Virus record (IMG/VR): IMGVR_UViG_3300030430_002904
Coordinates: 1-31,545 of that record
Length of the DNA stretch: 31,545 nt
Strand: one strand, 5' to 3'
Source: a virus
Shown: positions 1 to 31,545 of the stretch, one piece after another
Layout of the letters: each line of letters opens with the position of its first letter
How positions within the stretch are numbered: the stretch's first letter is position 1
Notes under the pieces: model-generated
What the model saw: only the letters and a program-made list of their open reading frames with translations
Databases searched by the model: none
What the model was told of the DNA's origin: nothing
Program-made: the position numbers and the translations under genes

Positions 1-22
1 CTAAAATAGGAGACAAATAATC

Positions 23-1435
23 ATGGCAAGACGACCATTTTTCTCAGGCAACTACGGATCCGCTCTCGGATCTACCGCAAATGCCGCAAACTTAATTGCG
101 AGGGCAGGGCAACAGCAGGGCCAAATGTTTCAGAATTTGGGCACTCAGATAGGAGGGATGATCCAGCAGTACGGGTTGAATAAGGAGAAGCGGGAAGCAG
201 AAGAAAGAACGGCGATTGGAAACTTATCTAATTTTAGCCCACAAGATTTACTGCAATTAGAACAAACAAATCCTGAACTCGGCAGAGCGGTTAAAAACCT
301 GCTTGGTGGGAAAGGTGGAAAGAAAGATGTTGATTTAATTAATGCGGGAACTGCTCCATTTGTTGCTAATAAAGCAAGAGAATTGGATACAAGATACAAA
401 ACTGCACAAATACAAGGTATTGAATTTAAAAACAAATTGGATAAAGCCGATGAACAAAATCGACTACTACGGAGTACATTGGAGACCGAGTCGATGCAGC
501 TTCTTAATAAGTATAAAGACCTACAATTAGAGGTATTAGGTATTGAGAGGGATATGAAGTCTAATGAAAGAGACATCGATCGCGAAAAAAAATATGCTGA
601 ACTTGAGCAAAAAAAATTAGCACTCGATAGCCTGCGGGAAGATATTAAATCCAAGAGAAATAATAACAGTGTTTTTCGAGAGCTTCAAGATCGGGAAAGA
701 ACAAAGTTTGCAGTAGAAATAAGCCAAACTATGTCTAGTTTAGCAATAAATGCAGAAAAATTAGATCAACTAAGGGCATCAAGAGATGTTGATCAAAAGA
801 CTAAAGAAGAAAACTTAAAAATACTAGAAACTGAACGAAAGCAACTAGAACAGGAATTAACAAATCAACAAAATTTGATGAAATCATTATCTTCTGATTC
901 AGCAGACGAAGGTTTAGATTTTATACAACCAATTAAAATTGGTGATGCTTTTCAAGGTGGCCCACTATTAGGAAAAGATGCAGCAGGATTGTTTTTCAAT
1001 ATTGTTGGTGGTTTGGGTTCGGCATTTGGTGCAGACATCACGCCAGAAACTACTAGTCAGACTCAAAATTTGCTAACCTTGGAAACATTCCTCCTTCCTG
1101 CATTAGTTAGTGACATTTCATCTCGGCCTTCTAATTTTAATTTGGAAATAGCAAGACAAAAAATTCCTTTGCCAAGTGATACTGATGCTGTGGGTAAAGC
1201 AAAAATAGAACAACTAATACCTGATCTTAAACTTAGATTAAAAGAAGCTGAAAATACGATAGCGTCCGGCAAGACTGATGCAAGTTACTTTCAAGAAGCT
1301 CGTACACAGGCAAGTCGAATAAGAAAAATAATTCCTGTTTTAGAAAATTCCTTGAAGGGAAGAAGCCCTAGTCCCAACGCAGGCACAACATCGAATAATG
1401 TTGGGTTTAGAATCGTTAATAGGGGTCAAAGATAA
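23..1435 (+). CDS. Coiled-coil virion-associated protein (unknown function)
   Basis: A 470-residue protein I do not recognise by family. Residues about 1-50 are Gly/Ala/Gln-rich (SALGSTANAANLIARAGQQQG) and could form an amphipathic helix. Residues about 110-290 are strongly heptad-like and rich in Lys, Glu, Leu and Gln, so a long coiled coil is likely. The C-terminal third is mixed. The start is supported by AGGAG ten bases upstream of the ATG. Its stop overlaps the ATG of the next gene (TAATG), so the two are translationally coupled. Position at the end of the late region, next to a long putative ejection protein, suggests an internal virion or ejection component. That role is inferred from context only. 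Confidence 0.75.
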   Translation: MARRPFFSGNYGSALGSTANAANLIARAGQQQGQMFQNLGTQIGGMIQQYGLNKEKREAEERTAIGNLSNFSPQDLLQLEQTNPELGRAVKNLLGGKGGKKDVDLINAGTAPFVANKARELDTRYKTAQIQGIEFKNKLDKADEQNRLLRSTLETESMQLLNKYKDLQLEVLGIERDMKSNERDIDREKKYAELEQKKLALDSLREDIKSKRNNNSVFRELQDRERTKFAVEISQTMSSLAINAEKLDQLRASRDVDQKTKEENLKILETERKQLEQELTNQQNLMKSLSSDSADEGLDFIQPIKIGDAFQGGPLLGKDAAGLFFNIVGGLGSAFGADITPETTSQTQNLLTLETFLLPALVSDISSRPSNFNLEIARQKIPLPSDTDAVGKAKIEQLIPDLKLRLKEAENTIASGKTDASYFQEARTQASRIRKIIPVLENSLKGRSPSPNAGTTSNNVGFRIVNRGQR

Positions 1436-4074
1436 TGGTTACAGTAGAAATAGATGGAGTAGGAACTGTCGAATTAGACGATTCGTTTAGCGATTTATCT
1501 CCAGAAGAACAGCAAAAAACTGTAAATGAAATAAGCGCTAAGTTCAAAACTAGAAGGTCAACAGATTTGCAGAAAGCAGAGGCGGCGGCAAAAGGATTTA
1601 ATGTTGGAAGTTTAAGTGATGTTCTCGGTTTTCCTGTTGATTTAGTAAATACAGGCCTTGGAGTCGTTGGGCTTGGATCAGAGGCTCCATTCGGAGGAAG
1701 TGAATCTATCAGAAGGGCTTTGACCGCAGGAGGTATGGGCTACATGGATGAACAAGATTTACCTGAAGATCAAAGAGCATTAGCAAGAGGAGGTCGTACT
1801 GTCGGACAAGTTGTCGGATCTGCGGCACCAATTTTCGGAGCGGCAAGTAGACTTTCCCCTGCACAAGCATTAATGCAGTCTGCCCCAAGCAAGTCCGCAA
1901 TCAAACAAATCGGTTCAGAGATGGTAAAATCTACAGCCCGTGATCCTGGTAAAATGGCAGCAATTGAGGGAGCATCTGCATTAGGAGCAGGACAGGCACG
2001 CATGATAGCAGAGGATGTTGCACCGGGTGATGAACTTACAGGCACACTCGCCGAAGTTGCAGGTGGTCTCTTAAGTCCGGCGGCACTTGCAGCAAAACCT
2101 GTGGAAATGGGTAAACAATTTGCAAATAGATTTTCTGAAGCAGGCCGTGTGCGTGCAGCATCAAGCAAAGCACTTGAGATTCTCAAAAAACAAAATCCAA
2201 ATATTACTGATGATCAAATATCGGGTATTGCGAAACAACTTAGGGATGCAGAAGGTCCAGGTCGTACTGCACAGGTTACACAAAACGAATTAGCGAGAAA
2301 AACATTCACTGCAATGGATAATAAGCTGATTGCAGATGCAAGTGACGAAGCAAAGACTGCTGTTGAGAATCAGAACAAAAACACCATTGAGGCATTTAAT
2401 CGTAAAATTCGCAAAATGCAGAACAGTGGAAACCCTGAGATGGTAAAGGAAGCCGCTCGGTTGCGTTTAGACACCTTCACTAAGCGAATGAATAAACGAG
2501 TTGATGATGCAGAGTCAAGAGCAGGTGAGGCAGTTGCCCGTGTACTCAACAAAAACTCTGATGATGCTGTTGGTGCTTCTCGCGAAGCACGCAAAATAAT
2601 AGATGATGAACTTAAGAAAGCTCGCGCTAAAGAAACTCAATTATGGGGCGAAGTTGATAAGTCAGTAAAAGTTTTTGGACCCGACTTAAACACTGTGAAG
2701 CGTGCAGAAAAAATAAAGGCAGACATGCTTCCTGAAGAAAAACTGCCAAAACCTATCGAAGCATTTATTACAAGGATCTCAGCACAAAAGGAGCCTATTT
2801 CTGCAAGAGAGCTATTTACTGCTAGAAGTAGGGCGTTAGAAATGGGCCGCGAAGCTACTGCAAAAAATAAATTCGGACAGGCACGCAGGATGAACGAGAT
2901 CTCAGACGCTATGCTTGATGATTTGATGATGGTTACAGATGAGACTGCCATCGTAGCTAGGGATTTTAGTAGAAATTTAAATCAGCGTTTTAACACTGAT
3001 TTAGTAAGGGGCATCAGGAAAGTTGAACCTGAAGTTGCGCTAGAAACTGGAATAGGAAGACTAGGACAAGGAAGTGACACCCAGCGTGCTCTCAACATAC
3101 AAGCAATGAAGCGTGCCACAGAAAGCACCGAAGCAAGTGAAGCATTGGCACGAACGCAAAAGAGTTTCATTCAAAATAGTGCGGCAAAAATTCTTGATTC
3201 ACAAACAGGTCAAGTAAATCCAAGAAAACTAGCAGATTTGATAAAACAAAATCCACAGACACTACGAGAGGTTGGCTTGCTTGATGATGTTTCCAGCATT
3301 AGTCAACAAGTGCGCCTCGCTAATATTTTGCAAAAGACCGCTAAACAAGGTCAAGCTTTTGCCCAACAAAGGAGCGTTGCCGGACAAATACTTAATGAAG
3401 GTAAAAAAGGTGGTCTCAGGAATGTGGTTGATAACGCATTCAATTCTAAGTACCAGGCTGAAGCATTTCGTGATTTGAACAATGTGGTTAAGCGAGCAAA
3501 AAACCCACAAGCAGTTGAGGGATTGCAACATGAAATTTTTGATGTTCTTTTAAGCAAAGCCACAATCAAAGGTGGTGACCTAGATGGATTAATCAGCGGA
3601 AAACAGCTAGAGGATTTACTAAATTCGAAGGTAGGTGAGAAAACTCTTCGTCAAAACTTACTTTCTTCAAAATTGATTACATCTAATCAAATGAACGAAG
3701 TGATACGAGTAGCACGAATGGCAAAAATATTTGAAGATTCTGTGCGAGATCCGGCTAAATTAGATGATATTATGAAAACAGGTGATGGACTTCTAAACTT
3801 ATTTGCAAGAGTAGTAGGATCTAAGATTGGTGCAAATAGCTTCATTGGTCAAATGATGGGTGGCACCACCCTTATTGCACAAAGTGCATTTTCAAAAATT
3901 GCACAAAAAACTATTGAAAAAGTGCCTGCATTAAAAGTGCAGGGTGTGTTAACAAAAGCAATGCAAGACCCAAAATTAATGGCAATGCTTTTGGAAATGG
4001 GTCCGAAGTCACCAATACAAACGCAAAGACGAATCAACGCTTATCTGCTCCAAGCTGGTTTGATTCAGGATTGA
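1435..4074 (+). CDS. Putative internal virion / DNA ejection protein
   Basis: An 879-residue protein. The first 35 residues (VEIDGVGTVELDDSFSDLSP, then EEQQKTVNEIS) form the short acidic 'parameter' module common at the N-terminus of large phage virion proteins. Residues 60-90 contain LGFPVDLVNTGLG and PFGGSES, a pattern I know from podovirus internal virion proteins. The rest is Ala/Lys/Glu-rich and mostly helical. Near residues 780-800 there is a small glycine-rich hydrophobic patch (IGANSFIGQMMGGTTLIAQS) that could touch membrane. No lysozyme or transglycosylase catalytic motif was seen. It is the last gene before a strong terminator, consistent with the end of the late operon. Ejection function is inferred. 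Confidence 0.75.
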   Translation: MVTVEIDGVGTVELDDSFSDLSPEEQQKTVNEISAKFKTRRSTDLQKAEAAAKGFNVGSLSDVLGFPVDLVNTGLGVVGLGSEAPFGGSESIRRALTAGGMGYMDEQDLPEDQRALARGGRTVGQVVGSAAPIFGAASRLSPAQALMQSAPSKSAIKQIGSEMVKSTARDPGKMAAIEGASALGAGQARMIAEDVAPGDELTGTLAEVAGGLLSPAALAAKPVEMGKQFANRFSEAGRVRAASSKALEILKKQNPNITDDQISGIAKQLRDAEGPGRTAQVTQNELARKTFTAMDNKLIADASDEAKTAVENQNKNTIEAFNRKIRKMQNSGNPEMVKEAARLRLDTFTKRMNKRVDDAESRAGEAVARVLNKNSDDAVGASREARKIIDDELKKARAKETQLWGEVDKSVKVFGPDLNTVKRAEKIKADMLPEEKLPKPIEAFITRISAQKEPISARELFTARSRALEMGREATAKNKFGQARRMNEISDAMLDDLMMVTDETAIVARDFSRNLNQRFNTDLVRGIRKVEPEVALETGIGRLGQGSDTQRALNIQAMKRATESTEASEALARTQKSFIQNSAAKILDSQTGQVNPRKLADLIKQNPQTLREVGLLDDVSSISQQVRLANILQKTAKQGQAFAQQRSVAGQILNEGKKGGLRNVVDNAFNSKYQAEAFRDLNNVVKRAKNPQAVEGLQHEIFDVLLSKATIKGGDLDGLISGKQLEDLLNSKVGEKTLRQNLLSSKLITSNQMNEVIRVARMAKIFEDSVRDPAKLDDIMKTGDGLLNLFARVVGSKIGANSFIGQMMGGTTLIAQSAFSKIAQKTIEKVPALKVQGVLTKAMQDPKLMAMLLEMGPKSPIQTQRRINAYLLQAGLIQD

Positions 4075-4118
4075 CAAAATCCAAAACAGCGACTAACATA
4101 ACAGCATATATATCTTTT

Positions 4119-4155
4119 AGGGGCATTGTTTTAGCGAGCAATGCCTCTTTTTTTT
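4119..4155 (+). terminator. Rho-independent terminator ending the late operon
   Basis: The sequence AGGGGCATTG (4119-4128) pairs with CAATGCCTCT (4139-4148) over ten base pairs with one G-T wobble and a ten-base loop. An eight-T run follows directly (4148-4155). It lies 45 bases after the stop of the 879-residue gene and before the att site. Confidence 0.85.
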
Positions 4156-4231
4156 GAGAAAATTTAATTTTTTCTTGCATTGATGTGGTTTTAGTGATTT
4201 TACCATAATCAACACTCTACGGATTAAGCAT

Positions 4232-4253
4232 GTGACTGAAAGTTTTCTGTCAC
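4232..4253. repeat. Imperfect palindrome beside the att core
   Basis: GTGAC-T-GAAA (4232-4241) pairs with TTTC-T-GTCAC (4244-4253), giving nine base pairs around a single T-T mismatch and a two-base centre. It ends five bases before the tRNA-like core. It may be a recombinase or excisionase binding site, or a hairpin. Confidence 0.45.
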
Positions 4254-4257
4254 TATT

Positions 4258-4302
4258 CTCTTAATCAATGGGTTCAGGGTTCGAGTCCCTGGCCCGGTAC
4301 CA
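4258..4302 (+). other. attP: attP-like site: 3' half of tRNA-Lys(CTT)
   Basis: The segment reads as the 3' half of a tRNA: anticodon loop CTCTTAA (anticodon CTT at 4260-4262), stem strand TCAAT, a five-base variable loop, a perfect T arm (CAGGG / TTCGAGT / CCCTG), acceptor strand GCCCGGT, discriminator A and an encoded CCA. The sequence upstream (CTATT) cannot pair with TCAAT and no 5' half is present, so it is not a working tRNA. Temperate phages often carry such a 3' tRNA segment as the attP core so that integration restores the host tRNA. The integrase starts 40 bases downstream. Lys identity rests on the anticodon alone. Confidence 0.85.
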
Positions 4303-4341
4303 TTCTGGTCATTAGAGTGTAATAAAATTACAAAAATTACC

Positions 4342-5301
4342 ATGATCGCTTTACAAACTACAGATAGAATATTAGGGGATTGTTTCTACACCACCCCAAT
4401 GAAAAAGAAATTCACACGATCTGTAGGTAAAAGATCATATTTACCTATAAAAGAATTTTTCGCTATATATATTTCGCAAAGGTTGATTGCGAAAAAACAG
4501 GCATCACCCAAGACCAAGCGCAACAATGTGCTACGCATGGTGCCTATTTTAAAAAATTATAAAATTGATGTCGAAACCGCAGACATTACGGCATTTAATA
4601 GTAAAACGGAACAAGACATCCCAATATGCGATGATTGGGTCGCCAATCGTGGATGCAATGAGATGCGTCAGGCACGCTCAATATTCAGTAAGGCGTGGAT
4701 TAAGAGGTATAAGCAGTTAGGGATTGACACCTCATGGTTCAACAACTGGATAGCGCTTTCTTTGGAGAGTGTCCAGGTGCTTCCCTTCGATGCGAACCGC
4801 AAAGAATTGGAGCGCATTGTAAATGAGTGCGAAAGTCTGCGCACTTTCGATAAAGATATGTATTTGATGTACGCATTAGCGTACGGATTTGGTCTTCGGA
4901 GTAGCGAAATCCAACGGGCAAGGTTTGGCGATCTGCACGAAGACTTTGATGGAAACAAACTGATAAGAATCCATAGTCCCAAAAGCGGGGGTGAATACCA
5001 GGATCGTCCATGTGATCCCGCTTGGTGGGAACTTATCAACTCCTATAAAACACAGGGCGATCATTTGATCGTTCCCGTGCAGGAGGACCGCATCACGCGC
5101 GAGTTTCCATCTTTTCTACGGCGGAGGTGCGGGGTGGTGGATGATCGCCCCGTGCACCGTCTTAGAAAGTATTGCGGTCACCGTGTCATGCGGGAGAATG
5201 GAAACAATGCTTTCGTGGCGAGCAAAGCGCTTGGTCACAGCAGTGTGGAAATAACCAGCCGCGTATATGTTGGACAACCTACGATCCAACGGAGTTTCTA
5301 A
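4342..5301 (+). CDS. int: Tyrosine recombinase (phage integrase)
   Basis: A 319-residue site-specific recombinase. The C-terminal catalytic domain carries the expected residues: R186 in GFGLRSSEI, K214 in SPKSGG, H272-x-x-R275 in VHRLRKYCGH, H299 in ALGHSS and the nucleophile Y309 in RVYVGQ, ten residues later. The N-terminal part (about 30-135) is Lys/Arg-rich and helical, fitting a core-binding SAM-like domain. It would catalyse integration and excision at the adjacent tRNA-Lys-like att site. No Shine-Dalgarno sequence precedes ATG 4342; the next in-frame ATG at 4399 is an alternative start. It is oriented away from the terminator and likely has its own promoter in the att region. Confidence 0.93.
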   Translation: MIALQTTDRILGDCFYTTPMKKKFTRSVGKRSYLPIKEFFAIYISQRLIAKKQASPKTKRNNVLRMVPILKNYKIDVETADITAFNSKTEQDIPICDDWVANRGCNEMRQARSIFSKAWIKRYKQLGIDTSWFNNWIALSLESVQVLPFDANRKELERIVNECESLRTFDKDMYLMYALAYGFGLRSSEIQRARFGDLHEDFDGNKLIRIHSPKSGGEYQDRPCDPAWWELINSYKTQGDHLIVPVQEDRITREFPSFLRRRCGVVDDRPVHRLRKYCGHRVMRENGNNAFVASKALGHSSVEITSRVYVGQPTIQRSF

Positions 5302-5356
5302 GTAGGAATTGTTGCCCATTAACCAAACAACTCAAAAATAAAAAATATTAATACAG

Positions 5357-5566
5357 ATGACTACAATTACATCCCACTGGGAAGGTTTGCGATTGGAAAC
5401 AAATAACGATGGATGTGTGATAATTACGGCAGAAGTGCCCACCAAGGTGCCGATTGATACCTTGATTAGCGAGCTTTTGTCTTTAAAGAAAAGCGGAGAG
5501 GCAGAGGAAAAGTCACATCCTCATCTTCGATCTCCTCAAGCGCCATACAACCAGCTTGCAGGATAG
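5357..5566 (+). CDS. Small hypothetical protein
   Basis: A 69-residue protein with no family I recognise. Residues 1-45 look protein-like (HWEGLRLETNNDGCVIITAE, then a short Leu-rich helix). The C-terminus is polar and overlaps, tail to tail, the last 100 bases of the leftward ribbon-helix-helix gene. No Shine-Dalgarno sequence is visible. Its position directly after the integrase would fit a small accessory factor, but nothing in the sequence shows this. It might be a chance frame, so confidence is moderate. Confidence 0.5.
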   Translation: MTTITSHWEGLRLETNNDGCVIITAEVPTKVPIDTLISELLSLKKSGEAEEKSHPHLRSPQAPYNQLAG

Positions 5567-5681
5567 TGTCGAACACTTGTGCTTGGAGCAAGCCTGTATC
5601 GTCAGAGATTCTCTTAATTTTCTCTCGGACTTTAGGTGAAACTCTTAGGCTGATTGGAGTGGATAAATTTGGTCTTCCCAT
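5466..5681 (-). CDS. Ribbon-helix-helix transcriptional regulator
   Basis: A 71-residue protein starting MGRPNLST. The segment PISLRVSPKVREKIKRISDD followed by TGLLQAQVFDTILQAG is a typical MetJ/Arc/CopG layout: a short beta strand, then two helices. The tail is acidic then basic. The frame stays open upstream to a GTG at 5708, but ATG 5681 (or 5687) better matches family N-termini. A TTGACA hexamer on the same strand lies about 30 bases before this ATG, so the mRNA may be leaderless. It is divergent from the replication operon and near the integrase, a usual place for a lysogeny or early-gene regulator. That role is inferred. Confidence 0.78.
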   Translation of the reverse strand: MGRPNLSTPISLRVSPKVREKIKRISDDTGLLQAQVFDTILQAGCMALEEIEDEDVTFPLPLRFSLKTKAR

Positions 5682-5711
5682 AGGCATACACAAAAGCACA
5701 AAAAACACCTA

Positions 5712-5722
5712 TGTCAATACTT
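5712..5722 (-). promoter_or_regulatory. Candidate promoter/operator element AAGTATTGACA
   Basis: On the minus strand the 11-mer AAGTATTGACA contains a consensus -35 hexamer (TTGACA at 5717-5712). The same 11-mer occurs at 14745-14755 in front of the helix-turn-helix gene. The -10 box for the leftward gene is unclear (T-rich DNA at about 17 bases spacing). The element also sits between the divergent start sites of the regulator and the ssDNA-binding protein gene, so a bound regulator could control both. Confidence 0.45.
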
Positions 5723-5761
5723 ATTAAAAAAAATACATAAAAACTATAAAAAATATTCATA

Positions 5762-6316
5762 ATGGGATTCTTAGATAATATTAAGGATGTTCCGCAAAAC
5801 AATGGCGGTAATTACATGAAATTAAATCAAGGTCCGAATCAGATTCGCATAGTTGGGGCTTCCGATGATGGCGGACTCATTCAGGGTATGATCGGATGGG
5901 GTACTACTGCGGAAGGCGGACGAAAGCCCTACCGATGGAAAATAGGAGAGGATATTCCTGATGGAGTGGAGGATAAGCCCAAGCAGTTTTGGGCCATAAT
6001 TGTATGGAACTATAAGGAGAAGAAAATTCAGATCCTGGAATTGACTCAGTCTAAATTACGGCAGGGAATTTTAATCCTCGCCAATGATGATGAATGGGGA
6101 GATCCACGCAAATATGATTTAAAAATTGTTAAAACTGGAGAAGGTCTGGAAACTAAATATGAGTTAACTCCATCTCCTCATAAGAAACGCGGTGATGAAA
6201 TCAATGCGGCGGTCAAGGACATGAAGATTAACCTTGAAGCTTTGTACACCGGGGATGATCCATTTGCCGAGCTTTCCCCTGAACCTGAAGATGACACAGA
6301 AGAGGGGCCATTCTAA
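5762..6316 (+). CDS. ssb: Single-stranded DNA-binding protein (phage type)
   Basis: A 184-residue protein that would coat ssDNA during replication and recombination. The N-terminus (MGFLDNIKDVPQNNGGNYMK) and the central WAIIVWNYKEKKIQILEL segment resemble phage OB-fold ssDNA-binding proteins of the gp2.5/gp32 type. The C-terminus is strongly acidic and ends in an aromatic residue (EPEDDTEEGPF), as in proteins that recruit replication partners through that tail. It is the first gene of the rightward early operon. Its stop overlaps the ATG of the RecE-like nuclease, so both are co-translated. The start follows an A/T-rich stretch without a Shine-Dalgarno sequence. Family assignment is by pattern, not search. 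Confidence 0.72.
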   Translation: MGFLDNIKDVPQNNGGNYMKLNQGPNQIRIVGASDDGGLIQGMIGWGTTAEGGRKPYRWKIGEDIPDGVEDKPKQFWAIIVWNYKEKKIQILELTQSKLRQGILILANDDEWGDPRKYDLKIVKTGEGLETKYELTPSPHKKRGDEINAAVKDMKINLEALYTGDDPFAELSPEPEDDTEEGPF

Positions 6317-7293
6317 TGCTAAAAACAGGAATTAGTAATAGAAATTATCACGGGTCAGTAGATTTATTGTCTCGATCAACTGCGTGGAATCTCCTTACCA
6401 CATGCCCACAGAAAGTCAGGCATGAACTAAATTATCCAAAAGCAAGCACTCCGGCACAAATTCTAGGTAGTGCATTCCATTCTGCCACGCTGGAACCTGA
6501 AAAATTCGATGACGAGTTTGCGGTCAAGCCCGATGAGATTGACGGGCAGGGTCCACGCACTAAGCACTACAAGGAAGCTTTCGAGATTATGCAGAAGAAC
6601 GAGCCGGATAAATCTTGGCTTGCTCCGAGTGACTATGACTTGGTTATGGATATGGCGGCAAGTGCATTGGATCATCCGATCCTACGGACTCACATGTCTG
6701 AAAGTAAATCCATTATAGAAGGCACGGGACGCTTTGAGATGGAAGGTGCAAAATGCAAAGTCAGGCCAGACTTGTATAATCCACTTGCTGGTGTGGTATT
6801 GGATTTAAAAAGCACACTTGATGCAAGCCCAAAGGGTTTCGCAAAGAGTGTACGGCAGTGGGGCTATACATTCCAGGCATGTTGGTATATGCACGGGTTA
6901 CGACTGATTGGCGAAAAACCAAGGCAGTTTATATTTTTGGCGGTTGAAAAATTCCCTCCATTTTTGACTGCGGCTTACACGATCACAGCTTCCGAGATCG
7001 ACAAGCAATTGGGCAATATGGAGAAGGCATGTCAGTTGTGGGCTAATTGCGAAAACAGCGGAATCTGGCCCGGATATACAGATGAAATCACTACGCTGGA
7101 ACTTGGTTTATATGGCACTAATCGACTCAATGTGATGCAGATGGCTGATAAGTTTGGTTACAGCCGGACATATGTTTATCGAATTATCCGAGAACACAAC
7201 TTAGAGAGCAAATTCATAGGTAATAGAAGAACAATAGATATTACTGATTTTGCAAACGCGGTGAGGCGGGATTCGGAGGGAAAGGCGGCATGA
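6316..7293 (+). CDS. RecE-like PD-(D/E)XK exonuclease with C-terminal helix-turn-helix
   Basis: A 325-residue protein. Residues 1-262 match the phage RecE / exodeoxyribonuclease VIII fold (DUF3799-like): LLTTCPQKV near the N-terminus, GSAFHSATLEPEKF (51-64), catalytic D152 in VRPDLYNP, D163-L-K165 in VVLDLKST, and Q187 in the WGYTFQACWY helix. It should resect dsDNA to give 3' strands for annealing or recombination. The usual RecE-like C-terminus (WPGY...TLEL, 251-263) is followed in frame by residues 268-320 with NVMQMADKFGYSRTYVYRII, a helix-turn-helix of the excisionase/MerR kind. The nuclease/HTH fusion is unusual. It overlaps genes on both sides by a few bases. Confidence 0.85.
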   Translation: MLKTGISNRNYHGSVDLLSRSTAWNLLTTCPQKVRHELNYPKASTPAQILGSAFHSATLEPEKFDDEFAVKPDEIDGQGPRTKHYKEAFEIMQKNEPDKSWLAPSDYDLVMDMAASALDHPILRTHMSESKSIIEGTGRFEMEGAKCKVRPDLYNPLAGVVLDLKSTLDASPKGFAKSVRQWGYTFQACWYMHGLRLIGEKPRQFIFLAVEKFPPFLTAAYTITASEIDKQLGNMEKACQLWANCENSGIWPGYTDEITTLELGLYGTNRLNVMQMADKFGYSRTYVYRIIREHNLESKFIGNRRTIDITDFANAVRRDSEGKAA

Positions 7294-7511
7294 ACTACCT
7301 GGACAACACAAAACAGGCACTCGGATTGGCGAGTGATAAATTATCAAAGGCGGATTTATTCGGTGCGGTGACTCTCATACAGGCCGCGCTTGAGCAAGTG
7401 GTGGCTCATTTACGAAAGGAAAATCTTAACCTACCTAATGATCCTGATGTGATCATTTACAATAAAGAAGATTTGGATGGGGAAAATCAACAGCCGGGCA
7501 AAAGGGGCTAG
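7290..7511 (+). CDS. Small hypothetical protein
   Basis: A 73-residue protein of unknown family. Residues 5-45 form one amphipathic helical stretch (TKQALGLASDKLSKADLFGA, then VTLIQAALEQVVAHL), followed by a polar tail. Its ATG overlaps the stop of the RecE-like gene (ATGA), and its last 35 bases overlap the start of the Hjc-like nuclease gene. Tight coupling to recombination genes suggests a role in the same process, but no function can be assigned. Confidence 0.65.
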   Translation: MNYLDNTKQALGLASDKLSKADLFGAVTLIQAALEQVVAHLRKENLNLPNDPDVIIYNKEDLDGENQQPGKRG

Positions 7512-7806
7512 GTACGAGCGTTCTTTAGCCCGATATTTGGCAGAAAATGGATTCCCCGCCAGACGGGGCCAGCAATTTTCGGGCGGATCGGATTCGCCGG
7601 ATGTAATTAGCGAGGATTTTCCATTCCATATCGAAGCAAAGCATGTACAGGCATTGAATCTATATAGTGCCATGAGCCAGAGCATTCGTGATGCGGGAGA
7701 CAAACCACCCTGCGTCATTCACAAAAAAAACAACTCGGAGAGTTTGTTCACCTGTCGTTTAAGTGACTTGGTGGCTCTCCTTAACCAACAATCATGGAAA
7801 AAATAA
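7477..7806 (+). CDS. Hjc-like PD-(D/E)XK endonuclease (putative Holliday junction resolvase)
   Basis: A 109-residue protein close to the size of archaeal and phage Hjc-type resolvases. It begins with a basic segment (SRAKGARYERSLARYLAENG) carrying the conserved early Glu (E14). RRGQQFSGGSDSPDV supplies the catalytic Asp (D42), and HIEAKH supplies the E53-x-K55 pair. Together these are the PD-(D/E)XK active site. It would cut branched DNA after recombination or replication. It lies after ssDNA-binding and RecE-like genes, which fits. A VRR-type nuclease of other function is the main alternative. Confidence 0.75.
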   Translation: MGKINSRAKGARYERSLARYLAENGFPARRGQQFSGGSDSPDVISEDFPFHIEAKHVQALNLYSAMSQSIRDAGDKPPCVIHKKNNSESLFTCRLSDLVALLNQQSWKK

Positions 7807-7810
7807 TAAT

Positions 7811-8698
7811 ATGATAACAGCAACTAGAGAAAGAATGGCAACAGATTTGTACGACCCCGAATCAGGAATGACGGCAACGGTGCGAACTATCTATCCACAT
7901 GAAGCGCAAGCAATGTTGGATAATGGTCTTAAAAATAGAAAAATTAGCAAGGCGATGGTCAGCAAATGGGCGAAAGTTATGGCATCGGGAAGATGGATGC
8001 TGAATGGAGAGGCAATTATATTTGATGAAGATACACTAATTGATGGTCAGCATAGGCTTTCAGCTTGTATCGCAAGTAATTTTCCTTTCAGGGCTTTGTG
8101 TGTATATCTTAGAAACGAAAATGCCTTCCGTACTTTAGACCAAGGGAAAAAACGCGGTGGTGCCGATATTCTGTCTATTGCAGGCTACACTAATTCAACT
8201 AATGTTGCATCAGCACTCGCTATTTTAGTGAAGATTGATAGAGATGGAACCATCTCAAATGGAACAGGAGGAACTTCAAGAATATATTTAAGCAATGAAG
8301 AAACCGAAGAAAGAGTAGAGCAATATCCCGGTTTGGAGAGATCCTGTGCAATGGCTCAAAAATTATATAGAAGTTTGAAGATTAAGAAGAGTGCGATTGC
8401 CGCGCTTCATTATTTACTGCGGAGGGCCGAGAATAAAAATGTGGATTTTGATGTCTACGATTCTAAATGTGATTCTTTTATGCAGGGTGTTTTCAGTGGT
8501 GCAAATTTAACCGAAAACTCGCCTGCGTTTGTTTATAGAAATGGATTGATAAAACATATGAATGATCAAACCCGCACAAGCACAGCTTACATAATACATG
8601 CGGGTGTGATTTGTTGGAATAATTGGGTAAGCGGGACTCCAATGAGTTTAATTAGATTACCTAAAAATGGATATATTGCGAAGATAAAGCGTCCATAG
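7811..8698 (+). CDS. ParB/Srx-fold phage protein with DGQHRL motif
   Basis: A 295-residue protein starting MITATRERMA. The frame stays open upstream to 7763, but ATG 7811, four bases after the previous stop, is the sensible start. Residues 69-86 (IIFDEDTLIDGQHRLSAC) contain the DGQHRL motif of the ParB/sulfiredoxin-fold family, preceded by a VSKWAKVMASGRW helix that is usual in phage members. The C-terminal half is helical and not recognised. In the ParB superfamily this motif helps bind nucleotide; the phage members have no established role. Position within the replication block suggests DNA-related work. Confidence 0.72.
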   Translation: MITATRERMATDLYDPESGMTATVRTIYPHEAQAMLDNGLKNRKISKAMVSKWAKVMASGRWMLNGEAIIFDEDTLIDGQHRLSACIASNFPFRALCVYLRNENAFRTLDQGKKRGGADILSIAGYTNSTNVASALAILVKIDRDGTISNGTGGTSRIYLSNEETEERVEQYPGLERSCAMAQKLYRSLKIKKSAIAALHYLLRRAENKNVDFDVYDSKCDSFMQGVFSGANLTENSPAFVYRNGLIKHMNDQTRTSTAYIIHAGVICWNNWVSGTPMSLIRLPKNGYIAKIKRP

Positions 8699-8701
8699 AA
8701 A

Positions 8702-8824
8702 ATGGGTGTATTTACCATGAAAGAGATCGTCGAATACCTTATCTTTACGGCCCTATTTACCGCCGCATCTGCGACTTTAATCTGGCTCATAATTGCAACT
8801 TTGACCACACTTTTTTACGGATAA
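8702..8824 (+). CDS. Small single-span membrane protein (40 aa)
   Basis: This frame encodes 40 residues starting MGVFTMKEIVEY. Residues about 13-38 are almost fully hydrophobic (IFTALFTAASATLIWLIIAT), giving one transmembrane helix. A second start at M6 (8717) is possible. It fits neatly between its neighbours, three bases after one stop and six before the next ATG. Function is unknown; early phage membrane peptides often act on host processes or superinfection, but nothing here shows that. Confidence 0.55.
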   Translation: MGVFTMKEIVEYLIFTALFTAASATLIWLIIATLTTLFYG

Positions 8825-8830
8825 AATCGG

Positions 8831-9391
8831 ATGGAAATACAGAAAAAGACAGATGTGTGTTTCGATAAAAAGAAAACATCTGTAACACTAAAGGGCAATC
8901 TATTGTATAGATTTAATCAATGGTTGGATGATAATGACTTTGTGTCGGACGAGGGTACATTTAAGTATCATGAAGGACTGAAACACTTCATAGTTTTCGG
9001 CCTTACAAATTACTCCAAGTGTCTTCATGGAGACACTTCCTCGCGCGTGCGCCACAATTCTACGAATTGTATTAATAATATATATAGCAAAAATAGCTCC
9101 ACCAAGACACTTGAACCTTCTGAGCCTAAGAAAAAACGGGGCACGCAGATTCCCGATGACTTTGATCCTCCTAGACAGATTACGGAGAAACATGGAATTG
9201 ATCATGAGAAGGCGATTGCAATGTTTACAGATTGGGCAAAGAGCAAAGGAGCTACCTATGTGGATTGGAACGCGGGTTTTCGGAATGCCTGTCGTACCTG
9301 GATAAAAAAGAATATGCCCATGACCCACAAAGGACCCATTTACAAATCACTCGACCATATTCCCGAATATGAAGATGAGGAAGAGTTTTGA
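8831..9391 (+). CDS. Replication initiator / helicase loader (DnaT or O-like)
   Basis: A 186-residue protein. The N-terminal half is basic and of unknown type. From about residue 99, the pattern KKKRGTQIPDDFDPP, then FTDWAKSKGATYVDWNAGFR and NACRTWIKKN, is the C-terminal module of DnaT-like and phage O-like replication proteins. Such proteins help load DnaB on ssDNA. The very next gene is a DnaB-type helicase, whose ATG shares a base with this stop, supporting a loader role. The C-terminus is acidic (YEDEEEF). Confidence 0.7.
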   Translation: MEIQKKTDVCFDKKKTSVTLKGNLLYRFNQWLDDNDFVSDEGTFKYHEGLKHFIVFGLTNYSKCLHGDTSSRVRHNSTNCINNIYSKNSSTKTLEPSEPKKKRGTQIPDDFDPPRQITEKHGIDHEKAIAMFTDWAKSKGATYVDWNAGFRNACRTWIKKNMPMTHKGPIYKSLDHIPEYEDEEEF

Positions 9392-10641
9392 TGGATTTCT
9401 CGGTTTCCGAGCAAGCGGTTTTGTCCGCATGTCTGCGTGATGAGACTAATCTATCCAGCGCAACTGCACTTGAACGGTTGACGGAGAACGACTTCTCCTC
9501 GCGTGCGCACCAAGCGATATTCCGTTTGATCGCAGAGCGATCCGAGATCAACGAGGTGGATGTCGCGATAGAGTTACCCGAATATGCATCCGAAGCCATG
9601 GAACTTGCGGAACGCTTTGGCGGAGGTCAGGTGGACAGATATGTGGATCAACTGGTGGAAGCGCGAAACCGCCGGGAAGTGGAACGCGCAATCATGGAAT
9701 CCACGGATATGCTCAATGAGAATAAACAGGCCGAGGAAATCGTTTCTCGTTTCAATGTCAAGGTAGCCCAGGCGTTAGCCTGTGGAAAGGGTCAGGTAAA
9801 AGTGGGCACCGCCACCAAGGAAGCACATGCTGAATTTCTCGCCATTAATGCAGGAGATTCTTCCGCCATATCCACAGGGTTCAAACGATTGGATTTTTGT
9901 CTAAGTGGCGGATTCCAGCCGGGAAAGCTTTATGTCCTAGCCGCAAGACCGGGAGTGGGTAAGTCAGGATTGGCGATTCATTTCTCCCATGAGATAGCCA
10001 AGAGGGGATACCGGGCATCCTATGCATCCTTGGAGATGAGTGCCGCGGAATGCTCAGCACGGTTACTCTCCCGCGAGAGCGGGGTTGCCCGTCCGCGCAT
10101 GAAAGGGGATCTGCTCCCCGCCCACCGCACCAAGCTCGAAGATGCCACACAGAGGATGCAAAAATGGCCCATTACTTTCAAGGATGACAATCAGGCCACC
10201 CTTGATTCAATCCGCGCCTTTCTGGCCCAGGAGCGAGTGAAAGGAGATGTGGGGCTGGCGGTGATTGATTATTTACAACTGGTCAGCGCACCCGGACATG
10301 AATCAAGAGTGCAGGAAATCACCGCCATTTCTCGAAGTCTCAAACAGATCAGTATGGAATTACAGATTCCCATCCTCGCGCTTTCGCAGTTATCACGCCA
10401 GTGTGACATAAATAACCGCAAACCCATACTCTCCGATCTCAGGGATTCCGGGTCCATCGAACAGGATGCGGATTGCGTGTTTCTCCTCTCTGTGGACGAT
10501 AAGGTGGACGAGATTAAGGACAGGGTGAATTTACATGTCGCCAAAAATCGAGGCGGGGAAACCGATCATTCTCTCACGCTTGGCTTTGAGAAGAGTACTG
10601 GGAGATGGACCACAGGATTGGGACCATCGAAGTCATGGTAG
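9391..10641 (+). CDS. dnaB: DnaB-type replicative DNA helicase
   Basis: A 416-residue protein from ATG 9391, which overlaps the preceding TGA by one base (a TTG at 9388 is also open). The N-terminal helical domain (about 1-110) is followed by a RecA-fold ATPase: Walker A ARPGVGKSG (about 185-193), the SLEMSAAECSARLLS helix, Walker B VGLAVIDYLQLV, and the DLRDSGSIEQDADCV segment typical of DnaB. The protein is shorter than the usual 450-470 residues. It should unwind DNA at the phage fork. No primase domain is present in it and no separate primase was recognised in the window, so host DnaG may be used. It is the last gene of the rightward early operon. Confidence 0.93.
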   Translation: MDFSVSEQAVLSACLRDETNLSSATALERLTENDFSSRAHQAIFRLIAERSEINEVDVAIELPEYASEAMELAERFGGGQVDRYVDQLVEARNRREVERAIMESTDMLNENKQAEEIVSRFNVKVAQALACGKGQVKVGTATKEAHAEFLAINAGDSSAISTGFKRLDFCLSGGFQPGKLYVLAARPGVGKSGLAIHFSHEIAKRGYRASYASLEMSAAECSARLLSRESGVARPRMKGDLLPAHRTKLEDATQRMQKWPITFKDDNQATLDSIRAFLAQERVKGDVGLAVIDYLQLVSAPGHESRVQEITAISRSLKQISMELQIPILALSQLSRQCDINNRKPILSDLRDSGSIEQDADCVFLLSVDDKVDEIKDRVNLHVAKNRGGETDHSLTLGFEKSTGRWTTGLGPSKSW

Positions 10642-10757
10642 ACAAATGACTACAGATAGCTCTTTTTGCCGTAGAGGGGTCTATTCGTGCTTTTTAAATC
10701 TTACGAGGGTAAAGACTCATGTTTGCATGTAAAAGCCTTTTTTGAGGGGGTACGGGG

Positions 10758-11054
10758 TTAAAGAGTTATGCGTTCTTTTTTCTTTGTCCTAAAATTTCTT
10801 ATTAATTTTGCTAGATATATAATCCAATCGTCAGTGTCTTCCGTCCTATCCCCTGAAGGTACAAACTCGACAATCCCGTCCATGTGAACCACAAAGTAAT
10901 CTTCATATCCGTAGACTGCGAGTCCAACGGGACTGCTTTTAGTGAACTTATCAGGCAAATCTTCGATTGTGATCATTGAAACTTTACAACCCGCAGAGGT
11001 AGCAAGCAAAGCAATACCCATTTGCGTTACACTAAAGTTATATTCTTCACTCAT
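10758..11054 (-). CDS. Hypothetical protein
   Basis: A 98-residue protein starting MSEEYNFSVTQMGIALLATS. Not recognised. The middle is beta-rich and acidic (YEDYFVVHMDGIVEFVPSGD), and the end is basic (FRTKKKERITL). An AAGGAA Shine-Dalgarno sequence lies upstream of the ATG, and the leader AATGCGATGAGT is shared with the next gene upstream. It is the last gene of the leftward operon. Confidence 0.7.
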   Translation of the reverse strand: MSEEYNFSVTQMGIALLATSAGCKVSMITIEDLPDKFTKSSPVGLAVYGYEDYFVVHMDGIVEFVPSGDRTEDTDDWIIYLAKLIRNFRTKKKERITL

Positions 11055-11066
11055 CGCATTTTTTCC

Positions 11067-11417
11067 TTATGCCCCAAATTCAATACAAGGAGTCCATACA
11101 ATCCATTCAGTTGTGGTGAATGTTTCATCTTTTTCTCCAATCGTATGATGAGCTTCTCTCCAAAAAGTGTAAAACTCGATACCTCTTTCTTGGAAATTAG
11201 TAAGAACCAACCAAAGATCCGTAATACTTTTATCTTCAACAAAATGAAAAGTTCCTTGGATGTTGTCACCCTTGAGTTTGAACTTTGGATATTTCTCATT
11301 GCTTGAAAACTTTTCGTGATATTCAAACCAAAAAAAACTGCTTTCAAATGCAAATGCTCTACACCTTGTGTGGATTGCTATCTCTACAAAATCTTCTAGT
11401 TTTAATTGTTTACTCAT
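11067..11417 (-). CDS. Hypothetical protein
   Basis: A 116-residue protein starting MSKQLKLEDFVEIAIHTRCR. A longer frame exists, but ATG 11417 has a good AGGAG seven bases upstream and overlaps the preceding TGA by one to two bases, so it is chosen. The protein is rich in aromatic residues (FESSFFWFEYHEKF, TTTEWIVWTP) and beta-rich, with no known family. It lies in the leftward operon of small genes, 12 bases before the next start. Confidence 0.72.
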   Translation of the reverse strand: MSKQLKLEDFVEIAIHTRCRAFAFESSFFWFEYHEKFSSNEKYPKFKLKGDNIQGTFHFVEDKSITDLWLVLTNFQERGIEFYTFWREAHHTIGEKDETFTTTEWIVWTPCIEFGA

Positions 11418-11548
11418 CGCATTTCTCCTTTCATATCTTTTCTCTTTTGCCAAGCTTCAACCGCTTTGGGCGCGAACCGCATCACCAAAAAGATGACAAG
11501 GCCCAAGCAAAGGCGCGCAATTGTTTCGGACTCGTTTGGCTTAGTCAT
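11414..11548 (-). CDS. Small single-span membrane protein (44 aa)
   Basis: This frame encodes 44 residues starting MTKPNESETIARLCLGLVIF. Residues 11-24 are hydrophobic, then a basic segment (AWQKRKDMKGEMR) follows, so the C-terminus likely faces the cytoplasm. The start overlaps the upstream gene by eight bases and the stop overlaps the downstream ATG (ATGA). This exact fit supports a real gene. Function is unknown. Confidence 0.6.
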   Translation of the reverse strand: MTKPNESETIARLCLGLVIFLVMRFAPKAVEAWQKRKDMKGEMR

Positions 11549-11858
11549 GGGTAATACTTTCAAAGTATATGCTTAGATTGTGACCACATGATGCTCTTAA
11601 GGAGTAAGGCGCATATCTTTCCTTAATCCTTATTTCTGCATCCCAAAGCATTTTGCTCCACGGACATTCATTCCATGTATCAATACCACTTTCTTGTTCG
11701 TATATCTTTTGCGAGTAGTAAATGGCGAGCTTGGTTTTCAAGGTGAGATTATCAAACCATTCAGATAATGCTTCTTCGCATTTCTCTTTGTCTGTATCGC
11801 AACCACTTCCCCAATCTGCCGTATCAATAGTGTAGTTGAATTTAAATTGTTTATTCAT
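11541..11858 (-). CDS. Hypothetical protein
   Basis: A 105-residue protein starting MNKQFKFNYTIDTADWGSGC. The frame extends further upstream, but ATG 11858 overlaps the upstream stop by eight bases and is preceded by AGAAAGAAG. The centre is helical and acidic (KEKCEEALSEWFDNLTLKTK), with several Cys and Trp residues. No family was recognised. It belongs to the leftward operon. Confidence 0.68.
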   Translation of the reverse strand: MNKQFKFNYTIDTADWGSGCDTDKEKCEEALSEWFDNLTLKTKLAIYYSQKIYEQESGIDTWNECPWSKMLWDAEIRIKERYAPYSLRASCGHNLSIYFESITHD

Positions 11859-12111
11859 GGGACTTCTTCTTTCTCTTTGCTTTGATTGCACTTGCAAAGA
11901 ATTGATCATCTTGAAGATCATCCAATTCTGCTAATCTCAAGTTAACTTGTATCATTGTCCCGTTTAGATTAGCCCAATTAATTTCAGATGTTATGCAGTG
12001 ATTGTTCAACAAACCCACATATACATCAAGCCTTGGTGAGATTATATTTATCAAATCACATATTTCTTTATTGGTTAGACCGTTGGCAATATCTATTAAT
12101 TTCTCGCTCAT
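11851..12111 (-). CDS. Hypothetical protein
   Basis: An 86-residue protein starting MSEKLIDIANGLTNKEICDL. It is mainly helical with a strongly basic C-terminus (SAIKAKRKKKSHE) that could bind nucleic acid. The ATG overlaps the stop of the upstream gene by four bases, and its end overlaps the downstream start by eight. Unknown family. Confidence 0.65.
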   Translation of the reverse strand: MSEKLIDIANGLTNKEICDLINIISPRLDVYVGLLNNHCITSEINWANLNGTMIQVNLRLAELDDLQDDQFFASAIKAKRKKKSHE

Positions 12112-12296
12112 CCTACACCCCCCTCTACCTTGGCGAGTACCTTCTTCTTTCTCTTAGTCGCGTCTTTGATAAAAGACTTAGTGAGATCCGCTTCTAAGTT
12201 TCTCCTTAGCCTGGATTCGCTTGATTTGTCTAATCCGACAATGATTAATTTATCATCGAGCCAATTGCTCAATGGGTTGGATGCGTTGTTTTTCAT
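12108..12296 (-). CDS. Small hypothetical protein
   Basis: A 62-residue basic protein (MKNNASNPLSNWLDDKLIIV, with a KRKKKVLAKVE tail). No family was recognised. The start lies in the sequence AAAGATATATATGAAA, which is also found at the start of the gp88-like gene at the head of this operon. There is no clear Shine-Dalgarno sequence. Confidence 0.6.
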   Translation of the reverse strand: MKNNASNPLSNWLDDKLIIVGLDKSSESRLRRNLEADLTKSFIKDATKRKKKVLAKVEGGVG

Positions 12297-12316
12297 ATAT
12301 ATCTTTCTCTTTTGTT

Positions 12317-12520
12317 TTATAGGTTAAAGGTAAGTTGCACTTTCTCGCGCTCCGTCAAATTGACTCGCGCGCATTTACGCTTAACGCGGATCGGCGAGAC
12401 CGTTTCACGGTCGGAATGATCAAGCGCTTTCTCTTTCTCCTGAATGAATCGGCGTTGTTTATCCCCTAATGCGAGTAGTTCGGAAAGAGCTTGAGGGAAT
12501 ATATCGGTTGCGTGTTTCAT
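12317..12520 (-). CDS. Small hypothetical protein
   Basis: A 67-residue, highly charged protein (SELLALGDKQRRFIQEKEKA, then KRKCARVNLTEREK). It looks helical in the first half and basic in the second. The ATG overlaps the upstream stop by three bases (CTATGA). No family was recognised. Confidence 0.6.
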   Translation of the reverse strand: MKHATDIFPQALSELLALGDKQRRFIQEKEKALDHSDRETVSPIRVKRKCARVNLTEREKVQLTFNL

Positions 12521-12618
12521 AGGTCCCCGCCTTTCTCGTATTGGATGAGGTCCCAGGCAATGACCGCGAAAACCGGAACCCAGGGTAAAAATAGTATTAG
12601 TTCAAATAGTGTATTCAT
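12517..12618 (-). CDS. Tiny membrane protein (33 aa)
   Basis: This frame encodes 33 residues starting MNTLFELILFLPWVPVFAVI, one hydrophobic span, followed by a short charged tail (WDLIQYEKGGDL). The stop overlaps the next gene's ATG (ATGA), as is usual within this operon. The fit supports a real gene. Function is unknown. Confidence 0.5.
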   Translation of the reverse strand: MNTLFELILFLPWVPVFAVIAWDLIQYEKGGDL

Positions 12619-12636
12619 GTGTGTATGTCTGTAGTA

Positions 12637-13335
12637 TTATAAAGTAACAACGAATCCGCTCTCATCCTTCTTGGCATCTCCTTTTTCTACCAAGCCCACA
12701 ACGCATCCTTGCGGATCATTGAAACGCAAATCGGATTCATCTCCATTAATTACCTTTCTCTTTTCCCATTGCTTGGGAAGCTTATTGCGAAATACTACCG
12801 CGACATTTCCGCCCATTGCCAAGACAAGACGAGCTTGTTGATAATTGGACTCGCTCCGCGAAAAGGTTAGATGATAGTTTCTTGGCATCTCTCCATTCAA
12901 ATACTTTTCCATGCGCTTGAATCCTTTTGTATAATCATAGAATTGAACATGAGGAAACTTCTCAAAGATGTTTTGTCCATCATTGCAACGGATATTTTCC
13001 CAAGGTAGATCACTTGTGAGATTCAAACGAAAACATGGACGCAATCCCTTTTTCTCCGCACGCTTGCAAGCGCTCTCAATCTCTTTTACTAGATTGCAAA
13101 GGAATCCTTCCTTGTCCTCAAAGAAAGAGCGCGTCTTGTTAATCCTTGAATCCTGAATGTTCTTCATTTTACCGCGTCCGCTTGTGTTTAAACATGCCAT
13201 TGCGCAACCTTGGGAAGCCCAAGCGCATACATTATACCCGCTTAGATTGGATGGCGCGAAGTGGATTCCTTGTGTCATGTATCCAAACTTCTCGCCTTTA
13301 ACAATTTTAGCATTACCGCTAGTTAATAGTTTCAT
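12637..13335 (-). CDS. gp88-like phage protein with Cys-rich motif
   Basis: A 232-residue protein. Residues 34-60 contain YNVCAWASQGCAMACLNTSG followed by RGKMKN, with C37, C44 and C48. This Cys pattern and the SGRG that follows match the phage 'gene product 88' family as I remember it (Pfam GP88). Biochemical function is not established; the three Cys residues could bind metal or an Fe-S cluster. Later parts include RLNLTSDLPWENI and FYDYTKGFKRM, also family-like. It is the first gene of the leftward operon, with a putative promoter 52-79 bases upstream. Confidence 0.75.
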   Translation of the reverse strand: MKLLTSGNAKIVKGEKFGYMTQGIHFAPSNLSGYNVCAWASQGCAMACLNTSGRGKMKNIQDSRINKTRSFFEDKEGFLCNLVKEIESACKRAEKKGLRPCFRLNLTSDLPWENIRCNDGQNIFEKFPHVQFYDYTKGFKRMEKYLNGEMPRNYHLTFSRSESNYQQARLVLAMGGNVAVVFRNKLPKQWEKRKVINGDESDLRFNDPQGCVVGLVEKGDAKKDESGFVVTL

Positions 13336-13386
13336 ATATATATCTTTTTACCGCTTGGCTTAATTGCCTCGCTTAAATTACACCTT

Positions 13387-13414
13387 ACTATAAACAACTA
13401 CAGAGTCAAGTAAA
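13387..13414 (-). promoter_or_regulatory. Putative sigma70 promoter of the leftward operon
   Basis: On the minus strand, TTTACT (13414-13409) is followed after 16 bases by TATAGT (13392-13387), matching -35 and -10 consensus at four and five of six positions. Predicted transcription starts about 45 bases before the gp88-like ATG. No other promoter was seen within the operon. Confidence 0.45.
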
Positions 13415-13530
13415 AAGTGTTTTTTTTGTAAACATCAATATTAATCATCTATCGTATTTCGCGGAATAAATGCATTTCTACTCCCCACCTCAAATTTGCT
13501 ATACTCGTGTAAAGCAGATTGTAAAGCATG

Positions 13531-13688
13531 TGCGTAAACCCGACACATTGGGTCCGTAAAAACACGCAAAACCGCTTAAAACCTAGCATTTCTTGCGTCA
13601 ATCCTGGCGATCACTTGCGTAAATCGTTGCTAATCAACGCAAAAGCATAGCATGTGATTCGGAATCACGCGCTAAAAACTAGACGCAA
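13531..13688. repeat. Iteron-like TTGCGT/ACGCAA repeats
   Basis: The hexamer occurs at 13564-13569 (ACGCAA), 13593-13598 (TTGCGT), 13615-13620 (TTGCGT), 13637-13642 (ACGCAA) and 13683-13688 (ACGCAA), with a related TGCGTAAA at 13531. Start-to-start distances are 29, 22, 22 and 46 bases, so three of the four are close to multiples of about 22 (two helical turns). Several copies extend to ACGCAAAA followed by a TAGCAT-like tail. This fits protein-binding iterons at an origin or operator. Confidence 0.5.
13654..13668. repeat. Perfect palindrome GTGATTC-G-GAATCAC
   Basis: Two seven-base arms (13654-13660 and 13662-13668) around a single central G. The size and symmetry are those of an operator for a dimeric repressor. 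It lies within the iteron-like region. No second copy was noticed. Confidence 0.5.
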
Positions 13689-13797
13689 TCCACACCACAA
13701 GGGGCGGGGGGGGCTAGGCGCCGTCTCGCGCTAATTCTGTATTATCATCACCACCCCGTATAATTTTTTCGCCATAGCGTTTTGGTAGCGATGTGAA

Positions 13798-14217
13798 TTA
13801 CACGCTCTTAAACAGATCCCAGCCCTCGCGATATTTTTCGAGTTTACCCCGTGATTGTTGATTATGCGGATAGAGGGTAATACGCATGGTTTGATTAACA
13901 TCCAGGCATGGGATTATATACCAAATGGGGATGGCTTCGACATAGGCGGCAAGAATATCGACTTTCGTACAGTCCATATTAATCTTTTTATCGGCACCTC
14001 CTGCGGTGGTGATCATATAGCGACCAAGACCGCCCCGCGCGGAGTCCTTTGTTTTATCCTTGGTGCCTTTTACTTGTACTTTGAATACTTTACCCGCCTG
14101 ATTCATAACGAGACAATCCTGGGGCAGATAATCGCCCAGCGGGGTAAATACTTCGAGATTACGGGCAAGGGCTTCGGTGAAGAATATTTGCTCGTATAGC
14201 GAGCCTTTACGCTTCAT
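13798..14217 (-). CDS. PD-(D/E)XK-type nuclease-like protein
   Basis: A 139-residue protein. GSLYEQIFFTEALARNLEVF supplies the early helix with E9, followed by FTPLGDYLPQDCLVM with D34, and KVFKVQVKGT with Q48-x-K50. This is the layout of the PDDEXK_5 group (archaeal and intron-associated endonuclease-like), in which Gln often replaces the second acidic residue. It may cut or bind DNA; the target is unknown. Its start overlaps the stop of the upstream gene by 11 bases, so the two form a leftward pair. Confidence 0.65.
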   Translation of the reverse strand: MKRKGSLYEQIFFTEALARNLEVFTPLGDYLPQDCLVMNQAGKVFKVQVKGTKDKTKDSARGGLGRYMITTAGGADKKINMDCTKVDILAAYVEAIPIWYIIPCLDVNQTMRITLYPHNQQSRGKLEKYREGWDLFKSV

Positions 14218-14725
14218 CGGTCACCTCTATGACCTTATCAGTGGAAGCTTCCTTGGGAAGGGAGTCTGTGGCTTGTTTTGCGCCTTTGAGAATGGATCTA
14301 ACTTTATCGGGAGTCATATCAGATGTGCCCAGTTTAACATTCGCGGATGCGGTTATGTTGGTGGGTCTGCCGTTTATGGTCATTAGTTTGTCAAAGAGTA
14401 CGGAAAGGGTGTAGGCGAGGTTCTGCGGCGGTATTTGGTCTAGTTTTTCGTGGATGAGGTTTAGATTGTCTCCGACTATTGCAGATAGTTTGTTAGATAC
14501 TGCGTTTAGATATTCCTGCTCTGTCATTTCGAGCTTGTAGCGTAGAAAGTGGCGTGTGTTGTCGTAGATCTCCTTTTGTTTTCTTGTGGGGGAATTTGCC
14601 TTTTCCTGGAGCTTACGGGTTTCGCCTGCGGCAGTTGCTTTCCTCATAGCTATTTTGGCGGCTGAATCAATGATATCGTTTTTGAGGTCTTTGCGGAGGG
14701 CCTTTACGGTCTTATTATTACGCAT
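14207..14725 (-). CDS. Hypothetical helical protein
   Basis: A 172-residue protein. The N-terminal third is basic and helical (RKDLKNDIIDSAAKIAMRKA). The centre has LAYTLSVLFDKLMTINGRPT, which resembles a segment (DKLLLLRGEPT-like) I have seen in phage and plasmid proteins sometimes labelled as small terminase or helix-turn-helix proteins. Evidence is too weak to assign. The C-terminus is acidic. It diverges from the helix-turn-helix gene at 14786, sharing a 60-base control region. Confidence 0.65.
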   Translation of the reverse strand: MRNNKTVKALRKDLKNDIIDSAAKIAMRKATAAGETRKLQEKANSPTRKQKEIYDNTRHFLRYKLEMTEQEYLNAVSNKLSAIVGDNLNLIHEKLDQIPPQNLAYTLSVLFDKLMTINGRPTNITASANVKLGTSDMTPDKVRSILKGAKQATDSLPKEASTDKVIEVTDEA

Positions 14726-14744
14726 GGGTTATTTTTTTGCACAA

Positions 14745-14776
14745 AAGTATTGACAGGTCAATCATAAAAATACAAT
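14745..14776 (+). promoter_or_regulatory. Putative promoter/operator of the HTH-sigma4-methyltransferase operon
   Basis: A perfect -35 hexamer TTGACA (14750-14755) is followed after 15 bases by TACAAT (14771-14776). The -35 lies in a palindrome, TTGAC-AG-GTCAA (14750-14761). The 11-mer AAGTATTGACA (14745-14755) recurs upstream of the ribbon-helix-helix gene. The start codon GTG 14786 is only about ten bases from the -10, so the message may be leaderless or have a very short leader. Confidence 0.55.
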
Positions 14777-14785
14777 AGGTGACGG

Positions 14786-15202
14786 GTGGATACAGAAAGG
14801 GCGGGGAAAATATTGGAGATGCATGGCCTTACGAAGAAGGCGTTTGCGGAGATGCTTGGGGTAAAAGCGAGTACCGCGCGGATGGCGTTCAGCCTGAAGA
14901 GGTTCAGCAAAAGGATGGTGGCTAAACTGGAGGAATTGGAGGATGAATTACGGATTGAGCAGGATTTAGCGGAAGTTGACGAGATGATAGAATCCGTTGA
15001 GCAGGATACGGAGGATATTGAGAGTGGTGAGCGGGAAGCGAAGATATACGGGGTGCCTAAGAATAGGTTTTTGCGGTTGATTGAGTTTGAGGATGGTTCG
15101 CATGGTAAATTCCGCAGTAAGCCCGGTAATTATTTGAAGCTTGGGGAGAATGTACGGGTGAAGCATTTGGATAGGGATATGTGGGAAGTGGTCCGTGGTT
15201 AA
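14786..15202 (+). CDS. Helix-turn-helix regulator with basic C-terminal domain
   Basis: A 138-residue protein. Residues 4-50 (RAGKILEMHGLTKKAFAEML, then GVKASTARMAF) form an XRE/Cro-like helix-turn-helix. Residues 50-85 are an acidic helical linker, and residues 88-138 look like a small beta domain (RFLRLIEFEDGSHGKFRSKP). The GTG start is preferred because the first helix would be lost from the next start (M12, 14819). It may be the repressor or an early activator. It heads a rightward operon that continues into the sigma4-like and methyltransferase genes. Confidence 0.7.
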   Translation: MDTERAGKILEMHGLTKKAFAEMLGVKASTARMAFSLKRFSKRMVAKLEELEDELRIEQDLAEVDEMIESVEQDTEDIESGEREAKIYGVPKNRFLRLIEFEDGSHGKFRSKPGNYLKLGENVRVKHLDRDMWEVVRG

Positions 15203-15680
15203 TGTTGAACAGAGAGACTTGGTTGAGTGCTTATTTAAGTTACTGCCTGATAGTGAGCGCGGACTTCTTGAGATGAGGTTTTTTCATAACATGTCATACC
15301 GCAGGATGGGGCATGAGTTTGGAGTTAGTATAGAATGTGTTCGTCAGGCGGTTGAGAAAATCCTCAAGGAATGCCGGAGGCTTATGAAGTATATTGACTT
15401 TGGGAAGACTAAGGGGGAGTTGATTGTCATACCTGTGATAAATGAGAAATCTTTACTCTTTAATCACGATGAAAAGAAGAGGCTCAAACTCGTTGCGGAG
15501 AAGGAGGAGCTGAAGAAGCTGAGAAAGGCGATACCTGGAGTGCCTGCGCATTTCATTGAGTATTGCTTGAAGCATCACGCCAGTAGTTGGCGATACCACG
15601 TGGAGAATGGATTGTATGTGCATCCTTTTTTCAAGGAGTATTACTACAACAATAAGGAGAAGTTTCTGAAGTGTGGATAA
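15195..15680 (+). CDS. Sigma-70 region 4-like transcription regulator
   Basis: A 161-residue protein with GTG start overlapping the upstream stop by eight bases; GGAAG lies upstream. Residues 17-66 (LPDSERGLLEMRFFHNMSYR, then GHEFGVSIECVRQAVEKIL and KECRRLMKY) follow sigma-70 region 4: the LP.xER..LE.RF helix, the GxS turn and the recognition helix. No region 2 is present, so it is not a full sigma factor. The C-terminal half is basic and not recognised. It may bind -35 DNA and/or RNA polymerase to redirect transcription, for example to late promoters. That is an inference. Confidence 0.7.
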   Translation: MVNVEQRDLVECLFKLLPDSERGLLEMRFFHNMSYRRMGHEFGVSIECVRQAVEKILKECRRLMKYIDFGKTKGELIVIPVINEKSLLFNHDEKKRLKLVAEKEELKKLRKAIPGVPAHFIEYCLKHHASSWRYHVENGLYVHPFFKEYYYNNKEKFLKCG

Positions 15681-16581
15681 TACCCAAAACATTATCAGCT
15701 TTTGTACAGGATACGGAGGGATTGAACTTGGACTTAGAAGAGCGGGCGTGGATGTACGCACAATCTGCTACCTGGAGATCGAAGTTTATGTCCAGGCAGT
15801 ATTGGTCAAAGCGATGGAAGAAGGGCGATTATGTTCAGCACCTATTTGGAGTAACGTTAAATCCTTCGATGCACGACCGTTTCGTGGAATCGTGGACGGC
15901 ATCACTGGAGGCTTCCCATGTCAGCCATTTTCAAGCGCCGGAAAACGAAAGGGACAAGAAGACCCAAGGCACTTGTGGCCAAGCATCGCAAATGCAATTC
16001 GACTTTGCCGACCAAGATGGGTCTTCCTCGAAAACGTGCCTGGATTGGTTACCCTTGGGTTGCGTGACGTCTTGCAGGACTTGGGACAAATGGGTTACCG
16101 AACGACGTGGGGCATATTCTCAGCGGAAGAAGTTGGCGCTCCGCACCAGAGGAAGCGGGTCTTCATCCTTGCGAGGTTGGGCAACCCCCCAAGCGAGCGA
16201 CCACGTGGAGGGCGCGAGAACTGCGAAGGAGAGCAATCAGAAGTGCTTGGGGAGAGACTTGAATCAGATGCAGAATTGGCCCACCCCGCGAGCGCAGGAA
16301 AGCACGGAGAGTTACGAGACTTTAAGCAAGAGAAAAGCAGGAGCAATGAATATGACTGCAATGGTGAAACTATATGGCCCGCCCGCCCCGGAGAAGAGCA
16401 GTACGAGTGGGAAGAACCACGGGTCACCGAAGCTCAATCCGAATTGGGTGGAGCAGTTGATGGGTCTGCCTGTGGGGTGGACCCAATTGCCAACAGAGTG
16501 GACCGACTGCGCCTCCTCGGAAATGGCGTTGTCAGCCAATGTGCAGAAATAGCGTGGAGAACTTTATGGCAAAGAATTTAA
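15673..16581 (+). CDS. dcm: DNA (cytosine-5) methyltransferase
   Basis: A 302-residue C5-methyltransferase with the main conserved motifs: motif I FCTGYGGIELGLRRAG (10-25), motif IV GGFPCQPFS with catalytic C83, motif VI FLENVPG (E120-N-V), motif VIII APHQRKRVF (157-164) and motifs IX-X RLRLLGNGVVSQ (278-289). The region 170-275 between VIII and IX should be the target-recognition domain. It transfers methyl groups to cytosine C5, probably protecting phage DNA from restriction. It starts at GTG 15673, overlapping the sigma4-like gene by eight bases. Almost the whole gene is overlapped in the +1 frame by a second long frame. No cognate restriction nuclease was seen nearby. Confidence 0.95.
   Translation: MDNTQNIISFCTGYGGIELGLRRAGVDVRTICYLEIEVYVQAVLVKAMEEGRLCSAPIWSNVKSFDARPFRGIVDGITGGFPCQPFSSAGKRKGQEDPRHLWPSIANAIRLCRPRWVFLENVPGLVTLGLRDVLQDLGQMGYRTTWGIFSAEEVGAPHQRKRVFILARLGNPPSERPRGGRENCEGEQSEVLGERLESDAELAHPASAGKHGELRDFKQEKSRSNEYDCNGETIWPARPGEEQYEWEEPRVTEAQSELGGAVDGSACGVDPIANRVDRLRLLGNGVVSQCAEIAWRTLWQRI
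15752..16552 (+). CDS. Overprinted +1-frame protein (WPTP / LNPxWVExLMG family)
   Basis: This frame lies entirely within the methyltransferase gene, shifted by +1. It is open from GTG 15671 to 16552 (293 codons). I choose ATG 15752 (266 residues) because the family-like pattern begins there. Counting from GTG 15671, the motifs are SATWRSKFMSRQYWSKRWKK (32-51), WVTERRGAYSQRKKLALRTR (141-160), two proline motifs WATP (170-173) and WPTP (203-206), and LNPNWVEQLMGLPVGWT (255-271). I recall these motifs from stand-alone phage proteins of unknown function (recollection, not searched). A random frame staying open for 293 codons has a chance of roughly (61/64)^293, under one in a million. No strong Shine-Dalgarno sequence precedes the ATG. 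Expression is unproven. Confidence 0.6.
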   Translation: MYAQSATWRSKFMSRQYWSKRWKKGDYVQHLFGVTLNPSMHDRFVESWTASLEASHVSHFQAPENERDKKTQGTCGQASQMQFDFADQDGSSSKTCLDWLPLGCVTSCRTWDKWVTERRGAYSQRKKLALRTRGSGSSSLRGWATPQASDHVEGARTAKESNQKCLGRDLNQMQNWPTPRAQESTESYETLSKRKAGAMNMTAMVKLYGPPAPEKSSTSGKNHGSPKLNPNWVEQLMGLPVGWTQLPTEWTDCASSEMALSANVQK

Positions 16582-16660
16582 GAGCAATCCTTCCTGTGGG
16601 CTTAACGGCGCTAGGCAAACATGATCACCTCCGCGACACTCGGCGGGGAAGGATTGCTCT
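16581..16660. repeat. 14-bp perfect inverted repeat downstream of the methyltransferase
   Basis: AGAGCAATCCTTCC (16581-16594) and GGAAGGATTGCTCT (16647-16660) are exact reverse complements separated by 52 bases. A second small stem (CCGC 16631-16634 with GCGG 16643-16646) abuts the right arm. As RNA this would be a long hairpin beginning at the last base of the methyltransferase stop and enclosing the ATG at 16621. No T run follows, so it is not a standard terminator. Confidence 0.65.
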
Positions 16661-16893
16661 ACATTTCGATGGATGACATGGATTATTTATATTGTCCTTT
16701 TATTAGCTCGGAAGAGATCAACCGTGGATGGCGAAAGTTTTGGGCAAATTGCGAATTACGCTTCCGAAAGGGTGAGCGAGATCCTGATTGTCCGAAAAAT
16801 ACATACCGCACGGACATTCAGCGTAAGATGCCAACCGCTAAATCAGAGTTAAAGTATAATAATGAGCGAAGAAGAGGCAAAAAAGCAGTATAA
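16621..16893 (+). CDS. Hypothetical protein
   Basis: A 90-residue protein of unknown family. The part from residue 17 (MDDMDYLYCPFISSEEINRG, then WRKFWANCELRFRKGERDPD) looks protein-like, with a basic tail (NNERRRGKKAV). ATG 16621 lies in the loop of the inverted repeat. ATG 16669, just after the repeat, may be the real start, leaving the hairpin in the leader. Neither has a strong Shine-Dalgarno sequence. Confidence 0.6.
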   Translation: MITSATLGGEGLLYISMDDMDYLYCPFISSEEINRGWRKFWANCELRFRKGERDPDCPKNTYRTDIQRKMPTAKSELKYNNERRRGKKAV

Positions 16894-17026
16894 AGTGGAA
16901 GCGAAAAAGCTCTTAAACCGCTGGTTTGATGAATCTGATTTGGATGTTGAGGAATTGGCAAGTGCGGCAGTTGAGGCAATCGAGGAATGGCTGGATGATG
17001 ACATCATAGAATTTACACCAGAATGA
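16862..17026 (+). CDS. Small acidic hypothetical protein (54 aa)
   Basis: This frame encodes 54 residues starting MSEEEAKKQYKVEAKKLLNR. It is helical and acidic at the end (EEWLDDDIIEFTPE). The start lies within the end of the upstream gene, and its stop overlaps the next ATG (ATGA at 17023-17026), which supports a real gene. Unknown function. Confidence 0.6.
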   Translation: MSEEEAKKQYKVEAKKLLNRWFDESDLDVEELASAAVEAIEEWLDDDIIEFTPE

Positions 17027-17211
17027 ATATTTACAAATCAACGGGTAAGAAGATTGAGAGTTGGCCCCAATGGGTGGGGCGATTAACGGAGGAGAATAAG
17101 CAGTTAAAAAAAACGCTTGAGAAATTAGAGCGCGAGAATGCGGAATTAAAAAAACGATGCTGTGATTTATTCAGCGAAGTGATTGAGGCGAAAGCGAGCA
17201 GTGACAGTTAA
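17023..17211 (+). CDS. Small coiled-coil protein
   Basis: A 62-residue protein. Residues 22-58 (LTEENKQLKKTLEKLERENA, then ELKKRCCDL) form a clear leucine-zipper-like coiled coil, which suggests a dimer. Residues 14-18 (WPQWV) are aromatic. It lies two genes upstream of the large terminase subunit, so a role as a small packaging subunit is possible, but no DNA-binding motif is visible. Confidence 0.6.
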   Translation: MNIYKSTGKKIESWPQWVGRLTEENKQLKKTLEKLERENAELKKRCCDLFSEVIEAKASSDS

Positions 17212-17419
17212 AACGGACGAAGAAATATTGGAGCAGGCACTCGCACGGTTTGCGACAGAGGCCCGTGAGAAGTTTTTGGCGGGTATTCGGGAACATAACC
17301 CCGATGGGAGCAGGGGCTTGGCACGCATGACCTTGGAGCAGAAAATACAAAGCTGTAAGGAAGAGGTCATAGATTTGTGGTTCTATTTGAATGCGATGGA
17401 AGAGAAATGCCGAGAATAA
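17201..17419 (+). CDS. Small helical protein with EEVIDLWFYL motif
   Basis: A 72-residue protein from GTG 17201 (TTG 17183 is an alternative). It is all-helical: EEILEQALARFATEAREKFL, then SCKEEVIDLWFYLNAMEEK. The EExxD pattern recalls MazG-like nucleotide pyrophosphohydrolases, but the protein is too short for the full fold and the second metal motif is missing. It overlaps both neighbours (by 11 and 13 bases). Confidence 0.6.
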   Translation: MTVKTDEEILEQALARFATEAREKFLAGIREHNPDGSRGLARMTLEQKIQSCKEEVIDLWFYLNAMEEKCRE

Positions 17420-19086
17420 CCTACGCAGATGAGGTTGACGCGCACTTCGGTATTCCCTGGACCGATGATTTGAAGTACGAGAAAGGTGAGCTTGCCTGTG
17501 CGTTGAGCGAGGATGAGATTGACGCATTACCGCAGGAACGAGCAGAGACGCTCAGTCGTTTAATGCTCGATCAACCCAGTAGCGAGAAGGAAGATCCAAT
17601 CCAATGGGGTTGGACTCTTCCTGGGTGGAGACGGGTGATGAAGAACTGGAAGGATGATAAAATCCATATTTGTCTTGGTGGAAATCGTTCGAGCAAGTCC
17701 ACTTTCGCATCCCGTATGCTTGTGCATTTAGCACAGACTATACCCGAAGCTGAGATTCGTTCTTTGCATGTGTCGGAAGAAAGATCAATTGCGGATGCCC
17801 AAAGATATGTGTGGGAAGCAATCCCCATGCGGTATAAACGGGCAAAGAAGAAGAGTGAGAGTCATTCTTTGCAATATACACAGAAGAATGGATTTAATTC
17901 AGCCAAGGCAATCCTACCGCCAACAACCAAAGGCGCCGAAAGGGGCAGTACAATATCGTTTAATAATTATAGGCAGTACCAGGCAGATCCGCAGATATTT
18001 GAGGGTTGGTCCGCACACTGTATCCATATGGATGAAGAATGCCCTGAAGAAATATTTTCCACACTGGTAGGTGGTAGGACAGTTGATTACCACGGGCGGG
18101 TGCTGTTGACCTTCACGACACTCCAAGGGTGGACACCATTGATTAATAGTCTACTCAAGGGCGCTGAGACGGTGGAAACGAGATACAGCAAATTGATGGG
18201 GCGTGAGTTACCGATTGAGCAGATTTCCACCAATTGGCCTGATTGTAGAATTTATTATTTTTGGTCTGAGATGTCCCCGTTTGTTGACTACAGCGAACTG
18301 ATCCGCACCTACTCCAAGCAACCACAAGAGGTAAAACTCGCTCGCCTATACGGCATCCCTAGCAAGGCGATGGAGGGGAGATTCCCTAAGTTCAGTAGAG
18401 ACACCAATATCGTCCCCCATGAACGAATCCCCTTCATCGCCGACCCTACGATGCGCACAACCCGCTATTTTGTATGTGATCCTGGCGGCTCAAAACCGTG
18501 GGTGGCGATATGGGCGGGTGTAACGCGGGATGGTACAATTTATATATATCGCGAGTTCCCTGACTCAACGATGGGGGCATGGGCATTGCCGCATGTCAAT
18601 GGGGTAGGGAAGAGTGTGGGTAAACCTGGACCCGCACAGCGTCCACTCGGCTGGGGATATGTTGATTACCGCGATCATTTCGAGGCACTGGAGGAGGGTG
18701 AGGATATCTTTGAACGAATTGTGGACCCCCGCATGGGAGCCGCCACGGTGCGAGAGAAAGAGGGTGAAAGTAATATTATTAACACAATGACGAATCTTGA
18801 CTTTGTGATGCGACCCGCACCCGGCGTGGATGTGGAAGCGGGTATCGCCAAGATTAATGATGCTCTGTCCTGGGATGACACGGAAAACATGACGGAGAGT
18901 AACCGTCCAAAATTATTTGTATCTGACAGATGTGAAAATTTGATTTGTTCAATGTTGGAATATACGGGCAGTTCACGCCAGGAGCATTGGAAGGATCAGA
19001 TCGACTGCCTGCGATATTTATTGGTGAGTGGTGCTGATCATATTAGCAATGAAAGTTTAGCCTGCACGGGTGGTGGTGGTTATTAA
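17407..19086 (+). CDS. terL: Terminase large subunit
   Basis: A 559-residue protein from ATG 17407 (GGAAG just upstream; the frame is open earlier to 17377). The packaging ATPase has Walker A ICLGGNRSSKST (88-99) and Walker B AHCIHMDEE (203-211). The C-terminal nuclease has RYFVCDPGGSKPWVAIW with D358, the IVDPRMGAA segment and DQIDCLRYLL near the end. It cuts concatemeric DNA and drives it into the prohead through the portal, which is encoded next. No small subunit was recognised upstream; the 54-, 62- and 72-residue genes are candidates only by position. Confidence 0.95.
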   Translation: MPRITYADEVDAHFGIPWTDDLKYEKGELACALSEDEIDALPQERAETLSRLMLDQPSSEKEDPIQWGWTLPGWRRVMKNWKDDKIHICLGGNRSSKSTFASRMLVHLAQTIPEAEIRSLHVSEERSIADAQRYVWEAIPMRYKRAKKKSESHSLQYTQKNGFNSAKAILPPTTKGAERGSTISFNNYRQYQADPQIFEGWSAHCIHMDEECPEEIFSTLVGGRTVDYHGRVLLTFTTLQGWTPLINSLLKGAETVETRYSKLMGRELPIEQISTNWPDCRIYYFWSEMSPFVDYSELIRTYSKQPQEVKLARLYGIPSKAMEGRFPKFSRDTNIVPHERIPFIADPTMRTTRYFVCDPGGSKPWVAIWAGVTRDGTIYIYREFPDSTMGAWALPHVNGVGKSVGKPGPAQRPLGWGYVDYRDHFEALEEGEDIFERIVDPRMGAATVREKEGESNIINTMTNLDFVMRPAPGVDVEAGIAKINDALSWDDTENMTESNRPKLFVSDRCENLICSMLEYTGSSRQEHWKDQIDCLRYLLVSGADHISNESLACTGGGGY

Positions 19087-19102
19087 TCTTGCAAATCTAT
19101 CT

Positions 19103-19126
19103 ACAAAAGGTTACATTATGCTACGC
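19103..19126 (+). promoter_or_regulatory. Candidate phage late promoter, copy 1 (before portal)
   Basis: ACAA (19103-19106), three variable bases, then GTTACATTATGCTAC (19110-19124) and a shared C at 19126. The same arrangement recurs before the scaffold gene; 20 of 24 positions are identical. TATGCT (19117-19122) could be the -10 box. The portal ATG is at 19129, so a start six to eight bases after the -10 would give a leaderless message. Confidence 0.5.
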
Positions 19127-19128
19127 AT

Positions 19129-21207
19129 ATGCAGTCTGCCGCCGATGACGAATTACTTTATGTCAGTAAAGAACCTGATGTGGATTATCTTGCCGAAACA
19201 TATCGCAGGACACAGTCTGAATTGAGTGAATGGTTAGACCGCAGACAACGAGATTATGATGTAAGGAATTGTTTGTGGTCGGGTAAATCGGATGATTTTA
19301 AGAAACATTCGCATTTAAGTCAGACGGGAGATGTGTTTCCTTGGGATTCAGCGAGTGATCAGGAAATCCGCATGGTTGATAATCAAATCAACAAATGTGT
19401 GGCAATGGCAACGAATGCGGTAAGAAGTGCCCATATTGTGGCAACCCCAGTGGAATCTGATGATATTGAGCGATCCAATGTAATATCCATGTTCCTGCGT
19501 TGGTTAATGAATACAAAAATGGAGGAGTTTTACGATCAGCTTGAACTCGGACTAAATCATTTTTTTGAAAAGGGTCTAATGGTACATTATGTGTACTGGG
19601 ACTCACAGGAACTTAAACAACAACAAACCATCCGATTGGATGAGATTGCACAGGTACTACCAGCAATTGCGGAAGCAATACAGGATGGCAGTATGGATGA
19701 GGAATTATCATCCGCTCTGAAAGATCAATTCAAAGTATCCAAGACCAAAGCAAAAGCGATGCTTCGTGAATTACGCAACGATGGCACCACTACAATTCCA
19801 GTTACCCGCCGGGTCGTAAATCGACCCCGCATCAAAGCTTTGGCGCCTGACGAGGATGTGCTTTGGCCCAACTACACAATTGATCCACAGGAAGCACCAT
19901 ATGTCTTCCATGTCTTACACATGACTCCAGAGCAATTGGAATCCAAGGTTCGCACGGAAGGATGGAATCCTGAGTTTGTAGAAAAAGCGAAAGAATTATC
20001 GAGATATACACAGGCAGATAATAATTTATACAATGTCCGGCAGGAAGACGCAGTCTTACGGGATGATGATGAGACAATCAGGGTATTATATTGTTATCAG
20101 AGACTTTTGGACGAAGATGGGGTAGCCGGGATTTACTGCACAATCATGCATCCTGATGTTCCTGAATTATATGCCAAACATGAGCTTATGGATTATGCCC
20201 ATGGTAAGTATCCATTCGTAGTGACCAAATACGAGAATGTAAGCAAAAGACTTTATTCATCCCGATCAATTCCTGAAGTGGGTGAACCGCTCCAACAGGT
20301 GTCAAAAATCGAAACGGACGCAATGATTGATCGTCAGTCATTGGCAACTTTACCTCCTTTGGAACACCCACTTGGTCGCGCCCCAACCCGGTACGGCCCA
20401 GGTGTTCGTATCCCTTATCGCACACCCGGAGAGATCCGTTGGGCAAGCACACCACCATTTGATGGCGGTAATGTGGAAGTACGCAGATACATTCAGGAAT
20501 TATTTGATAGATATATGGGAAATAACGCTCCGGGCGTTGATCCCGTAGAGGCCCAAAATAAACAACAGTCCATGGTCAATAAGGTATTTAGTCATCTTAA
20601 ATATGTAATTGACCAGGTATGGACTCTTTATCAGCAATACGGGCCTGATGCTGAGTTTTTCCGCGTAACGGGAATGCAGGATGTACAGAAATTTAGCAAG
20701 GGTAGACCGGGGGAAAGATTTGATTTTTATTTGCAGTTTGATGTGGCGACACAAGATCCGCAACAAATGCTAGAACGGGTAAAGGCAATTGCGGAGATCG
20801 CACCCGCCCTGGATCGGTCAGGCACCCTGGATACGGAAAGACTTTTACAACTGGCAGTCGGACAGATCATGCCCGGTGCATCTGAGAAAATCATGATACC
20901 CAAGGAGACCGCGTCGCAAAAAGCAGTGGATGAGGAAAGACAAACCATTGCGGAACTGGTTGCGGGAGTACCGCCAAATGTTCGCCCACAGGATGCGCAT
21001 GAATTAAAGATGCAAGTATTTCAGCAATGGTTATCTCAGCCTGATATTCAACAAAAAGCACAGCAAGATCAGGCATTGCAGGAGCGCATACAGAATTACA
21101 TGCAACAAAGAAATTTTGCCATTCAGCAAAAAGCAAACGCTGAGATTGGCAGGCTGGGAGCAACTCCCACGCAATTTGGACAAACTGCACAAACACAAGC
21201 CGCATAG
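19129..21207 (+). CDS. Portal protein
   Basis: A 692-residue protein, within the size range of portals of short-tailed phages. It follows the terminase directly. The N-terminus contains WLDRRQRDYDVRNCLWSGKS and the FPWDSASDQEIRMVDNQIN segment seen in P22/T7-like and SU10-like portals. The central part has helical and beta segments for the wing and stem. The C-terminal 90 residues are Gln-rich and helical (QQWLSQPDIQQKAQQDQALQ), fitting a barrel or crown domain. It forms the dodecameric DNA gate and the docking site for terminase and connector proteins. Assignment rests on order, length and these patterns. Confidence 0.88.
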   Translation: MQSAADDELLYVSKEPDVDYLAETYRRTQSELSEWLDRRQRDYDVRNCLWSGKSDDFKKHSHLSQTGDVFPWDSASDQEIRMVDNQINKCVAMATNAVRSAHIVATPVESDDIERSNVISMFLRWLMNTKMEEFYDQLELGLNHFFEKGLMVHYVYWDSQELKQQQTIRLDEIAQVLPAIAEAIQDGSMDEELSSALKDQFKVSKTKAKAMLRELRNDGTTTIPVTRRVVNRPRIKALAPDEDVLWPNYTIDPQEAPYVFHVLHMTPEQLESKVRTEGWNPEFVEKAKELSRYTQADNNLYNVRQEDAVLRDDDETIRVLYCYQRLLDEDGVAGIYCTIMHPDVPELYAKHELMDYAHGKYPFVVTKYENVSKRLYSSRSIPEVGEPLQQVSKIETDAMIDRQSLATLPPLEHPLGRAPTRYGPGVRIPYRTPGEIRWASTPPFDGGNVEVRRYIQELFDRYMGNNAPGVDPVEAQNKQQSMVNKVFSHLKYVIDQVWTLYQQYGPDAEFFRVTGMQDVQKFSKGRPGERFDFYLQFDVATQDPQQMLERVKAIAEIAPALDRSGTLDTERLLQLAVGQIMPGASEKIMIPKETASQKAVDEERQTIAELVAGVPPNVRPQDAHELKMQVFQQWLSQPDIQQKAQQDQALQERIQNYMQQRNFAIQQKANAEIGRLGATPTQFGQTAQTQAA

Positions 21208-21219
21208 AAAGGAAAAATT

Positions 21220-21300
21220 ATGCCAGGATACATGTACGGAAAAAAAATGATGAAAAAGAAAAGCCCGATCAAAAAAAAGGTCAGGCGTAAAAAGAAATAA
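21220..21300 (+). CDS. Very basic micro-protein (26 aa)
   Basis: This frame encodes 26 residues, 14 of them Lys or Arg (KKMMKKKSPIKKKVRRKKK at the end). AGAAAGGAAAAATT before the ATG is a plausible ribosome site, and the stop overlaps the next ATG (TAATG). It is the first of six small basic proteins in a row after portal. Confidence 0.5.
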   Translation: MPGYMYGKKMMKKKSPIKKKVRRKKK

Positions 21301-21473
21301 TGGCTAAAGGAGTAAAGCATTATCTGCGCGATGGTACGACTTGGAACAAGCCTTACCATAAGATGCCCAATGGAAAATTACACACGGGAAAGACGCACAG
21401 TAAGTCAAGTAAACCATTGTTTCATTTTGGAGACCTTTCGGATACTGCGAAAAAGAAAGCCAGAAAGAAGTGA
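21300..21473 (+). CDS. Small basic protein (57 aa)
   Basis: This frame encodes 57 residues (MAKGVKHYLRDGTTWNKPYH, then GKLHTGKTHSKSSK and a basic end AKKKARKK). The start overlaps the preceding stop by one base and the stop overlaps the following GTG. The TTWNKPYHKMPNGKLHTGKTH pattern is familiar to me from aquatic phage genomes, but no function is known. Confidence 0.6.
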   Translation: MAKGVKHYLRDGTTWNKPYHKMPNGKLHTGKTHSKSSKPLFHFGDLSDTAKKKARKK

Positions 21474-21718
21474 GCATAACTTATCGCAATGAAAGGTTTA
21501 GTAATTATAACAAACCAAAAAGAACACCCGGTAAATCCAAGAAATTCGCTGTACTTGCTAAGGAGGGAGATAAAATCCGTCTTATTAGATTTGGAGATCC
21601 AAATTTACGAATTAGAAAGTCAGAACCCGCCAGGCGTAAATCCTTCCGAGCAAGACATAAATGCGATGAAAAAAAGTCTAAATTAACCGCCGGATATTGG
21701 TCCTGTAAAAACTGGTGA
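21470..21718 (+). CDS. Small basic Cys-containing protein (DUF6321-like)
   Basis: An 82-residue protein with GTG start. SNYNKPKRTPGKSKKFAVLA is followed by KIRLIRFGDPNLRIRK, ARRKSFRARHKCD and a Cys-containing end, TAGYWSCKNW. I recall this pattern (Arg-Arg-Lys-Ser-Phe-Arg-Ala-Arg-His and a final W-x-C-x-x-W) from a viral family of unknown function, possibly DUF6321. It may bind nucleic acid through its basic surface. It lies in the basic-protein block after portal. Confidence 0.65.
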   Translation: MSITYRNERFSNYNKPKRTPGKSKKFAVLAKEGDKIRLIRFGDPNLRIRKSEPARRKSFRARHKCDEKKSKLTAGYWSCKNW

Positions 21719-21825
21719 AAAAATTAAGTCCAAAACAGAAGAAGATTGCGAGAGCATCAAAGCCCCGTAATAGAATCACAAAGTCCGACTTTGTGGCCTT
21801 AAAAAGGCGGAGGAAGAAAAAGTGA
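21715..21825 (+). CDS. Micro-protein (36 aa), KKLSPKQKKIA type
   Basis: This frame encodes 36 residues with GTG start: MKKLSPKQKKIARASKPRNR, then ITKSDFVALKRRRKKK. I recall small viral proteins with the same KLxPKQKKIA...I...DF.AL pattern. The start overlaps the previous stop by four bases and the stop overlaps the next GTG. Confidence 0.6.
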   Translation: MKKLSPKQKKIARASKPRNRITKSDFVALKRRRKKK

Positions 21826-21983
21826 GCAAGAATGTGCCAACTAATAAGGCTTTGTATTCCCGTGTGAAATCAGAAGCTAAGAGAAAGTTCGATGTTTATC
21901 CAAGCGCTTATGCAAATGCTTGGTTGGTAAAGACTTACAAGAAAAGAGGCGGTAAATATAAAACAGTCAAAGGCAAAAGCTAG
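21822..21983 (+). CDS. Small basic protein (53 aa), PSAYANAWLVKxYKKRGGKY type
   Basis: This frame encodes 53 residues with GTG start. LYSRVKSEAKRKFDVYPSAY followed by ANAWLVKTYKKRGGKY is a pattern I recognise from marine phage and large-virus proteins, function unknown. The ends overlap both neighbours. Confidence 0.65.
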   Translation: MSKNVPTNKALYSRVKSEAKRKFDVYPSAYANAWLVKTYKKRGGKYKTVKGKS

Positions 21984-22201
21984 TGGCAAAGAAAGATGGT
22001 GGACTGACGAAGTGGTTCAGCCGGAACAAAGGGAAAGGCTGGATCGACTGCAAAACGGGCAAGCCATGTGGCAGGAAGTCTGCGCGCTCGTCGAAGCGTC
22101 CGTATCCCGCATGTCGGCCCACAAAAGCGCAATGCAAGAAAAGTGCGGTAAAGAGAAAGACGGGACCAAAGCGTGTAAATTGGAAAGGTAGGAAGAAGTG
22201 A
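21983..22201 (+). CDS. Small basic Cys-rich protein (DUF5872-like)
   Basis: A 72-residue protein with GTG start. KKDGGLTKWFSRNKGKGWID, then CKTGKPCGRKSARSSKR and YPACRPTKAQC resemble the DUF5872 family (KDGGLTKWF..W.D....KPCGR..), as I remember it. It has four Cys (residues 23, 29, 44 and 51 approximately) and many Lys/Arg, so zinc- or nucleic-acid-binding is possible. It is the last of the basic block. Confidence 0.7.
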   Translation: MAKKDGGLTKWFSRNKGKGWIDCKTGKPCGRKSARSSKRPYPACRPTKAQCKKSAVKRKTGPKRVNWKGRKK

Positions 22202-22452
22202 GATGGGTTGTCCTTTTTTTATTATTAGGATGTACAAGCACGCATAATCTCAAACTTCTTGAGCAGGACAGAGAGAATAAAGAGCTAGAATTAATGTATT
22301 TAAAAGAAATGCGTATAGCACAAGAAAACAATGATCAAGATGCCTTCAATTATTTTTTCCAGGAATATATGGAAGTACCGAGATTGGATATTCCGCAAAA
22401 TCTCAAAAATCATAAAAACTATTTTCAGGGCGGAGATAAAATAAAATACTGA
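22198..22452 (+). CDS. Small lipoprotein
   Basis: An 84-residue protein with GTG start overlapping the previous stop. MRWVVLFLLLGCTS is a short signal peptide with a good lipobox (LLGC), predicting lipid attachment at Cys12. The rest is charged and helical (LEQDRENKELELMYLKEMRI) with no family known to me. It could be an outer-membrane spanin or another lysis or surface factor, but it lies far from the lysis-like genes at 29 kb. Confidence 0.65.
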   Translation: MRWVVLFLLLGCTSTHNLKLLEQDRENKELELMYLKEMRIAQENNDQDAFNYFFQEYMEVPRLDIPQNLKNHKNYFQGGDKIKY

Positions 22453-22688
22453 TGAGGAAGACTAATCATGAAATCGACCATGAAGATGCAATTAGAGCGC
22501 TGTCCTCTATCAAAAACGACCCTAACTTCAAGCGATATATTGAAGTGCGTGAGAGTATGCGTGAAGAAACTATCCGGGCGTTGCAGACTCCTGCGAACAT
22601 TGAAAATCTAAACCTACACTTTTATATTTCAGGGAAACTTGAGGCAATCGACGAAGAGTTAGATATTTTTTACAAGCTTTTTTCATAG
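22452..22688 (+). CDS. Hypothetical helical protein
   Basis: A 78-residue protein (HEDAIRALSSIKNDPNFKRY, then IEVRESMREETIRALQ). It is all-helical and acidic, of the size of small structural or chaperone proteins found before scaffold genes. No family was recognised. It is followed by a strong terminator. The ATG lies immediately at the preceding stop. Confidence 0.7.
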   Translation: MRKTNHEIDHEDAIRALSSIKNDPNFKRYIEVRESMREETIRALQTPANIENLNLHFYISGKLEAIDEELDIFYKLFS

Positions 22689-22703
22689 TAGTTATTGGTT
22701 TGG

Positions 22704-22738
22704 ACCCTCTGCGCTTGGGGTGGCGCAGGGGGTTTTTT
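22704..22738 (+). terminator. Rho-independent terminator before the scaffold-capsid unit
   Basis: ACCCTCTGCGC (22704-22714) pairs with GCGCAGGGGGT (22723-22733) with one G-T wobble and an eight-base loop. It is followed by TTTTTT (22733-22738). It separates the portal and basic-protein genes from the capsid genes. Confidence 0.88.
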
Positions 22739-22753
22739 GTTGCCATTGTCAAG

Positions 22754-22777
22754 ACAATTAGTTACATTATGCTACAC
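22754..22777 (+). promoter_or_regulatory. Candidate phage late promoter, copy 2 (before scaffold)
   Basis: ACAA (22754-22757), three variable bases, then GTTACATTATGCTAC (22761-22775) and C at 22777, matching the copy before the portal gene at 20 of 24 positions. TATGCT (22768-22773) could be the -10 and TTGTCA (22746-22751, in the palindrome TTGTC-AA-GACAA) the -35. It lies between a terminator and the scaffold start, where a promoter is needed for the capsid genes. Confidence 0.62.
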
Positions 22778-22799
22778 TAGGTGACAACCTTGAATAATT

Positions 22800-23891
22800 A
22801 TGGAAACATTAACAGAAGGGGTTGTCTCGGAGTCCCCTGAAAATTCCGTGAATACAGAAACGCCCGTGGATGGGAATGTGTCGATGGCAGAATTTGCAGA
22901 TCAGTTATTGAAACGCAAACAAGCTAACGAAGCAGAACCTGAAGCAAGCACCGAAGAGATGGACGAACCTTCTGACCAAACAGAAGAGCCTACGGAAGTC
23001 ACTGAGGAAACTACCGCCGAAGAAACGGAAGACGATGCGCCGTCCCCACAACCTTCGGAAAATGTTCTTTTACAGAAATACGGAATCGACCTGGACAACT
23101 TGTCCGAAGAGGAAAGTCGCGAACTCGCAAAATCGCTGAACGCATCTGCGGTTAAACGGTTTGGCAGACTTACCGCTCAGAAGAAAGCACTACTTGCGGA
23201 AAATGCTGAACTGCAAGCGCAAGCCGAGCAGGCACAGCAAACGCAAAGTAGCGAAATTCCTGAGTTCCTCAAAGACAACGCTCTACACAATGTGACTGAT
23301 GAGCAGGCACTCATGAAGGAAGTCGAGAATCTAAACACTCTTATCGAGTGGGCAGAGGATGGGATGGAAAACGAAGCCCAGTTTGACGATGACGGAAATG
23401 AGTTTGTCCTCAAGGATGGTGATAAAACTTACACCAAGTCCGAACTGCGGAGAATACGATCCAATGCGAAGAAGATAATTCGTAAGGATGCTCCAGCAAG
23501 ACAGGCATGGATAAAGGAGCGTCAAGCATCTGATCAGCAGGCATTACAAACCTTCGAGTTTTTAGGAGACGCGGAGAGCGATGACTACAAGTTGTTCATG
23601 CAAGTAAAGTCCAACAAGCTTTACAAGCCTTTGGTTGAGCATTTACCAAACTCAAACTTCGCCTTGGCACTCATGGTGGAGGGATTAAATGCGGTAAAGG
23701 CACGCCAAGAGCAAAAGTCGAAACCCGCCCCCAAGCCAAAAGCGCCCGTGGCATCCACGGAAGCAGGAGCGGCAAGGGCAAAGACTCCACAAGCACAGAA
23801 GACGAAGGCTGTGGAGGCGGCGTATAAAAAGTACGAAGAATCCGGATCTACGGCGGACTATCAATCTTATCTTAAAATAAAAAGGAATTAA
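22800..23891 (+). CDS. Capsid assembly scaffolding protein
   Basis: A 363-residue protein directly before the capsid gene. Residues 25-85 are strongly acidic and low-complexity (EEMDEPSDQTEEPTEVTEET); residues 115-150 form a coiled coil (AQKKALLAENAELQAQAEQA). The C-terminus is basic and helical (AAYKKYEESGSTADYQSYLK). This acidic, helical, coiled-coil make-up with a basic tail is typical of scaffolds that bind capsid protein during prohead assembly. No protease domain was seen. Confidence 0.83.
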   Translation: METLTEGVVSESPENSVNTETPVDGNVSMAEFADQLLKRKQANEAEPEASTEEMDEPSDQTEEPTEVTEETTAEETEDDAPSPQPSENVLLQKYGIDLDNLSEEESRELAKSLNASAVKRFGRLTAQKKALLAENAELQAQAEQAQQTQSSEIPEFLKDNALHNVTDEQALMKEVENLNTLIEWAEDGMENEAQFDDDGNEFVLKDGDKTYTKSELRRIRSNAKKIIRKDAPARQAWIKERQASDQQALQTFEFLGDAESDDYKLFMQVKSNKLYKPLVEHLPNSNFALALMVEGLNAVKARQEQKSKPAPKPKAPVASTEAGAARAKTPQAQKTKAVEAAYKKYEESGSTADYQSYLKIKRN

Positions 23892-23896
23892 TTAAA

Positions 23897-24862
23897 ATGG
23901 CATCAACAAAAACTTATTCAGTATCAGGCAACAGGGAGGATCTCAGCGACATCGTCACATTGCTAGAACCTGAGTCAACCCCATTCGTATCTATGGCAAA
24001 GAAGGCAACCGCAAGCGGAACATTCTTCGAGTGGCAGACAGACACCATGGCTAGTCCTTCATTCGCTGGAGTACTCGAAGGTGAAGACGCGACGAGCTTC
24101 GATGACAAAGCCGCCAACCGTGCAAAACTTGGAAATCACATCCAAAAGCTTCGCCAGACTTACGCAGTTTCTGATCTTCAGGAAATCGTAGATACCGCCG
24201 GGGTCGCAAGTGAATTCGCTTCAGCCGAAAGCAAAGCTGTACGGGAATTAAAAAGAGATCTTGAATCTGCTGTATGTTCAGCCCAGGATCGTCAAGCTGA
24301 TGATGGAACCAATCCATACAAAACTCGCGGAATGCTTAAATGGTTAGGAGTAGGCGGACAGCCTTCCGATGTACCAAGCTTTGCACAAAATGTAGCTAAT
24401 GATACCACTGGAACGCAAACCGAGACTACCTTCAATAATGTTCTTCAAGAACTTTACGAAGCTAACGGAATGCCCGGTGGACCACTTACCTTGATTGCTG
24501 GTCCTGGACTGAAGCGCGAAATCTCAAACTTTGCCCGTCAGGAAGGCTCCACAACCGCAATCAGTTATCAAGTTACTCAACCCGCTGAGAGCAAGAAAAT
24601 AACCTTATCAGTCAGCACCTACGAAGGCGACTATGGCCTTGTAAATATAGTGCCTTCGGTCTTTATAAACAGAACGAGTGGCTCGGCAACCGTTGACGCA
24701 GACGCAGGACTTCTAATTGATCCTGAGTATGTAGGTATCCACATGCTTAAAGCTGAATCTACTTCTGAGCTTGAGAATCGTGGCGGAGGTCGCAGAGGTT
24801 TTGCGGATCTTGTTGCTGGACTTGCTTGTTATAGCCCTAAAGCACACGGATATTTTAACTAA
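23897..24862 (+). CDS. Major capsid protein (SU10-type, HK97 fold)
   Basis: A 321-residue protein. The N-terminal NREDLSDIVTLLEPESTPFV and KKATASGTFFEWQTDTM, the AVSDLQEIVDTAGVASEF segment and the TYEGDYGLVNIVPSVFI segment are characteristic of the SU10/DUF5309 capsid family. The C-terminus (HMLKAESTSELENRGGGRRG) fits as well. It builds the icosahedral shell. It lies six bases after the scaffold stop. A strong hairpin follows the gene. No cleavage site or protease was identified. Confidence 0.92.
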   Translation: MASTKTYSVSGNREDLSDIVTLLEPESTPFVSMAKKATASGTFFEWQTDTMASPSFAGVLEGEDATSFDDKAANRAKLGNHIQKLRQTYAVSDLQEIVDTAGVASEFASAESKAVRELKRDLESAVCSAQDRQADDGTNPYKTRGMLKWLGVGGQPSDVPSFAQNVANDTTGTQTETTFNNVLQELYEANGMPGGPLTLIAGPGLKREISNFARQEGSTTAISYQVTQPAESKKITLSVSTYEGDYGLVNIVPSVFINRTSGSATVDADAGLLIDPEYVGIHMLKAESTSELENRGGGRRGFADLVAGLACYSPKAHGYFN

Positions 24863-24876
24863 CTCATTGTAATACG

Positions 24877-24905
24877 GAGGGGGGTTCGCAATGCGGACCT
24901 CCCTC
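24877..24905 (+). terminator. 13-bp hairpin after the capsid gene (partial terminator or stabiliser)
   Basis: GAGGGGGGTTCGC (24877-24889) pairs fully with GCGGACCTCCCTC (24893-24905), including two G-T wobbles, around a three-base loop. No T run follows, so full termination is unlikely. It may slow mRNA decay or reduce downstream expression relative to the capsid gene. Confidence 0.65.
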
Positions 24906-24919
24906 TAACCTATACAAAG

Positions 24920-25267
24920 ATGGCTGAAATATTCTTACCTAAATGGAAAAACGGAAACGGTTCGCAGTTTATGAGGAATCTTGACCGTTATTTGCGTTAC
25001 GAGGTGGATAAGGAAAAATCGGAATTAGCAATGCGAGAGGCGCAATGCCGTAAAGTGAACCGCGAGATGGGTTCTGCAAAAATGGAAGGTGTAGGTCAAT
25101 TACAAGGTACTATTCCGGCACGCGATTTTTTTCGTTGGCAACAATTTAAGCCAGGATGCTGGGGGGACAAAAGTTTCGTAAAAGAATACTTTCGTGATAA
25201 TCCATCATTCAAAGCACAGACTTTGACCAAGAAGTCCTTCAGCGGACCCAGCTTCAAGGCGGCATGA
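24920..25267 (+). CDS. Small virion-associated or assembly protein
   Basis: A 115-residue basic protein (LPKWKNGNGSQFMRNLDRYL, then YEVDKEKSELAMREAQCRKV). It has no family I know. Position between capsid and connector suggests a head-completion or minor virion component. The end overlaps the next start by four bases (ATGA). Confidence 0.7.
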   Translation: MAEIFLPKWKNGNGSQFMRNLDRYLRYEVDKEKSELAMREAQCRKVNREMGSAKMEGVGQLQGTIPARDFFRWQQFKPGCWGDKSFVKEYFRDNPSFKAQTLTKKSFSGPSFKAA

Positions 25268-26094
25268 GAGAAGTAGCGATCAGTACGATGCTCACCAATC
25301 TTAAACACTTGGTGGGCGTTGACTCGTTACTGACAAGCGAGGAAAATGCGGCGGTTCATAGTTTTAACCGCTTCGGACGGTTAGCCTGGGAACGCACTAA
25401 ATGGCCTGACACAGTTCGTTTGGAGCAGAAAACACCTGATAATCAGGTACGCAATGTTTCTGTAGGCACAGGTGGCACAGGATATACATCCGCACCAAGC
25501 GTTAGCTTTAGCGGGGGAGGAGGAAGCGGAGCCACCGCCACCGCGACAATCGATTCTAATGGATCGGTAAACGGAGTAGCGGTAACATCAGGCGGCACAG
25601 GTTACACATCAAAACCAACGGTATCTTTTTCAGGTGGCGGGGGAACGGGTGCGGAAGCGGTTGCAAGTATAATAAATGTCATTGAATTTAATACGGACAT
25701 TGGCGAAGTCTTACGCATCTCCAATAACGATCCTTACAATACGGGATTTACTGACGAGATTGCCTATCGAGTTGAACACGCAACAACTGGATTTGGTAAA
25801 GTTGTGCTTACCAATCGTAGTAGCACAAAACCTGTCTTTGTATTATTCCGCACACCTTTTGTGGATTACACATCTAGCAGTACGGATTTTCCATATGTGT
25901 TCAGCGAATATGCCGTTTATGGTGCATATGGGGATTATTTAAATTCTGACTCTCAAAGTAGTAAAGCGGGAATCGCATTTGCACAAGCCGAGGCACTTCT
26001 CACAGTAGAACTGGAAAAGCTAGAAGTACAACAGGGTCAGCAAAATTTCATACAATTCGTAACTTACGGAACAACCTATCAAACAACAATTTAA
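25264..26094 (+). CDS. Head-tail connector / adaptor protein with two GGTGYTS repeats
   Basis: A 276-residue protein. Its ends (MREVAISTMLTNLKHLVGVD and, at the C-terminus, AEALLTVELEKLEVQQGQQN) resemble adaptor proteins that follow the capsid in SU10-like short-tailed phages. Residues about 66-137 hold two tandem copies of VGTGGTGYTSAPSVSFSGGG (second copy VTSGGTGYTSKPTVSFSGGG), an extracellular beta repeat common in fibre and adhesin proteins, apparently inserted between two halves of the adaptor. The insert might protrude as a decoration or host-contact surface. The adaptor assignment is by position and pattern. Confidence 0.7.
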   Translation: MREVAISTMLTNLKHLVGVDSLLTSEENAAVHSFNRFGRLAWERTKWPDTVRLEQKTPDNQVRNVSVGTGGTGYTSAPSVSFSGGGGSGATATATIDSNGSVNGVAVTSGGTGYTSKPTVSFSGGGGTGAEAVASIINVIEFNTDIGEVLRISNNDPYNTGFTDEIAYRVEHATTGFGKVVLTNRSSTKPVFVLFRTPFVDYTSSSTDFPYVFSEYAVYGAYGDYLNSDSQSSKAGIAFAQAEALLTVELEKLEVQQGQQNFIQFVTYGTTYQTTI

Positions 26095-26096
26095 TC

Positions 26097-26351
26097 ATGG
26101 CATCAGAATACAGAGGATTAGGACTTAACGGGGGTAAATATATATCAGACACAACCCCACAAACAGGAAATTGGTTCGCTATTGTAGCGACTGAAGACAC
26201 GGTAATTGACAGCATTACAAGTAATGTCGAGAACCTCGGTAATATTACCGCGTCTCAGGACAATACGACACTTTCCGCAAACACAGCAATCTATGGCGGT
26301 ATAACTGGGGTCACTCTGAGTAGTGGTGCAGTCATCGCTTACAATGTCTGA
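26097..26351 (+). CDS. Small beta-rich virion protein
   Basis: An 84-residue protein (YISDTTPQTGNWFAIVATED, then TVIDSITSNVENLGNITA). The all-beta, Thr/Gly-rich make-up fits a head decoration or fibre-base protein. I recall similar small proteins in aquatic phages, with unknown role. The stop overlaps the next ATG (TGATG). Confidence 0.65.
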   Translation: MASEYRGLGLNGGKYISDTTPQTGNWFAIVATEDTVIDSITSNVENLGNITASQDNTTLSANTAIYGGITGVTLSSGAVIAYNV

Positions 26352-26563
26352 TGGCACTTGCGCTCGATCTTAATGTTGGCACGCCTCGTCCATTTACAAC
26401 GAGTGGCGTACCCGCACCAGACGGCGTTTTAAAGACTGAGAATGGCAGATTCCTGATAACCGAAAACGGAAATTTTTTAGAGTTTGAAATATCACCATTC
26501 TTAACCACCGAGGCCAATGAGGTCTTACGAACCGAATTAAATGAAGCAATCTTAACCGAATAA
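26351..26563 (+). CDS. Small protein with tandem LxTE repeats
   Basis: A 70-residue protein. From residue 27 it contains a run of short repeats: VLKTENG, FLITENG, FLEFE, FLTTEANE, VLRTELNE, AILTE, spaced about seven to nine residues. This is a regular beta-strand-like repeat known to me from other phage virion genes. It likely forms part of a fibre or capsid surface. Function not assigned. Confidence 0.65.
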   Translation: MALALDLNVGTPRPFTTSGVPAPDGVLKTENGRFLITENGNFLEFEISPFLTTEANEVLRTELNEAILTE

Positions 26564-26567
26564 TATT

Positions 26568-27176
26568 ATGGCTAATAAGAAAATTACTGAACTCTCTGAC
26601 CTAAGTACCCCGGTGGGTGCTGATGTCCTGCCCATCGTCGATGATGTAAGCGGATCACCCGTCACGAAAAAAGTGTCTGTCACCAATCTCATGACACTTG
26701 CTCCGCAGGGCGACTTGGTCGCAAGTAACAACTTAAGCGATGTGGCAAGTCCCGCAACATCCCGGACTAACCTTGGACTCGGTGATGCCGCTACCAAGAC
26801 CGTTGGCACCGCCGACACAAATGTGATTGGTGTATCAAGCGGAACGGTGGACCTGGGTGGAAATGCTCTGAGTAACTTTGACGCAAGCGTAAACACGCAA
26901 ACGGGCACAACCTACACTTTACAATCCAGTGATCTTGGTAAAATCGTAAAGTTTGAAAGCGGATCTGCGGTGACGGTGACTTTACCCGCTGGTCTCGGTC
27001 AGGGATTTACCTGTACCGTTGTGCAATACGGAGCGGGACAGATCACCTTTTCCGCATCAGGTTCGACCCTTTATAATCGCCAATCGCACACCAAAACGGC
27101 GGGTCAGTATGCAGTGGTGAGTTTAATTTCCTGCCACGCTGATTTATACATTCTGGCTGGCGACACCGCTTCCTGA
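26568..27176 (+). CDS. Tail fibre / collar-like protein
   Basis: A 202-residue protein. KKITELSDLSTPVGADVLPI (ITELs...GADVLPIVDD) and LVASNNLSDVASPATSRTNL are classic fibre and appendage repeats. The C-terminal part (LGKIVKFESGSAVTVTLPAG) is a small beta domain found in phage fibre tips. It probably contributes to receptor binding or forms a fibre base. The stop overlaps the next ATG. Confidence 0.8.
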   Translation: MANKKITELSDLSTPVGADVLPIVDDVSGSPVTKKVSVTNLMTLAPQGDLVASNNLSDVASPATSRTNLGLGDAATKTVGTADTNVIGVSSGTVDLGGNALSNFDASVNTQTGTTYTLQSSDLGKIVKFESGSAVTVTLPAGLGQGFTCTVVQYGAGQITFSASGSTLYNRQSHTKTAGQYAVVSLISCHADLYILAGDTAS

Positions 27177-28666
27177 TGAGCATCATACTTCCTAGTTTTG
27201 CAGGAATTGTTGGGCCGGTTAGCAGTGGCGGTGGAGGTGAAGGTGGGGCAGTAACGAACGAGTATGCACTTAGCCTAGATGGAACTGACGATTACGCTCG
27301 ACTAACAGGCATGACCTTATCAGGTGCCTTTACCGCATCCTTTTGGTTCAATCCATTAAGTCACACTATGGGGTCAGGTGATTTATTTATGACGAAAGGG
27401 TATGATGCTAACCCACATACATCTGAAACTGATTGGAAGCTTGACTATGCAAGCGGAGGTTTTCGTTACTCGGTGTTTGATAGAACGCAATCTTGGGCGA
27501 CTAAACTAGAAGCTACGCATACTTTTTCTTTTTCTGCGAACACATGGTATCACATCATGATTACTTATGACGGCGGAACTTCGACAAGTGGTATGGCTTT
27601 ATTCGTTGATGGAGTCAGTAAAACTTTAACTACCGCAACACAGAATCCATCTTTCACAGGAAATAACTCAACGAGTGCAACCGCTGTGAATGTGGGTAAT
27701 GCCTCTCAATGGAGTGGTGGAAAGCTTACAGGCTTAATTGATGAAGTTGCATTTTGGGAAACTGATCAATCTGCAAATATCTCATCTATATACACAGGTA
27801 CTGCACCTATCGACTTGAGCGGACTTTCTACCGCACCAAACGATTGGTTCAGATTTGAGAACAATGCGAATAATGAAATTTCGGGCGGTAGCGGATCAGC
27901 GTCTCTCGTTAATGGACCTACTTTTGTGCAAGGAGTCCCATCTGTTCCTGCGGCATATAGCAACACTTACAGCCTCGATTTTAGTGCCACTGACGATTAT
28001 CTTGATACAGGTTCGAACTTTGGTTCCACATTTCAGAGTGATTATACTATTTCTACCTGGTTTAAAAGGAATGAAACTTCAGCAACGGCATGGCTTTTTG
28101 GTCATGATTACAGAGTAGGCGGGAAGCATATTTTAAAAGCCTATTATACTTCTTCGGCTATAGTTTTTAATTTTCAGATTGCAAGTGCTAGTGCAACGGC
28201 ATCTTTTTCGTATACGGCTGACACTAATTGGCATCATCTTGTCGTTTCAGCAAGTCAAAGCGGTGGTAGCGTTGTGATAAAAATATATCTCGATGGTGTT
28301 TACAAAAACACAGGATCAGTTACCGCCTCTTTGTCGAACTATGTTAATCCTGTGGCCTTTACATTCGCAGGAGGAAATGATGGCTCAAGTGTATTTTCAC
28401 ATTCAAATGCCAAACAAGATGAGATAGCTATTTTTGGATCAGCATTATCTGACGGTAGTGTCTCTACAGGGCAGACAGCGGGTGGAGATATTGCAACACT
28501 CTACGGCAGTGGATCACCTTCTAACATATCATCACTAAGTCCTGTTGCTTGGTATCGAATGGGCGATAATGATGGCGGAACTGGAACTACAATCACAGAC
28601 CAAGGTAGCGGCGGTAACGATGGTACACTTGTCAACGGTCCTACTTTCGCAACTGACACACCTTAA
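27176..28666 (+). CDS. Tail fibre / adhesin with two LamG-like lectin domains
   Basis: A 496-residue protein. Two concanavalin A/LamG-like domains are visible. Domain 1 is residues about 28-215, with YALSLDGTDDYARL and a TASFWFNP pattern and WYHIMITYDGG. Domain 2 is residues about 262-490, with YSLDFSATDDYLDTG, YTISTWFKR and WHHLVVSAS. The SLDG/TDDY and W-hydrophobic strands and NDG near the end are typical. Such domains bind sugars, so it is likely a receptor-binding protein. It lies in the fibre gene series. Confidence 0.82.
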   Translation: MSIILPSFAGIVGPVSSGGGGEGGAVTNEYALSLDGTDDYARLTGMTLSGAFTASFWFNPLSHTMGSGDLFMTKGYDANPHTSETDWKLDYASGGFRYSVFDRTQSWATKLEATHTFSFSANTWYHIMITYDGGTSTSGMALFVDGVSKTLTTATQNPSFTGNNSTSATAVNVGNASQWSGGKLTGLIDEVAFWETDQSANISSIYTGTAPIDLSGLSTAPNDWFRFENNANNEISGGSGSASLVNGPTFVQGVPSVPAAYSNTYSLDFSATDDYLDTGSNFGSTFQSDYTISTWFKRNETSATAWLFGHDYRVGGKHILKAYYTSSAIVFNFQIASASATASFSYTADTNWHHLVVSASQSGGSVVIKIYLDGVYKNTGSVTASLSNYVNPVAFTFAGGNDGSSVFSHSNAKQDEIAIFGSALSDGSVSTGQTAGGDIATLYGSGSPSNISSLSPVAWYRMGDNDGGTGTTITDQGSGGNDGTLVNGPTFATDTP

Positions 28667-28672
28667 AATATT

Positions 28673-28903
28673 ATGAATAGAAAATATGTAATAATTAGTA
28701 ACTCGGAAGTAAATTCCGTAAACTTCGATCAAGTCTTGGAAACCTCAGCACAAACGCTTAGATTTTCACTCGATGGATCAGCCACCTTTGTAAAATTCGA
28801 GGGTGACACGCCAGCGTTCCTGGCGGGAAAAACGCAACATTCGCATTCAGAAATGTTAACCATCCTAGCGGGATCTGAATGGACTGATCCTAACGCTATT
28901 TAA
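28673..28903 (+). CDS. Small hypothetical protein
   Basis: A 76-residue protein (YVIISNSEVNSVNFDQVLET, then FVKFEGDTPAFLAGKTQHSH). It resembles small proteins that follow fibre genes in aquatic phages, with unknown role. The stop shares a base with the next ATG (TAATG). Confidence 0.65.
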   Translation: MNRKYVIISNSEVNSVNFDQVLETSAQTLRFSLDGSATFVKFEGDTPAFLAGKTQHSHSEMLTILAGSEWTDPNAI

Positions 28904-29334
28904 TGATCTATGCTTTCTTGGCACTTACCTTTTTTGCGGGATGTTCGCTTCGTTCGACCTACCCAACAATAGGTGCTATTGCAGGCGGAGGTGCCGGATC
29001 TCTTGCGGGACCGGGAGGTGCGGCACTAGGTGCAGGATTAGGCTCGGTAAGCGGTCATGCGTTAAAAAACGCAGATGCCTTAGTGGAGGCCGAGGAAACC
29101 ATACAGGCGTTAAGCCACGGCGATGTCTCCGCACTTGTGGCCCAGGGCATGGCAGAGCATCAGAGCGGATTTGCGGAGTTTACTAGCTATATAAAACGCA
29201 TCCTGATAGGTGCGGCGGTCGCACTGGGTTGTTACCTGCTTATTCCTATTTTTGTGGCTCGGAGATGCAGTAAGACCGAAGCCGAGAAACATTTAACCCG
29301 TGCCCCGTTTCCACGCCCGTCCGATCCAAAATGA
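28903..29334 (+). CDS. Membrane lipoprotein with glycine zipper (lysis-region protein)
   Basis: A 143-residue protein. The N-terminus (MIYAFLALTFFAGCS) looks like a lipoprotein signal with Cys14, although the lipobox has Phe at -3. Residues about 22-55 are a glycine-zipper stretch (GAIAGGGAGSLAGPGGAALG). A transmembrane helix follows at about 100-118 (ILIGAAVALGCYLLIPIFVA). With the two membrane peptides downstream it may form a lysis or membrane-disrupting set (spanin-like), but the fold does not match a standard spanin. Confidence 0.65.
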   Translation: MIYAFLALTFFAGCSLRSTYPTIGAIAGGGAGSLAGPGGAALGAGLGSVSGHALKNADALVEAEETIQALSHGDVSALVAQGMAEHQSGFAEFTSYIKRILIGAAVALGCYLLIPIFVARRCSKTEAEKHLTRAPFPRPSDPK

Positions 29335-29447
29335 AAAATCTGCAATTACTAAAGCAAAAATTCCTAACCCTGAGTAAAAGGGGCAAAATGATAACTGTCT
29401 TTGTCGCATTAATTTTAGGAATAATAATCCTAGATATTCTCTTCTGA
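29331..29447 (+). CDS. Small membrane protein (38 aa)
   Basis: This frame encodes 38 residues: a basic start (MKNLQLLKQKFLTLSKRGK) then one hydrophobic span (MITVFVALILGIIILDILF). The ATG overlaps the preceding stop (ATGA) and the stop overlaps the next ATG (TGATG). It may be a holin or antiholin partner of the neighbouring peptide. Confidence 0.6.
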   Translation: MKNLQLLKQKFLTLSKRGKMITVFVALILGIIILDILF

Positions 29448-29596
29448 TGATAGATCGAGTTTCCATAGCAGGAATGAGCGGGACTGCTGCAACCTTTGGC
29501 TTATCTACCATAGATACATTTTTGGGGATAGCAGTGGGTCTAGTCACTTTAGTTTATATGAGCATCAAACTCTACCAGGAAATCAAGAAAAAGTAA
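29447..29596 (+). CDS. Holin-like small membrane protein (49 aa)
   Basis: This frame encodes 49 residues with a transmembrane helix at about 23-40 (TFLGIAVGLVTLVYMSIK) followed by a basic tail (LYQEIKKK). This is the usual shape of small phage holins. The start overlaps the previous stop and the stop overlaps the next ATG (TAATG). No endolysin gene is adjacent in this window, so the holin call is tentative. Confidence 0.6.
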   Translation: MIDRVSIAGMSGTAATFGLSTIDTFLGIAVGLVTLVYMSIKLYQEIKKK

Positions 29597-31209
29597 TGCC
29601 AAGATATAAACCAATGGGCAGAATGGATGAGCCGATCCTCACGGAAGGGGATCGCGGGTTTCGCGGTATTGATAGTTACCTAGAGCCTACAACGCTAGAA
29701 GGTGGTTTAGTCGAAGCATCAGAGAATATGCGATTAGATGGTGATCTTGCATCTGTTCGTAAAGGGATTGAATTTAAATCAGGTGCGGTGAGTTTGACAT
29801 ATTCGGCCACAGAGCAAGTATTCGCTACTGTCTTATTTTCAGATCCTGCGACAGGAGTCGAATTTATTGCCTGTGCCACAAAGAATAAAGTGATACTATG
29901 GAATGATCAGAATGATACGGGAATAGATATTGCGTATCCTGGAGGAGAGGAAGTAGCAAGTGGAGATAATGCAAGTTTCGTACAGGCAATGGAAAAGCTG
30001 ATCCTCTTTCGCGGGGAGAGTAAAGATCCGCTTGAGTGGAATGGTGATTTCACGACACCGACAGCCTTTACGCTAAAGAATAATCCATCCCCCACAGCAG
30101 GCAGGATTGAATGTCCGAGCACAAACTTTGGTTTATTCTTCGCTAACAGACTAATTGTACCACAACCAAGCGATTCCGCTTACACGGTGATTATGTCGGA
30201 TCTTTTAGACACGGATAATTTCTTTGCCGCTGACTCGCAATTTAGAATAAATCGTGGAACCGCAGATCGTTTAGTAGGATTTACTCCATACCTAGAGAAT
30301 CAGCTTCTAGTTTTTTTCCGCAATAGCATACACCTGATAAATAATGTGGCTACCACATCTGCCGCCGCAGTCTTTGAAATTACGCGCCAACGCGGATGCG
30401 TAGCTCGTAAAAGCATAGCCGCAAGTGGTCCGCAAATCTATTTCTTGTCTGACGATGGCGTATTCACCCTTCAACAAGGCTTAGACCCTGCAAAGGGATT
30501 GGGGGTCGCAATTAGTAAGGTAAGCGGAGAAGCAATCCCATTATCGCGTCCAATCCAAGACCAGTTCAAAGATGTCAATTTTGCACATGCGGACAAGGCG
30601 GTTGGGATAGTATTTGACAACAAATATTTCTTAGCAGTGCCCACGGGTTCTTCAACTGATAATAATAAAATCTTAGTTTATGATATTCTTAACACAGCAT
30701 GGACTTCAGTCGATTCATTCCCCGCAGGATTTGTAATTGATGACTTCGTCACCGTATTGCATGGAAATAACCCACAAAAACGCAGACTCTTCGCAGTCAA
30801 CGATAAAGGATGGCATCTCGTAGACGAAGGAACCACCGATATCACGGGAACTATCGGGAACCCAAGCACCACATCAACCGCAATAAGTGCCAAGCTGAAG
30901 ACCCGCTCATTCACATTAGGAAGTGTAGATGTGAAAAGATGGAAGAGAGGGCAACTCGGATGCAATGTAAACAACGGGGATCAGTTTACGATCAAGGTCA
31001 ATACAACAGACCCGGATCGCACAAATACGGTTCACACCGAGAATTATTCGGGATCAGCGGAGGAGAAGCTGATTCGCTTTGGCAGTGGACGCGCAAGAGG
31101 TTACGCCGCAAATGTTGAAGTTGATGTTACCGCAGGGAAGCCTAGCTTTCGCCATATTTCGCTGGAAGCGATAGCTGGCGGCGCGAATGCGAGAAGGGAA
31201 ATTGCATAA
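29596..31209 (+). CDS. Beta-rich virion protein (tail hub/stopper-like)
   Basis: A 537-residue protein. The pattern of many short beta strands (LTEGDRGFRGIDSYLEPTTL, FFANRLIVPQPSDSAYTVIM, ILVYDILNTAWTSVDSF) resembles a beta-propeller and is found in conserved structural proteins of short-tailed phages. GYAANVEVDVTAGKPSFRHI near the C-terminus fits a terminal beta domain. It likely forms part of the tail or head-completion complex. It lies between the small membrane genes and a fibre gene. Assignment is by fold impression. Confidence 0.7.
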   Translation: MPRYKPMGRMDEPILTEGDRGFRGIDSYLEPTTLEGGLVEASENMRLDGDLASVRKGIEFKSGAVSLTYSATEQVFATVLFSDPATGVEFIACATKNKVILWNDQNDTGIDIAYPGGEEVASGDNASFVQAMEKLILFRGESKDPLEWNGDFTTPTAFTLKNNPSPTAGRIECPSTNFGLFFANRLIVPQPSDSAYTVIMSDLLDTDNFFAADSQFRINRGTADRLVGFTPYLENQLLVFFRNSIHLINNVATTSAAAVFEITRQRGCVARKSIAASGPQIYFLSDDGVFTLQQGLDPAKGLGVAISKVSGEAIPLSRPIQDQFKDVNFAHADKAVGIVFDNKYFLAVPTGSSTDNNKILVYDILNTAWTSVDSFPAGFVIDDFVTVLHGNNPQKRRLFAVNDKGWHLVDEGTTDITGTIGNPSTTSTAISAKLKTRSFTLGSVDVKRWKRGQLGCNVNNGDQFTIKVNTTDPDRTNTVHTENYSGSAEEKLIRFGSGRARGYAANVEVDVTAGKPSFRHISLEAIAGGANARREIA

Positions 31210-31545
31210 TGGCTATTACTGCAACAGTTACAAGAAATTTCACCTTCGATACCGGGGTGGAATTAGATTCCGCATCGCTAAATCAACTAGGCGAGCCTAT
31301 CGTCACCATCAACGAAAATGATGTAGAAATCACGGGTGGTGATATATCGGGTTTATCCAATCCTATTGCAATCGCGGATGGCGGGACCGGGCAGACCAGT
31401 AAAACAGAAGCGTTTGACGCTTTAGCGCCAACCACTCAGGCGGGTGATATGATCGCATTTAATGGTACTGACAATGTTCGAGTCTCACTGGGTGCGAGTG
31501 GATTATTTTTACAGAGTAATGGCACAAATCCTTATTGGGGACCAG
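31209..31545 (+). CDS. Tail fibre protein, N-terminal part (runs off the window)
   Basis: The frame is open from ATG 31209, which overlaps the previous stop (TAATG), to the window end, giving 112 residues with no stop. VTINENDVEITGGDISGL, the repeat IADGGTGQTSKTEAFDALAP and AGDMIAFNGTDNVRVSLGAS are standard phage fibre modules. It starts a fibre gene that continues beyond the window. Confidence 0.8.
   Translation, partial: MAITATVTRNFTFDTGVELDSASLNQLGEPIVTINENDVEITGGDISGLSNPIAIADGGTGQTSKTEAFDALAPTTQAGDMIAFNGTDNVRVSLGASGLFLQSNGTNPYWGP

Follow-up and report, generated by a model that had tools for sequence, protein, structure and literature searches.

The window, that is, the whole stretch of DNA that was analysed, is a viral record of 31,545 bases in which two same-strand ORFs are superimposed at a DNA methyltransferase (MTase) locus (Table 1). 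ORF A is a predicted C5-cytosine MTase chain and ORF B is a protein read in the +1 frame over it; both lie exactly where the first-pass annotation had placed them. The gene located upstream (15195-15680, 161 aa) encodes a sigma-70 region 4 domain (PF04545, 3.9e-8; phrog_1740, 5.1e-10) and its stop codon falls in the region where ORFs A and B start, an arrangement that suggests translational coupling, while the 90-aa ORF downstream of the MTase (16621-16893) is without a PHROG or Pfam match.

Table 1. Features of the overlapping methyltransferase locus, in coordinates of the window.
Feature	Position	Strand	Basis
ORF A: predicted C5-cytosine methyltransferase chain, motifs I-VIII and X	15673..16581	+	302 aa, GTG start; PF00145 E=9.2e-37, phrog_363 E=8.9e-61
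ORF B: +1-frame protein over ORF A, predicted recognition/motif IX chain	15671..16552	+	293 aa, GTG start; phrog_1008 E=2.5e-23
GTGTG, overlapping start codons (ORF B at 15671, ORF A at 15673)	15671..15675	+	RTG at -2 in 40/40 non-redundant GTG-start homologues
AAGGAGAA, Shine-Dalgarno-like, common to both starts	15653..15660	+	sequence; SD-like string upstream in 33/40 homologues
+1 motif SATWRSKFMSRQYWSKRW, R36 and K38 invariant or nearly so	15764..15817	+	alignment of 47 +1 proteins
+1 motif YSQRKKLALRTR, R152 and K154 invariant	16115..16150	+	alignment of +1 proteins
MTase motif VIII segment GAPHQRKRVFIL	16135..16170	+	invariant columns, MTase alignment
+1 WxTP cassette 1 (WATPQASDHVEGARTAKESNQKCLGRDLNQM)	16178..16276	+	recurs at other positions in relatives
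+1 WxTP cassette 2 and linker (WPTPRAQEST...)	16277..16429	+	alignment of relatives
+1 motif IX-like segment KLNPNWVEQLMGLPVGWT	16430..16483	+	ORF A frame unconstrained here; profile match to in-frame single-chain MTases, prob 81%, E=1.2e-5
MTase motif X segment RLLGNGVVSQCAEIAW	16510..16557	+	conserved; confident AF2 C-terminal helix

The overlap of ORFs A and B is beyond chance. A +1 opening of 292 codons is reached by 1 of 20,000 synonymous recodings of the window MTase gene (median 110), and in 106 distinct MTase homologues the +1 frame is open across essentially the whole gene, an openness reached by 79 of 31,800 synonymous recodings with an expected mean of 6.3 stops per gene; in the same homologues the +2 frame contains 8-34 stops per gene. 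The +1 opening exceeds 85% of the ORF A length in 100 of the 102 complete window-type genes, and the +1 frame, whose breakage in homologues the first-pass annotation had proposed to look for, stays open. Scans of viral contigs with ORF B as query retrieved 236 relatives and those with ORF A largely the same contigs; mycobacteriophage Graduation used as query against viral contigs gave only its self-match. Three further MTase lineages fetched with ORF A only, of Paenibacillus phage Shelly type, phage K1H type, and Acinetobacter phage ABMM1 type (213 distinct genes), are characterized by a median +1 opening of 75%, 89%, and 98% of ORF A, respectively, with 14-18% in the +2 frame, and the +1 openness is also found in their AT-rich members. 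The overlap is present as well in loci from 80 bacterial and archaeal genome contigs. Overprinted or split MTases also occur on contigs binned to Poseidoniaceae and to another euryarchaeote (loci L507, L508, and L513), which are possibly archaeal viruses or mis-binned phage contigs.

The start codon of ORF B is conserved. Among 40 non-redundant window-type MTases starting with GTG, the codon two bases upstream is ATG in 32 and GTG in 8 (RTGTG). The start pair of the ABMM1 type is ATGAATG, with the +1 ATG at +4 in 69/74 genes; in the K1H type ORF B starts inside ORF A, with an ATG at +106 in 45 of 78 genes and at +88 in 31 of them, and in phage K1H itself the annotated 'Mte8-like' ORF begins 88 bases into ORF A.

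Selection on each frame was measured by an OLGenie-like pairwise estimator of our own, which is not the published OLGenie program, and the window-type sample consisted of 44 pairs with each sequence used once. Excess constraint, named as a check by the first-pass annotation, was found on the +1 frame in all four separately sampled lineages, with dNN/dNS of 0.51-0.70 in comparison to 1.16-1.27 in the control frame, values obtained from pairs that are in part phylogenetically dependent and without a model of transition bias, the controls being the +2 frame and the regions outside ORF B. In the window type, the whole ORF B gives a +1 dNN/dNS of 0.51 [0.46-0.57] and a dSN/dSS of 0.28; the corresponding +2 controls are 1.16 and 1.03, and ORF A gives 0.36. 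Purifying selection on the +1 frame is mostly found only between ORF B's own start and stop: after the ORF B stop of the window type dNN/dNS is 0.90 with an interval that spans 1, the K1H type, in which ORF B starts inside ORF A, is without a selection signal upstream of motif IV (1.03), and the Shelly type has 0.83 in the same region, again with an interval that spans 1.

Along the window-type ORF B, the +1 dNN/dNS is 0.52 in codons 1-26, 0.49 in codons 27-80, 0.59 in codons 81-170, and 0.47 in codons 171-254; it falls to 0.21 [0.15-0.27] in codons 255-272 and is 0.79 in codons 273-291. The recognition region of ORF A evolves nearly neutrally by the same estimates and, in particular, codons 255-272 have a dNN/dSN of 1.56 in ORF A's own frame against 0.21 in the +1 frame; therefore, the DNA of this stretch is kept for ORF B. 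The motif IX segment is similarly constrained in the +1 frame of the other lineages (0.24 in the Shelly type, 0.16 in the K1H type, and 0.18 in the ABMM1 type).

The assignment of ORF A as a predicted C5-cytosine DNA methyltransferase chain is based on motifs I, IV (PCQ), VI (ENV), and VIII, present as invariant columns of the alignment and in the PF00145 match, and on the conserved LGNGVV near the C-terminus, which corresponds to motif X (GNxV). A Foldseek search with its AF2 model retrieved M.HaeIII (4.8e-12), M.HhaI, and DNMTs. This model, built on a shallow alignment of 28 sequences and in which low pLDDT of the middle region is no proof of disorder, has a mean pLDDT mostly of 75-95 over residues 1-171, below 50 over residues 172-283, and of about 90 over residues 284-302, and disorder is predicted for the part separating motif VIII from motif X. 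Neither motif IX nor a folded target-recognition domain (TRD) was recognised in the ORF A frame, where residues 172-283 are those of low pLDDT and the motif IX stretch is the one with a dNN/dSN above 1; for this reason, the status of single-chain C5-MTase is not claimed for ORF A. The description of the MTase motifs as intact, previously given on inspection of the sequence, is thus correct for I, IV, VI, VIII, and X and has to be amended for IX, whose segment KLNPNWVEQLMGLPVGWT lies in the +1 frame.

The claim that a second real protein, matching a phage protein family, is encoded over the MTase is borne out by purifying selection and by phrog_1008, a database match shared by the window ORF B and by 47/47 aligned window-type B proteins. 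Searches of ORF B against Pfam and NCBIfam gave nothing convincing and a profile search of the PDB gave zero matches; its AF2 model is poor (mean pLDDT 55) and, the fold being unsupported, it was left out of the fold search. The N-terminal half is conserved both in the alignment and in the selection estimates by region, and homology of residues 1-165 to any MTase part was not found. The C-terminal half is a run of WxTP cassettes of about 30 aa followed by the terminal segment LNPNWVEQLMGLPVGWT; the cassettes number 1 to 7 per protein in a rough count, a few N-terminal hits in it being false positives, and their order varies between relatives. A first regular expression for motif IX was too strict, and most of the loci that it missed had the motif in the +1 frame on inspection; a second, which no single-chain MTase matched, gave way to an alignment. 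As for the register of the two frames, the first-pass annotation had put YSQRKKLALRTR on the bases of motif VIII, but it begins about 20 bases upstream of GAPHQRKRVFIL, with which it shares just the first 16 bases of the latter; for ASSEMALSANVQ (16511-16546) the placement on the motif X segment is correct.

Members of phrog_1008 include, besides the window ORF B, the K1H 'Mte8-like' protein and the SHELLY_56 'internal gene', and the same profile matches ORF B of the split MTases of Drake94 (6e-89), Catdawg, and ArV1 and residues 177-361 of the single-chain RitaG MTase. In single-chain actinophage MTases (RitaG, OldBen, and relatives) cassettes of the form LLPTPxxxD and the segment EWMMGWPxGWVT are located in-frame from motif VIII to motif X. 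In the split enzyme of Drake94, Catdawg, and ArV1, ORF A contains motifs I-VIII and ORF B, in the +1 frame and overlapping the end of ORF A by about 190 nt or more, contains the cassettes, the segment, and motif X. Comparison of the +1 profile with the single-chain MTase profile by hhalign gave the match over the motif IX segment reported in Table 1, and HMMER aligned the single-chain C-terminus colinearly on M.HhaI KLHPRECARVMGYPDSY...GNSVV with 0.6 bits, below significance alone. The C-terminal half of ORF B is homologous to what follows motif VIII in the single-chain actinophage enzymes and, in the split ones, to the second ORF, a Rosetta-stone argument that crosses lineages, the split and fused forms being those of actinophages and a few other genomes. 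The ordered motifs attributed to the +1 frame are, in the conserved C-terminal half, not a novel set but the cassette region and motif IX segment of these enzymes.

In a census of viral (35) and genome (80) loci, ORF B is found in the +1 frame of A or else fused in A's frame (9/35 viral and 2/80 genome loci), and the split form with motif X in B accounts for 21/35 viral loci. The census contains zero loci with B only, and the MTase is present in the other frame in 80/80 loci fetched with the ORF B protein; a stand-alone family often encoded near MTases, as put forward in the first-pass annotation, is not supported. Among Gram-positive and Acinetobacter relatives, an indel in L178 and L334 lets the MTase frame continue into that of the +1 cassettes and motif IX, with loss of motif X; these are recent frame fusions. 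Another annotated DNA methylase gene is located near the split or fused MTase in ArV1 (L409:2516-2951) and OldBen (L410:2795-3196).

The locus probably encodes a two-polypeptide C5-MTase with a recognition/motif IX chain encoded over the catalytic one. This reading is due to the homology of B to MTase parts, to the fusions and splits, and to the reciprocal absence of parts in A and B, and it is made plausible by the natural two-polypeptide C5-MTases already published (M.AquI and M.EcoHK31I). Chain A would provide the catalytic motifs I-VIII and X, without a recognisable folded recognition domain; chain B, which starts two bases upstream of A, has its ribosome-binding site in common with A, and is read in the +1 frame, would bring the WxTP cassettes and the motif IX segment. 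Both chains would be made and associate into one enzyme, with B acting in target recognition; shuffling of the cassettes would alter specificity, and the enzyme would modify phage DNA, for example against host restriction.

It is unlikely that ORF B, although real, has another job as MTase regulator or inhibitor, anti-restriction factor, or unrelated DNA-binding protein; such a role would suit its conserved N-terminal half devoid of MTase homology and its lack of a Pfam or PDB relative, but the C-terminal half is homologous to part of an MTase, occurs in split and fused versions, and is exactly what is missing from ORF A. A partner of the enzyme was one of the roles listed in the first-pass annotation; nothing points to the inhibitor or anti-restriction factor also listed there. 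Very improbable is a programmed ribosomal frameshift after motif VIII, fusing the catalytic part of A to the cassette/motif IX part of B and leaving B's own start unused: despite the comparable indel fusions of actinophages, upstream of such a site the B frame is conserved, free of stops, and under selection from B's start codon onwards, none of which a frameshift product needs, and the overprinted class would have motif X out of frame. Hardly any weight is given to a dual coding in which ORF A alone is a complete MTase and ORF B is what a frameshift left of an ancestral recognition domain, now in decay, since relics, however much the C-terminal half of ORF B resembles an ancestral MTase part, lose purifying selection, yet the motif IX segment has 0.16-0.24 in four lineages. 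Finally, a shadow ORF, opened by codon bias and similar between relatives only as a mirror of MTase DNA conservation, is ruled out, as the apparent +1 and +2 identities both climb with MTase identity but openness is rarely reached by recodings, dNN/dNS in four lineages is far under 1 in the +1 frame and close to 1 or higher in the +2 frame, with the signal lost at the ORF ends, ORF B start codons are conserved, and AT-rich members are open too. Plain +1 identity against a synonymous-shuffle null was rejected as uninformative because this null destroys shared ancestry and the +2 frame also exceeds it.

Beyond the window, we lean slightly towards the view that the C5-MTases of phages and prophages include a very large class of two-chain enzymes, annotated at present as single ones, with the recognition chain in +1 of the catalytic chain. 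Phages and prophages with the overlap number in the hundreds and include those of Proteobacteria, Firmicutes, Cyanobacteria, and other groups; genome loci of further bacteria and archaea have it as well, and almost always just one gene of the pair is annotated. Both overlapping ORFs are annotated in K1H ('Mte8-like protein') and Shelly ('g55 internal gene'), PhiXhv-28 has two MTase ORFs, and phrog_1008 members are annotated without function or as 'DNA methyltransferase'. In Synechococcus phage Ssp-JY39 (L156:1501-2616) the +1 protein is annotated and the MTase of the other frame is unannotated. Among the openly accessible papers searched, none describing the MTase/+1 overlap was found; the overlap has already been noticed by some annotators and two-chain C5-MTases are already published. 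The pair would rank among the longest and most widespread of same-strand gene overlaps in phages, and would offer an explanation for a recurrent oddity of phage MTases, the repetitive, disordered-looking region in place of the recognition domain, besides offering a concrete correction to annotation pipelines. If the two-chain reading is true, new specificities would arise from the reshuffling of WxTP cassettes under the constraint that both frames stay readable, and an enzyme cloned as the annotated chain only would be inactive or non-specific. The need of these MTases for a second chain and the evolution of specificity with cassettes locked into two frames are now testable questions.

Known systems share single aspects of this arrangement. 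The small chain of M.EcoHK31I is reportedly nested in the gene of the large chain in another frame, and the same is said of M.EaeI. The ShiLan domain is a homing insertion of about 195 codons in a phage DNA methylase gene with an out-of-frame HNH endonuclease (PMC11855218); the likeness lies in the out-of-frame protein within a phage DNA methylase gene, but here the overlap spans the whole MTase and ORF B has no HNH or other Pfam match, and an HNH homing insertion of this type was ruled out, ORF B matching nothing in Pfam, NCBIfam, or the PDB. M.AquI alpha/beta is a natural split in which one chain has motifs I-VIII and the other has motif IX with the remainder of the variable region (PMC3404938); AquI beta also carries motif X, which here is located in ORF A. 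The split MTases of Drake94, Catdawg, and ArV1 are nearer to M.AquI, although theirs are overlapping ORFs. With K1H and ABMM1 B proteins as queries for EcoHK31I-like plasmid loci, relatives were found under genes mostly labelled 'DNA cytosine methyltransferase', without an EcoHK31I label. According to the part of PMC3404938 that treats M.EcoHK31I (YGGCCR; Lee, Kam & Shaw 1995), the large chain has motifs I-VIII and X and the small chain only motif IX, and, by the same account and a title cited there, both proteins are needed for methylation in vitro. By motif layout ORF A, with motifs I-VIII and X, and the second chain, with motif IX, match this enzyme; the differences are that its large chain, as described in the same part of PMC3404938, also has a predicted TRD, whereas here B has variable WxTP cassettes, and that ORF B spans almost all of A from a common start. 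M.EcoHK31I is the closest precedent.
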